Shown here one piece after another: positions 1 through 64,000 of a DNA stretch of 64,000 nt; the first letter of the stretch is position 1, and each line of letters opens with the position of its first letter. The DNA is from Thermotoga sp. Ku-13t (lineage in GTDB: Bacteria > Thermotogota > Thermotogae > Thermotogales > DSM-5069), in assembly GCF_011057685.1 (NCBI RefSeq), contig NZ_LNFY01000011.1, forward strand, positions 186,001 to 250,000. Reading direction: 5' to 3'. The position numbers were made by a program, and so were the translations under genes. The notes beneath the pieces are model-generated. The model saw nothing but the letters and a program-made list of their open reading frames with translations. It was not told the DNA's origin and did no database searches.

Positions 1-683
1 ACGGCGTTGCCCACGTGGATGTGCGTCACGAAAGGTGAAAGCAATCCGAGCGTGTAGAACGAATCTTCGAACACGAGTGGCTGGTGCGAAAGATCGATCG
101 TTAAACCGAAGTTGTCATGGAAAGCTCTGACCTTCGATGCTATCTCGAAGGCGATCGGTGCGGGACCTACGAGTGCGTTCTTCTCGATCGAGTAATCGAA
201 CACTTCGAGGTTCACAGCCAGCGTGTAGCCGTACTGCGCCGATCTTTCTTTCGCGTAGGTGCATATTTCACACAGAGAATCGATCAACCTTTCTTTGGCC
301 ATCTCGAGCCTGTCTCTTTCAGGCATCCTGCCACTCAGAAAAGCTATCGCTTTAGCGTTCGCCGTGTAGGCTTTGTCGATCGCCTTTTTGATTTCCTGTA
401 CGGCGACTTTTCTTTCTTCCTCGTCGAGAGAATTCAAATTCAATTTCTTAGAGAGAACGAGGGGCTGTGCCGCGATGAGCAGTTCTACTCTGGCAACCTC
501 ACACATCTTTCCGATCTTTTTCAAAGTATCTTCCTCAACGAGAGCACTCACCTCTATAGCCTGGAAAAACTCATCGACGAGCACCATGTTCACCGTTGAA
601 AGTATCTCTTCCTCGTTCTTCGCGTTAGGATAGGCCATGAAATGTATCAGCCCCATGTGGAACGTGTCGTGCCAGGGATACAT
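1..683 (-). CDS. Sugar phosphate isomerase/epimerase-like TIM-barrel protein (3' end cut by window edge)
   Basis: About 227 residues are visible; the gene runs off the left edge, so the C-terminus is missing. It begins at ATG 683 behind a perfect AAAGGAGGTG site. The protein belongs to the xylose-isomerase-like TIM-barrel (AP-endonuclease 2) superfamily. Candidate metal ligands are the Glu in NLEVFDY, the Asp and His in TIDLSHQP and the His pair in THIHVGN, placed as in sugar epimerases. It is the last visible gene of the operon that starts with the GntR regulator at 8289, and only 4 bases separate it from the aldolase gene. The substrate cannot be read from sequence; an aldose/ketose or hydroxypyruvate-type isomerisation would fit the neighbours. 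Confidence 0.8.
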   Translation of the reverse strand, partial: MYPWHDTFHMGLIHFMAYPNAKNEEEILSTVNMVLVDEFFQAIEVSALVEEDTLKKIGKMCEVARVELLIAAQPLVLSKKLNLNSLDEEERKVAVQEIKKAIDKAYTANAKAIAFLSGRMPERDRLEMAKERLIDSLCEICTYAKERSAQYGYTLAVNLEVFDYSIEKNALVGPAPIAFEIASKVRAFHDNFGLTIDLSHQPLVFEDSFYTLGLLSPFVTHIHVGNA

Positions 684-687
684 TCGT

Positions 688-1473
688 TCACCTCCTTTGA
701 ATCATCTGTTTCAGCGCGTCGACGATCCTTTTGCCATTATCGACGATCAGGTTGATATCGCTCGAACACATCAGAAGCTTCATGCCCTTTTCGATCCAGG
801 GCTGCAGAGCTTCCGGACTAGGAAGATGTATACCACACGGAACGTCCAGTTTCAAGCACTTTTCAACGAACTTTTCTATGTACTCCTGTACGAGTGGATG
901 TTTCGTATCGCCAGGCACACCAAGACTCTGAGAAAGATCGTTTGGCCCTATGAGGCACGCGTCGACCCCAGGAATGATGAGTTCCTCAAGATGATCTATG
1001 GCTTCCTTGCTTTCTATCTGCAGTATGATCAGCGTGTTCTCGTTCGCCCACCGAGTCACTTCCTCACCCTTGTGGGAAGCGAATCCTGTGGGGGTCCTCC
1101 TGAGCGCCATACCCCTTTCACCAAGAGGATAATACTTGGTCGCCCTGATTATCTGTTCGACTTCTTCGCGCGTTTGAACCTGTGGTATGAGCAAACCCTC
1201 CGCGCCACTGTCAAGAGGCCTTGAGAGGTTGTGATGGCCGTACCTGGTGGGCACCCTCACGATGGGAGTTATGCCCCCGGCCCTCGCGGCCCACACCATG
1301 TCCTGAACGGTTTCGAGACTGAATGGGGAATGTTCCGTGTCGATCACGAAGAAATCGAACCCCGCCGTCGCCAGCATCTGAGCTATTCCGGGAGTCCTTA
1401 TCTCGCTCACCATGATGCCTATCGCGTGTTTTCCTTCTTTCAATAGCTTTTTCGTTCTGTTCTCCCGAAGCAT
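688..1473 (-). CDS. HpcH/HpaI-family aldolase (2-keto-3-deoxy acid aldolase)
   Basis: Class II pyruvate aldolase of about 261 residues. Members cleave 4-hydroxy-2-oxo acids to pyruvate and an aldehyde using a divalent metal. Visible family motifs are VIDTEHSPF, the glycine/arginine loop RVPTRYGH, metal-binding Glu in LQIES and Asp in GPNDLS. I place the start at ATG 1473, because GAGGTG lies about 6 bases upstream; a GTG at 1482 in the same frame has no good ribosome site. The gene follows the DapA-like gene with a 10-base gap. Together with the upstream 2-hydroxyacid dehydrogenase it suggests cleavage of an oxidised hydroxyacid. The exact substrate is unknown. Confidence 0.88.
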   Translation of the reverse strand: MLRENRTKKLLKEGKHAIGIMVSEIRTPGIAQMLATAGFDFFVIDTEHSPFSLETVQDMVWAARAGGITPIVRVPTRYGHHNLSRPLDSGAEGLLIPQVQTREEVEQIIRATKYYPLGERGMALRRTPTGFASHKGEEVTRWANENTLIILQIESKEAIDHLEELIIPGVDACLIGPNDLSQSLGVPGDTKHPLVQEYIEKFVEKCLKLDVPCGIHLPSPEALQPWIEKGMKLLMCSSDINLIVDNGKRIVDALKQMIQRR

Positions 1474-1483
1474 CCTTTTCACC

Positions 1484-2374
1484 TCACAGGAGTTTCATGT
1501 TCTGAAGAACTTTCCTCAGCTCCGCTTTTTTCTCCTCGCTCAATGCCTTTATCGGTCCACGCGCTGGACCCGCCTCGATACCGATCATGTTCAACGCCTC
1601 CTTGATGACCACGGGGAACGTTCCAAGTTCGAAGGCGAGCCTCAGCGGTGTGAGTTCTTCCTGGGCACGCTTTGCATTCTCGAGATCTCCCTTCACAAAA
1701 TAATCGTATATGCTCGCAACCAGTCTCGGTGCGACGTTCGCTGTGGCCGCGATCGAACCGGTTCCGCCGTACAAAAGGGTTGCAAGTATGAGCGTGTCTC
1801 TGCCTGCGAGCACGTGGAAGTTCTTGCCTCTGGTCCTTCTTATGTAATCGCTGGTGTTGGTCAAATCGCCGCTGCTGTCCTTTATACCGACGATGTTGTC
1901 TATCTCCGCGAGCCTTTCCACCGTCCTTGGTTCAAGCTTCACACCGCCCGTTCTTCCAGGATTGTTGTACAGCAACACAGGAAGCTTCGTGGCCCTGGCG
2001 ATCTTCACATAGTGTTCGTACAGTTCTTCCTGAGATGGGCTGATGTAGTATGGCGTGATGATCGAAACCGCATCGACTCCGATCTTTTCTGCGGCATTGT
2101 TGAGTTCGATGACCTCACGCGTGGTTATGCCACCTGTACCCGCATAGACGGGGACTCGACCGTTCACTTCTTCCACAGCTATTTCCATGAGCCTGATCTT
2201 TTCTTCTTTCGTCAGTGCATAGAATTCTCCTTGGCTTCCTATGATGAAAACCCCGTGGACGCCGTTGTCAACAAGGTAGTTCAAAAGCCTTCTGAACGCC
2301 GATTCGTTGATGCTCTCGTCTTTGTTCATCGGTGTAACGACTGCCGGAATGACTCCTTTCGGAACGAACGACAT
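1484..2374 (-). CDS. DapA-family lyase (dihydrodipicolinate synthase / N-acetylneuraminate lyase superfamily)
   Basis: A 296-residue class I aldolase. The Schiff-base lysine sits in VGIKDSSGD and the catalytic tyrosine in LLYNNPGRTGG. The substrate loop reads IGSQGEFYAL where biosynthetic DapA usually has a Thr-Thr pair (GTTGE). That change, and the catabolic setting, argue for a 2-keto-3-deoxy-acid lyase rather than lysine synthesis. The start ATG has GGAGGG about 9 bases upstream. It sits between the dehydrogenase and HpcH genes in the TctACB/LarA operon. Having two unrelated pyruvate-type aldolases side by side is unusual and suggests either two substrates or one dehydrating and one cleaving step. 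Confidence 0.87.
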   Translation of the reverse strand: MSFVPKGVIPAVVTPMNKDESINESAFRRLLNYLVDNGVHGVFIIGSQGEFYALTKEEKIRLMEIAVEEVNGRVPVYAGTGGITTREVIELNNAAEKIGVDAVSIITPYYISPSQEELYEHYVKIARATKLPVLLYNNPGRTGGVKLEPRTVERLAEIDNIVGIKDSSGDLTNTSDYIRRTRGKNFHVLAGRDTLILATLLYGGTGSIAATANVAPRLVASIYDYFVKGDLENAKRAQEELTPLRLAFELGTFPVVIKEALNMIGIEAGPARGPIKALSEEKKAELRKVLQNMKLL

Positions 2375-2389
2375 CTTTATATCCCTCCT

Positions 2390-3361
2390 TCATATCTTTC
2401 CGTACTTCTTTAACAGGTCCAGATTCACCGGAAAGCTCGGCCTTTTACCCGTCAGAACCTCTATCACACCCTGGGCGGCACCTTCGGCCATACGAATGAC
2501 ACATTCTTTCGTCAGCGCGGCGTTGTGTGAAGTGAGCAGGATCTTTTCGCATTTGAAGAAAGGATGATCGGGCTTTGGAGGCTCTTCAACGAACACGTCC
2601 GTGGCTGCCCCAGCGATCCATCCTTCCTCAATGGCCTTCAACACAGCGAGCTCGTCCCATATCGGGCCCCTCGCCATGTTGATGATGTAGGCTGTCGGTT
2701 TCATCAAACGCAGCTGTGCCTCACCTATCATGGCTTTCGTTTCTGGAGTCAGAGGAACATGAATCGTGACGAAATCAGATTCCTTCAGCAATCGCTCGAG
2801 TGAAACAAGCTCGACGCCGAGCTCGGACGCCCTGGCTGGGTCGATGTAAGGATCGAAAGCGAGAACCTTCATGGAGAAAGCCGCCTGGCATTTCTTCGCG
2901 ACGAGCGAACCTATCCTGCCGAGCCCGATTATTCCAAGAATCTTGCCATCAACGTCCATAGTCGAGAACAGGTCCCTTATTTTGAATTCTCCTTTTCGCG
3001 TGGCTGCATCCATCTCCTTGAGCTTCTTCGCCAGAGCGAGTATGAAAGCGACCGTTGCCTCGGCCACGGAGAGTGCGTTCGCGTTCGGCGTGTTGACGAC
3101 GTAAATTCCGTGTCTGGAAGCTTCCTCAACATCGATGTTGTCCACTCCCACGCCGTGTCTCGCGATGACTTTGAGTTTCGGGGCGCTTCTTATGATCTCG
3201 GCCGTGAAAGGGGCTGTTCTAACGATGACCCCGTCGCAATCGGCGATCTCCCTCGCCACGACGGACGGTTCGGGACTCGACGCGTGAATCACCTCAAAAC
3301 CTGCGTTCAGGAGCATTTTCACACCGTTCTCGTGGATTGGCTGAACGATCATCACCTTCAT
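2390..3361 (-). CDS. D-isomer-specific 2-hydroxyacid dehydrogenase (SerA/GyaR-like)
   Basis: 323 residues. It would oxidise or reduce a 2-hydroxyacid/2-oxoacid pair with NAD(P)H in the cytoplasm. The N-terminal substrate domain is followed by a Rossmann motif, GIIGLGRIGS. The catalytic Arg is in NMARGPIWD, the Glu follows in the VFVEEPP region, and the His is in TSHNAALTKE (families usually have TPHxA). There is no C-terminal ACT domain, so it is probably not a regulated biosynthetic phosphoglycerate dehydrogenase. It lies 3 bases after the LarA-like gene, so a racemase would supply the stereoisomer that this enzyme accepts. The (S)-sulfolactate dehydrogenase SlcC belongs to this same family, which matters for the second look described under findings. 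Confidence 0.87.
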   Translation of the reverse strand: MKVMIVQPIHENGVKMLLNAGFEVIHASSPEPSVVAREIADCDGVIVRTAPFTAEIIRSAPKLKVIARHGVGVDNIDVEEASRHGIYVVNTPNANALSVAEATVAFILALAKKLKEMDAATRKGEFKIRDLFSTMDVDGKILGIIGLGRIGSLVAKKCQAAFSMKVLAFDPYIDPARASELGVELVSLERLLKESDFVTIHVPLTPETKAMIGEAQLRLMKPTAYIINMARGPIWDELAVLKAIEEGWIAGAATDVFVEEPPKPDHPFFKCEKILLTSHNAALTKECVIRMAEGAAQGVIEVLTGKRPSFPVNLDLLKKYGKI

Positions 3362-3364
3362 CCC

Positions 3365-4639
3365 TTATCCCTCCAGTACGGGTATCGTGTGCACGCCGTT
3401 CGGCATCACGAGGAACTTCGCGTTGGGGTTCTCATTCAAAATCTGATTCACAGCCTGCTGAAGCGTGGAAACCTTCGAAAGGAAAATCCTTCTCAAAACA
3501 TCGTCTTCTATCTCACAATCGCTCATAACGATCGAAGCGTGAGACAAAATCCTCGCAAGAACGTAAGATTTGTGTTCCCCGACGCCAAAGCCGTGTGTGA
3601 ATACGTGCTCTCTGAAACTGTCGAAATTGTTGAAACTGGACATGAACCTGTAGTAACTGTCGTCCCCAAGACCGTCTTCGCACCGTGCAGGTATGAGAAT
3701 GATCCCACCCTTTTTCACAACTGGCTTGGGACCAAGGACCACGGAGTTCGCAGCGCGCGTGGCTTGATACAGATTCACACTCTTTGGATAACCCGGGCAG
3801 GAGATCACGACGTCCGCAACCGCCGGCACCTTTACCTCTACGCACGATCTTGTGAATTTCACGGCGGTCTCGAAGGATTTTATGGGATGGCCCGAGAACG
3901 CTGCGACGAGCTGCTTTTCCTCGTTCAACACAAGGTTGACCGTGAAATCGATCCTCACCTTCTCGGCCATCTCGTTCAAAAACTCTCTGAAGATGTTGTT
4001 TTCTATGACACCGAGCCTGGTCCTCGGGTCTGACAGCACCCTCAAACTGTGCGTGGCACCTATGGTCTCCATCCCGGCAAGGCCAACGCAGATGGTCTTC
4101 ACACCACCACTATAACCGGCGAACAAATGTGGCTCGATCACACCGACGGTGATCTTCACATCCGCTTCCATCAGCCTTCTGTTGATCTTCATCGGAAAGC
4201 CCGCTGAACTTTCTCCGAGGTCGACCAGATCGTTTCGACAATCGTGGTTGTACACGGCGTATTCACTGACGATCCTTTTCCCGAGCTTTTGCTCGATCTC
4301 CTCACGGCTCATGGGTCTATGCGTACCGAGGGCGATCAAGAAGAAAACGTTCTCCTTTTTCACACCGGATCTGTGGAGCTCTTCCAGTAACAGTTCGCTC
4401 ACGATTTCATCCATGGCGTACCGCGTCATGTCCGTCACGACGATGGCGACCCTGCTTCGACTATCGACGATCTCGCTCAGCCTCGCCGAACCGATCGGAT
4501 TGAGCAGAGATCTCTTCAATTCGGCTGTAGGATCGACAACGGCACGGGGGAAACACGCCTGAGCAGTGGACGAAAGGTTTCGATTTGGTATTTCGATCTC
4601 GAGGTGTTTACCTTTGTCGTAAGCGAGCTTTATCGTCAT
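3365..4639 (-). CDS. LarA-family nickel-dependent 2-hydroxyacid racemase/epimerase
   Basis: 424 residues, the usual length for LarA (DUF2088). LarA racemises lactate through a nickel-pincer nucleotide bound covalently to a Lys. All the key residues align by spacing: His107 and His171 (catalytic pair), Lys181 ten residues after His171 (cofactor attachment) and His197 (nickel ligand), plus the D-x-T-R stretch at 70-73. The LarA family also includes malate, phenyllactate and 2-hydroxyglutarate racemases and a gluconate epimerase, so the substrate is open. Start ATG has GAGGTG about 6 bases upstream. The cofactor-making genes larB, larC and larE are not in this window. The transporter genes upstream suggest a carboxylated, possibly dianionic substrate. 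Confidence 0.85.
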   Translation of the reverse strand: MTIKLAYDKGKHLEIEIPNRNLSSTAQACFPRAVVDPTAELKRSLLNPIGSARLSEIVDSRSRVAIVVTDMTRYAMDEIVSELLLEELHRSGVKKENVFFLIALGTHRPMSREEIEQKLGKRIVSEYAVYNHDCRNDLVDLGESSAGFPMKINRRLMEADVKITVGVIEPHLFAGYSGGVKTICVGLAGMETIGATHSLRVLSDPRTRLGVIENNIFREFLNEMAEKVRIDFTVNLVLNEEKQLVAAFSGHPIKSFETAVKFTRSCVEVKVPAVADVVISCPGYPKSVNLYQATRAANSVVLGPKPVVKKGGIILIPARCEDGLGDDSYYRFMSSFNNFDSFREHVFTHGFGVGEHKSYVLARILSHASIVMSDCEIEDDVLRRIFLSKVSTLQQAVNQILNENPNAKFLVMPNGVHTIPVLEG

Positions 4640-4648
4640 TTTCTCACC

Positions 4649-5092
4649 TCAGGGAAGCACCAATCGAAGCAGTTTTTCAAAAACGTACCAGATCACGTAG
4701 CTCGTCGCAATAGAGAAGATCGCGGAATAAACGATCGTTTTAGTCTTGAACGGCCAGGATATGATCAAACAAGTGGCGAAAATGAATAGAATACTCGATA
4801 GCAAAAAGCCTGCAGGTTCCATCAAAAGGACGTAAGCTATGCAGCTGGCAAGGAACAGAACGATCCTGATTGGTTTCCTGAATTTGACCGGAGAGGATTT
4901 CTCTCTGCTGAGCAATGCTTGCACGATCAGCCCGGCCGAAAAGATCAGCAACAGGACCGCAGCCATCGTTGGGAAGAAGGCGTTGTCCAGAACGTCGAAC
5001 CTCAGTCTTCTTATCTTTTGACTCTCCGAGATCATCCACCCAGCGATCACAGCGAAGGCCAGACCAGAGTAGAAATCCTTGCCAAAGCGCAT
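4649..5092 (-). CDS. tctB: Tripartite tricarboxylate transporter, small membrane subunit TctB
   Basis: 147 residues with about four hydrophobic segments, the pattern of TctB/TctB-like subunits. It pairs with TctA in the membrane to move a carboxylate captured by TctC, driven by an ion gradient. A longer reading frame opens at 5143 but would put the strong hairpin 5111-5131 inside the protein; the ATG at 5092 behind GGGGGT is the better start and begins MRFGKDFYSG. The order TctA-TctC-TctB puts this subunit last. Typical for the family, the sequence is poorly conserved, so the call rests mainly on topology and neighbours. Confidence 0.75.
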   Translation of the reverse strand: MRFGKDFYSGLAFAVIAGWMISESQKIRRLRFDVLDNAFFPTMAAVLLLIFSAGLIVQALLSREKSSPVKFRKPIRIVLFLASCIAYVLLMEPAGFLLSSILFIFATCLIISWPFKTKTIVYSAIFSIATSYVIWYVFEKLLRLVLP

Positions 5093-5110
5093 CTCGATTA
5101 CCCCCACAAA

Positions 5111-5131
5111 GCTGGGGGCCGAGCCCCCAGC
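5111..5131 (-). promoter_or_regulatory. Intercistronic hairpin after the TctC gene
   Basis: A perfect 9-bp stem, GCTGGGGGC, pairs across a 3-base loop, between the stop codon of the binding-protein gene (5140) and the start of tctB (5092). No U-run follows, so it is probably not a full terminator. Such elements after binding-protein genes usually shield the upstream message from 3' exonucleases or lower downstream expression. Similar hairpins follow the other three binding-protein genes in this window. Confidence 0.75.
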
Positions 5132-5139
5132 AAATGATC

Positions 5140-6087
5140 TCACTTCTTCAGGCCAGCAGCCCTCGCAAACCGATCGAACCTTTCATCTTCCCACTTTAAG
5201 AAGTTCAACATTTCCTCGCCGTCCATGTACATCGGAATAGCGAAAGCCTTCTCCGCCAGTTCATCCGCGCACTCTTTGAGCTGGAGAACCTGTTTGATCG
5301 CGCTGGCGAAAGTTCTCACTATTTCCTCCGGTGTCCCTTTTGGCATGAAGAACATCTGGTCCTGGGTGAAGACGAGTTCTTCCAAGCCGAGCTCCTTGGC
5401 AGTCGGTACATCCGGCAAGAACGGATCTCTCTCGGGCGAGAGAACCGCGAGCGCCTTCAGTTCACCGGATTTGAGGAACGGTACCGCCGCAGAGAGCGCG
5501 ATCGGGCTGAGATCCATGTGGCCACCCATGATCTTCGTGATCCTGTCCATGTCTCCACCGGAACTCGCAGTCAGAATGAACCCATTGTTCGCAGCCATCT
5601 GCATCGGTATCACCTGGAAGTGGCTGGTCGCACCGATTTCAGCTCCGAGCCTGATCTTACCTGGGTTCTTCTTGGCATCCTCGATCGCATCCTTCAAATT
5701 CTTCCAGGGTGTATCTGGTCTCGTGACCACCACACGGTTTCCCCTGGTGGCGATGCATACGGGTGTGAAGTCGTAGTAGTTGAACTCGGCCGTTCCAACG
5801 TGAAAGTTAGAGAAGATGGATTGATGGTACCACAGAACCGTGTAACCATCCGGTTTGGCCTTGAGAACTTCCCTCGCACCTGTACTGCCTCCACCACCAG
5901 TGATGTTCACCACGGCGAAGTCCCAGCCGAACAACTGCTTGACGTACTTTGCGATGATCCTCACCTGCACGTCGCTCGCTCCGCCCGCGGCGTAAGGAAC
6001 AACCACTTTGATGGGACCAGTCGGATAGGCCGCGAAGCTGACGATCACAAAGAGCGTTAACAGCATCACGAAGAACCTCTTACCCAT
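5140..6087 (-). CDS. tctC: Tripartite tricarboxylate transporter substrate-binding protein TctC (Bug family)
   Basis: 315 residues. The N-terminus is a signal peptide (MGKRFFVMLLTLFVIVSFAAYP), so the mature protein works outside the membrane and delivers ligand to TctA/TctB. The start of the mature domain, PIKVVVPYAAGGASDV, is the classic Bug/TctC signature, followed by ITGGGGSTGAREV and KPDGYT. Family ligands are carboxylates held by main-chain atoms and waters, so the ligand cannot be guessed from residues. The start ATG has GAGGAGGT upstream. It lies between TctA and TctB, a common order. Sulfolactate importers of some bacteria (SlcHFG) are of this transporter class. Confidence 0.9.
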   Translation of the reverse strand: MGKRFFVMLLTLFVIVSFAAYPTGPIKVVVPYAAGGASDVQVRIIAKYVKQLFGWDFAVVNITGGGGSTGAREVLKAKPDGYTVLWYHQSIFSNFHVGTAEFNYYDFTPVCIATRGNRVVVTRPDTPWKNLKDAIEDAKKNPGKIRLGAEIGATSHFQVIPMQMAANNGFILTASSGGDMDRITKIMGGHMDLSPIALSAAVPFLKSGELKALAVLSPERDPFLPDVPTAKELGLEELVFTQDQMFFMPKGTPEEIVRTFASAIKQVLQLKECADELAEKAFAIPMYMDGEEMLNFLKWEDERFDRFARAAGLKK

Positions 6088-6099
6088 GCAAACACCTCC

Positions 6100-7605
6100 T
6101 CAACATTTTGAAGATTCACCCTTCTTGACGAGTACCCTTCCCAAAACGAACAGGAAGGCTGCGAGGATCAGCAGTGTGAGCGACAGGGGCCTTGTGAAAA
6201 TGGGTGCGAAGGATCCTGCACTCGCTGTTAAGCCCTGTCTCAGGTTGGATTCGGCTATGGGACCGAGTACGAAGGCGATTATGATTGGAAGCACTGGAAA
6301 ATCGAGCTTTTTGAGCACATAACCCACCACACCAAAGATCAACATCACCCAGATGTCGAAGATCCTGTTGTTCAGCCCGAAGGCTCCCACAGCCGCGCAC
6401 ACCGTGATCAACGGCAGTAGGTACTGCTTTGGGAAACTCAACGAGTAGATATAAAACTTCATGAGCAAAATGCCAAGCAGGAGCATAACTACGTTGCCCC
6501 AGAATTGCGCTGCATAGACACCGAAGACCAGATCGGGGTTGTATTTGAACATCAGTGGCCCTGGGTTTATTCCGTGAATCATGAAGCCCCCAAGCAGGAT
6601 AGCCGTGACCGCATCTCCAGGTATGCCCAGCGCGAGCAGTGGCACCATCGCACCACCGATTGAGGCGTTGTTCGAAACCTCGCTCGCGATGATTCCATTC
6701 GGTATACCGGTGCCGAACTTTTCAGGATGTTTAGAACTCGACCTTGCGAGTCCGTAGGAGATGATGTTCGAGGTTGCACCACCGATACCTGGAAAAACAC
6801 CGATAACGAAACCTACCGCGAAAGATCTCAACGCGTTCCCGATCTGTTTGAAGAGTATCTTCGCCGCTTGAAAGACTTCAGACAATTTCATGCCCCGTGA
6901 TTCTTCTGGAACGATACGCTCTGCTTCAGATTCGATATCAGCGATGATCTCAGGAATACAGAACAATCCAACCAACAGTGGTAGCAGGGCTATGCCACTT
7001 TGAAGCTCCGTGAATCTGAAGGTCAGTCTTGGAATGCTCGTGATCGGATCGGCACCAATACAACTCAGAATCAAACCCAGAGCGATGCCTATGAGATTCT
7101 TCAGAATGTTTCCACCGAGCATGCTGCTCACCGCAACGAAGGCCATCACGGCGAGTGAGAAGTACTCGAAAGGTCCAAATTTCAGTGCCGCCCGGGCGAT
7201 CATGGAGGCAAGCGATATCAGAAAAATCACACCGAGGATGCCACCGAAAAAGGAAGAAAACAATCCGAGCGCGAGGGCCAGACCCGATTTTCCTTGCTTG
7301 CTCATCGGATGAGCATCGAAACAGGTCGTGATCGAGGACGGGGTACCCGGCATGTTCAAAAGCGTGGCAGAAATGAAACCCCCAGACACTCCGCCTATGT
7401 AAATGCCGGTGAGCAGGACCAGACCAGAGATGGATTTCATGTTGAACGTGAACGGGATCGCCAGCGCCACACCCATGGTTGCGGTGAGCCCAGGGATCGC
7501 ACCGAAGATCATGCCCCACAGAACGCCGACGAACAGTAAAAGCAGATTGATCGGCTGAAAGATCTGCGAAAAACCCACGGTCACAGTTTGAACCAGAACT
7601 TCCAT
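6100..7605 (-). CDS. tctA: Tripartite tricarboxylate transporter, large membrane subunit TctA
   Basis: 501 residues with about 11-12 membrane segments, the expected size of TctA. Family-typical glycine/proline-rich stretches are visible: GAIPGLTATMGVALA near residue 40, GGFISATLLNMPGTPSS near 75, and a second repeat FPGIGGATSNIISYG in the C-terminal half. It forms the ion-coupled channel for the substrate captured by TctC. The gene begins 12 bases after the GntR regulator, with GAGGGGG about 8 bases before the ATG, so regulator and transporter are cotranscribed. The specific carboxylate is unknown. Confidence 0.93.
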   Translation of the reverse strand: MEVLVQTVTVGFSQIFQPINLLLLFVGVLWGMIFGAIPGLTATMGVALAIPFTFNMKSISGLVLLTGIYIGGVSGGFISATLLNMPGTPSSITTCFDAHPMSKQGKSGLALALGLFSSFFGGILGVIFLISLASMIARAALKFGPFEYFSLAVMAFVAVSSMLGGNILKNLIGIALGLILSCIGADPITSIPRLTFRFTELQSGIALLPLLVGLFCIPEIIADIESEAERIVPEESRGMKLSEVFQAAKILFKQIGNALRSFAVGFVIGVFPGIGGATSNIISYGLARSSSKHPEKFGTGIPNGIIASEVSNNASIGGAMVPLLALGIPGDAVTAILLGGFMIHGINPGPLMFKYNPDLVFGVYAAQFWGNVVMLLLGILLMKFYIYSLSFPKQYLLPLITVCAAVGAFGLNNRIFDIWVMLIFGVVGYVLKKLDFPVLPIIIAFVLGPIAESNLRQGLTASAGSFAPIFTRPLSLTLLILAAFLFVLGRVLVKKGESSKC

Positions 7606-7617
7606 GCTCTGACCCCC

Positions 7618-8289
7618 TCACGCGCGGGCGTGTTTCATGATCGAGGAATAGTAAGTCTCGATCACGGACGAGAGCGTGCGACGCAGATGTTTTCTCAACA
7701 AATCTTCCGCCTCAGTCTCGTCACCTTTTAGAACAGCTTCGATGATCTGGATGTGTTCGTCTCTGGATTTCTTCTCTATGTCCACAGACCTCTTGGTGAT
7801 GTTTCGCGTCATGTTGGTGAGCAGCCTGAGTTTTTCGTAGAACTTCTTCAAGATCCTGTTACCGCTGTACTCTATGAGCAGATCGTGAAGCTGTCTTCCG
7901 AGCGCAACACCCTCAGCTGGATCGCTGTCGATATCGACGAGCTCGAGCTCCTGTTTGAGCTTCTGGAGTTTCTGGATCAGTTCCTCATTCCGGTTTCTGC
8001 AGGCCAGACGCGCCGCGGCGCCCTCGATCGCCTCCCTTGCTGTGTATATCTCCACGAAGTCTTCGAGTGTGAGCTTTCGAACGGTGTAGCCTTTTTTGCC
8101 ATTCAGCTCTATCAGGCCGTCTTCCATGAGCATGCGCAGAACTTCCCTTATGGGAGTTCTGCTCACACCGTACACCTCGGTGAGTTTTCTCTCGACGATC
8201 CATTCGCCAGGTTTGATCTCTTCGTTGAGGATCTTCTCGCGAAGATCGAGATAGATCTTTTCTTTCAGATCGCCCAGATCTCTCCGCAC
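7618..8289 (-). CDS. GntR-family transcriptional regulator, FCD (FadR) subgroup
   Basis: 223 residues. An N-terminal winged helix-turn-helix (about 10-75; EVYGVSRTPIREVLRML and GLIELNGKKGYTV) is followed by an all-alpha FCD ligand domain from about 85, with His in the RQLHDLL and RDEHIQI positions that usually bind metal and a carboxylate. FCD regulators commonly sense hydroxyacids such as lactate, glycolate or gluconate. It is the first gene of the minus-strand operon and probably controls itself, the transporter and the hydroxyacid enzymes. GTG start with AAGGGG about 5 bases upstream. Candidate operators lie just upstream at 8304-8326. Confidence 0.9.
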   Translation of the reverse strand: MRRDLGDLKEKIYLDLREKILNEEIKPGEWIVERKLTEVYGVSRTPIREVLRMLMEDGLIELNGKKGYTVRKLTLEDFVEIYTAREAIEGAAARLACRNRNEELIQKLQKLKQELELVDIDSDPAEGVALGRQLHDLLIEYSGNRILKKFYEKLRLLTNMTRNITKRSVDIEKKSRDEHIQIIEAVLKGDETEAEDLLRKHLRRTLSSVIETYYSSIMKHARA

Positions 8290-8472
8290 GGTATCCCCTT
8301 CCTCTGGTATACCTTTTTAATACCAGATTCAGTACCAAGAATGAGACTAACAGCAAACACTTAAGCTGGTCAAACCCATCTGGCCAGCGTTTTCAGTAAA
8401 ATCTGGTCAAAATCTGCGCCGAAGCTTTTTATTCTTCATCTCTCTCACGTAGACTCTGTATTTTTTCTTTTT
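8290..8472 (-). promoter_or_regulatory. Regulatory gap upstream of the gntR-tct operon, with candidate GntR operator
   Basis: 183 bases with no gene. At 8304-8310 and 8320-8326 lies an inverted repeat CTGGTAT / ATACCAG separated by 9 bases, which includes the perfect 8-bp palindrome GGTATACC (8306-8313). A short motif CTGGTCAAA occurs twice on the plus strand (near 8366 and 8403), reading TTTGACCAG towards the operon. Symmetric GGT/ACC elements fit FCD-type GntR operators. No clear rho-independent terminator follows lctD, so readthrough into gntR is possible. A confident -35/-10 pair was not found. Confidence 0.45.
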
Positions 8473-9867
8473 TCAATCTGGGAAGATCTTTCCGGGGTTG
8501 AGGATGTTGTTCGGATCGAAGAGCCTCTTGAGACGTTTCATTAATTCTATCTCTTTCTCACCGAGGAACATCTTCAAATACTTCTTCCGTTTCAATCCCA
8601 CCCCGTGTTCGCCCGTGAGGCTTCCTTCAAGCTGCACGGTGGTCCTGTAGAGTTCTTCGAGCGCTCCCTCCAGGGCTTGCTCCCACATGGCGTTCTGCAT
8701 TTCTTCTGGTTTCAGGAACGTCACGTGGACGTTCCCATCTCCAACGTGTCCGAAGTTGAGAACTTCCAAACCATGTTTTTGTGCTATCTGGTAGGTTGAT
8801 GGGATGAGCTTTGGCATGTTCGCGGTGGGAACCACAACATCTTCCATGCAGTGTACGGGTCTGAAGGCGATGATACCCTCGGCTATGGCCTTCCTGAAAC
8901 GCCAGATCTTCATTCTCTGAGTTCTGTCATCGGCGATGTAGACCTCTGTGGCGTTCATCTGCATCAGTTTTTCTCCAAGCTCGATGTATTCCTTCACCAG
9001 ATTTTGTTTGTTGCTCGATTCGAGTTCGAAGATGAGATGACATCCAGCTTCAGGATTGGGCACGCTCTCGTTCAGGAACCTCGAAGCCATCTCGCTGGAA
9101 TATCTGTCCATGAACTCGATCGAGGCAGGGAGCAAACCGGATTGAGAAAGCAGCTTCGGAACACACAGCAGGGCATCCTCGATGTTGCTGAATGGAACTA
9201 AAAGAACCGCGGCGTACTTCGGCCTGGGTACGAGTCTGAGGACGATCTTCGTCACGATACCGAGCGTGCCCTCACTGCCAACGAACAGTCTGACCATGTC
9301 GTAGCCCGTAACGTTCTTGAGCGTCTTTCCACCGAAGTGAACGACTTCACCCGTGGGAAGAACGACCTCAAGGCCAAGAACGTGGAAAGCCGTCGGACCG
9401 TATTTTATGACCTTCACTCCCCCTGCATTCTCGGCGACGTTTCCACCTATGGAAGAGCTCTCACTGCTCGCAGGATCACCCGCGTAGTACAGGCCATGCT
9501 CCTCGGCGATCTTCTGGATCTCTCCCGTGATGACCCCCGGCTCGACGGTGATCGTCAAGTTCTTTTCGTCGAGCTCGATGATCCTGTTCATCCTTTCTAA
9601 GGAAACTACCACGGAATTCTTCGTCGGTATCGCACCGCCGGAGAGGCCCGTTCCCGCCCCGCGCGGTACAACGACCACTCTTCTCTCGTTCGCCCATCTC
9701 ATCAACTCCGACACCTGCTCAGTGCTGGTGGGAAACACCACCGCCAGGGGTATTTCGCCTTCCACACCGCTCGTTTCGTCGCGAGAGTATTTTTCGATCT
9801 CCTCGGGGTCGAACTTCACGTTCTCGGTTCCAAAAAGCCGCATTAGTTCATTGACGAGATCCATCAT
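8473..9867 (-). CDS. lctD: FAD-linked D-lactate/2-hydroxyacid dehydrogenase (LctD/GlcD family)
   Basis: About 464 residues: FAD-binding PCMH domain (roughly 35-215, with RGAGTGLSGGAIP and GDPASSESSSIGGN) and a C-terminal FAD-oxidase domain with the conserved FGHVGDGNVHVTF and GSLTGEHGVGLKR segments. Encoded directly after etfB and etfA, it matches the LctBCD arrangement of anaerobes. There the complex oxidises lactate to pyruvate with NAD+, pulled by electron confurcation from reduced ferredoxin. Several ATGs lie in a row (9870, 9867, 9864), plus GTG 9873; I chose 9867 for its spacing to TGGAG. Its start overlaps the etfA end by about 20 bases. The substrate could be another 2-hydroxyacid such as glycolate. 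Confidence 0.87.
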   Translation of the reverse strand: MMDLVNELMRLFGTENVKFDPEEIEKYSRDETSGVEGEIPLAVVFPTSTEQVSELMRWANERRVVVVPRGAGTGLSGGAIPTKNSVVVSLERMNRIIELDEKNLTITVEPGVITGEIQKIAEEHGLYYAGDPASSESSSIGGNVAENAGGVKVIKYGPTAFHVLGLEVVLPTGEVVHFGGKTLKNVTGYDMVRLFVGSEGTLGIVTKIVLRLVPRPKYAAVLLVPFSNIEDALLCVPKLLSQSGLLPASIEFMDRYSSEMASRFLNESVPNPEAGCHLIFELESSNKQNLVKEYIELGEKLMQMNATEVYIADDRTQRMKIWRFRKAIAEGIIAFRPVHCMEDVVVPTANMPKLIPSTYQIAQKHGLEVLNFGHVGDGNVHVTFLKPEEMQNAMWEQALEGALEELYRTTVQLEGSLTGEHGVGLKRKKYLKMFLGEKEIELMKRLKRLFDPNNILNPGKIFPD

Positions 9868-10813
9868 CATCACGCTCCAGCCTTCTTATGAGCTCGCTCA
9901 GCGCCCAGCTCGCATCGGCGACTATTCCAATGTCGGCAACTCTGAATATGGGGGCGTGCCTGTCTTTGTTTATCGCGACTACGATCTCAGAAGTCTGCAT
10001 GCCCGCCAGATGTTGTACCGCGCCGGATATGCCCGCCGCTATGTAGATCTTCGGCTTCACTGTTTTTCCGCTCAAACCTACCTGATGATCGTGTGAGAGC
10101 CACCTGGCATCCACGACGGCGCGCGAAGCACCCACGGCACCTTTCACCAGGCTCGCAAATCTGAACGCCAGCTCCACGTTCTCCTTCTTCCGCAGTCCCT
10201 TACCCACAGAAACGATGATCTTCGCCTCTTCAAGTTTCGCGCCGGCCTGTTTCGGTTCGACACGGACGAGCTGGCATCTATCTTCAGGATTTTCAACTGG
10301 CTCTTCAATGAAGATCGTGTCCCTCTTTTTGTGTTCTTCGATCTCGAACACACCTGGTCTAACCGTCGCCATCTGGGGTCGATGGAAAGGAGTGACGATG
10401 GTCGCCATGACGTTGCCCCCGATGGCGGGCCTGGTTTGAAGAAGGCTTCCTTTTTCGTCCACGTCCAGTTCGGTGCAGTCCGCCGTGAGTCCCGTGCGAA
10501 AAGTCGCCGCGAGGGCAGGCATCAGGGTTCTTCCGAAGGTCGTGGCTGGTGCCAGGACTATGGATGGAGAATACTTTTCAAGGATCTTCTTCGAAGTCGA
10601 GAGGAAGGGATCGAGCGAGAACCTTTCGAATCTTTCATGCAGGGCCAGAATGACAACATCAGGGCCAAAACGTGCGAGTTCTTCGACGTTTTTCTTTGAA
10701 TTTGATATCAGCAAGAATGAGAGCTTCATGGAAGCTTTATCTGCAAGTTTTCTCGCCTTCGAAAGCAACTCCAGGCTGCTTCGATCCACTCTGTTGTTCA
10801 AAACCATTATCAT
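9848..10813 (-). CDS. etfA: Electron transfer flavoprotein alpha subunit
   Basis: 321 residues. The C-terminal FAD-binding domain carries the family signature: GRTLMPALAATFRTG, SVGKGLRKKENVELA, KPKIYIAAGISGAVQH and INKDRHAPIFRVADIGI. It forms a heterodimer with the etfB product and passes electrons to the lactate dehydrogenase. Unlike the A. woodii LctC subunit it has no N-terminal ferredoxin domain; the protein starts almost at the Rossmann-type domain. ATG 10813 overlaps the etfB stop as ATGA, so the two are translationally coupled. Confidence 0.92.
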   Translation of the reverse strand: MIMVLNNRVDRSSLELLSKARKLADKASMKLSFLLISNSKKNVEELARFGPDVVILALHERFERFSLDPFLSTSKKILEKYSPSIVLAPATTFGRTLMPALAATFRTGLTADCTELDVDEKGSLLQTRPAIGGNVMATIVTPFHRPQMATVRPGVFEIEEHKKRDTIFIEEPVENPEDRCQLVRVEPKQAGAKLEEAKIIVSVGKGLRKKENVELAFRFASLVKGAVGASRAVVDARWLSHDHQVGLSGKTVKPKIYIAAGISGAVQHLAGMQTSEIVVAINKDRHAPIFRVADIGIVADASWALSELIRRLERDDDGSRQ

Positions 10814-11610
10814 ACCGGCTCACCTTCCAGCGCGCGTCTGATCAGTTCAACGAGCCTGTTGATCCCTTCAGGAACATCTTTATCTTCATAGATCGTGCAG
10901 TTTCGAGAAACTTTCGTGTTGAACACCTTCACAACGCGCGTGGGAGAACCTTTCAAGCCGACCTCTTCAGGATCTATCCCGATGTCTTTCGCGTTGTAGA
11001 TTTCTATCCTGGCATCCATCGCCTTCTTCTTTCCGCTCAGTGTGGGCAGCCTCGGTTCGGCGACACTCTTGAGCACGCAAAGACATACAGGAAGCGGTGC
11101 TTTCCAGATCTCGTAGGCGTCTTCGACCGAACGTCGCACGAGGACGAAACCTTCCGTGATTTCGATCAGTTCGGACACGTAGCTGATCACGGGCAGGTTC
11201 AAAAGCGTGGCGAGTTCTATACCCACCTGTCCCGTTTCCCCGTCTGTCGATTTTTCACCGCAGACCAGCAGATCGTACTGGATGGACAGTTTTTGTATCG
11301 TTCTGGCGAGTGCGAGACTCGTAGCCCACGTGTCCGAACCAGCCAGAGCAGCATCGCTCAACAGAATCGCGCGGTCCGCACCCAGAGCGATCGCGCTCCT
11401 CAAAACGTCCACGGTATTCATCGGTCCCATGCTCAGAACTGTCACACTCCCACCGTGCTTTTCTTTCAGCGAGACGGCAAGTTCCAGCGCGTGCGCATCG
11501 AGAGGGTTCATCGTGATGTCCAGTCCTTCGCGAATCAGTGTGCCCGTATCTAGATCTATCTTCACCTTTTCGGTGTCGGGAACTTGCTTGACGAGTACGA
11601 GAACGTTCAC
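10810..11610 (-). CDS. etfB: Electron transfer flavoprotein beta subunit (bifurcating type)
   Basis: 266 residues. Starts MNVLVLVKQVPDTEKV, with NPLDAHALELAV, SMGPMNTVDVLRSA and the conserved CGEKSTDGETGQVG loop seen in EtfB of bifurcating complexes (NAD- and FAD-binding). In this family EtfB carries the bifurcating flavin. It is the first gene of the etfB-etfA-lctD operon, GTG start with GGGGGAG about 7 bases upstream. It is divergent from nagZ. Assignment to the bifurcating branch rests on gene order and on this loop; a phylogeny would settle it. Confidence 0.9.
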   Translation of the reverse strand: MNVLVLVKQVPDTEKVKIDLDTGTLIREGLDITMNPLDAHALELAVSLKEKHGGSVTVLSMGPMNTVDVLRSAIALGADRAILLSDAALAGSDTWATSLALARTIQKLSIQYDLLVCGEKSTDGETGQVGIELATLLNLPVISYVSELIEITEGFVLVRRSVEDAYEIWKAPLPVCLCVLKSVAEPRLPTLSGKKKAMDARIEIYNAKDIGIDPEEVGLKGSPTRVVKVFNTKVSRNCTIYEDKDVPEGINRLVELIRRALEGEPV

Positions 11611-11637
11611 GCGGGGCTCCCCCTTTCTTGTCTTTAT

Positions 11638-11643
11638 TTTATA
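11638..11643 (-). promoter_or_regulatory. Possible extended -10 element for etfB-etfA-lctD
   Basis: Reading towards etfB the sequence is TGGTATAAA, an extended -10 (TGn plus TATAAA), about 27 bases before the GTG start. No good -35 lies 17 bases upstream; TTGACC (11654-11659) is too close. The element overlaps the divergent nagZ promoter region, so the two operons share about 90 bases of control DNA. Confidence 0.35.
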
Positions 11644-11663
11644 CCATTTAAAAGGTCAATGTA

Positions 11664-11691
11664 AGGACAAAAGGTTCGGCGGGTGTATAAT
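11664..11691 (+). promoter_or_regulatory. Promoter for nagZ-murQ-gntR
   Basis: A consensus -10 TATAAT (11686-11691) with a weak -35 AGGACA (11664-11669), 16-base spacer. The transcript would begin near 11698 and have a very short leader before the GAGGTGG ribosome site. Confidence 0.6.
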
Positions 11692-11711
11692 GAAAAGGTG
11701 AGGTGGAACCG

Positions 11712-13214
11712 ATGAACCTTGATCGTTTGGTTGGCCAATTGTTTTTGATAGGCATCAAGGGCAAAGAGATCGACAAGAAAACGCTCAACACGCTGAGGTT
11801 TGTCAAACCGGGTTTCGTGATCTTCTTCGCACGGAATGTGGAGACACCAGCGCAGGTGCTCGATCTCGTCAGTCAGATCAGATCGATCGTCGGTGAGGAC
11901 GTGATCTTCGCGGTGGACCAGGAGGGTGGCATCGTGACACGCTTCAGGGATGGCTTCGCCGTTTCACCCGGCGCGATGGCGATAGCGGCCACAAACGATG
12001 AAGAGAACGCCTACCACGCCGCGAAAGTGCTGGCGCGGGAGATGAAAGCAGTCGGTGTGACCTGGAACCTCGCACCTGTTGTGGACATCAACGACAATCC
12101 TAACAATCCCGGTATAGGTGTGCGGAGCTTTTCCGACAAAGCCAAAGTTGTCTCAAAGTTTGCGACACGCTTCTACGAAGGTTTGAAGGAAGAGGGCGTT
12201 GCGGCGTGTGCGAAGCATTTCCCTGGAAAAGGGAGTGTGTCGCTGGACGCGCACCTTGAAATGCCGACGCTTGAGAAAAGCCTCGAAAAGCTCGAAAGCT
12301 GGGAATTCGTGCCCTTTAAAACGCTGATCGAAAAAGGTATAGACAGCATCATGCCTTCACACGTGTACCTTCCAAAGGTTCAATCCAGAAAAGAACCTGC
12401 CACCGTTTCGTACGAAGTGTTGAGCGAGGTTTTGAGGAAGAAGCTCGGTTACGACGGTGTTCTGGTTGCGGACGATCTCTTGATGGGGGGTATCGTCAAG
12501 AACATGACGGTGGAAGAAGCCGTCGTGAGATCCTTCACCGCGGGCATGGACGTTCTGACCGTCTGCCACGAACCCGATGCGCAGATGGCGGCGAAGAAGG
12601 CGCTCTTAAAAAAGATCGAACAGGATCCATTCTTGCAGAATAGGCTGGAAGAATCACTCAGAAGAATCAAACGGCTCAAGGAAAAGTTCGTGGTGAAACA
12701 GCTGCCCAAAGTGATCCGTTTTGATCCAGAGCATGAACAGATCATGCGACAGATCGCAGAACGCTCGATCACGCTCGTACGCGACAGCGACGGCATGTTG
12801 CCGCTCAAACTGGACAAAGACGATTACGTCTTCACCGTGAGACTGAGCAGATCGGTGCAGGTTCAGGAAACCGATATCGGTGTTCCCGGGGTGGCGAAAG
12901 AAATCTCGAAGAGGTTCGCTTGTAAGCTTTTCATCCTCGAAGAAGGGATTGAAATTCCGAAGGCTGAAAGATGCGTCGTGTTCACCGAGAACGCGCACCT
13001 TTCGAGCTGGCAGAAGGAGCTCTTGATCCAGGTGCGCAAAAACTTCAAAAAGGTTCTGCTCGTCGCGCTCAGAAACCCATACGATTGCAGCTTGATAGAA
13101 TCTTCGAGCCTGTGCACCTACGGCTACGAAATGGTTTCACAAGAAGCGTTGCTGAAGGTCCTGCTCGGTGAGTTGAAACCCGTTGGCACACTGCCCGTGG
13201 AGGTGTTCAGATGA
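11712..13214 (+). CDS. nagZ: Beta-N-acetylglucosaminidase, glycoside hydrolase family 3 (NagZ-like)
   Basis: 500 residues. The GH3 barrel carries the NagZ signature KHFPGKGSVSLDAH (general acid/base loop), VDQEGGIVTRF and the nucleophile Asp in VLVADDLLMGG; a smaller C-terminal domain follows, as in Gram-positive-type and Thermotoga enzymes. It removes GlcNAc from muropeptides or GlcNAc-MurNAc. No signal peptide is visible, so it is cytoplasmic. ATG 11712 is preferred to GTG 11703 because GAGGTGG lies 5 bases before it. Its last bases overlap murQ (ATGA), and the pair plus a GntR regulator form a cell-wall recycling operon. Confidence 0.9.
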   Translation: MNLDRLVGQLFLIGIKGKEIDKKTLNTLRFVKPGFVIFFARNVETPAQVLDLVSQIRSIVGEDVIFAVDQEGGIVTRFRDGFAVSPGAMAIAATNDEENAYHAAKVLAREMKAVGVTWNLAPVVDINDNPNNPGIGVRSFSDKAKVVSKFATRFYEGLKEEGVAACAKHFPGKGSVSLDAHLEMPTLEKSLEKLESWEFVPFKTLIEKGIDSIMPSHVYLPKVQSRKEPATVSYEVLSEVLRKKLGYDGVLVADDLLMGGIVKNMTVEEAVVRSFTAGMDVLTVCHEPDAQMAAKKALLKKIEQDPFLQNRLEESLRRIKRLKEKFVVKQLPKVIRFDPEHEQIMRQIAERSITLVRDSDGMLPLKLDKDDYVFTVRLSRSVQVQETDIGVPGVAKEISKRFACKLFILEEGIEIPKAERCVVFTENAHLSSWQKELLIQVRKNFKKVLLVALRNPYDCSLIESSSLCTYGYEMVSQEALLKVLLGELKPVGTLPVEVFR

Positions 13215-14110
13215 GCGAGAACAGAACGATCACGGAGATGAGGAATCCAAAATCCAAGAATATAGACGAAAAGAACGTGGGTGAAATTTTGAGGATCATA
13301 AACGAAGAAGACGCTTTAGTCGCCCTGGCGGTCCGCGAAGCGCTGCCACAGATAGAAAAGCTCGTTGAAGTGTGCGTTGAGACGCTGAATTCTGGCGGAA
13401 GGGTCTTTTACGTCGGTGCGGGCACCAGTGGCCGCATAGCGTTCATGGACGCCGTGGAACTCGTACCGACTTATGGCCTTTCAGAAGGCATCTTTGTGCC
13501 CATCATCGCGGGTGGTTTCGAGGCGCTGCGCAGATCCATCGAAGGCGTTGAAGATCTCGCGGATGAAGCACAAAAAGATCTCATGAACCACAATTTGCAA
13601 GCGAAGGACCTCGTCATAGGCATAGCCGCGAGTGGCAGCACACCGTACGTGAGAGGAGCACTGATGTATGCAAGACAGCTCGGCTGTAAAACAGCGCTGA
13701 TCTGCAACGTGGACAACCCTCCCCTTGCACAGTTTGCAGACGTCGTTGTGAGCGTCGTCACGGGACCGGAAGTGATCGCGGGCAGCACGCGCATGAAGGC
13801 CGGCACGGCGCAGAAGATGGTTTTGAACATGCTCAGCACAACGGTGATGATAAAACTCGGCAAGGTGTACGACAATCTCATGGTCGACGTCTTGGTACTC
13901 AACGATAAACTCAGAAAAAGGGCCATAAACATCGTGACAGAACTGACCGGTGTGGACGAGGAAACTGCTAAAATCGTTCTTGAGAAAACCAATCACAACG
14001 TCAAACTTGCGGTGTTGCATCTGATCTCGAAGAAAGATCTGAAGGAATGCCAGAAAATACTGAGTGTCGAGCCGAGTTTGAGAAAGGCGATCGTAATGCT
14101 GGGGGGATGA
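13211..14110 (+). CDS. murQ: N-acetylmuramic acid 6-phosphate etherase MurQ
   Basis: 299 residues. Splits MurNAc-6-phosphate into GlcNAc-6-phosphate and D-lactate in the cytoplasm. SIS domain with GAGTSGRIAFMDAVE (the Glu in DAVE corresponds to the catalytic Glu of E. coli MurQ), followed by PTYG, ASGSTPYV and AGSTRMKAGTAQK. The D-lactate product could feed the lactate dehydrogenase operon that lies divergently just upstream, an attractive metabolic link. Translationally coupled to nagZ (ATGA) and, at its 3' end, to the GntR regulator. A MurNAc kinase or PTS gene is not in the window. Confidence 0.95.
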   Translation: MSENRTITEMRNPKSKNIDEKNVGEILRIINEEDALVALAVREALPQIEKLVEVCVETLNSGGRVFYVGAGTSGRIAFMDAVELVPTYGLSEGIFVPIIAGGFEALRRSIEGVEDLADEAQKDLMNHNLQAKDLVIGIAASGSTPYVRGALMYARQLGCKTALICNVDNPPLAQFADVVVSVVTGPEVIAGSTRMKAGTAQKMVLNMLSTTVMIKLGKVYDNLMVDVLVLNDKLRKRAINIVTELTGVDEETAKIVLEKTNHNVKLAVLHLISKKDLKECQKILSVEPSLRKAIVMLGG

Positions 14111-14859
14111 ACGTGGAGGAATATCCTGTTCCTCTCTATTATCGCGTCTACAAGGAGTTGAAGCGCAGGATTTCGGAAGGTGAATACAAGCCGGGCGACA
14201 GGATCCCACCAGAGATTGAGTTGGTGAAGTCGTTCGGGGTGAGCAGGCTCACCATAAGACGCGCACTGGAAGAGTTGAAATCCGAAGGACTCATCACGCG
14301 TCACAAAGGCAAAGGAACGTTCATCGTCGGCAAGAAAGAAGAGGAATCCATGAACGTGCTCAAGGGTTTCACAGATAAAGCGAAGGAAGAAGGCCTGAGC
14401 GTCAGATCGCACGTTCTGGAAAACAGGCTCATCGAAATACCTCCCGAACTCTGCCAGGTCTTCGGCCTGGAACAGGGTGCTATGGTCGTGCTGCTCAGAC
14501 GCGTGCGCTTTCTCAACGACGAGCCCGTGGCCATTGAAGCTGCATACCTCAATCCCGCGGTGGACGTCAGGATTCTGAGCATCTTGAAAAAGGACATGTC
14601 GAAGGAATCGCTGTACGAGTTTCTCAGAAGCGAGTTGAAGATACCCCTTATCAGGGCGCTTGAAGAACTGGAACTGACACACGTTTCATCTTCGGATGCA
14701 AAACATCTCGGTTTGCAGCCAGGTGTGTGTGTGCTTCTGAGAAAACGCTACACGTACACGACGAACGGGAAATGTGTGGAGTTCGTCCGCTCGATCTATC
14801 GCGGGGACAAATACAGGTTCAAGATGGAGCTCAGGTCAGAAGGCGCGTTCGAAAGATGA
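14107..14859 (+). CDS. GntR-family regulator with UTRA domain (HutC/NagR-like)
   Basis: 250 residues. Winged helix (about 10-75; KPGDRIPPEIELVKSFGVSR and EGLITRHKGKGTF) and a C-terminal UTRA ligand domain (about 90-245; FLNDEPVAIEAAYL, then YTYTTNGKCVEFVRSIYRG). HutC/NagR regulators bind amino-sugar phosphates, so GlcNAc-6-P or MurNAc-6-P is a likely effector and the nagZ-murQ operon a likely target. The start is ambiguous: ATG 14107 overlaps the murQ stop (ATGA) but touches GGGGGG, whereas GTG 14113 is spaced 6 bases from it. Its 3' end overlaps the convergent DUF5317 gene by 24 bases. Confidence 0.9.
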   Translation: MNVEEYPVPLYYRVYKELKRRISEGEYKPGDRIPPEIELVKSFGVSRLTIRRALEELKSEGLITRHKGKGTFIVGKKEEESMNVLKGFTDKAKEEGLSVRSHVLENRLIEIPPELCQVFGLEQGAMVVLLRRVRFLNDEPVAIEAAYLNPAVDVRILSILKKDMSKESLYEFLRSELKIPLIRALEELELTHVSSSDAKHLGLQPGVCVLLRKRYTYTTNGKCVEFVRSIYRGDKYRFKMELRSEGAFER

Positions 14860-15339
14860 ACCTTTCGGTTTGGTGAGCATGAAGATCAAAAGGCCGATGT
14901 AGACCAGAACGTCACCGACGCTTATCAAAAACTTCCTGCCCCAGGGTGTGTAGGTGGGTATGATATCGCCGATCAACAGGATCGGTCTGAAATTTTCCAG
15001 CAGCACGTGTTTGATGCTGGCTCTCAATCCCATCGCGGTTGCGAATGGAGCGTAGACGGGCATCCGCCCTCCACCGAGCAGGATAGCGATGAAGTTCAGG
15101 ATCGAACCGATCACGATGAACCTGAAACCAGAAACGTTCCAGTTGAACGCGAGAAGAAACAGTAAGAGAGAATAAGAAATGACCATCATCAAAACCCTGT
15201 TTTCGATGGGCAAAAACTGCAGAACGAAAGGTAACGGGAAAAGATAGACAAACTTGATGTCCGTCTGGTGGAGATAGAAGATCCTCTTTCTGAAGATCAA
15301 GGAAAGAACCAGTGAGACGACAAAAACGTCCAGGATCAT
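14836..15339 (-). CDS. DUF5317-family membrane protein
   Basis: 167 residues with about five hydrophobic segments and conserved polar links [18 protein letters not shown] and [16 protein letters not shown], which match the DUF5317 family of small integral membrane proteins. Function unknown. Start ATG overlaps the panC stop (ATGA), so it is translated with panC. No catalytic motif is visible. The conserved glycine-rich loop and the GD motifs at predicted membrane edges could hold a ligand, but this is speculation. Confidence 0.75.
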
Positions 15340-16178
15340 CCCAGTATCGTGTTGTCGATCAGCCTGGCCTTTCCGACCCAGGCCGCCACGGCGACGAGCA
15401 CTTTTCCTTCGATACGCTCCACAGGTTGCAGCGTTTCTTCGTCCACGATCTCGACGTAATCTACTCTGACGAGGTTGAACTTTGCGAGATGCTCCAGCAT
15501 CTTTTCCTTGATCCTTTCCGCACTGCGTTCGCCAGCTTGATACAGCTGTTCTGCGATCTTTAAAGATTGGTACAGGGCCAGCGCCTGTTTTCTCTCTTCA
15601 CCGACGAGGTAAACGTTTCTTGAGCTCATCGCAAGCCCATCGGATTCCCTGACGATGGGACACTCTATGACTTCCACGTCCATGTTCAGATCTCTCACCA
15701 TTCTGCGTATGATCCTGAACTGCTGCGCGTCTTTCTGGCCGAAGTAAGCCCGGTGTGGCTTGACGATGTTGAACAACTTTGTCACGACCGTGCAAACGCC
15801 CCTGAAATGTGTCGGGCGGGACTTGCCGCACAGATACTTCGACAAACTCTCCTCCACCACGTAGGTTGAGTAGCGCGTCGGGTACATCTCCTCCACGCTC
15901 GGCACGAACACGTAATCGACGTTTTCGATCTGAAGCATGGAAAGATCTCTGTTCAGATCTCTCGGATAACTCGCATAATCCTCGTTCGGCCCAAACTGCG
16001 TTGGGTTCACGAATATGCTCACAACAACCACGTCGTTCTCCTGGCGGCAGCGTCGAACCAGCGAAAGGTGACCTTCGTGAAGATAGCCCATCGTTGGAAC
16101 GAAACCGATTTTCTTGCCCGCGGCCCGTTCCGACTCACAGATCTGCTTCATTCTGGAAACTGTATCTACAACGATCAC
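15336..16178 (-). CDS. panC: Pantothenate synthetase PanC
   Basis: 280 residues. Joins pantoate and beta-alanine using ATP, a step of coenzyme A synthesis. Motifs: [17 protein letters not shown] (HIGH-type nucleotide-binding motif), [25 protein letters not shown] and [10 protein letters not shown] longer frame runs into the tRNA gene; the start is GTG 16178 with AAGGTGG 5 bases upstream and begins VIVVDTVSR. The gene lies 15 bases after the tRNA-Ser 3' end and probably shares its transcript with the alcohol dehydrogenase. A decayed second panC lies at 28891-29245. Confidence 0.96.
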
Positions 16179-16193
16179 AGGACCACCTTCTTC

Positions 16194-16282
16194 TGGCGGA
16201 GGCGGTGGGACTCGAACCCACAAGGGCCTCGCGGCCCACCGGTTTTCGAGACCGGCTCCTTAGCCAGTTCGGACACGCCTCC
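16194..16282 (-). tRNA. tRNA-Ser, anticodon CGA
   Basis: 89 bases including an encoded CCA. Acceptor arm GGAGGCG pairs with CGCCTCC (16198-16204). The anticodon stem CCGGT/ACCGG encloses the loop CTCGAAA, giving anticodon CGA, which reads UCG. A long variable arm (about 16 bases, GC-rich) identifies a class II serine tRNA. T-arm GTGGG TTCGAGT CCCAC. It sits 5 bases after the stop of the alcohol dehydrogenase and 15 bases before panC, on the same strand, so it is probably cut from a polycistronic mRNA. Confidence 0.96.
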
Positions 16283-16287
16283 GCATT

Positions 16288-17451
16288 TCATTCTAACGCA
16301 AGTTCTAGGATCTTTCTCACATCTGACCTGTCCAGTTTTTTCAGATTCCCGAGTGGTTCGTTCCTTCTGAAAACGTTGTCCACTATTTTGTCCAGATCTT
16401 GCGCCGGAATGTTCACATCCTTCAGCGATACGGGAGCTCCAACCTTTTTGAGCCAGCCTTTGAACGCTTCGATACCTTTCAAAACAGCCTGTTCACCGTC
16501 ACCTTCGATCGAGAAGATCTTTTTCAAAAACCTGACGAACTGTTCGGGCTTTTCCCTCCAGACGTATCTCATCCAGGCCGGGAAAACGATCGCGAGTCCG
16601 GCTCCGTGGGCTATGTCGTAGATGGCGCTGAGAGAATGCTCGATTCTGTGGCACGACCAGTCCCCGCCGCGCCTTCCCGCGGCCGTCAAACCGTTGAGCG
16701 CGAGTGTGGCGCTCCAGGCAAAGTTCGCGCGCGATTCGTAATCGTTCGGATCTTCCAGTAACCTTTCCGTGCAAGTCATGACCGTTCTGATGAGTCCTTC
16801 ACTCAGTTCGTTCTGTGCGAGAGAATCGGACCCATCGAAATAGTATTCGAGGATGTGCGCAATTGCGTCCACCGCTCCATACACCGTCTGTTCCCTTGGT
16901 AGGCTCGCCTGGATCAAAGGATCGATTATCGAAACCTTCGGATAGAGAGCCTTGGATCTGACCGCAAATTTTTCCAGGGTCTTTTCGTTCGTCACCACTG
17001 CGTTTCCGTTCATCTCTGTGCCAGTGGCTGAGATCGTCAGCACAGCGAAGATGGGAAGTGCCTTCTGAACTGTGTATTTGCCGATGAAAGCGTCCCAGAT
17101 GTCTCCATCGTAGAGGACACCAGCCGCGACAGCTTTGGAAGAATCTATGACGCTCCCACCACCAACACCTAAGATCGCCTCGACTTTCTCTTTCTTTGCA
17201 ACCTCTATGGCCTCGTGAACTTTTGAAAGCACCGGGTTCGGTTTCACACCCCAGACCTCAACCCATTCGACACCGCTGTTTTTGAGCGAAGCAATGACCT
17301 GATCGTACACACCGTTCTTCTTTATAGATCCACCGCCACAGAGCATCAGCACCTTTTTGAACCCTGCGGATTTGATCTCCCCACCGATTCTGTCTATCGT
17401 ACCCTTACCGAAGATCAGCTTTGTTTCGTTGTGAAAAACGAAGTTTTCCAT
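16288..17451 (-). CDS. Iron-containing alcohol dehydrogenase (butanol dehydrogenase/YqhD-like)
   Basis: 387 residues. NAD(P)H-linked group III dehydrogenase that interconverts aldehydes or ketones and alcohols. Begins FVFHNETKLIFGKG; GVGGGSVIDSSKA is the nucleotide-binding stretch, and metal-binding positions appear in GAVDAIAHILEYYF and the SLSAIYDIAHGAGLA region. I chose ATG 17451 because GAGGTGG lies 6 bases upstream; the frame is open 21 bases further without a ribosome site. A strong promoter (17478-17506) lies just upstream. In Thermotogae such enzymes balance redox in fermentation. The natural substrate is not known. Confidence 0.9.
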   Translation of the reverse strand: MENFVFHNETKLIFGKGTIDRIGGEIKSAGFKKVLMLCGGGSIKKNGVYDQVIASLKNSGVEWVEVWGVKPNPVLSKVHEAIEVAKKEKVEAILGVGGGSVIDSSKAVAAGVLYDGDIWDAFIGKYTVQKALPIFAVLTISATGTEMNGNAVVTNEKTLEKFAVRSKALYPKVSIIDPLIQASLPREQTVYGAVDAIAHILEYYFDGSDSLAQNELSEGLIRTVMTCTERLLEDPNDYESRANFAWSATLALNGLTAAGRRGGDWSCHRIEHSLSAIYDIAHGAGLAIVFPAWMRYVWREKPEQFVRFLKKIFSIEGDGEQAVLKGIEAFKGWLKKVGAPVSLKDVNIPAQDLDKIVDNVFRRNEPLGNLKKLDRSDVRKILELALE

Positions 17452-17477
17452 GTGAACCACCTCACAACTCAAGACAA

Positions 17478-17506
17478 ATTATATACGAGCCTTCACTAAG
17501 GTTCAA
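17478..17506 (-). promoter_or_regulatory. Promoter for alcohol dehydrogenase-tRNA-panC-DUF5317
   Basis: -35 TTGAAC (17501-17506), 17-base spacer, -10 TATAAT (17478-17483), about 27 bases before the start codon. The -35 sits inside the last codons of the upstream hypothetical gene, so this transcript begins independently of the kdd operon. Confidence 0.75.
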
Positions 17507-17990
17507 GGATCGAGCTGTCCTGAACCTGTACCCTGTACTCCGCTTCGTAATCGTAGAACCTTTTGAAGTATTCTTCGACCAGCAACTTCGCCAGCTGCTC
17601 CCTGCTGAAAGATTTTATCTTCTCGTACGGTGCAAGACAGATCAGATCGCGCGGACCGCTTTGAAGGATCACGAACTCATCATCAACTAAGGCCGCATCG
17701 ATCACCGCAGCTTCGCTGTTTCCATCGAACAGTTTGAACTGGGTCAATCGTTTGATCTTTCCAAATTCTATTCCCTCGCTCGTGAAACGTTCCAAACTCT
17801 CGTCATTGAACATCACGAGAGAGATCAAAATTTTTGGTGATGAATCTTGATAGGTGTAGAGACACACGTTGAAGGTGCCGAGGTGCGGAGAGTTGAAGGA
17901 AGGTCCCTGAAGGGACATCAACTGTTTCACCGTTTCGTTCTCAACACCTTGGTTCACGTAACGCACCGTGAAGTTGTCCAAAAGCGTCAT
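17496..17990 (-). CDS. Hypothetical protein downstream of kdd
   Basis: 164 residues; I do not recognise the family. No signal peptide or membrane segment; mixed alpha/beta composition with hydrophobic strands (NVCLYTY, KILISLVMF, EFVILQSG) and an acidic, aromatic C-terminus. ATG 17990 overlaps the kdd stop (ATGA), so it is translationally coupled to the dehydrogenase and may act on or with it. The end of the gene hosts the -35 box of the next operon. Confidence 0.65.
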   Translation of the reverse strand: MTLLDNFTVRYVNQGVENETVKQLMSLQGPSFNSPHLGTFNVCLYTYQDSSPKILISLVMFNDESLERFTSEGIEFGKIKRLTQFKLFDGNSEAAVIDAALVDDEFVILQSGPRDLICLAPYEKIKSFSREQLAKLLVEEYFKRFYDYEAEYRVQVQDSSILEP

Positions 17991-19030
17991 TTTTCACCGT
18001 ACCTTTCGAGGAAGTGCTGATACAGCCTTTCGTTCTCTCTCAAAATCTGGAGGGCGAACTCGGCGTGGTGCTTCGCATAGCCGTTGCCGATAATCATGTC
18101 TACATCCTTCCCAATACCTTCCGCACCGAGTGCCGCCTTGGTGAAGCTCGTCGCCATCGAGAAGAAGTAGATCTTTCCCCTCTCTCTTGCGCACAGTATC
18201 GAGGTCATCTCGGTGTCTGGCACGTTCACCACGTTGATGACGACATCCGCGAGCCTTCCGTTCGTGATCTGGATGAACTTTTCGTAAGATGCAACCGCAT
18301 CCTGCGCATCCGACACGAAGACATCGTCAACGAAACCGAGCCTTTTGAGCTGTTCGACGGATCTTTCAGAATGGACCAGTGCGACGACTCTACCTGTGGG
18401 ACCTGCGTATTTCTTCGCTACATAGCTGCACAGCACTCCGGATTTGCCACCCGCGCCTACGATGAGCACGAGGTCGGAAGGCGAGACAAGCCTCGCGGTT
18501 TGAATCGGAGCACCTGCAACGTCGAGCACCGCGAGCGCCACGGACTCAGGCATATCTTCCGGCAAGCGCGCAAAAACACCGGTTTCGAACAGTATGGCTT
18601 CGGCTTCGACGTCCACCTGGTCTTTATCTAAATGCACCTTCTTTATCTTTTTCAAATTCAGAGGTGTAAGGCTGAGCGAAACGAGAGTGGCAATCTTGTC
18701 TCCAACCTTCACATCGACGTTCAGATCCTTACCGATCGCTTTCACCCTGCCGACGAGCATGCCCCCAGAACCGGTAACGGGGTTGTGCAGTTTGCCACGT
18801 TGCTGAACGATCTGCATGATCTTTTCTGCGACCTTCTGCTCGTCCGCTCCCACTTCGCTCTTTATCTGTGCGAAGGACGCTGCATCCACGTTGAGCTTGA
18901 TCGCATCGATCAGCATCTCGTTGTCGTAAAGCTTGCTCGTGTCGTTGTCCAGTTTCCAGGCTGGCTGTGGAAGTTTCCCTGCTGGTTCGATCACCCTATG
19001 TCTGCCGAATGGGTCTCCTCTCACGTTCAT
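17987..19030 (-). CDS. kdd: L-erythro-3,5-diaminohexanoate dehydrogenase (Kdd)
   Basis: About 347 residues. Oxidatively deaminates 3,5-diaminohexanoate in the lysine fermentation pathway with NAD+. The opening GRHRVIEPAGKLPQPAWKLDND, the NPVTGSGGMLVGRV loop, the Rossmann-like VLIVGAGGKSGVLCSYVAKK and the IIGNGYAKHHAEFALQ C-terminus are typical of Kdd. The other lysine-fermentation genes (kamA, kamDE, kce, kal) are not beside it. The start may be ATG 19030 or GTG 19024; the latter is better spaced from GGGGGG. It follows an orphan sugar-binding protein gene and an intercistronic hairpin. Confidence 0.85.
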   Translation of the reverse strand: MNVRGDPFGRHRVIEPAGKLPQPAWKLDNDTSKLYDNEMLIDAIKLNVDAASFAQIKSEVGADEQKVAEKIMQIVQQRGKLHNPVTGSGGMLVGRVKAIGKDLNVDVKVGDKIATLVSLSLTPLNLKKIKKVHLDKDQVDVEAEAILFETGVFARLPEDMPESVALAVLDVAGAPIQTARLVSPSDLVLIVGAGGKSGVLCSYVAKKYAGPTGRVVALVHSERSVEQLKRLGFVDDVFVSDAQDAVASYEKFIQITNGRLADVVINVVNVPDTEMTSILCARERGKIYFFSMATSFTKAALGAEGIGKDVDMIIGNGYAKHHAEFALQILRENERLYQHFLERYGEK

Positions 19031-19045
19031 CCCCCCGGGAAGAAA

Positions 19046-19065
19046 GCGGGGGCTGAAGCCCCCGT
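19046..19065 (-). promoter_or_regulatory. Intercistronic hairpin after the orphan binding-protein gene
   Basis: CGGGGGC (19047-19053) pairs with GCCCCCG (19058-19064) across TGAA, between the binding-protein stop (19079) and the kdd start. No U-run follows. It resembles the hairpins after the other binding-protein genes of this window and may raise the level of the upstream message relative to kdd. Confidence 0.7.
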
Positions 19066-19078
19066 TTGAACTATTCTC

Positions 19079-20335
19079 TCACATGCCTTCTCTTTCGAGT
19101 TCTCTCTTGATTTCTGCTTCGGCCCAGGCCAGTCCCTCTTCCACGGTCTTCTTACCGTAGAGAACGTCGCTCACCATGGTGCCGACGATGTTTCTTATCT
19201 CAGCCCAAACACCGATCTGCGGATCGAAAACACCGTACGGAAGCTGGACTAGTGGCACCGCCGCTGCAGGATCTTCCGCGACGAACTTTTTCCAGATCGC
19301 CGTTTCGGTCGCGCTCTTTCTCACAGGCAGATACCCGGTCTTCACCGCCCAGTACGCGGTGATCTCTGGTGAGATCAGGAACTTCATGAATTCCCACGCG
19401 GCTCTCTTCTCTTCAGGTTTCGCGGTGCTGAACATGATCACGTCCGTTCCAGCGAACTGAACGTTTCTCGTCTTCCATACCGGCACCGGTGCCCAAGTCC
19501 AGCCATGTTTACCCTTCGAGGCGGAATCCACGTAAGGTTTGCTCGCCACAGTCTCGATGAACATAGCTATTTTACCTTCACCGAACGGGCCGTCCAGATA
19601 ACCACCCTGCACGAGCGCATACTTGTCCTTCAAACTGAGCAGAAATTCCAGCACTTCCTTCGCTTCTGGACTGTTGATGGTCACCATCCATTTGCCATCC
19701 GGGCCTTTCTTGAGTATCGAGCCACCGTTGAGCGCTAAGAACACCTGGAAATGGTCGACGGTGGACCTGAAACCAAAACCGTACTGATCGATGGTACCAT
19801 CGTTGTCAAAGTCTTCGGTCAAGAGTATCGCAGCTTTCTTCAATTCACCGATCGTTTCCGGTATCTTCAAACCAGCCAGCGCGAGCGCGTCGGTGTTCAC
19901 GTACAGGACGTAGATGCTCTTGTTGAACGGCACGGCGTAGATCTTATCGCCCCACGTGCAGTTCAGTCTCATCGGTTCCCAGATGTCTTCCCACTCCGCT
20001 TTGGAGAGGCCTATCTTTGGATCGTTGATGTAGGCGTTCAGAGGTTCCACGATACCAGAATAGATGAGCTTCGCGGTCCAGTTGGAGTAAGCCTGTGATA
20101 TCGTGGGAAGTTGCCCAGCCTGTGCCGCGGCGAGCAGTTTCTGCTGCAGTGCGGAGTAGTTTCCAATGTAGATCGCTTCCACTTCGATGTCCGGATGTTG
20201 TTGATTGAAGAAGTTCACTATCTCCTGCAAAGTTTGACCGTGTCCTCCACCCATCGCGTGCCAGAACGTGACCTTGACCTTTGCCATCGCAAGGACGGCC
20301 AGCAACGCCATCAGAAACACAAGAAACTTCCTCAT
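19079..20335 (-). CDS. Orphan extracellular sugar-binding protein (family 1, UgpB/MalE-like)
   Basis: 418 residues with a signal peptide (MRKFLVFLMALLAVLAMA). The mature start VKVTFWHAMGGGHGQTL and the later PVRKSATETAIWKK and KRAAWEFMKFLISPEI segments are typical of family 1 solute-binding proteins, most like the glycerol-3-phosphate/oligosaccharide group. No permease or ATPase gene adjoins it; it sits between coaE and kdd. ATG 20335 overlaps the coaE stop (ATGA) and is preceded by GGAGGAGGT. It must either share another transporter or act as a sensor. The ligand is unknown. Confidence 0.88.
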   Translation of the reverse strand: MRKFLVFLMALLAVLAMAKVKVTFWHAMGGGHGQTLQEIVNFFNQQHPDIEVEAIYIGNYSALQQKLLAAAQAGQLPTISQAYSNWTAKLIYSGIVEPLNAYINDPKIGLSKAEWEDIWEPMRLNCTWGDKIYAVPFNKSIYVLYVNTDALALAGLKIPETIGELKKAAILLTEDFDNDGTIDQYGFGFRSTVDHFQVFLALNGGSILKKGPDGKWMVTINSPEAKEVLEFLLSLKDKYALVQGGYLDGPFGEGKIAMFIETVASKPYVDSASKGKHGWTWAPVPVWKTRNVQFAGTDVIMFSTAKPEEKRAAWEFMKFLISPEITAYWAVKTGYLPVRKSATETAIWKKFVAEDPAAAVPLVQLPYGVFDPQIGVWAEIRNIVGTMVSDVLYGKKTVEEGLAWAEAEIKRELEREGM

Positions 20336-20910
20336 TCACCAACACCTCCTCCAAGCAAACGGTTGTAGATATCGATCACTTTTCCTTTCAAAGAAACAAG
20401 ATCACAGTTGTTTTCGATCACTATACCTTCTTCGACGATGTCTCTTTGCACAGCGAGCCTTTTTTTGATCTCTTTCTCTGTGAAACCTTTCTTCCTCAAC
20501 CTCTCGACGATCTTTTCTTCGTCGCATTTCACCGTTACGATCACATCGCACAGCTCGTCCAGCCCTATTCTTTTCAGGAGTGCCGCGTCCAGAACCACCA
20601 CGCCGGTTGAATCTTCGATCAATTTTCGAACCTTTTCTCTGATGATGGGATGAACTATCCTTTCCAGCGCTCTCAGCTTTTCGGCGTCTTCAAAAACGAT
20701 CTTTGCTAGTTTTTTCCTGTCGATTTCGTCTTCATCGAAGATGAACTCACCGAACAACTTTTTCAGTTCTTCTTTGACCGAGTGATCTTTCAGAACTTCG
20801 TGACCGATTCTGTCAACGTCTATCACCCTGGCTCCGAGTTCTTCAAACATGCCCGCTACGGTGCTCTTCCCACAGCCCATCTTTCCAGTCAAGCCAATAA
20901 CCAGTCTCAG
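20332..20910 (-). CDS. coaE: Dephospho-CoA kinase CoaE, probable CTG start
   Basis: About 192 residues. Last step of coenzyme A synthesis: phosphorylates the 3'-OH of dephospho-CoA with ATP. P-loop GLTGKMGCGKST, then VIDVDRIGHEVL and VVLDAALLKRIGLDELCD. No ATG, GTG or TTG gives a complete N-terminus. Beginning at CTG 20910 yields (M)RLVIGLTGKMGCGKST, exactly the family's usual start, with GGGGAG 8 bases upstream and the CTG overlapping the previous stop as CTGA. The TTG at 20892 would remove the first beta strand before the P-loop. I therefore call the CTG, with a caveat for sequence error. Confidence 0.88.
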   Translation of the reverse strand: MRLVIGLTGKMGCGKSTVAGMFEELGARVIDVDRIGHEVLKDHSVKEELKKLFGEFIFDEDEIDRKKLAKIVFEDAEKLRALERIVHPIIREKVRKLIEDSTGVVVLDAALLKRIGLDELCDVIVTVKCDEEKIVERLRKKGFTEKEIKKRLAVQRDIVEEGIVIENNCDLVSLKGKVIDIYNRLLGGGVGE

Positions 20911-21137
20911 AGGATCTTCTCCCCTTTAGCGAGGAGCGAGCTGATCTGCTCGAACTCTTCTTCGGTCACGACGATCAGCGCAGGTTCCACACCAACCTGT
21001 TTGTAGAACTCGACGAACTTCTTTTCCAGATCGATCCCATCGCTCACGACGACAACGTAAACGTTCTCACCCAGGGGACCTTCGTCCACGTGGTACAGAC
21101 TCTTTGGCTTGAATATTTCAACGATCTTCTGCGTCAT
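20907..21137 (-). CDS. Small conserved hypothetical protein between pgi and coaE
   Basis: 76 residues; family not recognised. Predicted small alpha/beta fold: strand NVYVVVVSDG, helix LEKKFVEFYKQVG, strand PALIVVTEEE, helix FEQISSLLAKGE. No cysteines, signal peptide or membrane segment. Its ATG overlaps the pgi stop (ATGA), and its own stop overlaps the coaE start. I recall the same position for a short gene in T. maritima between pgi and coaE, which argues that it is real. Confidence 0.75.
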   Translation of the reverse strand: MTQKIVEIFKPKSLYHVDEGPLGENVYVVVVSDGIDLEKKFVEFYKQVGVEPALIVVTEEEFEQISSLLAKGEKIL

Positions 21138-22489
21138 TCGATCACAACCTTCCTCGCCGGCTCTGGAAATTCCATCTTCTCGAAACCTTTTCTGCCCATC
21201 AGAGAGTAAGTGATCTGCTTACCGAGCTCAACTCCAGGCTGATCGAACGGGTTGATCTTCAAAAGCTTTCCCATCAACGTCGTTGTGAACTCGTAGTACA
21301 TGAAGAACTGGCCGAGGTTGTAGGCATCGATCGTTGGAAAGATCACGCGCATGCTCGGCCTACCGTTGAAGGCGAGCGACCTTTCCGTTCCGAAAAGTTC
21401 GCTCCTGAGCAGATCGGAGAGCCTCTTTCCACCAAGGTAAGAGATCTCCTCATCGTCGTGGATGGAAGGTATCAGAACGTTCCTGTCGAACTTCTCAACT
21501 TCCAGAAACGTTATGGTCTTATCGTCAGGTCCTTCGTTGTAGAGCTGCAGCTGAGAATGCTGGTCCACCACGCCGAGCGCCTTTATCGGAGTCAGTCCTT
21601 CGTGAACCACTTCTCCATTGAGCGAATATTTCTTGCCGAGGCTCTCTGCCCAGAGTTGTCTGAACCAGTCCGCGAGCGTGTAGAGTCTGTTCGAATAAGG
21701 CATCATGACGCTGATGCGCCTACCCTTGACCTTGTGAAGATAGTGACACGCTGCCATCATCGCCGCAGGATTCTTCCACACATCAAGCACGACGCATTTT
21801 GTGTATGCATCCTTTGCTCCGTCGATCAGAGCCTTTATGTCCACGCCTATGGCCATTGCGGGAAGAAGCCCCACCGGTGAGAGCACGCTGAATCTGCCTC
21901 CGAGCTCCGGTGGTATGTCCAGCGCGACGATCTTTTCTCTTTCAGCTATTCTTCTGAGCAAACCCTTCTTCGGATCTGTTGTGAACACCACGTGCTCCGA
22001 GACCTTCAGTCCACGGACTTCGAGCAGGCCCCGAACAATCTGGTAGTGTGCTAAACATTCTGTGGTCGAACCGGATTTGGAAACGACGTTGAAGATCGTC
22101 GCTTTTAGATCTATTCTATCGAGAACGCTCGCCGTGTAGTCTGGATCGACGTTCTCTAAGAAGAAGATCCTCAGATAACCTCCTCTTTCGGATTTTGAAA
22201 GATAGTTCCAGTCGAAAGGCTTCAAAGCATTAGCCAGAGCGGCCGCACCGAGGCTGGAACCACCTATGCCTATCACAACGAAGTTGTCGAAATTCAAGAT
22301 CCATTCTCTGAGATCTTCGACGCTGTCTAAAAGGTATCTGTCGAAGAGAACCTTCACGAACGCAGGCTTTTCCCTCGCGACTTCTTCAACGAGCTGTCTC
22401 ATCGTCGGCTCGAACTTCGAGAATTCCTCCTCGCTTATACCGTCCTTCACGTTGGGCTCGAACATGAAGCTAAAATCGAATTTGAGCAC
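21134..22489 (-). CDS. pgi: Glucose-6-phosphate isomerase
   Basis: 451 residues. Interconverts glucose-6-P and fructose-6-P in glycolysis. SIS-type phosphosugar site in VVIGIGGSSLGAAAL, VVSKSGSTTECL and FSVLSPVGLLPAMA; the catalytic loop LTPIKALGVVDQHSQLQL is conserved. GTG 22489 gives MLKFDFSFMFEPN, the usual N-terminus in Thermotogae, and has GAGGAG 8 bases upstream; the ATG at 22495 is too close to that site. 12 bases separate it from apt. If the distant sulfosugar operon releases fructose-6-P, this enzyme links it to central metabolism. Confidence 0.95.
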   Translation of the reverse strand: MLKFDFSFMFEPNVKDGISEEEFSKFEPTMRQLVEEVAREKPAFVKVLFDRYLLDSVEDLREWILNFDNFVVIGIGGSSLGAAALANALKPFDWNYLSKSERGGYLRIFFLENVDPDYTASVLDRIDLKATIFNVVSKSGSTTECLAHYQIVRGLLEVRGLKVSEHVVFTTDPKKGLLRRIAEREKIVALDIPPELGGRFSVLSPVGLLPAMAIGVDIKALIDGAKDAYTKCVVLDVWKNPAAMMAACHYLHKVKGRRISVMMPYSNRLYTLADWFRQLWAESLGKKYSLNGEVVHEGLTPIKALGVVDQHSQLQLYNEGPDDKTITFLEVEKFDRNVLIPSIHDDEEISYLGGKRLSDLLRSELFGTERSLAFNGRPSMRVIFPTIDAYNLGQFFMYYEFTTTLMGKLLKINPFDQPGVELGKQITYSLMGRKGFEKMEFPEPARKVVIE

Positions 22490-22501
22490 GAACATCACTC
22501 C

Positions 22502-23014
22502 TCAGTAGACCAGGACTGAACGTACATCATAACCTTTGAGCCTTTCACGTGGACTGAGATAACTCAGCTCTATGAGAAAACACATTCCCGCCACTTCACC
22601 ACCGACGCTTTTCACCAGGTTCGCTATCGCCGCAGCCGTCCCACCGGTCGCCAGAACATCGTCAACAATGACCACGCGCTGGTTCTTCTGTACGGCGTCC
22701 GAGTGCATGTGAAGCTGCGCGGTTCCGTACTCCAGGCTGTACTCGATAGAAACAGTCTGGTACGGAAGCTTTCCTGGCTTTCTCACCGGCACGAAACCTT
22801 TACCCAGTTTGTAAGCGAGAGCCGCGCCGAAGATGAAACCACGCGCTTCGGGTGAAACGATGAGATCGAAGTTCATATCCTGGATGGTCTTGGTCATCTC
22901 GTCGATCGCTTTCTGAAAGGCTGCAGGGTTTCTCAACAGCGGGGTGACGTCCCTGAAGATGATCCCTTTCGTGGGGAAGTCGGGAATATCCCTGATGAAA
23001 TCCTTCAGCTCCAC
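22502..23014 (-). CDS. apt: Adenine phosphoribosyltransferase
   Basis: 170 residues. Salvages adenine with PRPP to AMP. Signature RVVIVDDVLATGGTAAA (PRPP-binding loop), plus RDIPDFPTKGIIFRDVTPLL and SPEARGFIFGAALA. The open frame extends to 23059, but homologues begin MxLKxFIRDIPDFP, which points to GTG 23014 (MELKDFIRD). The first residues beyond that carry no family similarity. It lies just after the rpmB terminator, so it needs its own promoter; I could not identify a good one. Confidence 0.95.
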   Translation of the reverse strand: MELKDFIRDIPDFPTKGIIFRDVTPLLRNPAAFQKAIDEMTKTIQDMNFDLIVSPEARGFIFGAALAYKLGKGFVPVRKPGKLPYQTVSIEYSLEYGTAQLHMHSDAVQKNQRVVIVDDVLATGGTAAAIANLVKSVGGEVAGMCFLIELSYLSPRERLKGYDVRSVLVY

Positions 23015-23057
23015 AGCACCCACCGTCCTTTTACAAGTCTCACAACTACATTTTAGC

Positions 23058-23091
23058 AAAAAACAAGATCGCGCGGAGGAACCGCGCGATC
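23058..23091 (-). terminator. Rho-independent terminator of rpmB
   Basis: GATCGCGCGG (read on the minus strand) pairs over 10 bp across a 5-base loop (23067-23076 with 23082-23091) and is followed by TTGTTTTTT. The stem includes the first two bases of the rpmB stop codon, so the message ends immediately after the gene. Confidence 0.9.
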
Positions 23092-23290
23092 AGACTATTG
23101 CTGCTTTCTTGACTTTTCCTGCCTTCAGGCACTTGGCACACACCTTCATCGTCCTGATCGTGCCATCCTCAAGCACTACCTTCACCCTCTGGATGTTCGG
23201 TCTGAACATCCTCGGTGTGTGCCTGTTCGAATGGCTCACGTTCTTACCAGCCACCGGGCCTTTTCCGCAGATCTCACACCTCTTCGCCAT
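23090..23290 (-). CDS. rpmB: Ribosomal protein L28
   Basis: 66 residues. Component of the large ribosomal subunit. [22 protein letters not shown] is the conserved start; Cys5/Cys8 and Cys51/Cys54 form a zinc-binding pair of CxxC motifs (the zinc form of L28). ATG 23290 is set by GGGGT 7 bases upstream; the longer frame from 23323 runs into the -10 box. It is a single-gene transcript with a consensus promoter and an overlapping terminator. Confidence 0.96.
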
Positions 23291-23322
23291 GTCGCATACC
23301 CCTTTCCCTTCCAGCCGAGACA

Positions 23323-23351
23323 ATATTACCAGATACCTTTAAAGTTTTCAA
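23323..23351 (-). promoter_or_regulatory. Promoter of rpmB
   Basis: -35 TTGAAA (revcomp of 23346-23351), 17-base spacer and -10 TAATAT (revcomp of 23323-23328), giving a leader of about 25 bases. It overlaps the divergent promoter of the acetyltransferase gene. Confidence 0.8.
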
Positions 23352-23366
23352 GAACCAAGGTAAAAT
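23338..23366 (+). promoter_or_regulatory. Promoter of the GNAT acetyltransferase gene
   Basis: -35 TTTAAA (23338-23343), 17-base spacer, -10 TAAAAT (23361-23366). Its -35 and spacer coincide with the rpmB -35, so the two polymerases would compete. Confidence 0.5.
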
Positions 23367-23396
23367 GTACATAAAACTACGCCAGGGGAGGTGTGA

Positions 23397-23948
23397 ATGG
23401 TGATACTGAAAGGTGAAAAAATCATGCTGAGACCAGTCGAGCTCTCTGACCTCGACAGACTTTTGAACATCAACGATGAAGAGGTGAGACAGTACCTTTT
23501 GAGTGTTTTTCCTTTGAACAGGATCAGGGAAGAGGAATGGGTCAGGAATCTCTATTCGAACCAGAGAGACGTTGTCTTCGCCGTCGCCCTGCTGGAGACG
23601 AACCAGCTCGTTGGAACAACGGGTTTGCACGGCATCGACTGGGTGAACAGATGCGCCGAGTTCGGCATCGCGATAACCGACAAAAATTTCTGGAACCAGG
23701 GTCTCGGAACAGAAGCGACACATCTCACATTGAGGTACGCGTTCGAATATCTCAATCTGAACCGCGTTCAGCTGAGTGTGTACGATTACAATCCACGCGC
23801 GATCCACGTCTATGAAAAGTGTGGCTTTGTGAAAGAAGGCGTCTTGAGAAAGGCGAGGTATCTGAAGGGTGAATACCACGACGTTATCGTGATGAGCATG
23901 CTGGCACAGGAATACTTCACGGGATGCAACGCTTCACGATCTGGATGA
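23397..23948 (+). CDS. GNAT-family N-acetyltransferase (RimJ/RimL-like)
   Basis: 183 residues. Transfers an acetyl group from acetyl-CoA to an amine, in this subgroup often a protein N-terminus or an amino sugar/aminoglycoside. Motifs: LRPVELSDLDRLL at the start, the CoA-binding NQGLGTEATHLTLRYAF stretch and the C-terminal YDYNPRAIHVYEKCGFVKEGVLR. ATG follows GGGGAGGTG. Monocistronic as far as can be seen. Acceptor unknown. Confidence 0.88.
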   Translation: MVILKGEKIMLRPVELSDLDRLLNINDEEVRQYLLSVFPLNRIREEEWVRNLYSNQRDVVFAVALLETNQLVGTTGLHGIDWVNRCAEFGIAITDKNFWNQGLGTEATHLTLRYAFEYLNLNRVQLSVYDYNPRAIHVYEKCGFVKEGVLRKARYLKGEYHDVIVMSMLAQEYFTGCNASRSG

Positions 23949-23967
23949 ATTGAGCAGAATCGAGCCT

Positions 23968-23997
23968 TTGTAATTTGACAAATCGTCGTAGTATAAT
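23968..23997 (+). promoter_or_regulatory. Promoter of the lipoprotein-protease pair
   Basis: -10 TATAAT (23992-23997) with a weak -35 TTGTAA (23968-23973) at an 18-base spacing. A perfect TTGACA (23975-23980) is also present but only 11 bases from the -10. Confidence 0.55.
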
Positions 23998-24033
23998 AAG
24001 TACTGAACTCAACCTTTCACGGGGGGTGTGTTG

Positions 24034-25902
24034 ATGAGACGGAAGAGCGTTTATCTGTTCCTCATCTTCGCAGTTCTGTTGCTCGCAGCACTCTACGGAT
24101 GTATCGCTCAGATCAACCAAGCGCCGCAAGTCTCCCTGATCCAGCCCGAAGACGGTTCTTATGTTGCTGTTCTTGCTTCCACCAAGGCTGTCACTTTCAA
24201 AGCCAGCGCCGAAGACCCAGAGGGTAAACCCCTGAGCTTCGCGCTTTACCTTGGAACGAGTCCAGATAATCTAAGCAAAGTTGGAGAAACCAGCCAGCCG
24301 GAGTACACCGTCAATGATCTGACACCTGGACAAACTTACTACTGGAAGGTCGTCGTCTCTGATGGAACAAACTCTGTGGAAAGCCCTGTCTGGAGCTTTA
24401 CGGTGGGTGGAAACCTCTCAGTCATCAAAGTGGTTGATTTCACCACGGGACCTGCCAGCGTCGGAGTGAAGGTGGAAGTGCTCCGGGAAGATGAACTGGT
24501 CATCTCGGATTTCACCGATGGAAACGGACACGCGGCGTTCTATCTGCCAGACGGTCGCTACGATGTCAGAATCAGTGGTGAAAACAGAGCAACCAGCCTG
24601 ATACTGAACTACGATCCAAAGATAGTTCCAGAGATCGAAGCGCTCAGCAGAAGAGCGATGACAGACAACGATGTGATACCAAACTTGGAAGTTCAGATAT
24701 TGGATCCTTATGACAACGTCATTCCCGATCCGGAAGCAACAACGATCACTTTTGATTACATCAAAGTGTCTGTGCAAAGTGATGTAGTTATGTACGTTGC
24801 ATACGTTGGTGTTGGTTATGTGCCGAGTGCCGTGGCCCGCGACTATAGAGCTCTTAACACCCACAACTTCACGACGGGATTGCTCGATCTAAGACGTTTC
24901 CAGAACGTTACCGTCCCCGTGTACGTGGTTGTGTACACGCCGAACGATACACGTATAAACAAGCTGATATACCTAACAATCAACAGAACTGTTCCAGAAG
25001 TCACCACGAGGACCCCACCGACAGGTTTGTGGTTCTACGGCTGGACCAGCGATGCGAACATTCAGTACTACAATCTGCCAAGACCGATGAAGGATCTATT
25101 GTCAAAACACCTGCCAAAAGAGATGCTGAAAGAACTCGAAAATTACAAACCCGAACACAGCATAACAGATACGAACATACTTGTTCAACTCGCATGGACC
25201 CATGCCTCGAGCGAGAACAGAGCCGGCTACAACGTCTACAGATCTTGTGACGGTGAGAACTGGGAAAAGATTGCGTTCACAACGAACCCTTACACCTTCG
25301 ACAAAGCTGTCGATCTGATACCGGGTCAGAAGTACTACTACACGGTGAGAACGGTGTACGTAGATGGCTCCGAATCAGAAAACAGCAACATGGTTGAAGT
25401 CGTACCGCTTGATCTGTTCAAGGTCAAATTGATATCACCCGCGGACAACGAGACCAACGTGTCCCGCACACCAACGTTCGTCTGGAAACCGGTCGACTGG
25501 AGAGACTGGACATCAACCCCGCACATCGGTGGAAACGAAATACCAGATGAAGAAATAACCTTCGCCTATTACGGTCCTTGGATTTACGATACGGCCGTAA
25601 GCGAACAACATATCTACTACTACGATGCTTTCATTTACACCGAGGGACCGCAACAGGTGAGCCTGCCGTTCGATCCCACCACTGGTTACTGGATGAGAAT
25701 ATATCCCGATGGGAACGAAGATGTGCAGACAGAACCGCTCGAAAAGTTCAAGACCTACGAGTGGGGTCTGGACATAGCAGCTGCATACTATCAAACCGAA
25801 GATGGGTGGTGGATCTCAGCCACGATAGATTATGGATACAGTGGGTGGGATAGATGGATTAACGAAGCAGACTACTTCAACAGGTTCACCACTGGTGAGT
25901 GA
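24034..25902 (+). CDS. Fibronectin type III-domain lipoprotein
   Basis: 622 residues. Signal peptide with lipobox ending at Cys23 (LLLAALYGC), so it is a lipid-anchored surface protein. An FN3-like domain at about 30-130 (ends GQTYYWKVVVSDGTNSVESP), a transthyretin/CarboxypepD-like module at about 140-185 (DGNGHAAFYLPDGRYDVRI), a long beta-rich middle, a second FN3-like domain near 395-460 (AGYNVYRSCDGENW, KYYYTVRTV) and another Ig-like segment opening ISPADNETNVSRTPTFVWKP. Start ATG 24034 has GGGGGG 7 bases before it. It precedes the protease gene by 14 bases, so the two are cotranscribed. Probably a substrate-binding or adhesin partner of the protease. Confidence 0.82.
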   Translation: MRRKSVYLFLIFAVLLLAALYGCIAQINQAPQVSLIQPEDGSYVAVLASTKAVTFKASAEDPEGKPLSFALYLGTSPDNLSKVGETSQPEYTVNDLTPGQTYYWKVVVSDGTNSVESPVWSFTVGGNLSVIKVVDFTTGPASVGVKVEVLREDELVISDFTDGNGHAAFYLPDGRYDVRISGENRATSLILNYDPKIVPEIEALSRRAMTDNDVIPNLEVQILDPYDNVIPDPEATTITFDYIKVSVQSDVVMYVAYVGVGYVPSAVARDYRALNTHNFTTGLLDLRRFQNVTVPVYVVVYTPNDTRINKLIYLTINRTVPEVTTRTPPTGLWFYGWTSDANIQYYNLPRPMKDLLSKHLPKEMLKELENYKPEHSITDTNILVQLAWTHASSENRAGYNVYRSCDGENWEKIAFTTNPYTFDKAVDLIPGQKYYYTVRTVYVDGSESENSNMVEVVPLDLFKVKLISPADNETNVSRTPTFVWKPVDWRDWTSTPHIGGNEIPDEEITFAYYGPWIYDTAVSEQHIYYYDAFIYTEGPQQVSLPFDPTTGYWMRIYPDGNEDVQTEPLEKFKTYEWGLDIAAAYYQTEDGWWISATIDYGYSGWDRWINEADYFNRFTTGE

Positions 25903-25916
25903 AAGGGGGGAAGAAG

Positions 25917-27620
25917 ATGAAAAAGATATTGATGTTTGTGTTAGCTGCCCTTCTTCTTGCACTTTCGAGTTGTATGATCAATCAGAACACGTCGCCGAAT
26001 TCGAACATTGAAAACATCGTGGTTCCCATCGATAAAGGCGCAGAGATCATGGAAGACATCGTCATAGTTGGATACAAAACCAGTAAGCAGGACGCCATAG
26101 ACCTTGTCACGAAGATAGATCCCACGGCAACGGTTAGGGCAGATCTTGAAAAGATCAACGCGATAAGTTTCAGAACGTCCCTGCCTTACTCACAGATCAG
26201 AACAGAGATCATGGAGGAGCTCAAAAAGAACGCTGATCTGAGAGAAAAGATAAGCTACGTCGAACCAAGCTACAGAAGATACCTGATAGAACCTGTCAAG
26301 AACGACAACGCCAAGGACTTACTCGAATCTACCTTGAAGACAAGGACGATCACTGTCGAAGAGGAAGAAGAGTTCTGGGAATGGCTCTGGGGTATAAGAA
26401 AAGTGAAAGCGCCTGAAGCGTGGGAACTCGGTTACACAGGTGAAGGAATCATAGTTGCGGTGATCGATACGGGTGTGGATGGTACTCATCCGGATTTACA
26501 GGGCCAGCTTGTCGAGGGCTACAGACCTCTGACAGATGAAACTTTGCCACCAGCTTCAGACAGTTCTTTCGGTGGCGCTCATGGAACTCACGTCGCTGGA
26601 ACAATAGCCGCAAAGAAGGATGGAATTGGTGTTGTCGGTGTGGCTCCAAACGCCAAGATCATGCCGATAGTGATATTTGACACGGGTGCTCCCACACCTA
26701 CCGGTGAGGACGGCGGATACATAGGTGATGATTACGTTGCAGAAGGGTTTTTGTGGGCGTTAGAAAACGGTGCAAGGGTGTTCTCGAACAGCTGGGGTGG
26801 AAAAGGCTATTCGATCACGCTTGCTCACACCATCGCGAGGGTAATTAGCAACGGTGGTGTTGTCATAGCTTCTGCTGGTAACAGCCACACTGACGAAATT
26901 CACTATCCTTCGTGCTATCCAGGGGTCATAAACGTTGCTGCGAGCACCGCGGTCGATGGTATCACCTACTTCTCCACACGCGGTAGGTGGGTCACGGTCG
27001 CCGCACCTGGTGATTACACAATCCTTTCCACTGTGCCATTATGGGACACTTCAGAATTCTTCGACGGTGAAAATCCGTACGCCTTCTACGGTGGTACGAG
27101 CATGGCGACGCCGCACGTTTCCGGTTTGGTGGCTCTGCTGCTTGAGAAACTGGAGGAAGAAGGGGTGAATTACACGGTTTATCAGATCAGAAAACACGTC
27201 GCCGCGACGGCGGACGACATCATGGCTCCAGGGTTCGACCACGACAGCGGATGGGGAAGAATAAACGCCTACAAAGCACTGACACAGCCTTTACCAGCCG
27301 ATGAAGGTGCGAACGTGTACTTCCAGTTCTACTACTCTTATCTCGTCGACAGTGAAACCGGTGAAACTGTTACTGAACCGGCCTCTCAAGTTTACGTGAC
27401 GATGTATCCAGAAAACGAAACTGTGCCTGTGTATTACGGAAAATCGGACGATTACGGCTTCCTGCCATTCATTGGGATCGAGCCCGGCACTTACGATGTG
27501 TACATGGGCTTTGGAGATGCAGCTTATTTAGGAATGCCTGTGTCCATGCAGAAGGTCAAACACAAGAAGATAACAGTCTACAACGGAGATAACACGTTCG
27601 TCGAAATCTTCGAATTCTGA
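25917..27620 (+). CDS. Subtilisin-like serine protease (S8), lipoprotein
   Basis: 567 residues. Lipobox ends at Cys19 (LALSSC), giving a lipid-anchored extracellular enzyme. An I9-like propeptide (about 30-130; KISYVEPSYRR) precedes the S8 domain. Catalytic triad: Asp184 (VIDTGVDGTHPD), His222 (GGAHGTHVAGT) and Ser395 (GGTSMATPHVSG); oxyanion Asn in VFSNSWGG. After the protease domain comes a C-terminal module of about 110 residues with a transthyretin-like beta fold (SDDYGFLPFIGIEPGTYDVY), similar in style to the module in the upstream lipoprotein. The longer frame from GTG 25899 has no ribosome site; ATG 25917 follows AAAGGGGGG by 6 bases. Related in type to fervidolysin. Confidence 0.92.
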   Translation: MKKILMFVLAALLLALSSCMINQNTSPNSNIENIVVPIDKGAEIMEDIVIVGYKTSKQDAIDLVTKIDPTATVRADLEKINAISFRTSLPYSQIRTEIMEELKKNADLREKISYVEPSYRRYLIEPVKNDNAKDLLESTLKTRTITVEEEEEFWEWLWGIRKVKAPEAWELGYTGEGIIVAVIDTGVDGTHPDLQGQLVEGYRPLTDETLPPASDSSFGGAHGTHVAGTIAAKKDGIGVVGVAPNAKIMPIVIFDTGAPTPTGEDGGYIGDDYVAEGFLWALENGARVFSNSWGGKGYSITLAHTIARVISNGGVVIASAGNSHTDEIHYPSCYPGVINVAASTAVDGITYFSTRGRWVTVAAPGDYTILSTVPLWDTSEFFDGENPYAFYGGTSMATPHVSGLVALLLEKLEEEGVNYTVYQIRKHVAATADDIMAPGFDHDSGWGRINAYKALTQPLPADEGANVYFQFYYSYLVDSETGETVTEPASQVYVTMYPENETVPVYYGKSDDYGFLPFIGIEPGTYDVYMGFGDAAYLGMPVSMQKVKHKKITVYNGDNTFVEIFEF

Positions 27621-27646
27621 TTCCGCATACCTGATTTCTCTTCTGA

Positions 27647-27676
27647 TGGAGGGGGAGATCACCTCCTCCACTTTTT
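27647..27676 (+). terminator. Rho-independent terminator of the lipoprotein-protease operon
   Basis: TGGAGGGGG (27647-27655) pairs with CCTCCTCCA (27662-27670, one G-U pair), loop AGATCA, followed by CTTTTT. Confidence 0.85.
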
Positions 27677-27700
27677 ATTCAGCAAGGAGGGATGCACAGC

Positions 27701-28894
27701 ATGAAGTTAGGTATAACCTCAAGGATTTTGGTGGGTTTGTTGATCGGTGTGGTCGTCGGGTTAATCCTTCAACCTTTTCCGAACGTTGCTAAGACTTACA
27801 TCAAACCGTTTGGAGATCTGTTTTTGAACCTCATCAGAATGATCATCGTACCTTTGGTGCTTGCCTCTCTCGTGGTTGGTACGGCGAGCGTCGAAAACGT
27901 CAGAAAGCTTGGTAGATTGGGAGCCAAGACCATCGCGTACTATCTTCTGACCACAGCACTGGCTGTCACTATAGGATTGATCATGGGAAATCTGATGCAT
28001 CCCGGCTCAGGTCTGACGCTTCCGCCCGACGCGAAAGCGACTGCTGCCAAACCACCCTCACTTGTGGACGTTCTTTTGAACCTAGTGCCTACCAACCCCA
28101 TCAAGGCGATGGTCGATGCGAACATGCTCCAGATAATCGTGTTCGCGATCTTCGTGGGTATCGGCATCACGCTGGTGGGAGAAAAAGCGAAAGTTTTGCT
28201 CAATTTCTTCGACGGCCTGGCTGAAGTGAGTTACAAGATCGTTCGCATCATCATGTGGTATGCGCCGATCGGCGTGTTCGCGCTGATCGTTCCGGTTGTG
28301 GCAACGCACGGTGCAAAAGCGCTCCTTCCGATGCTGAAACTCATAATCGCGCTCTACATAGGACTTGCGATCCATGCCGGTCTGGTCTATTCACTGCTGG
28401 TGAAGGGTCTGGGTAAGATGAGTCCGGGTGAATTCTTCAGAAAGGTTGCACCTGCGATGCTGGTCGCCTTCACAACCTGCAGCAGTTCCGCAACACTACC
28501 GGTGACTATGGAAGTGAGTGAGAAAGAACTGAACGTTCCAAAATCAATAAGCAGTTTCGTTTTGCCCCTGGGCGCAACGATAAACATGGATGGCACGGCG
28601 CTGTATCAGGGTATATGTGCCCTGTTTGTTGCACAGATCTTTGGAATATCGCTTAACTTTTCTCAGCAACTTTCGATCGTGCTCACAGCCACACTGGCAT
28701 CCATAGGTACGGCTGGTGTGCCGGGCGCAGGTTTGATCATGCTCACGATGGTGCTCACGTCTGTCGGTCTTCCCATGGAAGGTATCGCCTTGATTGCGGG
28801 TATCGACAGGATCCTGGATATGGGAAGAACATGTTTGAACGTCACGGGTGATATGGTGGGCGCGCTGGTGATCCACCGCTCGGAGAAAGCATGA
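27701..28894 (+). CDS. Dicarboxylate/glutamate:cation symporter (DAACS family, GltP/DctA-like)
   Basis: 397 residues, 8 membrane helices plus two re-entrant loops expected. Family motifs: the serine-rich hairpin FTTCSSSATLPVTM, the NMDGTALYQGI motif on TM7, and GTAGVPGAGLIML in hairpin 2, then DRILDMGRTCLNVTGD with the conserved Asp/Arg/Asn that contact amino-acid or dicarboxylate substrates. In glutamate/aspartate members an Arg in TM8 binds the side-chain carboxylate; the Arg of DMGRTCLN occupies that region, so an acidic substrate is plausible. ATG 27701 (AAGGAGG 10 bases upstream) is preferred to ATG 27692, which touches the ribosome site. Confidence 0.92.
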   Translation: MKLGITSRILVGLLIGVVVGLILQPFPNVAKTYIKPFGDLFLNLIRMIIVPLVLASLVVGTASVENVRKLGRLGAKTIAYYLLTTALAVTIGLIMGNLMHPGSGLTLPPDAKATAAKPPSLVDVLLNLVPTNPIKAMVDANMLQIIVFAIFVGIGITLVGEKAKVLLNFFDGLAEVSYKIVRIIMWYAPIGVFALIVPVVATHGAKALLPMLKLIIALYIGLAIHAGLVYSLLVKGLGKMSPGEFFRKVAPAMLVAFTTCSSSATLPVTMEVSEKELNVPKSISSFVLPLGATINMDGTALYQGICALFVAQIFGISLNFSQQLSIVLTATLASIGTAGVPGAGLIMLTMVLTSVGLPMEGIALIAGIDRILDMGRTCLNVTGDMVGALVIHRSEKA

Positions 28895-29245
28895 TGCTTA
28901 TTGACACAGTCGATTCAGCGTACCGTTACACACTCTCAAAGAAATCCTTCGTATCTAATAAGTGAGGAACGTTCCCAGAAAACCACAGGAACAAGTGGTG
29001 GTTAGGCTTGTGCTTTGCTTGAGTTATTGTTCAGCGATTGGAAATACTCAACGATGTTACCACAGCCAGACCGTGAGTGGATCAAAGTTGGAAGTCATAG
29101 GATGAACCGGTGGACTCAAGAACGTTCACCTCATCGGTGAAGAGAGAAAACAAACATTGGTCTGTAACAGTCTTTGAAGATCGCAGAACAGTTGTACCAA
29201 GTCGGCGAACATGTGCGGGAAGGTTCTGAAGTAAAAAATAAATAA
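28891..29245 (+). pseudogene. Decayed second copy of panC
   Basis: No intact reading frame, but long stretches match the window's own panC in the correct order. Near the start the relic encodes MLIDTV (PanC: VIVVDTV). The region 29050-29075 resembles the bases for NIVKPHR; 29088-29100 matches those for EVI; 29113-29220 matches almost continuously the bases for [14 protein letters not shown] and then [13 protein letters not shown] (the relic reads [13 protein letters not shown]). Several deletions and frameshifts separate the blocks. It starts on an ATG overlapping the symporter stop (ATGA), suggesting a former symporter-panC operon, and ends just before a terminator. The 3' half is convincing; the 5' half is weaker. 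Confidence 0.75.
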
Positions 29246-29263
29246 GGTGTTCCACGCAGGATG

Positions 29264-29293
29264 AAGGGCCCCGTGATGGGGCCCTTTGTTTTT
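29264..29293 (+). terminator. Rho-independent terminator after the panC relic
   Basis: AAGGGCCCC (29264-29272) pairs perfectly with GGGGCCCTT (29278-29286) across GTGAT, followed by TGTTTTT. No gene ends near it except the panC relic, so it probably ended the ancestral symporter-panC transcript and still insulates the next operon. Confidence 0.88.
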
Positions 29294-29305
29294 GGTGTTG
29301 CACTC

Positions 29306-29334
29306 TTGACAAAAAATGGAAACTGCGTTCTAAT
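29306..29334 (+). promoter_or_regulatory. Promoter of the putative sulfosugar operon
   Basis: Consensus -35 TTGACA (29306-29311), 17-base spacer, -10 TCTAAT (29329-29334). Transcription would start near 29341, inside the LacI-type operator that follows. Confidence 0.85.
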
Positions 29335-29337
29335 ATG

Positions 29338-29355
29338 TGTGGTAACGTTACCACA
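29338..29355. promoter_or_regulatory. LacI-type operator, perfect 18-bp palindrome
   Basis: TGTGGTAACGTTACCACA reads the same on both strands and is centred on CG, the hallmark of LacI/GalR-family operators. It begins 4 bases after the -10, where bound repressor would block initiation. The LacI-family gene at 39273 in the same operon is the obvious candidate regulator. Confidence 0.88.
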
Positions 29356-29371
29356 TCAGGGGGGTGTTTGT

Positions 29372-30646
29372 ATGAAGAGGTTGCTGGTATTCTGCCTCGC
29401 GCTAGTAAGTGTTCTCTCACTCTCGGCAGTGTACAAGACCACGATCAACGTGCTTCTGTGGGACGATGCTCTGACCCAAGCTCTGAAGGCTGGACTTCCC
29501 GATTTTGAAAAGCAAACTGGCATCAAAGTGAACCTCGAACTGGTTCCGAGCGGAACGTTGCTTCAAAAAACCCTGATGAGCATCACGGCACAGAGCGCAG
29601 ATTACGATCTGGTGGCCGTGGATGAACCCAACATCCCGATGGTCGGACCGCTACTGTTGCCGTTCGATCAATGGCCCGAAACAAGGGTCTACCCCAGGCC
29701 AGACATGAACGACATCATGCCTTTGGCCTTCGCTGCAGGTCAGTGGAAAGGTGCGTTCCTCGGCCTACCGGTGAATGCGAACATTTACGTCTGGCTGACG
29801 AGGAGAGACATCATCGAAAAGTACAAAAAAGATGAGTTCAAAGCAGAGTACGGTTACGAGATGCGTGTTCCTCAGACGCTGAACGAACTGCTTGACATGT
29901 CGAAGTTCCTGGCGAAGAAAGACATATACGGCTGGGCACCGTTCACGAAACCGACCGAGGGTGCGACCTGCGAAGCCATTTGGATGTTCGAAAGTTTCGG
30001 CACCAAGGTCCTGCAGGTCGACGAGACCGGTTACAAAGTCGTCCTCGACAAAGACAAGGCCATACAGGCGATCAACTTCTACAAAGAGTTGCTCAAGTAT
30101 GCCCCGGAAGGCGCCCTCGATATGGGACATGCGGAGAGGATGGCTGCCTTCTCCAGCGGAAAGGTCTTTTCCATGTTCAACTGGCCTGCACTCATACCAG
30201 ATCTCGAAAACCCTGAAAAGTCCCTGGTGTACGGCAAGATAGAATACACAGAGCCACCGGCTGGTCCTGCAGGGAAGGCTGCGATCAGGGGTGCCTGGAT
30301 CGTCGCAATACCGAAAGCCGCAAAGGAGAAGCAGGCAGCTGCGGAGTTCGCGTACTGGTGGATGTCCATCGAAACGGGAAAGAAGCTCATACCGAAGGGT
30401 CTCACACCCGCACGCGAATCCTTGCTCAAGGATCCAGAATTTCTCAAAGACAGACCGTGGTTCGCCGGCATTTACAGATCGTTACAGTACGCGGTGGAAA
30501 GGCCCAGATTCGAACACTATCCTGAGGTTTCGAGCATCATAAGGACGCACTGGCTGAACGCCATCTCCAACCGGGTGACTCCCGAGGAAGCCGTGGACAG
30601 GATGGTGAAAGAGGTCAATGAGCTTCTCAAGAAGTACGGCTATTAA
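29372..30646 (+). CDS. Sugar ABC transporter substrate-binding protein (family 1)
   Basis: 424 residues with a signal peptide (MKRLLVFCLALVSVLSLSA). A family 1 solute-binding protein: INVLLWDDALTQALK, DYDLVAVDEPNIPM, then GLPVNANIYVWLTRRD, EGATCEAIWMFESFG and AIPKAAKEKQAAAEFAYWW. It captures sugar outside and delivers it to the two permeases that follow. ATG 29372 follows GGGGGG by about 7 bases. First gene of the LacI-controlled operon, followed at once by a hairpin and by a permease whose gene overlaps it by 29 bases. If the operon degrades sulfoquinovosides, this would be a functional analogue of SmoF; the ligand is not established. Confidence 0.92.
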   Translation: MKRLLVFCLALVSVLSLSAVYKTTINVLLWDDALTQALKAGLPDFEKQTGIKVNLELVPSGTLLQKTLMSITAQSADYDLVAVDEPNIPMVGPLLLPFDQWPETRVYPRPDMNDIMPLAFAAGQWKGAFLGLPVNANIYVWLTRRDIIEKYKKDEFKAEYGYEMRVPQTLNELLDMSKFLAKKDIYGWAPFTKPTEGATCEAIWMFESFGTKVLQVDETGYKVVLDKDKAIQAINFYKELLKYAPEGALDMGHAERMAAFSSGKVFSMFNWPALIPDLENPEKSLVYGKIEYTEPPAGPAGKAAIRGAWIVAIPKAAKEKQAAAEFAYWWMSIETGKKLIPKGLTPARESLLKDPEFLKDRPWFAGIYRSLQYAVERPRFEHYPEVSSIIRTHWLNAISNRVTPEEAVDRMVKEVNELLKKYGY

Positions 30647-31514
30647 GAAGAGGGGGCTCAGCCCTCTCTTCTTGTTTGTTTTTCCGGCCCTAATCGTCAT
30701 CTTCGCCATCTCGATCTATCCTGTCATCTTCTCGCTGTATCTCTCTTTCACCGACAGGACACTCCTCTATCTGCGCGCACCGAAATTCGTCGGTTTCTCG
30801 AACTACTCTAACGTCGTATCGGACAAGCTCTTCTGGCATTCTCTGAAGCTTCAGCTGAGCTTCATGCTGTTCGCGATCCCTCTTGAACTGTTTGTTGGTT
30901 TTCTGGTGGCCCTTCTCTTCCTGAAAGATTTTCCGCTGTGCAGATTGCTCAGATCGTTGCTCATGCTTCCTGTCTTCATTCTGCCTGTCGTGTCTGGACT
31001 GACCTGGAGATTGATGCTGCAGCCTGGATACGGTCTTCTGGGGAGCTTTTTCAACTCCATTTCTCTCGGTCCGAAATCCTGGCTCGCCGATACGAAATAC
31101 GCCTTCGTGACCGTCGTGCTGCAGGATATCTGGCGCATGTGGCCGTTCATGTTCATGATCATCTACGCCGGTTTGTCTTCACTTCCGAGCGAATATCTGG
31201 AAGCAGCACAGATCGACGGTGCGAAGTTCTGGCAGCAAATCTTTCACATCATCTTTCCGCTCTTGAGATCGGTGATGACGATGGCGGTGCTCTTGAGGAT
31301 GATCGACGCTCTGAGGGTCTTCTCTGAAGTGTATGTGATGACCTACGGGGGACCTGCGAACGCGACGCTTTTGCTTCCTCTGTACATCCACAAGCAGGCC
31401 TTCGAATTCGGAAAGGTGGCCTACGCCTCGGCCGCTTCGGTCTTCCTCCTGGCAGTTTCTCTCGCACTCTCGTTCTACCTGGTCAGAGCGAGTTTCAGGG
31501 GTGAAGTGTCGTGA
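30618..31514 (+). CDS. Sugar ABC transporter permease (MalF-type)
   Basis: 298 residues, six membrane helices. The EAA loop, where the ATPase docks, reads EYLEAAQIDGAKFWQQIFHIIFPLL. It pairs with the next gene to form the channel for the binding protein upstream. ATG 30618 overlaps the preceding gene by 29 bases; no other in-frame start precedes the first helix. No ATPase gene is in the operon, so a shared ATPase elsewhere in the genome must energise it. Confidence 0.92.
   Translation: MSFSRSTAIKKRGLSPLFLFVFPALIVIFAISIYPVIFSLYLSFTDRTLLYLRAPKFVGFSNYSNVVSDKLFWHSLKLQLSFMLFAIPLELFVGFLVALLFLKDFPLCRLLRSLLMLPVFILPVVSGLTWRLMLQPGYGLLGSFFNSISLGPKSWLADTKYAFVTVVLQDIWRMWPFMFMIIYAGLSSLPSEYLEAAQIDGAKFWQQIFHIIFPLLRSVMTMAVLLRMIDALRVFSEVYVMTYGGPANATLLLPLYIHKQAFEFGKVAYASAASVFLLAVSLALSFYLVRASFRGEVS
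30645..30673 (+). promoter_or_regulatory. Hairpin at the end of the binding-protein gene
   Basis: AAGAAGAG (30645-30652) pairs with CTCTTCTT (30666-30673), extended by GGG/CCC inside with a one-base bulge. It starts within the binding-protein stop codon and lies inside the coding region of the overlapping permease, so the sequence serves both as structure and as codons. Confidence 0.65.
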
Positions 31515-32323
31515 AAAAAGCAAAGTCCCTGAGGCTGATTCTGTGCCTGATCCTGGTGGCCATCGAACTGGTGCCGATAGGAGTCGTGATAACGAACAGC
31601 TTCAAAAGGGACATAGACATCTGGGCCAGGGGACCTTTTTACTTCAAACCGACACCGAAAAGCTACAGCGCAGTGCTTGAGAATTCAGACTTTCGTCTCG
31701 CGCTGAAGAACTCGCTGATCGTCGCGACCAGTTCCATGGCTGTGTCGGTGTTCTTCGGTTCGATGGCCTCCTTTGGACTGGTAAGGTTCCGTTTCAGAAT
31801 AAACACGTTCTTGATATTTCTGATCCTGATGCTGAGAATGATTCCTCAGATCACCCTTGCCCTTCCTTTCTACATCCTTTTCAGAAACCTTGGGCTGAAA
31901 GACACGGTGATGGGACTTGCAGTGGCACACACAAGCTTCAATCTACCCTACGTGATAGCGCTCCTTTTGCCTTTCTTCGCGAGCATACCGAAAGAGTACG
32001 AAGAAGCCGCAAGGGTGGACGGTTGCAAACCTTTTTCGATCTACTGGAGGATATTCTTCCCGCTCGCAGCACCCGGCATCGTGGTGGCAGCAGTTTTCGC
32101 GTTTCTGATGTCCTGGAACGAGTTCCTCTACGCTCTGGTTTTGAGCGGGCCAAGATCAAAAACCGCCCCTATCGTTGTGAACGCCTTTCTGGGCCAATAC
32201 GCACCATTGTGGGGACAGCTTTCCGCAGGTGCGACGATCATGCTCATTCCTGTGTTCGCCATCACGCTGGGATTTCAGAAATACATCATAAAAGGTCTAT
32301 CGAGCGGAGGGCTGAAAGGTTGA
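31511..32323 (+). CDS. Sugar ABC transporter permease (MalG-type)
   Basis: 270 residues, six membrane helices. The EAA loop is EYEEAARVDGCKPFSIYWRIFFPLA; the C-terminal region ATIMLIPVFAITLGFQKYIIKGLSSGG is typical of MalG-type subunits. The GTG start overlaps the previous stop (GTGA), coupling translation of the two permeases. Followed after 13 bases by the transaldolase gene, which ties transport to catabolism. Confidence 0.93.
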   Translation: MKKAKSLRLILCLILVAIELVPIGVVITNSFKRDIDIWARGPFYFKPTPKSYSAVLENSDFRLALKNSLIVATSSMAVSVFFGSMASFGLVRFRFRINTFLIFLILMLRMIPQITLALPFYILFRNLGLKDTVMGLAVAHTSFNLPYVIALLLPFFASIPKEYEEAARVDGCKPFSIYWRIFFPLAAPGIVVAAVFAFLMSWNEFLYALVLSGPRSKTAPIVVNAFLGQYAPLWGQLSAGATIMLIPVFAITLGFQKYIIKGLSSGGLKG

Positions 32324-32336
32324 TGGAGGTGAGCGG

Positions 32337-33008
32337 ATGAAACTGTTCCTGGACAGTGCGAAGCTGGAAGAGATAAAGTACGCCATCGAAAAATGGCACA
32401 TCGATGGGATCACCACGAATCCGAGACATCTGTTCGCGGCGAACATGACTGTGGAACGGTTTGCAGAGGAAATCAAGAGGATCGTTGAAGGTACCGATAT
32501 AAGCGTCAGCCTTGAGGTGAACCCCCACCTCAAAACCGCCGACGAGATAGTCGAAGAAGCCAGACGCCTGGCATATCTCAGTCCAAACTTCGTCATCAAG
32601 GTGCCGGCCACCGAAGTCGGCTTCGAGGCGCTCGCGCGTTTGGCGAAACAGGGTGTGAAGGTGAACATGACGCTGATCTTCACTCCGTTCCAGGCACTTC
32701 AGGCGGCGAGACTCGGAGCCCATTACATAAGCGTTTTTGTGGGCTGGAAAGAGGAGAGGGGCGATTTCGACGCTGAGCTGGTGTCGAAGATCGTGAAGAT
32801 AATCAAAAACTACAACTTTTCATCCAAAATCCTGGTCGCTGCGATCAGATCTGCGAAGCACATCGTTGACGCCGCCCTCGCCGGTGCGGACATCATCACG
32901 GCATCCTGGGAAGTCTACAAGAGATGTTTCGAAAATCCATACACGCAGATGGGTCTGGACATCTTCTGTAATGCCTGGAACGAACTTTACAGGAAGGGAG
33001 GGTCCTGA
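32337..33008 (+). CDS. FSA/TalC-type transaldolase (candidate sulfofructose transaldolase)
   Basis: 223 residues, the size of small FSA/TalC transaldolases. The barrel carries DGITTNP, the Schiff-base Lys88 in NFVIKVPAT, and ILVAAIRSAKHIVDAALAGADI. In FSA and TalC the loop after strand 6 reads VGR and its Arg contacts the substrate phosphate; here it is VGW (Trp137), so the phosphate anchor is missing. That fits a non-phosphorylated substrate head group such as a sulfonate. In the sulfo-TAL pathway a transaldolase cleaves 6-deoxy-6-sulfofructose to sulfolactaldehyde, passing the C3 unit to glyceraldehyde-3-P. Role inferred from residues and neighbours, not proven. Confidence 0.8.
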   Translation: MKLFLDSAKLEEIKYAIEKWHIDGITTNPRHLFAANMTVERFAEEIKRIVEGTDISVSLEVNPHLKTADEIVEEARRLAYLSPNFVIKVPATEVGFEALARLAKQGVKVNMTLIFTPFQALQAARLGAHYISVFVGWKEERGDFDAELVSKIVKIIKNYNFSSKILVAAIRSAKHIVDAALAGADIITASWEVYKRCFENPYTQMGLDIFCNAWNELYRKGGS

Positions 33009-33290
33009 ATGGTGGATTTCCTGGTACACAGAGACGGCGATCATGTGGGTGTGGCGGTCAGAGACATCAAGAAGAATGAACACGTTTCCGGAAAGACCGT
33101 CGATGGGCAGTTCAGTTACGAGCTCGACGCGGTTCAGGACATACCCCTGGGCCACAAGATTGCGCTGAGAGACATCCAGAAGGGTGAGAAAATCGTCGAG
33201 TACGGCGAGATCATCGGCGTGGCGACTGACAACATCGCTAAGGGCGCGCACGTTCACGTACACAACATTCGAAGTTTGAGATGGGGGTGA
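33009..33290 (+). CDS. UxaA-family small subunit, SAF domain (SuyA-like)
   Basis: 93 residues: a stand-alone SAF domain (LVHRDGDHVGVAVRDIKKNE, then IPLGHKIALRDIQKGEKIVEYG and HVHVHNIRSLRWG), equivalent to the N-terminal part of altronate/galactarate dehydratases. In sulfolactate sulfo-lyase the same family is split into SuyA (about 90 residues) and SuyB (about 390), just as here. GGAGGG lies 7 bases before ATG. The next gene encodes the large subunit 5 bases later. An altronate-type dehydratase is the alternative, but no altronate pathway genes adjoin it. Confidence 0.82.
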   Translation: MVDFLVHRDGDHVGVAVRDIKKNEHVSGKTVDGQFSYELDAVQDIPLGHKIALRDIQKGEKIVEYGEIIGVATDNIAKGAHVHVHNIRSLRWG

Positions 33291-33295
33291 TCGAA

Positions 33296-34450
33296 ATGAA
33301 GAGAGAGATACTGGCCTACAGACGGCCCGACGGATCAGTTGGTGTGAGAAACTACGTTCTGATACTTCCCATAGATGACATATCAAACGCGGTGGCCGAG
33401 GCGGTTGAAAAGATTGTGAACGGCACTCTCGCGATCCCACATCCTTACGGTAGATTGCAGTTCGGAAAAGATCTGGAACTGTTCTTCAAAACTCTGATCG
33501 GGACGGGCTTGAATCCGAACGTGGCAGCCGTGGTCGTGATAGGGGTAGAACCGAAATGGACTTGCAAGGTGGCGGAGGAAATCGCGAAGAGCGGAAAATG
33601 GGTTGAAGCCTTTTGGGTGGAAGGTTTTGGACAGCTCAGAACGATCGAAAGAGCCGCGCGCACGGCGGTGAAGTTCGTGGAAGATGCAACGAACCTGAAG
33701 AGGGAAACGGTGGATCTGTCAGATTTGATCGTGAGTTTGAAGTGTGGAGAGTCCGACACGACGTCCGGTCTGGGTGCCAACAGGGTTGTGGGCAGGTTCA
33801 CGGAAAGGTTTCTGGAGATGAGTGGCACGGTGCTGTTCGGTGAAACGACGGAACTTACCGGTGCAGAGCACATCTTGATCCAGAGGATAAAGTCCGAACA
33901 GGAGAGACAGAAATTCATCCGGATGTTCGACGAGTACCAGCAGCTTGTGAAATCTCAGGGCGTGGACCTGCTCGGTTCACAGCCGACGCAGGGAAACATA
34001 GCTGGAGGGTTGAGCACGATAGAAGAAAAAGCTCTCGGTAACTTGCAGAAGATAGGGAACACGATGGTGGACGGCGTGCTCGAGCCGGCAGAAAGACCAC
34101 CAGCGAAAGGCCTCTACTTCATGAACACTTCCTCAGCTGCAGCCGAGGCGGTGACGCTCTTCGCAGCCGCAGGGGCCGCGATCCATCTGTTCCCGACCGG
34201 CCAGGGCAACCCCATAGGCAATCCGATCGTGCCCGTCATAAAGATCACCGCCAATCCGAAGACAGCGCAGTGCATGTTCGAACACATCGATGTGGACGTC
34301 TCCGATCTGCTTCGGCTTAAGATCTCCCTGGACGAAGCTACGGAAAGATTGTTCAGCAGGGTCGTTGAAACCGCGTGTGGCAGATTCGTGAAGGCTGAAA
34401 TCCTGAACCACAGAGAGTTCGTGCCGACCAAGCTCTATCCAAGCGCGTAG
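33296..34450 (+). CDS. UxaA-family large subunit (SuyB-like; candidate (R)-sulfolactate sulfo-lyase)
   Basis: 384 residues. Catalytic part of the altronate dehydratase/sulfolactate lyase family: RRPDGSVGVRNYVLILP, VIGVEPKWTCKVAEEI, SLKCGESDTTSGLGANR, ELTGAEHIL and FPTGQGNPIGNPIVPVIK are family-typical, with the conserved Cys residues that hold a metal or Fe-S centre. SuyAB eliminates sulfite from (R)-sulfolactate giving pyruvate. ATG 33296 is chosen for GGGGGT 7 bases upstream. The split-gene arrangement, with an aldehyde dehydrogenase downstream and transaldolase upstream, favours the sulfolactate role over altronate dehydration. Sequence alone cannot separate the two with certainty. Confidence 0.8.
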   Translation: MKREILAYRRPDGSVGVRNYVLILPIDDISNAVAEAVEKIVNGTLAIPHPYGRLQFGKDLELFFKTLIGTGLNPNVAAVVVIGVEPKWTCKVAEEIAKSGKWVEAFWVEGFGQLRTIERAARTAVKFVEDATNLKRETVDLSDLIVSLKCGESDTTSGLGANRVVGRFTERFLEMSGTVLFGETTELTGAEHILIQRIKSEQERQKFIRMFDEYQQLVKSQGVDLLGSQPTQGNIAGGLSTIEEKALGNLQKIGNTMVDGVLEPAERPPAKGLYFMNTSSAAAEAVTLFAAAGAAIHLFPTGQGNPIGNPIVPVIKITANPKTAQCMFEHIDVDVSDLLRLKISLDEATERLFSRVVETACGRFVKAEILNHREFVPTKLYPSA

Positions 34451-34463
34451 CGGGGTGAAGCGC

Positions 34464-35882
34464 ATGAAGATGCTTGTGGCAGGAAAGTGGATCGACAGGG
34501 ACAGAAAGATAGAGGTCCTTTTTCCCTACGACGGTAGTGTGGTCGATACGGTACCCGTGACCGAAGAGGAAGACGTCGAGCGAGCCCTGGAAAGTGCCGT
34601 AGAAGGTGCACAGTTGATGCGCAATCTCTCCGCCTATGAAAGGTCCACGATTCTGAAGCGCACGGCAGATTTGATCCGTCAGAACGAGGCAAAGTTCACT
34701 GACACGATCGTTATGGAGGTTGGAAAGACAGTTAAGGAAGCACGAGCCGAAGTGGTGAGGACGGCCGAACTGTTCGAACTGTGCAGTGAAGAGGCGAAGA
34801 GGATACACGGAGAAACCATCCCCTTCGACTCGCTAAAGGGTTCAGAACACAAAACTGGTTACTTCGTGAGAGAACCGGCCGGCGTCGTCGTGGCGATAAC
34901 ACCGTTCAACGTACCGCTGGCACTGTGTGCTCACAAGATCAGTCCGGCCATCGCTGCAGGCAACGCCGTGATCGTCAAGCCGGCTTCCAAAACCCCTTTG
35001 AGCACACTCCTTTTGGGTGAGACGTTGCTCGAAGCTGGGCTACCGCCGCAGGCGCTGAGTGTTCTCACCGGACCGGGTGGTGGAGTGGGAATGAAACTGG
35101 TCAGAGACAGAAGGGTCCGTGTTGTGAGCTTCACGGGGAGCGTCGGCGTTGGAGAGGAAATAGCGAAGAACGCTGGACTGAAGAAGATCCTGATGGAACT
35201 TGGTTCTAACTCTCCCGTCATAGTCACGAAGAGTGCAGACCTTCAGAAGGCCGTTAAGGCCGTGGTTTCCGGAGGTTACTCCATCGCAGGTCAGGTGTGC
35301 ATATCCGTCCAAAGGGTTTACGTTCAGAGGGAAGTCTTTTCAGAGTTCGTAGAGCTCCTGTTGGAGGCTGTGAAAGAATTGAAGGTCGGTGATCCGAGGC
35401 TCAAGACGACGGATATGGGACCTGTGATAGACGAACAGAACGCACAGAGGATCGCAGAGTGGTTCGACGAAGCGATCCAAGCCGGCGCGAAACTCGCAAC
35501 GGGTGGCCGAAGAAACTACACGCTCGTCGAGCCAACGGTCCTGCTCGAAGTTCCGAAAAAAACAAAGATCATGAACGAGGAGCTCTTTGGACCTGGCGTC
35601 GCCGTGAACAGCTTCGAAACGTTGCAGGAGGCCATAGACGAAGCGAACTCGACCCGTTACGGTCTTCAGGCTTCGATATTCACCTCCGATCTGCTCGAAG
35701 CGTTCGAGGCTATCAAAAAGTTGCAGTTCGGAGGTGTACTGATCAACGAGGGCACCAGGTACAGGGCGGACTTCATGCCCTATGGCGGTTACAAAGACAG
35801 CGGCATAGGAAGAGAGGGCGTGAGGTTCGCAATAGAAGAGCTCACAGAAATAAAAACGGTCGTGTTCGAAACCAGGAGGTGA
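34464..35882 (+). CDS. Aldehyde dehydrogenase (candidate sulfolactaldehyde dehydrogenase)
   Basis: 472 residues, NAD(P)-dependent aldehyde dehydrogenase superfamily, closest in style to lactaldehyde/GapN-type enzymes. ITPFNVPLALCAHK and VKPASKTPLS bind cofactor, the general-base Glu is in LMELGSNSP, and the nucleophile Cys is in AGQVCISVQ; NEELFGPGVAV is near the C-terminus. In sulfoglycolysis such an enzyme oxidises (S)-sulfolactaldehyde to (S)-sulfolactate. ATG 34464 follows GGGGTG by 6 bases and is preferred to GTG 34455. Function assigned by position between SuyB-like and sulfoquinovosidase-like genes. Confidence 0.85.
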   Translation: MKMLVAGKWIDRDRKIEVLFPYDGSVVDTVPVTEEEDVERALESAVEGAQLMRNLSAYERSTILKRTADLIRQNEAKFTDTIVMEVGKTVKEARAEVVRTAELFELCSEEAKRIHGETIPFDSLKGSEHKTGYFVREPAGVVVAITPFNVPLALCAHKISPAIAAGNAVIVKPASKTPLSTLLLGETLLEAGLPPQALSVLTGPGGGVGMKLVRDRRVRVVSFTGSVGVGEEIAKNAGLKKILMELGSNSPVIVTKSADLQKAVKAVVSGGYSIAGQVCISVQRVYVQREVFSEFVELLLEAVKELKVGDPRLKTTDMGPVIDEQNAQRIAEWFDEAIQAGAKLATGGRRNYTLVEPTVLLEVPKKTKIMNEELFGPGVAVNSFETLQEAIDEANSTRYGLQASIFTSDLLEAFEAIKKLQFGGVLINEGTRYRADFMPYGGYKDSGIGREGVRFAIEELTEIKTVVFETRR

Positions 35883-35886
35883 CGCG

Positions 35887-37857
35887 ATGAACATCGAGAC
35901 TTCGAGCGCCGGCTTTCGCGCAAAATACAAAGACCTGATGCTTGAACACACTTTCGAAAGGCCCCTAATCCATTACGGACGCGGAATAGCAACTTACCAC
36001 ATGTCGCACGGGAACTTCAGAATAGAAGACGAACTGTTCTGCAAGTACCCTGCAAAACGTTTCAGTGTGAACGAAAACGTTGTATTGTTTGATGAAACGA
36101 TAAAAATGAGTCTCACAGAGAAAGACGGAAAATTACACGTGAGATTCGAACCACTCCGGAACGATTTCAACAGGCTCTGGTTCAGATTGCCCGCGTCGGA
36201 GAACGAGTTCGTTTACGGTTGTGGGGAGCAGTATTCTCACTTCAACCTCAGGGGCAGGAAACTACCCATCTGGGTTTCGGAACAGGGAGTGGGACGCAAC
36301 AAAAAGGACCTGATCACACTGTTTGTGGACTGGGCTTACGATGCTGGGGGAGATTGGTACACGACCTATTATCCACAGCCAGTGTTCGTCAGTTCAAAGG
36401 GCTATTTCTGCATCGTGAACGGTTCTTCGTACATGGAGTTCGATTTCAGAAAACCGGACGTTTTTGAAGTATGCGTCTGGCAGATGCCGATCGAGATCAT
36501 CCTTTACAGAAGCGATGACTGGTCGGGCCTCTTTGGAAAATTGAGCGAGCTTTTGGGAACACAGCCCGTCCTGCCAGAATGGGTCCTGGATGGCGCGATA
36601 CTCGGCATTCAGGGCGGAACGAAAACGATGCTCGAAAAGATCGAGAAGATGTCAAAGAACGGTTTGAAGATAGCCGGCGTGTGGATCCAGGACTGGGAAG
36701 GAAAACGTGTGACGAGCTTTGGAAAACAATTGATGTGGAACTGGGTTTACTCTGAAGAGCTGTATCCGAACCTGTCGAAAACCATAGAGGATCTGCACTC
36801 ACAAAGAATCAGGGTGCTGGGCTACATCAATCCCTTTCTTGCACTCGAAGGATCACTTTACAGGGAAGCTTCAGAGAAGAACTATCTGGTGAAAAGATCG
36901 AACGGACAGGAATATCACATCGTTGTGACGACCTTCCCGGCGGCGATCGTCGATGTGACGAAGCCTGAAGCGTTCGAGTGGCTCAAAGGTATCATCAAAT
37001 CGAATATGATCGGAATAGGTCTGTCCGGCTGGATGGCAGACTATGGAGAATACCTCCCCACCGACGCCGTCCTGTCCAGCGGTGAGCCGGCGGAGACGTT
37101 CCACAATAGGTTCCCCGTGGAATGGGCGAGGTTGAATTATGAGGCTGTGAAAGAGAGCGAAAGATCCGATCTGGTCTTCTTCATGCGCTCAGGTTATTTG
37201 AACAGCTCCAGGTTCACCCCACTCTACTGGCACGGAGATCAGCTGGTCAATTGGTCCGTGGACGATGGTATAGCTTCCGTGATACCTGCAAAGCTGTCGC
37301 TTTCCATGTGCGCAGTTTCTCAGATACATTCCGACATAGGCGGTTACACCACGCTCGCAAAGAACGTTCCAGAAATGATCAGGACGGTCAGAACGAAAGA
37401 ACTGTTCATGAGGTGGACCGAGCTGAGCGTGTTCGAACCCGTCATGAGGACGCATGAAGGTAACTGGCCGGACGAGAACTGGCAGTTCGATTCCGACGAA
37501 GAAACGATAAAACATTTCGTCGAGATGACGGATCTTCATGTGAAATTGAAAAATTATTTCCTCGCGTGCTTGAAGGAATACCAGCAAAAAGGATTGCCAC
37601 TCTTCAGGCCTCTGTTTCTCCACTATCCACACGAAGAGAGGTGCTGGACGGAACAGTACGAATTTTTGTTCGGCAGGGACATCCTTGTGGCGCCCGTGCT
37701 CAAACCGAACGTGGATAGATGGCAGGTCTATCTCCCGCAGGACGAATGGATACATTACTGGAGCGGTAAGCTGCTGCGCGGTGGCGTGCACGAAGTCGAA
37801 GCGCCGATCGGTCGACCACCGTTCTTCATTAGGGCAGGGAGTGAGATGAAGTGGTGA
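35887..37857 (+). CDS. GH31 glycosidase of the sulfoquinovosidase (YihQ) subgroup
   Basis: 656 residues. The barrel follows E. coli YihQ closely in order and spacing: GIQGGT, GVWIQDWEGKRVTSFG, GWMADYGEYLPTD, WHGDQLVNWSVDDG, HSDIGGYTT and FLFGRDILVAPV. Nucleophile Asp385 and acid/base Asp451. Of the five sulfonate-recognition positions in YihQ (Q262, Q288, R301, W304, Y508) four are kept as Gln242, Gln268, Trp284 and Tyr487, but the Arg is Gln281 (codon CAA at 36727). It lacks a signal peptide, so it acts in the cytoplasm after import. AGGAGGTG precedes the ATG. It either hydrolyses sulfoquinovosides with altered binding or has changed substrate. Confidence 0.88.
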   Translation: MNIETSSAGFRAKYKDLMLEHTFERPLIHYGRGIATYHMSHGNFRIEDELFCKYPAKRFSVNENVVLFDETIKMSLTEKDGKLHVRFEPLRNDFNRLWFRLPASENEFVYGCGEQYSHFNLRGRKLPIWVSEQGVGRNKKDLITLFVDWAYDAGGDWYTTYYPQPVFVSSKGYFCIVNGSSYMEFDFRKPDVFEVCVWQMPIEIILYRSDDWSGLFGKLSELLGTQPVLPEWVLDGAILGIQGGTKTMLEKIEKMSKNGLKIAGVWIQDWEGKRVTSFGKQLMWNWVYSEELYPNLSKTIEDLHSQRIRVLGYINPFLALEGSLYREASEKNYLVKRSNGQEYHIVVTTFPAAIVDVTKPEAFEWLKGIIKSNMIGIGLSGWMADYGEYLPTDAVLSSGEPAETFHNRFPVEWARLNYEAVKESERSDLVFFMRSGYLNSSRFTPLYWHGDQLVNWSVDDGIASVIPAKLSLSMCAVSQIHSDIGGYTTLAKNVPEMIRTVRTKELFMRWTELSVFEPVMRTHEGNWPDENWQFDSDEETIKHFVEMTDLHVKLKNYFLACLKEYQQKGLPLFRPLFLHYPHEERCWTEQYEFLFGRDILVAPVLKPNVDRWQVYLPQDEWIHYWSGKLLRGGVHEVEAPIGRPPFFIRAGSEMKW

Positions 37858-39260
37858 AAGTAAAGGTCGGACTTGTTGGCCTGATGCAACCGAACTTTCG
37901 AGGCGACAAGGAAAGTGTCTACAGAAGGTGCGTGGAAGGTTTGAAAGAGCTTTCAGAAGAGCTCGGCTTCGAACTGTTTTCTTACTCGAAACTGCTGAGC
38001 GATGTGAACGAGGCGAAGAAAGCTAAAGAAGAGATCGAAAACCAGGCTGTGGACTTTCTTCTGATTCTGAACGTTTCGTTCGCATCTGGTTATCTGGTGC
38101 AAACTCTGGCTCAGACGGATGCATTCATAGGTCTGTGGTCCGTCCCGGAGCAATCGGATTCAGGCCCTCTGCCGCAGAACTCTTTCTGCGCGATGAATCT
38201 CAACGCGAGTTTGATGAAGCTCATGACCACGCACAAAAAATTCAAATGGTTCTACGGTTACGCGGAGGAAAAACTTTTCCGTGAGAGGTTTTCCACAACG
38301 ATCAGGGCTCTGAATGCCTTGAAGAATCTGAAAGATAAAAGGATCGTTCAGATCGGAGGTCACGCACCAGGATTCGATAGTCTGGCGTACGATGCAGAAA
38401 AGATCAGAGAGATCTTCGGTGTGCACATCAAAGAAGTACCGTTCGAGACACTGAAAGATCTCATGCAAAAACAAAAAGACGTTGAAGACATCGTCGCAGA
38501 CCTCAAACGGAGGCATGAAAGCATCGATCCGCTTTCCGAAAGAACGCTCGTTCCGGCCGCATCTTTGATAAGAACGCTCAGAGAAATCTGTGAAACTGAG
38601 AAGTGTGGAGCGATCGCACTGCTTTGCTGGCCCAAATTCAGGAGCGAACTTTCCATGGTGCCGTGCGCGTCAATGGGTTACCTCAACGATGAAGGCTTCG
38701 TTGTGGCGTGCGAAGGAGATGTGCTGGGAGCTCTGAGCATGCTCGTTCTGAAACTCATCAGCAATCATCCAGCGATGCTCTTCGACGTTGTGAGCCTGGA
38801 TCTGAAAGACGAGAACCTGCTTTTCTGGCACTGCGGTGTCGGTATGAAGTCTTATTCGAACCGTTTGTTCATGAAAAAACATTTCAATCCGGGTCCTTAC
38901 GATCCTGAGAAAGGCTGGCTGGAGATGGCACCGGTTTCGGAGATGGTGGTTGATCCGATGCCAGCGACCGTTTTGAGGTTAACTGAGAACGGAACAAAAG
39001 CGTTCGTCTTCGAAGGCGAATTCCTCGGCGATGTGAAACCTTCCTTTGACGGCAGCAGGGGCTGGTTCTCGAGCCTGAAGGATCATACGGGCAGGAAACT
39101 TCAAGTTCTTGACCTCGTGAACACGCTGATGTGTCACAGGCTGGAACACCACTTCGCGGTCGTGCGAGGCCACTGGGCGAAGCACTTGGTGGAGATGTTC
39201 CAGTGGCTCGGTGTAGAATTACTTGAGACGGTTCCATATTCGGAAAACAGCGTGTGTTGA
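37851..39260 (+). CDS. L-fucose/L-arabinose isomerase-fold protein (candidate sulfoquinovose isomerase)
   Basis: 469 residues. Three-part FucI/AraA-like architecture: an N-terminal Rossmann-like half (LVGLMQPNFRGDKESV, VDFLLILNVSFASG) and a C-terminal isomerase domain with the hallmark CASMGYLNDEGFVVACEGDVLGAL and later HFAVVRGHWAKHLVEM. Such enzymes interconvert aldoses and ketoses with Mn2+. In this operon the reaction expected is sulfoquinovose to sulfofructose, upstream of the transaldolase. The GTG start overlaps the GH31 stop. The substrate assignment is by context only; it does not resemble the AGE-type isomerase YihS. Confidence 0.8.
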   Translation: MVKVKVGLVGLMQPNFRGDKESVYRRCVEGLKELSEELGFELFSYSKLLSDVNEAKKAKEEIENQAVDFLLILNVSFASGYLVQTLAQTDAFIGLWSVPEQSDSGPLPQNSFCAMNLNASLMKLMTTHKKFKWFYGYAEEKLFRERFSTTIRALNALKNLKDKRIVQIGGHAPGFDSLAYDAEKIREIFGVHIKEVPFETLKDLMQKQKDVEDIVADLKRRHESIDPLSERTLVPAASLIRTLREICETEKCGAIALLCWPKFRSELSMVPCASMGYLNDEGFVVACEGDVLGALSMLVLKLISNHPAMLFDVVSLDLKDENLLFWHCGVGMKSYSNRLFMKKHFNPGPYDPEKGWLEMAPVSEMVVDPMPATVLRLTENGTKAFVFEGEFLGDVKPSFDGSRGWFSSLKDHTGRKLQVLDLVNTLMCHRLEHHFAVVRGHWAKHLVEMFQWLGVELLETVPYSENSVC

Positions 39261-39272
39261 GCGGGTGAAAAA

Positions 39273-40259
39273 ATGAGAAAAGCGAAGAGACCCACGATCA
39301 AGGATATCGCATCGCTCAGTGGTTATTCCATAAACACCGTGTCGAGGGCACTGCGAGGAAGAGGCTACGTGAGTGCGGAGGCGAAGCAGAAGATTTTGCA
39401 GATCGCCGAGAAGATAGGTTATTACAAGGACAAGACGGCGCTCTCTTTGAGGAACCGTCAGACCAAGATCATAGGTGTCGTGATAGTCGACAATTCGAAC
39501 CCGTTCTACGCAGACGTGTTGAGAGGCATAGAGGAAGTCGCGTACGCGGAAAGTTACGAAACGATCCTGGTCAACAGCTACCGCGATCCGGAGAGGGAGA
39601 AAGCTGCGCTCATAAGGTTGATCGAACGGCGTGTCGATGGTTTGATAATCACCTCGACGCAGCAGAACTGGGACTTTCTGCTCTGGGTTCGAAACACAGG
39701 AATAAACGTGGTCCTGGTTGGTTCACACCATGAAGGCTTGCTCTCCGTCCGGCCGGACGACATCAAGGCAGGTTATCTGGCTGCAGAACATCTGGTGCAG
39801 ATGGGTCACAGAAAGATCGTGATGCTGAACTCCCTGCCGCACAAGTTCACATCGCAGATGAGGTTGAAAGGTTTTTTGAACGGCGTGGGCGATGAGGCAC
39901 AGGTCCGCGTGATAAACTCCGCGGAGGGTTTCGAGAACGCCTATCGAGCGTTCGAAGATTTCCTGAAAAACCTGTGGAATGGAGAAACGGCGGTGTTCTG
40001 CTACAATGACATCTTCGCCTACGCGGTCATAAAGTGTCTGAACGATCGAGGGCTCCGAGTTCCAGAAGATATGAGCGTTGTTGGGGTGGACGATCTGGTC
40101 TTTTCGTCGATCGTTTCACCCCCGTTGACCACCGTGAGGATAGACAGGTTTCAGCTCGGTAGAACCGCGTTCCAGGGTGTTCTCGGCAAGCTAGACCGGG
40201 AAGAAACGATCGTTGATGTTGAGCTGATTGTACGCAACAGTGTGAAGCACATCGGTTGA
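39273..40259 (+). CDS. LacI-family transcriptional regulator
   Basis: 328 residues. N-terminal HTH (about 8-27; TIKDIASLSGYSINTVSRAL with hinge helix after residue 50) and a periplasmic-binding-like effector domain (VVIVDNSNPFYADVLRG, VDGLIITST, VGVDDLVFSSIVSPPLTTV). Likely represses the operon by binding the palindrome at 29338-29355 and is released by a sugar of the pathway. It lies inside the operon, 12 bases after the isomerase, so it would be autoregulated. Confidence 0.93.
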   Translation: MRKAKRPTIKDIASLSGYSINTVSRALRGRGYVSAEAKQKILQIAEKIGYYKDKTALSLRNRQTKIIGVVIVDNSNPFYADVLRGIEEVAYAESYETILVNSYRDPEREKAALIRLIERRVDGLIITSTQQNWDFLLWVRNTGINVVLVGSHHEGLLSVRPDDIKAGYLAAEHLVQMGHRKIVMLNSLPHKFTSQMRLKGFLNGVGDEAQVRVINSAEGFENAYRAFEDFLKNLWNGETAVFCYNDIFAYAVIKCLNDRGLRVPEDMSVVGVDDLVFSSIVSPPLTTVRIDRFQLGRTAFQGVLGKLDREETIVDVELIVRNSVKHIG

Positions 40260-40297
40260 TGCTCGAACCTGATTCCCGTTCGCCGGGAGGACGCAAC

Positions 40298-41026
40298 ATG
40301 AAGAAAGACGAATATTCCTTCACACAAGTTGAACCAGGTGTTTGGCACATCGTCGATTACAGGAAAGACAGTATGTACTTAGTCGAAGGAGAACGTGAAG
40401 CGCTCCTGATCGATACCGGCATGGGTGAAGGGGACTTGAAGGCTCTCGTGAACTCGATCACGAAGAAACCCACTTCTGTAGTGATCACCCACGCGCACTG
40501 GGACCACATCATGCAAGCGGATCAGTTCGAGAAGGTTTACCTCAACCACAGAGACCTTCCCATAATAGAATTGTTCAAGTTGAAAGTGCCAGTGCAAAGG
40601 TTCATGGACGTGAGCGAAGGCTGTGTCTTCAATCTCGGTGGGAGGTTTCTGGAGGTCGTCGAGGTTCCCGGTCACACACCCGGCTCCATAGTGCTGATAG
40701 ACAGACAAAGCAAGCTTTTGTTCAGTGGGGATGCGATCGGCGCGGGACACACGTGGATGCACCTTCCAGGCTGCCTGCCACTCGCAGTTTATCTTGAGAG
40801 TCTCGAGAGGCTTTTGCAGATCGATGGCTTTGAGAAGATATACCACGGCCATCTTGCCGAGTCGAAGGTTTTCGATGTTCAGCACCTCAAAGACCTGATC
40901 GAGGCGGTTCGGCTGGTCACCGAAGGAAAGCTGGTGGGTCAACCTTACAGCTTTGGCAACTTCGAAGGGCTCTACGTCACCCACCGCTCTGCGGTGCTGG
41001 TGTACGATCCAAACAACGTGAGGTGA
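40298..41026 (+). CDS. Metallo-beta-lactamase-fold hydrolase
   Basis: 242 residues. Metal-binding motif THAHWDH (His65, His67, Asp69, His70), further ligands His in VPGHTPGS, Asp in LFSGDAIG and His in YHGHL near residue 190. The superfamily hydrolyses thioesters, lactones, phosphodiesters and more. Within a sugar operon a lactonase or glyoxalase II-like detoxification role is possible. ATG 40298 follows GGGAGG by 8 bases; the open frame reaches back to 40256 without a ribosome site. No known sulfoglycolysis enzyme of this fold comes to mind, so its job is open. Confidence 0.83.
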   Translation: MKKDEYSFTQVEPGVWHIVDYRKDSMYLVEGEREALLIDTGMGEGDLKALVNSITKKPTSVVITHAHWDHIMQADQFEKVYLNHRDLPIIELFKLKVPVQRFMDVSEGCVFNLGGRFLEVVEVPGHTPGSIVLIDRQSKLLFSGDAIGAGHTWMHLPGCLPLAVYLESLERLLQIDGFEKIYHGHLAESKVFDVQHLKDLIEAVRLVTEGKLVGQPYSFGNFEGLYVTHRSAVLVYDPNNVR

Positions 41027-41066
41027 AAGCGCAGATACGATCGTTCCTTCGTGGGGGGTGCGTTTT

Positions 41067-42515
41067 GTGGAGAAAGAAAGGCTGAGTCTGAAAACCAAGA
41101 TCGGTTACGGCATTGGGGATCTCTACGGAGGAGGAGCCTTCATAATCATCGGTACCTACTATCTCTACTTCCTCACAGATGTGATGCGCATCAATCCGGC
41201 CTTGGCAGGAACTGTGATCATGGTGAGCAAGATCTGGGACGCCATCACGGACCCCATCATGGGCATCATCTCTGACAAGACCAGAACCAAATTCGGCAGG
41301 CGCAGACCTTATTTCTTTTTGGGAATTCCACTAATATTTCTTTCCTTCTTACTGATGTGGTACGCACCAATTTTCGAGAGCGAGTTACCACGTTTTTCTT
41401 ACGCGCTCTTCAGCTACATGTTCTTCGCCACGATCATCACGATGGTCATGATTCCATACAACGCACTCGCACCCGAGCTGACCATGGATTACAGTGAGAG
41501 AATCTCTTTGAATTCTTTCAGGATGTTCTTTTCGATGCTTTCTTCAGTTCTGTGTGCCATACTACCGATGGAGATCGTCAAACGCTTCCCATCCCCCAGA
41601 ACCGGTTTCGCGGTGATGGGCACCTTCTTTGGAGTCTTTTTTGCACTGCCTTTCATACTGGTCTTCACCGCCACGAGAGAAAGGCCAGAATTCTGGAAGG
41701 AGACAAAGTTCAGTTTCAGAGAGAACTTCATCGAACCGTTCAAAAACCGCAGCTTTGTCCAAGTCCTTTTGATGTATCTGTTCTCTTTTTTGAGTATGGA
41801 CGTTATCATAAGCATCTTAGTGTACTACATGACCTACTATCTGAACAGGGGACAGATCACGAACCTCGCCCTCGGGGCACTAATCATCTCTGAGATTATC
41901 TTCATTCCATTCTGGTCAGCGCTGGGGAAAAGGTTTGGAAAGAAGACCGCCTTCATACTCGGCCTGACGGTATGGATCGTTGCGATGCTCTTCAGCTTCG
42001 CGATACTACCGACGAGCCCCACGTTCGTCATCTATCTGTTTGCGGCGGTGGTGGGTGCTGGAACCAGCTCCGTGGTGGTCATGATCTACTCGATGTTCGC
42101 TGACATACCGGATACGGACGAGCTCAGGAGTAGTCAGCGCCGAGAAGGAATCTACTCGGGACTGTTCACCTTCATGAGGAAACTCAGCTCCGCGGTGGGA
42201 CTGTTCTTGATATCTAACATCATCGCCCTGGCGGGTTACATACCACCGAAGGAAGAGATCGTCGATGGAGTGAAAAGGTTGGTTCAGCAACCGCAGAGTG
42301 AATCGTTCATTATGGCTTTGAGATTCTTCTTCGCGTTGCTCCCGATGGGATTGTTGTTGCTGAGTCTGTTCGCAGCTATTAAGTATCCTTTGACGAAATC
42401 CGTGCACGAGAAGCTGAAAACGATCCTGGAGATGAAGAGAAAAGGAGAGGAATTACCGCAGGAGATGGTGAAGGAAGAAGAACATTTGAAAAAGCTCTTG
42501 CTCGGGGAACGATAA
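41067..42515 (+). CDS. GPH-family sugar:cation symporter (MelB/YihO-like)
   Basis: 482 residues, about 12 membrane helices. Signature stretches: KIGYGIGDLYGGGAF at the start, SKIWDAITDPIMGIISDKT and RTKFGRRRPYFFLG (the GPH motif with the cation-binding Asp residues), and DIPDTDELRSSQRREGIYSG. E. coli YihO and YihP, genes of its sulfoquinovose operon, belong to this same family, so the gene fits the operon's proposed role as importer or as exporter of a sulfonate product. GTG 41067 is chosen for GGGGGG 8 bases upstream. Confidence 0.9.
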   Translation: MEKERLSLKTKIGYGIGDLYGGGAFIIIGTYYLYFLTDVMRINPALAGTVIMVSKIWDAITDPIMGIISDKTRTKFGRRRPYFFLGIPLIFLSFLLMWYAPIFESELPRFSYALFSYMFFATIITMVMIPYNALAPELTMDYSERISLNSFRMFFSMLSSVLCAILPMEIVKRFPSPRTGFAVMGTFFGVFFALPFILVFTATRERPEFWKETKFSFRENFIEPFKNRSFVQVLLMYLFSFLSMDVIISILVYYMTYYLNRGQITNLALGALIISEIIFIPFWSALGKRFGKKTAFILGLTVWIVAMLFSFAILPTSPTFVIYLFAAVVGAGTSSVVVMIYSMFADIPDTDELRSSQRREGIYSGLFTFMRKLSSAVGLFLISNIIALAGYIPPKEEIVDGVKRLVQQPQSESFIMALRFFFALLPMGLLLLSLFAAIKYPLTKSVHEKLKTILEMKRKGEELPQEMVKEEEHLKKLLLGER

Positions 42516-42541
42516 GGTTGTACAACGGCGTTCGTCTCGGT

Positions 42542-43601
42542 TCACGATCGATCCTGCTGGACACGGGAGTCCTTCAACCAGGATCGCTGGTGCGTTGGCT
42601 CCCAGGTCAAGTATGTTTTTCGGGAATTTTTCAGACAGAGCCCGACCAGCTCGTTCACATTCGCCGTCGCGAGGCAGATCGCCGTGTCCACCGCGTCGTG
42701 ATAGATCTTCACTTCTTCATTTTCCAGGACGGCTCTTATTGGAAAAACGACGTTGTTCCTGAAACCTCCACTGATTTCGTATTCTGTTTCAGGTGCCAGG
42801 ATGGACTGTTCATGTACGTCCAGCACCTTCGTCGGATCTTCCAGATCCAGAAGCATGACACCCACACTATAGCGCTTGGTCCATTTTTCTTCCCGGCCGT
42901 TCTTGCCCCTTGACGGATCGACATCGACCGCGTGGAATATCACCAGCCAGCCTTCATCCGTTTCGATAGGTGGCGCCCCGGGTCCCACCTTGCAGTTCGC
43001 AAAAGGTACATCTTCCACAGCCAAAAGCAGTTTGATCTCTCTCTCCAGAACCGAAGATCTGGCGAAAAGCTGATCCAGATATCGAACCTCTCCATTCCCA
43101 GCTTTCCGTACACGGGGAACGGTTTTTCGAGTCTCACGTGGTAACCGTTTACTTTCCTTGGAAAGAGTACGATGTTTCTGCTGTCCGGTGTGGAAAGATG
43201 CATCAATTCGAAGTTCTTGAAATCTTCCGTGCTTGCGATGCCCGCCCTGATGCTGTGAAATGTGCTGAGTGCGAAGATCATGAGAAGTTTTCCTTCTAAG
43301 ATTACCAACCTGGGATCGTAGATTCTGATCGCGTCCGGTTCATCAGCGAACATGGGCAAAAGTTCGGGCGAGACCTCCCATTCGATTCCATCTTCACTGA
43401 ACGCAAGTCCCAAGTTGGTACCTTCGATTCTCTGTTCCTGGAAAGATCCACAGTCGTTGCGAAACACCATGACATATCTTCCACCGTATTTGCACGCGCC
43501 AAGGTTAAAGACCAGCGTTGAAGGTACGGCACATCTTTTCTCGTCAGTATGGGATTGCCGGAATGTCTCTTTACTCCTGCATAAGATCTCAGTTCACCCA
43601 T
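42542..43601 (-). pseudogene. Frameshifted GH130 glycoside phosphorylase gene
   Basis: Three overlapping reading frames together spell one GH130-like protein (beta-mannoside phosphorylase family): KRHSGNPILTRKDVPY (frame one), VPSTLVFNLGACKYGGRYVMVFRND and DPRLVILEGKLLMIF (frame two), then LLLAVEDVPFANCKVGPGAPP, EGWLVIFHAVD and the C-terminus (frame three). The first shift is near 43535; the second lies in a run of alternating G and A (read on the minus strand) near 43036-43046. It is convergent with the GPH transporter. The gene is broken unless the shifts are sequence errors. Confidence 0.82.
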
Positions 43602-43811
43602 CGTTTCGGCTGCACCAGTTGAAGAAACTTTTGAACGTTGAACACCAGTTTCACCTACTGGGAAGATTAAACCGTTTGAACATCGAACCAGCAAAAGATC
43701 GATTTCAGTGGATAACTTAAATCGTACGGCTATTTAGATGCTTGTGGTCAATACAGCTCGGGTTTTGTCTGCTATTTAAAGTTCTCACGGGATGATGACC
43801 TGGTTTGTCGT
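43602..43811. other. Gap between the GH130 pseudogene and the ROK operon promoter
   Basis: About 210 bases. The first 93 bases are an open extension of the pseudogene frame without family similarity. No RNA gene, hairpin or repeat was seen in the rest. Confidence 0.5.
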
Positions 43812-43840
43812 TTGACAAAAACGTTACTGTGGTTTTATCA
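43812..43840 (+). promoter_or_regulatory. Promoter of the ROK sugar operon
   Basis: -35 TTGACA (43812-43817), 17-base spacer, weak -10 TTATCA (43835-43840). About 30 bases downstream lies the GGAGGG site of the ROK gene. Confidence 0.5.
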
Positions 43841-43880
43841 TCACATTGGTTAATGGGGGATAACTAATGGAGGGACCGTT

Positions 43881-45005
43881 TTGCTCACAGAACTGGAAGC
43901 GACGATACTGAGACTGATACGAGACAATCCCGGCATTTCCAGGCTCGACATAGCCAGGAAGCTTTCCATCAGCAAACCACTGGTGACGAACGTTGTGGCG
44001 AGGTTGATCAAAAGGGGCCTGGTGGTCGAATCTGGAACGAGGAAGATGCCGGCCGGTAGGCCAAAGGTGTCGCTGAAGTTCGTGCCCGATGCCTGGTACT
44101 GCGTCGGTATCGAACTGGAAGAACGTTACTTCGAACTGATCGTCACAGACCTGTCAGGTCGCATCGTCCACTCGGAGCAGGAGAAGATCGACAGTTTGCA
44201 GAAAGATCAACTCATTGATCTGTGCCAGGAGAGAGTGGAACGCTCGCTCGAAAAAAACAGTTTGCCGAAGGAGAAGATCCTCGGTGTGGGCATAGGCATA
44301 GCAGGGATGGTGGATCCGACGAGTCGTGTGGTGAGGACCGCACCAGCGCTCGGTCTGACGAACTTCGATCTTGCATCCGTTCTGACAGAGAGGTTGAACC
44401 TGAACGTGATCGTTGTGAACAGGGTGAAGGCTGCCGCACTGGCCGAACACCGCGTGGGTGCTGCAAAAGGCGCTCAGAACGTTCTCTTCGTTTTCATAGA
44501 CAGCGGTCTTGGCTCCGCAGTTCTACTGAACGGGAAGATATATGAGGGCTTTCACGGCAAGGCGGGGGAGTTCGGCTGGATGGTCACAGACCTGGATCGT
44601 TCAGAGCCTGAGCTTTGTGAAATCGAAGATTTCGGGCATCTGGCAAGACGTTTTTCTGGACACGCGATCACGATCAGACTGAAAGATGCGAAGGTGAACG
44701 TCGAAGACATCTTCGATGTGCAAATCGACGGGAAATTCGAGTGCCTGTTGATCAGTGGTCTGAGGCACGTCGCCGCGGCCCTTGCAAACGCAATACTGCT
44801 TTTCGATCCACAACAAATCGTCATCAAGGGCAGGATTGGGCACAAACACTACGAACGCATCGTCGAACTGATGATGCCGATTTTGAAGCAGATCCTTCCA
44901 CCCCAGTTTCACGAGAACCTGAATCTGCACAAAGGCTTGATCGAAGATTTCGACGTTGCGCTTGGAGCTGTTTTCACCGCTCAACAGAGGTTCATGGGAC
45001 TGTGA
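43881..45005 (+). CDS. ROK-family transcriptional regulator (NagC/XylR-like)
   Basis: 374 residues. A winged HTH (about 1-60; PGISRLDIARKLSISKPLVTNVVARL) is fused to a ROK sugar-kinase-like domain (GVGIGIAGMVD, FVFIDSGLGSAVLLNGKIYEG, GFHGKAGEFGW). The usual Cys-rich zinc motif after that point is not seen: the segment reads SEPELCEIEDFG with one Cys. TTG start with GGAGGG 6 bases upstream. It heads the second sugar cluster and probably represses it until its sugar binds. Confidence 0.92.
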   Translation: MLTELEATILRLIRDNPGISRLDIARKLSISKPLVTNVVARLIKRGLVVESGTRKMPAGRPKVSLKFVPDAWYCVGIELEERYFELIVTDLSGRIVHSEQEKIDSLQKDQLIDLCQERVERSLEKNSLPKEKILGVGIGIAGMVDPTSRVVRTAPALGLTNFDLASVLTERLNLNVIVVNRVKAAALAEHRVGAAKGAQNVLFVFIDSGLGSAVLLNGKIYEGFHGKAGEFGWMVTDLDRSEPELCEIEDFGHLARRFSGHAITIRLKDAKVNVEDIFDVQIDGKFECLLISGLRHVAAALANAILLFDPQQIVIKGRIGHKHYERIVELMMPILKQILPPQFHENLNLHKGLIEDFDVALGAVFTAQQRFMGL

Positions 45006-45033
45006 TTCGAATCTTCAGGGAGGAGGTGTTTGT

Positions 45034-46269
45034 ATGAAGAGGTTGCTGGTCCTTCTTCTGACAGTCGCTGCGATATCGATCTTCGCAGACGTTGTGCTCA
45101 TGTGGTTCACCGATGGGCCTGATTTCGACCTCATCACGGCCCAGACTGAAAGGTTCACGAAGCAAACGGGCGAAAAAGTGGTGATACTGAACCTGCCATA
45201 CTATCTGGAGTACAAGCCCAAGCTTGCCGCGATGGCGAAGGCCGGTTCTCCACCGGACGTGGCGAGAGAAACGGATCTGCTCCCGTGGGTTGATTACGCG
45301 ATCGATCTGAAACCACTGGTGGAGAAATACACAGGAATGAAGTTCGAACAGTGGCTCGAAAACGTATCCTTCTACAAAGCAGGTTTCAAGAAGCTCTACG
45401 AAAAGTACAACAAAGTCGTTGGTATCCCTTACACGTCTGACGCACACGCGATTTTCTACAACAAAGAGATCTTCAAAAAGGCAGGTATCGAGCCACCCAA
45501 AGACAGGCCGTGGACCATCGACGAGTGGTACGCAGCAATGAAGAAGATCAAGCAGAGCGGTGCGGCGAGGTACGCGCTGGTTTACGACTTCAGTCCTTAC
45601 AGATTTTCAAACTTGCTGTACGTGTTCGGTGGAGGTATATGGGACAGGGAAGGGAAGAACATCATAATCGATTCGAAAGAATCCATCGAGGCACTCGAGT
45701 TCTTTGTGAAACTGCACGATGAAGATCTGATACCCAAAGCTGTCTGGTTAACGGGAGATGCCCCCGCAAAATACTTCCAGAATGGACTCGCAGCGATGTA
45801 CGTGTCTGGAACCTGGATGCTCGCACAGTTCAGAGAACAGTTGAAGTTCGACTGGGGCGTGATCATGTGGCCGTACAAACGTGAACGCGCCGTGATGACT
45901 GGAGGAAAGTACATTGTGCCGTTCACCGAGAAAGGTGCGGCTCTGGCGTTCTTCCTGACGAACGAAGAGAATCTGGCCGAGTTCGCGGGCAAGCTCTACC
46001 TCATACCGGACCGCAAAGATCTGGCTGACGAAGTCAAGATCGAAGATCCGTTGATCAGCGAAGTGTACGCTGTCGTTATGAAAGATCTAGCTGAATCGAC
46101 ACGCGGTAGTATGGTGCCCGACTGGTACGATCCCGACACCGCGGCGATCGTTCAGGCCAACAGAACGGTGATAAACGACTACATCAAAGCCGCGATAGCG
46201 AAAGAGAAGACACCGGAGCAGGCCTTCAAAGAGCTGGCTGTGATACTGAGAAAAGCCGCTGGAAAGTGA
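45034..46269 (+). CDS. Sugar ABC transporter substrate-binding protein (family 1)
   Basis: 411 residues with a signal peptide (MKRLLVLLLTVAAISIFA). The mature protein opens DVVLMWFTDGPDFDLI; GIPYTSDAHAIFYNKEIFKKAGI, FQNGLAAMYVSGTWMLAQF and the C-terminal helix region are family 1 hallmarks. ATG 45034 follows AGGAGGTG by about 6 bases. Its ribosome site and first codons match those of the other binding-protein gene (29372) over 26 bases, pointing to shared ancestry of the leaders. The ligand is unknown; the downstream glycosidases suggest an oligosaccharide. Confidence 0.92.
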   Translation: MKRLLVLLLTVAAISIFADVVLMWFTDGPDFDLITAQTERFTKQTGEKVVILNLPYYLEYKPKLAAMAKAGSPPDVARETDLLPWVDYAIDLKPLVEKYTGMKFEQWLENVSFYKAGFKKLYEKYNKVVGIPYTSDAHAIFYNKEIFKKAGIEPPKDRPWTIDEWYAAMKKIKQSGAARYALVYDFSPYRFSNLLYVFGGGIWDREGKNIIIDSKESIEALEFFVKLHDEDLIPKAVWLTGDAPAKYFQNGLAAMYVSGTWMLAQFREQLKFDWGVIMWPYKRERAVMTGGKYIVPFTEKGAALAFFLTNEENLAEFAGKLYLIPDRKDLADEVKIEDPLISEVYAVVMKDLAESTRGSMVPDWYDPDTAAIVQANRTVINDYIKAAIAKEKTPEQAFKELAVILRKAAGK

Positions 46270-46279
46270 TTCAAAAATG

Positions 46280-46300
46280 GCCCGGGCGTTCTGCCCGGGC
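46280..46300 (+). promoter_or_regulatory. Intercistronic hairpin after the binding-protein gene
   Basis: GCCCGGGC (46280-46287) and its copy at 46293-46300 pair over 8 bp across GTTCT, followed by only three T residues. It lies 10 bases after the binding-protein stop, before the permease start, and probably attenuates or protects rather than fully terminates. Confidence 0.72.
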
Positions 46301-46321
46301 TTTCAAAGGAGTAGACGGGAC

Positions 46322-47185
46322 TTGAGGAGACAACACTACGCTTGGTTTTTCCTCTTACCGAACCTTGTCATATTCACGATCTTCGTCGTTACACCGGCTC
46401 TGAGCAGCTTCTACTTCTCTTTCACTGACTACGACATGCTCAGGTTCTCGGGAAAGTTCGTGGGCCTTTCGAACTTCCACTACCTGTTCTGCACCGAAAG
46501 TGGTTTTCCAAAGGTCTTGATGAGGACCTTCATTTATTCTGCCATGGTGGTTCCACTCGCGTTCTTCACCTCTCTGTTCCTTGCGGTGATAACGAGTTCT
46601 GATCTCATCAAGGGTAAGGCTTTTCTGAGGGCACTGTTCTACTGGCCATGGTTGCTCTCTCCCTCGATAATAGGCATTTCCTGGAAATGGTTTCTCGACT
46701 ACGATGATGGTTTGATCAATATACTCCTTCTGAAGAACAATCTTTCACCGGTTCCCTGGCTTCTGGATCGAAGGCTCGCCTTTTTGAGCGTCGTGCTTGT
46801 CACAGTCTGGAACGTCGCAGGTTACTTCATGGTCATGTTCAATTCGGCATTGACAGCCATCCCAACTGAGGTTTATGAGGCGGCCGCCCTGGACGGTGCG
46901 GGTCGCTGGGTGAGGTTCTGGAAGATCATCTTCCCGTTGCTCAAACCCACAGCTGTACTGGTACTCGTTCTGAGCACGATCATGTCGATGAGAAGCTTCG
47001 AGATCATCTACGTGTTCACCGCGGGAGGTCCTGGAACGGCCACCACCGTGCTCGCGCAGAAAATTTACTACACGGCGTTCCTCGAACGTAGACTCGGTAT
47101 GGCTTCAGCCATGTCGGTGATCCTTTTTGCAATCTTGATAACACTATCGTTGCTGCAGTTCAAGATCTTGGAGGAAGAAGTATGA
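46322..47185 (+). CDS. Sugar ABC transporter permease (MalF/UgpA-type)
   Basis: 287 residues, six membrane helices. EAA loop EVYEAAALDGAGRWVRFWKIIFPLL. An ATG-led frame opens at 46277, but that would place the GC hairpin inside the protein and add a non-family N-terminus; TTG 46322 (begins MRRQHYAWFFLLPNLVIF), behind AAAGGAG, is the better start. Partner of the next permease; no ATPase gene nearby. Confidence 0.9.
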   Translation: MRRQHYAWFFLLPNLVIFTIFVVTPALSSFYFSFTDYDMLRFSGKFVGLSNFHYLFCTESGFPKVLMRTFIYSAMVVPLAFFTSLFLAVITSSDLIKGKAFLRALFYWPWLLSPSIIGISWKWFLDYDDGLINILLLKNNLSPVPWLLDRRLAFLSVVLVTVWNVAGYFMVMFNSALTAIPTEVYEAAALDGAGRWVRFWKIIFPLLKPTAVLVLVLSTIMSMRSFEIIYVFTAGGPGTATTVLAQKIYYTAFLERRLGMASAMSVILFAILITLSLLQFKILEEEV

Positions 47186-47997
47186 GGAAAGCGCTGCTGA
47201 TCGTTCTGAACGTTTCAGTTTATCTCTTCGCTTTTTTGTACGTCTCACCCATCGTCTGGACGATCTTTTCGAGTTTCAAAGAGGAAAAAGATCTGTTCTC
47301 ATGGCCTCCGAAGCTGATCAGCCAGCCCACGCTCACCAACTTCGTTCAAGTGCTGTACAAGACTCAGTTCGGCCTGTTCTTCAGAAATTCGTTCGTGGTT
47401 TCTCTGTCCGCGACCTTCATCACCGTGGTGATAAGCGTGATGGGAGGATACGCCCTGGCCAAGTATCAGTTCAGATTCAAAAACTATGTTTCTACGTTCA
47501 TCCTGTCCACACTCATGATCCCACTTCAGGTCATCATGGTACCGATCTATCTGGTACTGTCTAAGCTCGGCATGATAAACACGCTGTGGGGACTCATCAT
47601 ACCACCAGCGGCAACACCCACGGGGATCTTTCTCGCGCAGAAGTACATGATCTCCGCGATACCTGATTCCGTGATAGAGAGTGCGAGGATGGACGGTGCT
47701 AACGAGTTTCAAATCTTCTTCAGAATCGTTCTGCCCCTATCGCAACCACTCGTCACTGCGCTCGCCGTGCTGTCTTTCACCTGGCGATGGAACGATTTTC
47801 TGTGGCCGCTGATCGTCGTGGGTTCACCGAAGCTCTACACGATACAGCTCGCGCTCGGATTGTACTCAGGTGAACACATCGTGCAGTGGGGTCCACTGCT
47901 GGCCATGACGGTTTTATCGATGGTACCGGTTCTGATCGTCTTCATCGCCCTGCAGAAATACTTCGTCAAAGGCATCACCACGGGTGCGATCAAGTGA
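47182..47997 (+). CDS. Sugar ABC transporter permease (MalG/UgpE-type)
   Basis: 271 residues, six membrane helices, EAA-type loop DSVIESARMDGANEFQIFFRIVLPLS, and C-terminal VLIVFIALQKYFVKGITTGAIK. The ATG overlaps the previous stop (ATGA). Completes the ABC importer of the ROK cluster. Confidence 0.93.
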   Translation: MRKALLIVLNVSVYLFAFLYVSPIVWTIFSSFKEEKDLFSWPPKLISQPTLTNFVQVLYKTQFGLFFRNSFVVSLSATFITVVISVMGGYALAKYQFRFKNYVSTFILSTLMIPLQVIMVPIYLVLSKLGMINTLWGLIIPPAATPTGIFLAQKYMISAIPDSVIESARMDGANEFQIFFRIVLPLSQPLVTALAVLSFTWRWNDFLWPLIVVGSPKLYTIQLALGLYSGEHIVQWGPLLAMTVLSMVPVLIVFIALQKYFVKGITTGAIK

Positions 47998-48007
47998 GGG
48001 ATGAAGA

Positions 48008-49819
48008 TTGAAATACACCTTCCTGAACGATTCCATCGTTTATGAGCACGAAATTCTGAAAGAATACGTTCTGTCAAACCTGGAACTGACCATGGTTTTG
48101 AAAGATGGAATGCCGCATCGACTGTTCTCTTCAAAGAGTGGCCTTCTGATCGAATTCCTCAGGATCGAACTTGAACGACCAACTGGATGCTCCCTGTGGC
48201 CGAACGGATGTGAGTTCAACGGTGAAAGGGCGAGCTGGAAGATCCTCACTTCAGCCTTCAGCCGATCGATCCTGTGGGAGATCGCAGGGGCGAAGAAACT
48301 GTTGATCGAGTTCAAAGCTCCCTTAGAGAAGGAGTTCAAAGTTCCGTTCGGTGCAATCTACAGCTTCAGAAGTCCGCTCAGCGTCACGGTGAACGGCTCT
48401 GAAATAAACCTTTCAGAACTTGTAACGATCGAAACAGTCAACTGCAAGATCGAAAAGTTTCAAAGAAAAAACGACAGATCGTTCAGCCTCGAACTGAGAG
48501 CCGAAAAAGGTAAAAATTTGAAGATCCGTTTCTTCACCGAGAAAGGAAATCAAGATGAACAGAAAGAGAACCTCGCTTACAACGAGTTTTTGAAGACGCA
48601 CGTTCCTGAAAATTTGGACGAACCGGCGAGAAGCCTCGCCCTCTTCGCACTCCACACGGCGCTCAGCAACTGGAAAGATCTCGGAGGAAATTTTGCCTTC
48701 ACTGCGGGTGTGAACTACTCGTTCCCACCGAGAACCTACTTCAGAGACTCCTTCTGGACCTGTCTGAGCGTTCTCGATGTGAGAACCGATCTTGTGAAGA
48801 ATCAGATACTGACGCTCGCCAGCGCCGTTCACGACGATGGCTGTCCCAGCGGTGTCATGTTCCTGACGGAAGAAGAAAAGATGCTGCTGAGGGAACTCAG
48901 GAGAGAAAACCGTACGATAATGGAGAACGTCAGGTACGACAACGATTGGTGGAGCGATCATCACGATTCTGGTTTTCTCTTCGTGCTGTTGCTGTCAAAG
49001 TACGTGAACGTCACTGAAGATGTTGCGATCCTGAAAGAACGTGTCGATTCCGAGACCGTCTTAGACAAAGTTGTCAAGGTCCTGAGACACGCTGAAAAGT
49101 TCGTCCGTGATGGTCTTTTCATGAAACCCCTCGATTGCAAAGACTGGGCTGACAACGTGTTCAGAAACGGATACGTCACTTACGACGCTGCATTGCATGT
49201 CGCCGCGCTCAGAGAGGCTTCGAAACTGCTGTTGTTTTCGGGCATGCGCGAGACTGCGAAGCGTTTCGAGGAAGACCATCTGAAAGCGAGAAGACGCTTC
49301 AACGAGGTTCTCTTCGACGATAAGAGAGGTTACTTCGTCAATTTCATAGGTAGTTACGTTGAAGACCACATCAGCCTCGACACAGTGGTTTCGATCGTCT
49401 TTGATGTCGCCGACGAGCAAAAGGCCATCTCATCGCTTTTGAAGATGGAGCAGTTTCTGGAAACGAGGAACAATCACCAGCAGCCCTATGGGGACTGGGG
49501 TGTGATGAGCGTCTGGCCCCACTACAGAAAGAGATCACACCTCTTTGGAAAGAGCGCGTTTCCTTACAGGTACCATAACGGGAGTTGCTGGCCGTATTTG
49601 AGCTGCGCGTACGCACTGGCGAAGGACCGATTCGGTCTGGATTACACCTATCCTCTGCTCAGCTGGTGGAGATACTCACTCGAAAGGGGCTGGGTGAACC
49701 TGGTCGAGTACTACTCACCGTGCTTTCATAGAGGGTCGCTGCACCAGGCCTGGAGTGGCTACGCTGCGGCCGTGGTTTCACAGATCGAACGCGGAGAAAT
49801 GGGGGTGTCAAAATGGTAG
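48008..49819 (+). CDS. (alpha/alpha)6-barrel glycosidase-like protein
   Basis: 603 residues, no signal peptide, so cytoplasmic. The N-terminal 200 residues are beta-rich (MPHRLFSSKSGLLIEFL, GCSLWPNGCEF); the C-terminal 400 form a helical barrel with motifs seen in debranching/GH63-like clans: PPRTYFRDSFWTCL, DNDWWSDHHDSGF, KPLDCKDWADNVF and FPYRYHNGSCWPYL. The acidic residues of FRDSFW, DCKDWAD or near the C-terminus are candidate catalysts. I cannot place it in a numbered family. TTG start with GAGGG 7 bases upstream. Cotranscribed with the transporter; likely hydrolyses the imported oligosaccharide. Confidence 0.75.
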   Translation: MKYTFLNDSIVYEHEILKEYVLSNLELTMVLKDGMPHRLFSSKSGLLIEFLRIELERPTGCSLWPNGCEFNGERASWKILTSAFSRSILWEIAGAKKLLIEFKAPLEKEFKVPFGAIYSFRSPLSVTVNGSEINLSELVTIETVNCKIEKFQRKNDRSFSLELRAEKGKNLKIRFFTEKGNQDEQKENLAYNEFLKTHVPENLDEPARSLALFALHTALSNWKDLGGNFAFTAGVNYSFPPRTYFRDSFWTCLSVLDVRTDLVKNQILTLASAVHDDGCPSGVMFLTEEEKMLLRELRRENRTIMENVRYDNDWWSDHHDSGFLFVLLLSKYVNVTEDVAILKERVDSETVLDKVVKVLRHAEKFVRDGLFMKPLDCKDWADNVFRNGYVTYDAALHVAALREASKLLLFSGMRETAKRFEEDHLKARRRFNEVLFDDKRGYFVNFIGSYVEDHISLDTVVSIVFDVADEQKAISSLLKMEQFLETRNNHQQPYGDWGVMSVWPHYRKRSHLFGKSAFPYRYHNGSCWPYLSCAYALAKDRFGLDYTYPLLSWWRYSLERGWVNLVEYYSPCFHRGSLHQAWSGYAAAVVSQIERGEMGVSKW

Positions 49820-51642
49820 AGAAGTGGAACCACTTTCCAGTTTACATGTGGTCGGGCCCTGGAACGATCAGGATAAACAGGGTGAAGTTCCCCGGGACGG
49901 CGATTGATAAAAAGGTGCACATCGAAGGAGGCCTGAGGATCGGGGCGAGGCGGTTGAAAGAGATGGGTTACAACTGGACCTACTGCACGTACAACTGGGG
50001 CTTTCCACCCGAGATCGAGAAGGAAGACCACGAATATTTCAAGCACACGGTCTCAGAGTACCACGAAGAAGGATTGAAAGTCTTCGGATACGTGCAATTT
50101 TCGAACGTCGTCTTCGACGGTTCTCACATGACGAAGAGATGGTACGCGGTGGATCAGTACGGAAACAGGATCAACTACTACTCGGGACGGTATCTGACCT
50201 GCCCCACCGATGAGGAATGGAGGCAACATCTGGCTGAGATCGTGAAAGGCATAGTCGAAGCCGGGGCGGACGGAGTCTTCTTCGACAACGTGTTCGGTTC
50301 GTGGTTCGGTTTCAGACCGTGCTACTGTGACAGGTGCCAGAAACAGTTCAGAGAGTTCGCGGAAGGTTTGGGTTTCAAAGTCAAAGGCATCCCCGAGTAT
50401 CTCTCCGAAAATGTCGAATCGAAGGCTTATCTGATGTGGAGAAGGAAAATAGTCTGGGAGACGATCGAACAACTCTCAAAGTTTGCAAGATCGATCAATC
50501 CGAACGTGATCATCTCTTCGAACTCGTTCGAAGCGTGTCTGAGCAAACTCGCAGTCATGGCAGGTGTGGATCTGAGGGATGCCTTCAGGGTGCAGGATCT
50601 GGTCATGATAGAGAACCACCAGCTTCCAAGAAAGTTTCAGGGTTTGCAGATTTTCAACACGATGACCTACAGGATCGCACATGCGCATTCCAGAGGAAAA
50701 CCGGTCACCTCGGTACCATACATGCTCGGCATAGGAGCAGACGCGGTCTATCCCATCAGGAACTATCTGCAGGGAATGGCGGAAGCCTACGCCAACGATT
50801 CGGTCATGGTCCTGAAAGGCACCGAATATTTCAACAACGGCCGATGGACGCTCATCACGGCCGACGAGTTCGAAAACGTTCGGAAGCAGATCGCAGACTA
50901 CCACAGCTGGTTCAAAGGCGAAAGCGGAGTCTGGAAAGATTGCTATGGAAAGAAAGCCAGCAAGATCGCGATCTTCCATCCTTACGATTCGCTCACGTTC
51001 CACTGGGAGAGAACGTATTTGCCCTTCTTCGCGGCGCAGCACGAACTGATCAAGCACGGAATAGATTACAGGATCGTGTGGGACGATCTCGACGGTGTGG
51101 AAATCCTGCTGGTACCACCCATATTCGAAGAAACCGAGTTCGAGAAGATCAAGCGTTTCAGCGGGAAGAAGATCTTCTTAGGTTATTCACCTTTCGAGAA
51201 CGAGAAGATCGTCTGGAAGGAAATCTACGAGAGGCTCGTTCAGAACGTCAAGACGGAAGAGCAGCTCATGCTCGAGCAGATACTTTCCCTGCTGAACTTC
51301 TCGGCATACTTCAACGATCCGAACTGGAGAAAGAGGATGGAAAAGGCAAACTTTCTGTTCTTCAACTATTTGAACTACTGTTACGCCTTCTCACATCCGT
51401 TCGAAGCGGATGAACTGATCGAACTGGTGAAACCGTATCAAGCTTGGTCAGTCCAATCCGATGGCTTTCTCATCGTCAGCAGCTTTGAGCGCGACGGAAC
51501 ACTGAAAATCCACGTGGTCAACCTGGAGGACAGGCAGGTGAACGTGGATCTGATCCTTCCGAAAAACTGGCGCGTGGAGAAAGTTGAAAGCTACGATTAC
51601 GAGGGAGCCTTCGTCCACAGGATCTACTCAGTAACCACGTGA
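49813..51642 (+). CDS. Uncharacterised glycosidase-like TIM-barrel protein
   Basis: 609 residues without signal peptide. The N-terminal barrel has the features of uncharacterised glycosyl hydrolase-like (GHL) proteins: GYNWTYCTYNWGFPPE, GLKVFGYVQFSN, EAGADGVFFDNVFGS (candidate acid pair) and the Cys-rich RPCYCDRCQKQF, which could bind a metal. A long middle segment resembles an amidotransferase/trimerisation-like domain (KASKIAIFHPYDSLTFHWE), followed by a beta-sandwich tail. It overlaps the previous gene by 7 bases. Its 3' end overlaps the convergent exporter gene by 15 bases. Substrate unknown. Confidence 0.75.
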   Translation: MVEKWNHFPVYMWSGPGTIRINRVKFPGTAIDKKVHIEGGLRIGARRLKEMGYNWTYCTYNWGFPPEIEKEDHEYFKHTVSEYHEEGLKVFGYVQFSNVVFDGSHMTKRWYAVDQYGNRINYYSGRYLTCPTDEEWRQHLAEIVKGIVEAGADGVFFDNVFGSWFGFRPCYCDRCQKQFREFAEGLGFKVKGIPEYLSENVESKAYLMWRRKIVWETIEQLSKFARSINPNVIISSNSFEACLSKLAVMAGVDLRDAFRVQDLVMIENHQLPRKFQGLQIFNTMTYRIAHAHSRGKPVTSVPYMLGIGADAVYPIRNYLQGMAEAYANDSVMVLKGTEYFNNGRWTLITADEFENVRKQIADYHSWFKGESGVWKDCYGKKASKIAIFHPYDSLTFHWERTYLPFFAAQHELIKHGIDYRIVWDDLDGVEILLVPPIFEETEFEKIKRFSGKKIFLGYSPFENEKIVWKEIYERLVQNVKTEEQLMLEQILSLLNFSAYFNDPNWRKRMEKANFLFFNYLNYCYAFSHPFEADELIELVKPYQAWSVQSDGFLIVSSFERDGTLKIHVVNLEDRQVNVDLILPKNWRVEKVESYDYEGAFVHRIYSVTT

Positions 51643-53715
51643 AGTTTTTTCAGCCTTTGCGGTGCGTTGGAGGAACCATTCTATCAGAATCGGCTGGGAG
51701 AGGAGCGTGAAAGAAAGCCCAAAACCGATGCCGAGGATGAGCAAAAGCGAAACGTTTCTGAACAGGGCAAGCTTCGAAAAGCTGAGGACACAGAAACCTC
51801 CGATCAGCCCCAGCCCGTTGGCGAGTACCGGCATGGAGATGTTCTTTACGGAGGCAGAGACGTCCCTCGTACTTCTCATATCGTGTGCGAGGTGGATCGA
51901 ATAATCGACCACCAATCCGACGAGGATGCTGGCAACGATGGACGTGGCCACGTCGAGTCTCAGTCCCAGCTCCGCGATGAAGAAGAAGTTCAGGATCGCG
52001 GTGAACAGAACTGGGACGACGATCAACAAGGAGAGGAGGGCGTTTCTGAACGCGAACAGGACCGAGCCAAAGATCAGCAGCAAAGAGGCAGACAGGCTCT
52101 GGATCTGGCTGGTGACGATGCTCGAATTGATCTGATCCACGATGAACGCCGCACTCGCAACGGTGAAGTGATAATCCGGATAGTTCTTCAACACCTCAGT
52201 GATCCTGCTCTTCAGTTCTCCTGCTTTCCTGTAAGCTTGCTCCGTCATGTTCACGACGATCCTGATCGTCTTGCTATCGGCCACGAAGTAACGTATCGCC
52301 GGTTGAAAACGTGACATCAGCACCAGACCTGGTACAGGATAATTCACGGGGAACTGAACCGACGATACTCCTTCGATCCGGCGCAGCTCGTTCAGAAGCT
52401 CTGAGATGAGCTGAGAATCTTTCGCCGTGAAGAGACTGTCCTTCTCGACCATGATGTACACAGGCTCTCTGTAAGAAAACTGCTTCGTGAGGATGTCCAA
52501 GGCTCTTCCGACATCGCTGCCCTTTGAGAAGTAAGAAGCCTGGTCCATGCCAACATCTATCCGTGACAGAGAGAGAAAGGTCATCACAACGAGGATCAAC
52601 GAAACCATCAGCAGGATGCGTCCAAGCTTTTCATTTCCGAACCCGAGTAGGACCGTTCGGTGCTGGATGGCTTTCTCTTCTCGCAGAAGCTCGTAACCAG
52701 AAGTGAACAGAATGAGGAACACGAGTGCGAGACCCGAAGAAACCATCAATCCAAGATGCCTGAAGGCTGTTATCTCAACGAACAGGAAAGAGAGAAAGCC
52801 AACGCAGGTGGTCAACATGGAAAAGAAGATCGGTCTGAACATCTCCCGTCTCACCCGATCTTTGAACCTCACCACGCCATTGTAGAAGTGTAGCCCGTAA
52901 GCCGAACCGATGATGATCAGGAAACTCACACACATGACGCTCATCGTGTTGAGCTCGATACCGATCAAACTGACCACAGCGTACACGATCAGATTCGCTT
53001 CGGCTGGTATCAAGAGCGAAACCAGGCTCGCCTTCAAAGATCTCGTTTGCAGATAGAAGATGAGCAGTACCACCAGAAAAGTAATGGCAGGATAAAGGGA
53101 GATCTGATGGATGATCTCACGGAAAAGGTGTTTGTTTATCACAAGCTGGCCGAAGGCGAGGGCGTTCAGATCTTGAAAATCGTTCAAAACCTTTTCTATC
53201 TCACTCAAAGCCCTGTCCTCGTTGTAGCCTGGGCTCAGCGTGCAGTGTAAGAGCACGTACCTTGCATTCTTCGAGATGAAGGAGCTCGCTTCGGGATCCG
53301 TGAGGATTTCTTCGTCGAGTTTCGAACCGTCGAAGTATGGTTTCCTGAAGCTGTAGTTGAGGACGCTGAGCACGTTTTTCACGCATGGAAGGTTTGAAAG
53401 CTGGTTCTGAAGTTCGTTGAGTCTGAGCAACGCCTGGACTGTCAAAAAACCTTCGGGATAGTGTGCGAGCACCACGAACTGAGATCCGTCGTTGAATTTC
53501 TGTACGATCTTGAAAAAGGCCTTCAGCTCTTCGTTGTTTATCTGCTCTATACCAACCCTGGAACTGTATCCTGGCAAAAAGACAAAATAACTGGCGTTTA
53601 TGCGCGCCTTGAAGTAGATGATCACACCTGAAATCACACAGACGATCAAAAACAAAATTGTGAACGCGTACCTTCGTAGCCACACGAATTTCATTCTAGC
53701 CATGACAGTTTTCAT
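51628..53715 (-). CDS. RND-superfamily exporter (MMPL/HAE3-like)
   Basis: 695 residues with two repeats, each of one helix, a large external loop and five more helices. VCVSFLIIIGSAYGLHFYNG and TSIVASILVGLVVDYSIHLAHD are the conserved TM4 regions with the acidic residues that carry protons in RND pumps (an Asp is present in the second repeat). Single-gene HAE3-type exporters move lipids or hydrophobic compounds. No membrane-fusion partner is adjacent. The start is uncertain: ATG 53715, 53700 or 53691, none with a clear ribosome site. It may be cotranscribed with the upstream PBP gene (26-base gap). Confidence 0.85.
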   Translation of the reverse strand: MKTVMARMKFVWLRRYAFTILFLIVCVISGVIIYFKARINASYFVFLPGYSSRVGIEQINNEELKAFFKIVQKFNDGSQFVVLAHYPEGFLTVQALLRLNELQNQLSNLPCVKNVLSVLNYSFRKPYFDGSKLDEEILTDPEASSFISKNARYVLLHCTLSPGYNEDRALSEIEKVLNDFQDLNALAFGQLVINKHLFREIIHQISLYPAITFLVVLLIFYLQTRSLKASLVSLLIPAEANLIVYAVVSLIGIELNTMSVMCVSFLIIIGSAYGLHFYNGVVRFKDRVRREMFRPIFFSMLTTCVGFLSFLFVEITAFRHLGLMVSSGLALVFLILFTSGYELLREEKAIQHRTVLLGFGNEKLGRILLMVSLILVVMTFLSLSRIDVGMDQASYFSKGSDVGRALDILTKQFSYREPVYIMVEKDSLFTAKDSQLISELLNELRRIEGVSSVQFPVNYPVPGLVLMSRFQPAIRYFVADSKTIRIVVNMTEQAYRKAGELKSRITEVLKNYPDYHFTVASAAFIVDQINSSIVTSQIQSLSASLLLIFGSVLFAFRNALLSLLIVVPVLFTAILNFFFIAELGLRLDVATSIVASILVGLVVDYSIHLAHDMRSTRDVSASVKNISMPVLANGLGLIGGFCVLSFSKLALFRNVSLLLILGIGFGLSFTLLSQPILIEWFLQRTAKAEKTSRGY

Positions 53716-53741
53716 CGACGTTTCTGTCTCGACAAAAACGT

Positions 53742-55664
53742 TTACCAGGTGCGTTTCGTTCTGATCATTTCCCAGAGCTGTCTGGCGAGCTGTGGAGAAC
53801 GTTCGTTCACACTGCTCAGAAAATCGAGCATGGCTGAGCTATCAAGCTTGGAAACGAGTTCAGCGAGCGTTTCAAGGCTCAAATAGCCCTCATCGAGCCA
53901 CCGCATGATCCTGTCCACGTCGAGCGTCAGCGATGGCAGGGTGGTTTTCACCGTCAAACTGGACTGCACGACCCAGTTCGGCATCTTGCCACGGTAGTTG
54001 TAGCTGGATACAAGCTGAGACCAGATCGGGGCCGCGTTGACACCCCCCGTGGGGTTCTCACCGTCCACGGCCACCGCCATGATGAAGGTTTGATCACCCC
54101 CGACGAACCAGGCTGTTTTGGAAGAAGTGCCTGTCTTACCCGCAACAGGAACTTTCTGCCGTGCGCGCACGCCGGTTCCCCTCTCGACAACTTCACGCAT
54201 CACATTGAGCAAGACGACTGAAGATTCCATAGGAGTGATTTTTCTAGCCCTGACAACGTGGATCACCCTCACCGAAGCTTCGTAAACGACTCTCCCATTG
54301 GGATCTTCGATGCGCTGCACGATGTACGGCTTCAGAACGGCACCACCATTGAAGATAGCTGCGTAAGCCTTCAAAATCTCTTCAGGTGCCGTTTCGAGTG
54401 TACCGAGGGCGATCGTCATGTCGTCTGGATAATAACCTTCGATCTTCAGCTCGTTCTTGAGAAAATCGATCACCTTTTCTCTTCCGAGTTGCATGAACAG
54501 GTTCACCGAAGGTATGTTCAGAGAATCAACGAGCGCCTGTCTCATCGTGACGACGCCACGGTAACGCTTGTCGAAGTTCTCAGGAGTCCAGTCACCGATC
54601 TTCAATGGCAGATCGATCAGCTCGCTGTCCACTGACCAGCCTTCCAGAACGGCGAGATAGTAATACAGGGGTTTGATCGCCGAGCCAAGCAGCCTTCTAC
54701 CTTCAGGATAGGTCAGACCAACACCTTTGTAAACCAGCACCGCGCCGGACATTGGATCTATCGCTTCGACGATGATGTTTGGAGCCAGACCCAGCGCGGC
54801 CTGCGAAAGCTTTCTGTCCAGAGTCGTGTAGATCCTGTAACCCTGTCTCAGCTCATCCAGACCGTAACCGATCTCTTTGAGCTCTCTGACCACCCTCCAG
54901 AACACTTCCTCATCCATGCTGAACACGGACCTGCCCGAATAATTCATTCTCTCGAGTTCTTCCAGCGACTGACGGTGAACACTCTCACTTATGTAACGTT
55001 CCTCGAGCAAGGCGTCCAGCACCGTTTTCGCCTTGCGTTTCGCGATCTGCCAGTCTCTGAGCGGGTTGAAGTTCTCGGGCGAACGCACCACACCCACCAG
55101 GAGTGCCGCTTCGTTCAGGTTAATCCCGCTCAGATCTTTTCCAAAGTAATATCTTGCTGCGCTGGCGAATCCGTAAAGACCATTCCCCATGTACACGGAG
55201 TTTATGTACATCTGCAGAATTTCTTCCTTCGTCCTGTGCCTTTCGAGCCAGAGTGCGATGAACATTTCTCTGATCTTCCTCTGCCAGCTGACTTTCGGTG
55301 AAAGGTACAAGGTTCGTGCGAGTTGCTGTGTGATGGTACTTCCTCCCTCGCTGATCGACATGCTGGTGATGTTTCTCACCACGGCCCTCGCGATGCCGAG
55401 AGGATCGATGCCCGCGTGGAGATAGAAGCGTTTGTCTTCAGAAACCAGCAAGGCGTTCAAAAAGTACGGAGGAACGTCCTCGAGCCTGACCCAGAAAGAC
55501 CGCGGCAGGGACATCGGTGTGCCGTCCGAATACACGAGCAATAAACCTGTCGGCATGCGCGACTCCGGCGATGGCAGATCCTTCGTGAACTGAACGTAGA
55601 AGTAAGAAAGTACCACGATCGTGAGAAAAAAACCACACAGAAAACCTAAGAGTCTCCAGCGCAT
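53742..55664 (-). CDS. Class A penicillin-binding protein (bifunctional transglycosylase/transpeptidase)
   Basis: 640 residues. One N-terminal membrane helix (5-25), then a GT51 glycosyltransferase domain (catalytic Glu76 in VSEDKRFYLHAGID; GGSTITQQLARTLY and LERHRTKEEILQMYIN), then a transpeptidase domain with the active-site Ser in LLGSAIKPLYY, SLN in VDSLNIPSVN and KTGTSSKTAWFVGG. It polymerises and cross-links peptidoglycan outside the membrane. Shorter than E. coli PBP1a and without extra C-terminal domains. Start overlaps the ogt end by 19 bases. Confidence 0.95.
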   Translation of the reverse strand: MRWRLLGFLCGFFLTIVVLSYFYVQFTKDLPSPESRMPTGLLLVYSDGTPMSLPRSFWVRLEDVPPYFLNALLVSEDKRFYLHAGIDPLGIARAVVRNITSMSISEGGSTITQQLARTLYLSPKVSWQRKIREMFIALWLERHRTKEEILQMYINSVYMGNGLYGFASAARYYFGKDLSGINLNEAALLVGVVRSPENFNPLRDWQIAKRKAKTVLDALLEERYISESVHRQSLEELERMNYSGRSVFSMDEEVFWRVVRELKEIGYGLDELRQGYRIYTTLDRKLSQAALGLAPNIIVEAIDPMSGAVLVYKGVGLTYPEGRRLLGSAIKPLYYYLAVLEGWSVDSELIDLPLKIGDWTPENFDKRYRGVVTMRQALVDSLNIPSVNLFMQLGREKVIDFLKNELKIEGYYPDDMTIALGTLETAPEEILKAYAAIFNGGAVLKPYIVQRIEDPNGRVVYEASVRVIHVVRARKITPMESSVVLLNVMREVVERGTGVRARQKVPVAGKTGTSSKTAWFVGGDQTFIMAVAVDGENPTGGVNAAPIWSQLVSSYNYRGKMPNWVVQSSLTVKTTLPSLTLDVDRIMRWLDEGYLSLETLAELVSKLDSSAMLDFLSSVNERSPQLARQLWEMIRTKRTW

Positions 55665-56098
55665 CTTTCACCACGCTCGAGTGCGAGCAAATTCTTCTTC
55701 CATTCCAGTCCGGCGCTGAACCCCCCGAGAGAGTTCTTACCGACCACCCTGTGACAGGGAAAATACAAAGGCAACGGATTGCGCTTGAGCGCCTGGCCGA
55801 CGGCCCTCGGAGAGGTGCCGAGCATCTTCGCAAGTTCACCGTAACTGATCGTGGAACCGTAGGGAACATCCCTCAAAGCTTGCCAGACTCTGAGCTCGAA
55901 CTTTGTTCCACTAACCTTCACGGGAAAATCCAGCCGGGTCCTGACGCCTCTGAAGTATCCGTCCAGCTGTTTCACGACGACTTCAACTGGTTTCACAGTG
56001 TCTTCGCATCTCTCACCGAGCTCTATGCCGCACACACGTCCTTCTTCCAGCTTCACACAGATCGGACCGAAGACAGATTCGTAGCAGAAACTCTCCAC
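55646..56098 (-). CDS. ogt: Methylated-DNA--protein-cysteine methyltransferase
   Basis: 150 residues. Removes alkyl groups from O6-alkylguanine by suicide transfer to Cys115 in LYFPCHRVVG. Also FELRVWQALRDVPYG and ISYGELAKMLGTSPRAVGQA, the DNA-binding helix-turn-helix. Length is normal for the Ogt/MGMT family without an Ada domain. First gene of a minus-strand set with the PBP; divergent from the P1 peptidase gene. Confidence 0.96.
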   Translation of the reverse strand: MESFCYESVFGPICVKLEEGRVCGIELGERCEDTVKPVEVVVKQLDGYFRGVRTRLDFPVKVSGTKFELRVWQALRDVPYGSTISYGELAKMLGTSPRAVGQALKRNPLPLYFPCHRVVGKNSLGGFSAGLEWKKNLLALERGERCAGDS

Positions 56099-56123
56099 GA
56101 GGGTTTCCTCCCAGAATCCAATT

Positions 56124-56129
56124 TATAAT
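56124..56129 (+). promoter_or_regulatory. Candidate -10 box for the P1 peptidase-lepA operon
   Basis: A consensus TATAAT 20 bases before the TTG start, in the 51-base gap between divergent genes. No recognisable -35 at 16-18 bases upstream, and the leader would be short; low confidence. Confidence 0.35.
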
Positions 56130-56149
56130 ATCACGGAGGAGGAAGGGCC

Positions 56150-57142
56150 TTGCGTCCACGCTTCAGAGAGTACGGGCTTTCTTTCGGGAGACTCGAACCT
56201 GGAGAAAAGAACCTTCTGAGCGATGTGGCTGGAGTGCGTGTAGGGCACGTCAGTATCGTCATGAACGAACCGACCATCGTTCGCACCGGTGTGACCGTGA
56301 TTGTGCCGAGTGAGAAGATCTTCGAAGAACCTGTCAGTGCGGCGCGCGCCGTTCTGAACGGCTTTGGAAAGTCAGCGGGTTTGATGCAGATAGAAGAGCT
56401 CGGACAGATAGAAACACCCATCGTGCTCACGAACACGCTCAGCGTCGGTCATGCGTTTCAGGGTGTGGTCGAGCTTGCTGCGAAGAAGAAGAGGTTCAGA
56501 ACGCTCAATCCAATCGTCGGGGAGTGCAACGATGGTTTGCTGAACGACATACTCTATCCCGCGGTGAAACCGTCACACGTTGTGGAAGCTTACGAGAAGA
56601 CCTGCGAAGTTTTCGAACTCGGATCCGTCGGTGTCGGTACGGGCATGGTTTGCTTCGGGTTCAAGGGTGGAATCGGCAGTGCTTCGAGGAAGCTGAAGGA
56701 TGGACATGTGCTTGGGGCACTGGTTCTTGCAAATTTTGGTAACTTCGAAGATCTCACGATCCTCAACAGGAGAGCGTGTGAGCACGTCAAAATGGGCGTG
56801 GTGAGGAAGAACGAAGGTTCGATCGTGATCGTTCTGGCAACGGACGTTCCGCTCGATTCGAGACAGCTGAAAAGGGTTGCGAGGCATTCCTTCCTGGCTC
56901 TCGGCATGCTGGGTTCACCGGGTTATCACGGCAGTGGGGACGTGTGCATAGCGTTCTCGACGCAGAAAGGGTATGTGAGTGAAGATAGGGAACTGTTCGA
57001 CGAACTCTTCAGGGCTGCGGTGGAAAGCGTCTACGAGGCCGTGTGTGACGCTCTGTTCTGTGCGGAAACTGTAGAAGGTTTTCAGGCCAGGGCGGAAGCG
57101 ATGCCGATCGAATGGCTCTTAGATGGGGGTAGATCCATTTGA
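56150..57142 (+). CDS. P1 (DmpA/S58) family aminopeptidase
   Basis: 330 residues. Self-processing Ntn-type peptidase: LSDVAGVRVGHVSI, NTLSVGHAFQGV, GSVGVGTGMVCFGFKGGIGSA, ALVLANFGNFEDL, and the presumed self-cleavage site Gly-Ser in NEGSIVIVLATDVPL, where Ser becomes the new N-terminal nucleophile. Family members release N-terminal D- or beta-amino acids or short peptides. TTG start with GGAGGA 6 bases upstream. Its stop overlaps the lepA start (TTGA), so the two are coupled. Confidence 0.9.
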   Translation: MRPRFREYGLSFGRLEPGEKNLLSDVAGVRVGHVSIVMNEPTIVRTGVTVIVPSEKIFEEPVSAARAVLNGFGKSAGLMQIEELGQIETPIVLTNTLSVGHAFQGVVELAAKKKRFRTLNPIVGECNDGLLNDILYPAVKPSHVVEAYEKTCEVFELGSVGVGTGMVCFGFKGGIGSASRKLKDGHVLGALVLANFGNFEDLTILNRRACEHVKMGVVRKNEGSIVIVLATDVPLDSRQLKRVARHSFLALGMLGSPGYHGSGDVCIAFSTQKGYVSEDRELFDELFRAAVESVYEAVCDALFCAETVEGFQARAEAMPIEWLLDGGRSI

Positions 57143-58950
57143 AGGACACGAAGTTCATAAGGAACATCTGCACGATCGCCCACATAGACCATGGAAAGAC
57201 CACTTTCGTCGACAGGATCCTAGAAATCACCAAGACCGTCGATCCACGAAAGATGCACGAACAGTTCCTCGACCAGATGGACATCGAGAGGGAGCGAGGG
57301 ATCACGATAAAGGCTCAACCCGTCAAGGTGATCTACAACTACGATGGCGAAGATTACGAGATCAACATCATAGACACGCCAGGCCACGTCGACTTCTCCT
57401 ATGAAGTGAGCAGGAGCATGGCCGCGTGCGAAGGGGCCGTGCTCATAGTGGATGCCTCGCAGGGAATAGAAGCGCAGACCGTGGCACACAGCTATCTGGC
57501 CATCGAGAACGATCTGGATATAGTGCCGGTGCTGAACAAAATAGACCTTCCGAACGCGAACGTTGAAGAAAGCCTGCAGCAGGTGGTGGACCTGCTCGGA
57601 GTTTCCAGGGAAGAAGTGCTCAAAATGAGTGCGAAAACCGGTGAAGGTGTCGAGCAGGTCCTCAGAGCGATCATCGAGAGGGTCAGACCACCGGAGGGAG
57701 ACCCGAACAAACCCTTGAAGGCGCTGATCTTCGACGCGAAGTACGACAAGTACAGGGGAGTCATCGTGTACGTGAGGATCTTCGACGGCGTTCTGAAAAA
57801 GAAAGACCAGATACTGATCATGTCGACGAACCGGCGTTACGAAGTCGAGGAAGTGGGTGTCTTCACCCCAGCAATGATTCCGACAGACAATCTGGGACCC
57901 GGTGAGGTCGGTTACGTCATTGCAGGTATCAAAGAGGTTTCCGAAGCTAAGGTCGGTGACACGATAACGAATGCGCTGATGCCCGTAGCCGAGCCGTTGC
58001 CGGGCTATCGCGACGTGAAACCCATGGTCTACGCGAGCGTCTTTCCGGGTCTGCCCGAGTACTACGAGGAGCTGAAAAAATCACTCGAAAAGCTCAAACT
58101 GAACGACTGGGCTTTGACCTTCGAACCGACCACATCACCCGCGCTCGGTTTTGGATTCAGGTGTGGCTTTCTTGGGCTGCTGCACATGGACGTGGTGAGG
58201 GAACGACTCGAGCGCGAGTTCGAAATGAGCGTGATCATGACGGCCCCCAACGTGGAGTATAAGGTTCTGCTCAGAAACGGTCAGACGCTGATCGTCAACG
58301 ATCCGGCGAAGTTTCCCGATGAAGAACTCATAGAGAAAGTCTATGAACCATACGTTCGACTCTCCATCATCACGCCCACCGATTACATGGGTAACATAAT
58401 GACGCACCTGCAGAACGAGAGGAGGGCCACACTTCAGCACACCGAGAACGCCGGAAAGAACAGGATCATCATGTACTTCAAAGCTCCGCTTTCGGAGATC
58501 ATCACAGACTTCTTCGACAAACTCAAGGCGATGAGCAGAGGTTACGCATCCATGGACTATGAGATGCTTGGTTTCGAAGAATCCGAAATCGTCAAGATCA
58601 CAGTTTTGGTGAACAGAGAGCCCGTTGACGCCCTCTCGACGCTGGTCCACAAGAGCAAGGCCTACACGGTCGCGAAGAAACTCGTGGAGAAACTCGCGGA
58701 ACTCATTCCGAGGCATCAGTTCGAAATACCGATCCAGGCCAAAGCGGGGGGACGCATCATCGCGAGGGCGGACATCAAAGCGCTCAGGAAGGACGTGCTC
58801 GCCAAGTGTTACGGCGGTGATGTGACTAGGAAGATGAAGCTCCTGGAGAAACAGAAGGAAGGAAAGAAGAAGCTCAGAGAGATCGGTCAGGTGAGCATCC
58901 CCCAGGAAGCGTTCCTCGCAATACTGAAAATAGGTGAGGAAGAAAAGTGA
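57139..58950 (+). CDS. lepA: Elongation factor 4 (LepA GTPase)
   Basis: 603 residues, the usual length. Ribosome-associated GTPase that remodels stalled or mistranslocated ribosomes. G1 AHIDHGKTT, G2/G3 RGITIK and DTPGHVDFSYE, G4 NKIDLP; later domains carry GEVGYVIAGIKEV, the EF-G-like domain V and the LepA-specific C-terminal part (QAKAGGRIIARADIKALRKDVLAKCYGGD, shown here only by position near residues 535-560). TTG start behind GGGGGT. Confidence 0.96.
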   Translation: MKDTKFIRNICTIAHIDHGKTTFVDRILEITKTVDPRKMHEQFLDQMDIERERGITIKAQPVKVIYNYDGEDYEINIIDTPGHVDFSYEVSRSMAACEGAVLIVDASQGIEAQTVAHSYLAIENDLDIVPVLNKIDLPNANVEESLQQVVDLLGVSREEVLKMSAKTGEGVEQVLRAIIERVRPPEGDPNKPLKALIFDAKYDKYRGVIVYVRIFDGVLKKKDQILIMSTNRRYEVEEVGVFTPAMIPTDNLGPGEVGYVIAGIKEVSEAKVGDTITNALMPVAEPLPGYRDVKPMVYASVFPGLPEYYEELKKSLEKLKLNDWALTFEPTTSPALGFGFRCGFLGLLHMDVVRERLEREFEMSVIMTAPNVEYKVLLRNGQTLIVNDPAKFPDEELIEKVYEPYVRLSIITPTDYMGNIMTHLQNERRATLQHTENAGKNRIIMYFKAPLSEIITDFFDKLKAMSRGYASMDYEMLGFEESEIVKITVLVNREPVDALSTLVHKSKAYTVAKKLVEKLAELIPRHQFEIPIQAKAGGRIIARADIKALRKDVLAKCYGGDVTRKMKLLEKQKEGKKKLREIGQVSIPQEAFLAILKIGEEEK

Positions 58951-59051
58951 GAAATCTGTTGGAATCATACCTCAACTTTTAATCTTCGGGCAACCCACGC
59001 CATTGCATTGGTGAATATAATCATGACTGCCCACCGATTGGGGTGTTGCCT
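58951..59051 (+). promoter_or_regulatory. Gap upstream of ruvC with a possible promoter
   Basis: 101 bases. TATAAT at 59016-59021 lies 30 bases before the ruvC start; no good -35 accompanies it. No terminator hairpin after lepA was seen, so readthrough into ruvC-polC is possible. Confidence 0.35.
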
Positions 59052-59543
59052 TTGAAAATACTTGGACTCGACCCCGGCTTTGGTACGTTCGGATACGGCG
59101 TCATCGAGGCTTCGAAGAACAGGCTGCGGCACGTCGCTCACGGGGTCATCATCACAGAGAAAGATGAACCTATCCAGTTGAGATTGAAAAACCTTTACTA
59201 TCAGATCAAAAAGATTGTCGAACAGCATTCACCGGATGAAGTGGCTGTGGAACAACTGTTTTTCTACAGAAACGTGACCACAGCGATCGCCGTCGGAGAA
59301 GCGCGAGGTGTTTCGCTTCTCGCGGTGGTCGAGTGCGACGTTCCGATCTTTGAATACACACCTCAGATGGTCAAAAAGGCTGTCACCGGCAGTGGGAAGG
59401 CAACGAAGGCCGACGTTCAGAAGTGGGTCATGCTGTTGCTGGGACTCGAAGAAAAACCGAGGCCGGACGACGCAGCCGACGCGCTCGCGATAGCGATATG
59501 TCACGCACATCTGAGAGAGTTCGAGCGGAGGTTCTCGCCATGA
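59052..59543 (+). CDS. ruvC: Crossover junction endonuclease RuvC
   Basis: 163 residues. Resolves Holliday junctions. Catalytic acids: Asp in GLDPGFGTFG, Glu in VAVEQLFFYRN and the Asp pair in RPDDAADALAIAICHAH. TTG 59052 follows GGGGTG by 6 bases and gives MKILGLDPG, matching homologues; the frame is open to GTG 59043. Its stop overlaps the polC start (ATGA). Confidence 0.95.
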   Translation: MKILGLDPGFGTFGYGVIEASKNRLRHVAHGVIITEKDEPIQLRLKNLYYQIKKIVEQHSPDEVAVEQLFFYRNVTTAIAVGEARGVSLLAVVECDVPIFEYTPQMVKKAVTGSGKATKADVQKWVMLLLGLEEKPRPDDAADALAIAICHAHLREFERRFSP

Positions 59544-62500
59544 AAAGAGTGTTCGTTGAAAGCCCGAAAACTGACCTGAAACAGATCGCCGAATCGCTGG
59601 GAGTGAGTTTGGAGGAATCCTGTACAGTTCACGGCGTCACTTTCGACGCGATCACCAACACTCTGCTCATCAGGGTGGATAAGCAGTTCTCCCGCTACCA
59701 GGCGCTCTGTGAGAGACTCTCTCAGGAACTCGGTGCCCACGTTGTTTTTCAGTTCATGGAGGCCACTATAGAGCTCGAAAAACTCAGAAAAGAGCTGAAC
59801 GGTAGCTTTCCGTACGTTCACGATGTTGTCGTTTTCCAAGATAGAGTGATACTGAAGGTGACCGGAGACTTCGGTAGAGAGAGGATCAACGGAAAACTGA
59901 GCGATGTCAGTAAGAAGATAGAAGCGCTCACGGGTGTGAAAAGGCCAATCGAGATAGAAGTCGTGCAACCCCCCATGGAGATCGTCGAACAACCTGTCGT
60001 CGTGGTTGAAGAAAAACCAAAGAAAAAACGAAAGACATTGAAATTTCACACCCCATCGAACTTACCGACCGAATCCGGCAAGGTCAAAGTCGAAGGAATC
60101 GTCTTCAAAACGGACCTGAGAGAGGGCAAGAAACGCATCCTCTTTGTGTACATAACGGACAAACTCGACTCTCTCATGTGCGTGTTGACGAACAGCAACA
60201 TAGACAAGTTCCTCGCCACGGTGCAGGAGCAGGATCGCGTGCTTTTCGATGGAACGTTGAAGTTCGATGAGAGTGGAGAACCCACGCTCTACGTCGACGA
60301 GTTCGAAAAGCTTGAAAATCACGACAGAACAGACGAAGCTCCACAGAAAAGGGTTGAACTGCATGCGCACAGCAAGTTCAGCGATCTCGATAGCGTTCTC
60401 GACATAGAAGCCTACGTGAAGACCGCCGCCAGATGGGGCTGGAAAGCGATCGCGCTCACGGACCACGGCGTGGTGCAGGGCATACCACAGTTCTTCGAAA
60501 TGTGCAAAAATTATGGAATAAAGCCCATCTTCGGCATCGAAGCGTACATCGTAAACGACGCGGAACCCATCGTACTGAACGGTGAGGACGTCGATGTCCA
60601 GTCGAGCCGATACGTGGTCGTGGATCTGGAAACCACGGGGCTCCATCCCATGTTCAACGAAATCATAGAGATCGGCGCTGTCGTCATCGAAAATGGAGAG
60701 ATCGTTCAGGAATTTCACAGATTGATCAGGCCGAAGGAGAAGCTTGACAGTTTCACCGTTCAGTTCACTGGTATCACCGATGAGATGCTTCAGGATCAAC
60801 CGCCGATCGAAGAGGTACTCAATGAGTTTTTGAAATTCTGCGAAAACAGCGTGCTCGTCGCCCACAACGCAAACTTCGATTACAGATTCCTCAGATACTA
60901 CGTTGAAAAATTCTGCGGCGTCCAGTGGACCTTGCCGGTCGTGGATACGCTTGCGCTGGCGAAGAGGCTGGTTCGACTGTCGAGTTACAATTTGGAAAAA
61001 CTCGTCTCTCACTTCAAAATAGGTGCATTCAAGCATCACAGGGCGCTCGAAGATGCGAAGGTCACCGCAAAGGTGTTCCTGGAGCTTTTGAAAATCTTGA
61101 AAGAAAAAGGTATGGCTAGCTTCAAAAAGATCGAATCTTCCCACAAGGAAGCGCTCGTCACTCAGTCCAAACCCTTCCACGCCACCATCCTTGTCCAGAA
61201 CAGGGAAGGTTTGAAAAATCTCTACAAGCTTGTCTCCAATGCGCACGTGAAGTACTTCCACAGCGTGCCCCGCATACCGAAGAGCGAACTCCAGACGATG
61301 AGAGCAGGCCTTCTGATCGGAAGCGCGTGCGTGGCGGGTGAACTGGTGCAGGAGATCCTGTCCGGGGCGAACGAAGAAGAGATCGAGGAAGTCGCATCTT
61401 TCTACGATTTCATAGAGATCATGCCGCTGGACCTGCTGCCCACGATCAACGATCTGGGACTGTCGCGTGAAAAACTCAAGCAGGTCTACAGAAGACTCTA
61501 CGAGATAGGAGAAAAACTCAAGATACCCGTTGTGATGACGGGCGATGTGCACTTTTTAGATCCGGAGGATGAAAAGGTCAGAAAAGTGCTCATGGCTCCC
61601 CAGAGCGAAACGATCCAGGAACAACCGAACGCATGCCTGAGAACCACCAAGGAAATGATGCAGGCCGCTCTGGAGATACTGGAGGATGAAACGAAGGCGC
61701 ACAACGTGGCCGTCAGGTATCCAAACCAGATCGCAGACAGTATCGAATTCATCGTACCGCTCGAGAAGAAGCTTCACACTCCGAAGATCGAAGGTGCGGA
61801 GGAGCAGATCAAGAATCTGACGATGCGCAGAGCCATCGAAATCTACGGTGATCCGCTGCCTGAGCCGGTTCAGAAGCGAATCGACAAGGAGCTCAACGCG
61901 ATCATAAACCACGGTTACGCAGTGCTCTATCTGATCGCGAAGAAGATGGTCGACAAGTCCCTCTCTGATGGTTACGTGGTGGGTTCCCGCGGTTCGGTCG
62001 GATCCTCGCTCGTTGCGCACCTGCTCGGTATAACGGAAGTCAACCCGCTGCCACCGCATTACTACTGCAGAGAATGTCATTACATAGAGTTCGACGAATC
62101 CGGACGCTACGGCTCTGGTTTTGATCTGCCGAGGAAGAACTGTCCGAGGTGCGGTAAGCCACTCGAGCGCAACGGTCAGGACATACCATTCGAAACCTTC
62201 ATGGGTTTCGAGGGAGACAAGGTCCCGGACATAGACCTGAATTTCTCAGGAGAATACCAGGACGAAGCCCACAGGTTCGTCGAAGAACTGTTCGGGAAGA
62301 ACTACGTCTACAGGGCGGGTACGATAAACACCATAGCGTCACGGACGGCTTACGGTTTCGTGAGAGCCTTCGAAGAGAAGCTTGGAAGAAAAGTGAGAAA
62401 GGCCGAGATGGAACGACTCGCGGCGGCGATCACGGGCGTGAAGAGGACCACGGGACAGCATCCCGGAGGTCTCATGATCATACCCAAAGAGTTCGAGGTG

Positions 62501-63649
62501 TACGATTTCACACCGGTGCAGTATCCTGCGAACACGAAGGAAGCCAAGGTGTTCACGACGCACTTCGACTACGAATCCATTCACGACGACCTTGTCAAGA
62601 TAGACGCGCTCGGTCACGATGATCCAACCTTCATCAAGATCCTGAAAGACCTGACAGGTATAAACCCGATGAACGTACCCATGGACGATGAGAAAACGCT
62701 CAAGATCTTCTCGAGCCTCGAACCGCTGGGCATCAAACCCCAGGATCTGGACAACAGGACCGACGTGGGGACGCTGGGAATTCCCGAATTCGGAACGCAG
62801 TTCGTCAGGGGCATGCTCACAGAAACGAGACCGAAGAGCTTCGCTGACCTCGTTAGGATTTCCGGGCTCTCCCACGGTACGGACGTCTGGCTCAACAACG
62901 CTCGCGACTGGATAGAACAGGGCAAAGCCACGCTGTCCGAGGTCATCGCCTGCAGGGATGACATCATGAACTACCTCATCAAAATGGGTATGAACGCGTC
63001 CAGGGCTTTCAAAATCATGGAGAACGTGAGAAAGGGTAAGGGTCTGAGCGAGGAAGACGAAAAGCTCATGCGTGAACTGGGTGTACCCGAGTGGTACATA
63101 GAATCGTGCAAACGCATAAAGTACCTCTTCCCGAAGGCGCACGCCGCCGCCTACGTGAGCATGGCGTTCAGAATTGCCTACTTCAAGGTTCATCATCCTC
63201 TCGCCTTCTACGCGGCTTTCTTCACTCTGAAGGGAGAAGAGTTCGACATAGATGCGGCGTTGCATGGGCCAGAGCTGGTCAGGAAGAAGCTGGCAGAGCT
63301 CTCCACTCTGAGCGAAAAAGACGTGCGTGATAAGGCGGCAGAAACAACCCTCGAAGTCATGCTGGAAATGTTCGCGCGCGGCTTTTCTTTCCTGCCTCCG
63401 AACATAAACAAATCGCACGCGAAGCTTTTCCTCATAGAAGGAAAGAAACTCAGGATCCCCTTCAACAAACTCCCTAACCTTGGAGACAATGCCGCCGAAT
63501 CGATAGTCAAAGCGAGGAACGATAAACCCTTCAGTTCCCTCGAAGACATCCTGAAGAGGACGAAGCTGAACAAGGCGCACCTGGACATCTTCAGAAAGTA
63601 CGTCGAGCTCGAAGGCCTGCCGGAGAAGGAACAGATCAGCCTGTTCTGA
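59540..63649 (+). CDS. polC: DNA polymerase III, PolC-type alpha subunit
   Basis: 1369 residues. Replicative polymerase with built-in proofreading. N-terminal OB/duplex-binding part, PHP domain from about 270 (ELHAHSKFSDLDSV, LTDHGVVQGIP) interrupted by a DnaQ-type 3'-5' exonuclease at about 355-520 (VVDLETTGLHP, AHNANFDYRFL, HRALEDAK), a zinc ribbon near 840-880 (CRECHY and CPRCGKPL), and the palm with PDIDLNFSGEYQDEAH near 897. Helix-hairpin-helix and tau-binding tail follow. PolC is the replicase of low-GC Gram-positives and also occurs in Thermotogae. ATG 59540 overlaps the ruvC stop; an in-frame extension into ruvC is not credible. Confidence 0.97.
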   Translation: MKRVFVESPKTDLKQIAESLGVSLEESCTVHGVTFDAITNTLLIRVDKQFSRYQALCERLSQELGAHVVFQFMEATIELEKLRKELNGSFPYVHDVVVFQDRVILKVTGDFGRERINGKLSDVSKKIEALTGVKRPIEIEVVQPPMEIVEQPVVVVEEKPKKKRKTLKFHTPSNLPTESGKVKVEGIVFKTDLREGKKRILFVYITDKLDSLMCVLTNSNIDKFLATVQEQDRVLFDGTLKFDESGEPTLYVDEFEKLENHDRTDEAPQKRVELHAHSKFSDLDSVLDIEAYVKTAARWGWKAIALTDHGVVQGIPQFFEMCKNYGIKPIFGIEAYIVNDAEPIVLNGEDVDVQSSRYVVVDLETTGLHPMFNEIIEIGAVVIENGEIVQEFHRLIRPKEKLDSFTVQFTGITDEMLQDQPPIEEVLNEFLKFCENSVLVAHNANFDYRFLRYYVEKFCGVQWTLPVVDTLALAKRLVRLSSYNLEKLVSHFKIGAFKHHRALEDAKVTAKVFLELLKILKEKGMASFKKIESSHKEALVTQSKPFHATILVQNREGLKNLYKLVSNAHVKYFHSVPRIPKSELQTMRAGLLIGSACVAGELVQEILSGANEEEIEEVASFYDFIEIMPLDLLPTINDLGLSREKLKQVYRRLYEIGEKLKIPVVMTGDVHFLDPEDEKVRKVLMAPQSETIQEQPNACLRTTKEMMQAALEILEDETKAHNVAVRYPNQIADSIEFIVPLEKKLHTPKIEGAEEQIKNLTMRRAIEIYGDPLPEPVQKRIDKELNAIINHGYAVLYLIAKKMVDKSLSDGYVVGSRGSVGSSLVAHLLGITEVNPLPPHYYCRECHYIEFDESGRYGSGFDLPRKNCPRCGKPLERNGQDIPFETFMGFEGDKVPDIDLNFSGEYQDEAHRFVEELFGKNYVYRAGTINTIASRTAYGFVRAFEEKLGRKVRKAEMERLAAAITGVKRTTGQHPGGLMIIPKEFEVYDFTPVQYPANTKEAKVFTTHFDYESIHDDLVKIDALGHDDPTFIKILKDLTGINPMNVPMDDEKTLKIFSSLEPLGIKPQDLDNRTDVGTLGIPEFGTQFVRGMLTETRPKSFADLVRISGLSHGTDVWLNNARDWIEQGKATLSEVIACRDDIMNYLIKMGMNASRAFKIMENVRKGKGLSEEDEKLMRELGVPEWYIESCKRIKYLFPKAHAAAYVSMAFRIAYFKVHHPLAFYAAFFTLKGEEFDIDAALHGPELVRKKLAELSTLSEKDVRDKAAETTLEVMLEMFARGFSFLPPNINKSHAKLFLIEGKKLRIPFNKLPNLGDNAAESIVKARNDKPFSSLEDILKRTKLNKAHLDIFRKYVELEGLPEKEQISLF

Positions 63650-63669
63650 AAAATCTGTACAATAGTCTT

Positions 63670-63705
63670 AAGGAGGTAGTTCACCCTTTTCATCGCCGGG
63701 TGAAC
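63670..63705 (+). promoter_or_regulatory. Strong ribosome site followed by a hairpin in the rsmG leader
   Basis: AAGGAGGT (63670-63677) is a near-perfect Shine-Dalgarno sequence but lies 38 bases before the rsmG ATG. Between them GTTCACCC (63679-63686) pairs exactly with GGGTGAAC (63698-63705) across an 11-base loop. Folding the hairpin leaves about 11 unpaired bases between ribosome site and ATG, a workable spacing. Confidence 0.65.
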
Positions 63706-63715
63706 TCGGTGCGTG

Positions 63716-64000
63716 ATGCAGCGGGAAATCTCGAAGTACTGCGAGAAGGTCGTAGCGATCCTGAAAGCATACGGGCTGGAACTGAACGAACACAAGATCG
63801 AGTTGATCGCACGTTACTTGCTCGCGCTGATCGAAGCACCGATGAATCTGTCCGGGATCGATGATTTTGAAGAAGCCGTGCACAAGCACGTTGCCGACGT
63901 TTTGTTGCCGATCGAAGGCGTCGAGGGCGATCTGCTCGACGTCGGAACCGGTGGAGGCGTGCTGGGTGTGATCCTATCGATAGTTTTTCCGACGAGGGCC
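63716..64000 (+). CDS. rsmG: 16S rRNA (guanine527-N7)-methyltransferase RsmG (3' end cut by window edge)
   Basis: 95 residues visible. The N-terminal helical part (MQREISKYCEKVVAILKAYG, then IEAPMNLSGIDDFEEAVHKHVADVLLP) leads to the SAM-binding motif LLDVGTGGGVLGVIL, the RsmG/GidB signature. Methylates G527 of 16S rRNA. ATG 63716 is the only sensible start; no ribosome site is directly in front of it, but a strong one precedes an intervening hairpin. It may be cotranscribed with polC, 66 bases downstream of its stop. Confidence 0.9.
   Translation, partial: MQREISKYCEKVVAILKAYGLELNEHKIELIARYLLALIEAPMNLSGIDDFEEAVHKHVADVLLPIEGVEGDLLDVGTGGGVLGVILSIVFPTRA

Follow-up and report, generated by a model that had tools for sequence, protein, structure and literature searches.

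In the solved sulfoquinovosidases (SQases), Arg301 of YihQ or its equivalent binds the sulfonate of the substrate, and all characterized SQases carry this Arg, long regarded as the hallmark of sulfonate recognition. Thermotoga sp. Ku-13t encodes a close GH31 relative of these enzymes that carries Gln at this site. The locus raises the question of whether the protein acts on sulfoquinovose (SQ) glycosides with a differently built pocket, cleaves another substrate, has recently lost the arginine or only appears to lack it through a miscalled base. Annual SQ production is about 10 billion tons, and estimates of its turnover rely in part on the detection of YihQ-type genes.

The window, a 64,000-nt stretch of assembly GCF_011057685.1 (contig NZ_LNFY01000011.1, positions 186,001-250,000), was analyzed, and all coordinates are given within it. 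The gene and its key residues, the latter placed by alignment to YihQ, are as follows.

35887-37857, + strand: GH31 SQase-like enzyme of the Gln-type clade, 656 aa (NF007746, phmmer, Foldseek)
36610-36612, + strand: Gln242, equivalent to YihQ Q262
36688-36690, + strand: Gln268, equivalent to YihQ Q288
36727-36729, + strand: Gln281, codon CAA, at the YihQ Arg301 site
36736-36738, + strand: Trp284, equivalent to YihQ W304
36931-36933, + strand: Thr349, at the YihQ Glu369 site
37039-37041, + strand: Asp385, catalytic nucleophile, equivalent to YihQ D405
37237-37239, + strand: Asp451, catalytic acid/base, equivalent to YihQ D472
37345-37347, + strand: Tyr487, equivalent to YihQ Y508

The GH31 ORF scored 852 bits against NCBIfam NF007746, a model named 'alpha-glucosidase', above the curated cut-off of 553. 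With Pfam domains PF01055 and PF21365, and with D385 and D451 at the positions of YihQ D405 and D472, it is a GH31 retaining alpha-glycosidase. Its closest solved relatives in a phmmer search of the PDB were SQases throughout: 8R56 (1.4e-202), YihQ 5AED (6e-195), and also 6PNR and 5OHS/5OHY. The HMMER alignment placed GKQLMWNW of the window enzyme without gaps against GKRVMWNW of YihQ (5AED), GKRLMWNW (8R56) and GKRLQWDW (6PNR), and the YihQ numbering was confirmed (262 = Q, 288 = Q, 301 = R, 304 = W, 405 = D, 472 = D, 508 = Y). A sequence-only reading of this DNA had aligned the enzyme to YihQ by spacing. This alignment proved correct, both in assigning Gln281 (CAA) to the Arg301 site and in retaining the nucleophile, the acid/base and the equivalents of Q262, Q288, W304 and Y508. 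The recognition set is thus QQQWY and not QQRWY or KERWY, the sets that include Arg301, and for this reason the enzyme was filed as a variant clade instead of as a canonical YihQ-type member.

Compared with the QQRWY SQases (5AED, 8R56, 6PNR), the window enzyme is about 45% identical and has the same fold (TM 0.96), nucleophile, acid/base and four other recognition residues. It differs from YihQ in the replacement of Arg301 by Gln, Glu369 by Thr and DFGEFYG by VVTTFPA, in Y177W, Y337F, W429F and Q462S, and in an insert after the Tyr508 equivalent. The KERWY SQases (A. tumefaciens, 5OHS) have the fold and catalytic residues in common with it; unlike the window enzyme, they carry Lys/Glu at 262/288 and keep both Arg301 and Glu369. 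A conceptual parallel exists in the unrelated NAD-dependent SQase family, in which a clade with a changed sulfonate-site residue occurs in distinct gene clusters. There, unlike in the window enzyme, the Arg is retained, and the residue that changed is a Leu contributing through its backbone amide.

An AF2 model of the protein (pLDDT 89.6, pTM 0.91) superimposed on the B. megaterium SQase with a TM of 0.96 and an rmsd of 1.5 Å. The first 23 Foldseek matches were all GH31 SQase chains (TM 0.93-0.97), followed by other GH31 proteins at about 0.75. The loop that holds Gln281, with a mean pLDDT of 53 over residues 271-280 and of 70 over 281-290, was predicted too poorly to support any statement on contacts.

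The gene lies in an SQ-catabolic cluster, a co-directional cassette at 29261-39260, with three further genes on its 3' side.

29261-30646, + strand: ABC sugar-binding protein (Pfam SBP_bac_8/SBP_bac_1), also the first gene of related cassettes
30618-31514, + strand: ABC permease 1 (Pfam BPD_transp_1)
31511-32323, + strand: ABC permease 2 (Pfam BPD_transp_1)
32337-33008, + strand: sulfofructose-type transaldolase (best PDB match BmSF-TAL 8bc3)
33009-33290, + strand: SuyA-like subunit with SAF domain (Pfam SAF, 1.1e-10)
33281-34450, + strand: SuyB-like (R)-sulfolactate sulfo-lyase subunit (Pfam GD_AH_second, GD_AH_C)
34455-35882, + strand: aldehyde dehydrogenase (Pfam Aldedh, 2e-157), probably for sulfolactaldehyde as judged from its cassette position
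37851-39260, + strand: divergent SQ-isomerase-like protein of the SftI type (NCBIfam NF048012)
39273-40259, + strand: LacI-type regulator
40256-41026: metallo-beta-lactamase-fold protein, flanked by the LacI and GPH symporter genes
41058-42515, + strand: GPH-type sugar symporter (NCBIfam TIGR00792, 252 bits, over the cut-off)

The transaldolase matched BmSF-TAL 8bc3 in the PDB at 2e-68, compared with 1.6e-44 for the ordinary transaldolase 1vpx. It shares with BmSF-TAL the motifs TNPRH, E-x-NPHL (EVNPHL-like) and FVGWKE, the first two of which are missing from 1vpx; with this nearest relative and these motifs it is the sulfofructose-type transaldolase of a sulfo-TAL cluster. A UxaA-family protein of Cupriavidus pinatubonensis, 57% identical to the GD_AH protein, is encoded with its small partner next to hpsN and hpsO, the location expected of SuyAB. 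The adjacent SAF and GD_AH subunits of the window accordingly match the SuyAB (R)-sulfolactate sulfo-lyase. The isomerase-like protein scored 157.8 bits against NF048012 (E 3.5e-46), under the 700-bit cut-off, and a sequence search of the PDB found no relative of it. Of the genes 3' of the cassette, the metallo-beta-lactamase-fold gene also occurs in L034 but in none of the other related cassettes compared. A second sugar-uptake cluster is located further downstream (regulator-like ORF at 43881, binding protein at 44956, two permeases at 46277-47997).

Clusters combining sulfo-TAL with SuyAB have already been reported for Thermotogae and Chloroflexi (PMC9594981). As far as the part of that report consulted goes, they bring together the transaldolase, SuyAB and the aldehyde dehydrogenase as in the window; it does not mention an altered GH31 recognition set, and the window isomerase differs in being a divergent SftI. 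The pathway is therefore known already, and what is new is the GH31 variant.

Genes of this kind were compared across genomes. Two deep Gln clades occupy TAL-SuyAB-ALDH cassettes: the window enzyme with L034-L036, beside a divergent isomerase, and L049-L057, beside a canonical-type SftI. In L037-L042, the window-type pair of GH31 and isomerase belongs to sulfo-transketolase cassettes, which contain EamA, Fe-ADH, a split transketolase and RpiB. Sulfo-transketolase cassettes of like content, complete in L046 and L048 and partly covered in L047, also house the three Thermotogota Arg forms. The occurrence of either residue in a single cassette type is the strongest indirect sign that the Gln form works as an SQase. 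Nevertheless, Gln alone does not mean SQ, since no SQ genes were recognizable near the Gln forms L058 and L091 of another phylum. Likewise, Arg alone is no proof of SQ, as neither an isomerase nor a transaldolase was recognized beside the Bacillota Arg forms L083, L084 and L086. These three carry an Arg-type GH31 on a Gln-type background, and genes for a class II aldolase and a phosphofructokinase some kb off in L083 and L086 possibly belong to a sulfo-EMP2-like route. L058 and L065-L067 come from a small phylum with large genomes and Gln-type GH31 relatives, an SQ cassette not being seen nearby; at least one of these relatives has a signal-peptide-like N-terminus.

Trees were computed without the trait columns 301 and 364-373. 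The Arg forms, including the YihQ, A. tumefaciens, B. megaterium and E. rectale SQases, formed a clade inside the Gln forms, with further Gln forms outside. A constraint uniting all Thermotogota Gln forms apart from the Arg forms was rejected (AU p = 0.0046). The root depends on the distant GH31 rows L068-L070 and on the small phylum (L058, L065-L067), so the rooting is good, not final. Judged from these sequences, Gln is probably the older residue at this site and the YihQ Arg derived. An ancestral Gln-type pocket that already bound SQ, to which the Arg301 and acidic-369 pair of the characterized SQases was added later, perhaps repeatedly, has in our estimate slightly less than an even chance of being correct.

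Residue 301 does not change alone. At YihQ positions 366-372, canonical Arg forms have D/E-F-G-E-F-Y/D-x, and most Gln forms have V-V/I-T-T-F-P-A. From Arg to Gln forms, Y177 is replaced by W, N/F181 by Y, Y337 by F, W429 by F/Y, and Q462 mostly by S, T, A or V. Position 369 is acidic in all sampled Arg forms and Thr/Ser/Ala in nearly all Gln forms, the single exception being L081, with Gln at 301 and Asp at 369. A small Bacillota group of about 70% mutual identity is mixed: L075, L076 and L078 have Arg with Asp/Glu369, and L077 has Gln with Ala369. Because Arg is nested in Gln and 301 changes with 369 and other positions, the R/Q difference is one between clades and not a point mutation. Parsimony required three changes for each of the two traits. 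In an independent-pairs test of R301 against acid 369, the informative pairs were all concordant; as there were just 2-3 of them, the association is not significant. As a hypothesis, residues 301 and 369 may form a charge pair. A search for a substitute positive charge showed position 280 (K/R) to be basic in 25/25 Thermotogota Gln forms, but the same holds for most Arg forms; K/R125 and His41 are no more than candidates.

The retained catalytic and recognition residues, the overall model, the cassettes, the tree, and a Gln kept under purifying selection with both codons in use make it likely that the window enzyme is an active SQase with a rebuilt sulfonate pocket, belonging to an older Gln-type clade, SQ being the inferred substrate. 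As a retaining alpha-sulfoquinovosidase of the YihQ family, it would act on imported SQ glycosides and free their SQ for isomerization and subsequent cleavage by the sulfofructose transaldolase. Oxidation of the product would yield sulfolactate, which SuyAB would desulfonate, giving pyruvate and sulfite. In the predicted pocket, which would be remodeled and also lack the acidic residue (YihQ Glu369) accompanying the canonical Arg, Gln281, Trp284 and Tyr487 probably bind the sulfonate in place of that Arg. Since Arg301 is the sulfonate binder in solved SQases, its absence could mean weaker or different binding, and no measured activity for any Gln form was found in the literature searched. The Gln-type enzymes might instead cleave another alpha-glycoside, either of another sulfosugar or of a non-sulfonated 6-modified glucoside, and merely share an operon with SQ genes. 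The pocket is indeed altered beyond 301 (at 177, 181, 369, 429 and 462), the adjoining isomerase falls far from canonical SftI, and sulfolactate routes also catabolize other sulfosugars in nature, for example sulfofucose (PMC12421959). Against this, the second Gln clade adjoins a canonical-type SftI in the same TAL-SuyAB-ALDH cassette, Arg and Gln forms interchange within one cassette type, and the transaldolase has sulfofructose-type motifs; we consider such a substrate unlikely. The different head group raised by the sequence-only reading is thus not favored, given the SQ-pathway neighbors and the presence of both forms in the same sulfo-transketolase cassette type. Of the options offered there, the altered sulfonate pocket fits best, although unproven.

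That reading had also implied that Arg was lost by one transition, and the nesting of Arg forms within Gln forms probably reverses this direction. A recent loss that left a weak or decaying SQase in this lineage would agree with CAA being one base from an Arg codon and with the contact of YihQ Arg301 to the sulfonate. Nevertheless, Gln is present in outgroups and in 26/29 of the Thermotogota genomes with an SQase-like GH31 (Arg in 3/29), is older than Arg on the tree and has been retained through synonymous change. With both the tree and the codon usage at Gln281 contradicting it, recent decay was rejected as very improbable. Base 36728 is A in the window sequence, and its having been miscalled, another option raised earlier, is excluded by the relatives. 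L034, from another genome, encodes a protein 96% identical to the window enzyme with CAG as the Gln codon; the two genes differ at 78 nt, 55 of them in third positions. Among 32 Gln-form sequences, 18 use CAA and 14 use CAG. Nothing in support of an error at this base was found, and its probability is negligible.

The variant Gln clade appears to be undescribed, within a pathway that is already described. Gln forms were unmentioned in the literature searched, the scope of which stopped short of the 2018 ACS Cent Sci work on SQase structures and the 2023 JBC work on GH31 subfamilies. The textbook Arg signature misses this Gln-type branch of predicted SQases. In at least one survey, the screen of GH31 proteins used a motif derived from the residues reported for YihQ (PMC8397734); if Arg301 is obligatory in that motif, the thermophile Gln enzymes are dropped. 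Should the Gln pocket be ancestral, signature-based surveys would overlook the older half of the family. If the Gln forms are active, sulfonate recognition would neither depend on the Arg taken as its hallmark nor have begun with it, and the joint change of 301 and 369 would offer a ready test of how an anion pocket is constructed.

Comparison scores between the two types of TAL cassette showed that the remaining genes are about equally related across both, whereas the GH31 and the isomerase are not. The pair therefore seems to have been exchanged as a unit. An AU test on the SuyB-ALDH-SBP backbone did not separate one exchange of the pair from several (p = 0.50). The SftI-like protein, which travels with the window-clade GH31 in sulfo-TAL and sulfo-TK cassettes, may be a separate isomerase subfamily. 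In L051 (2711-3425), the sulfofructose-type transaldolase gene appears split into two ORFs, by a frameshift, an assembly error or decay.
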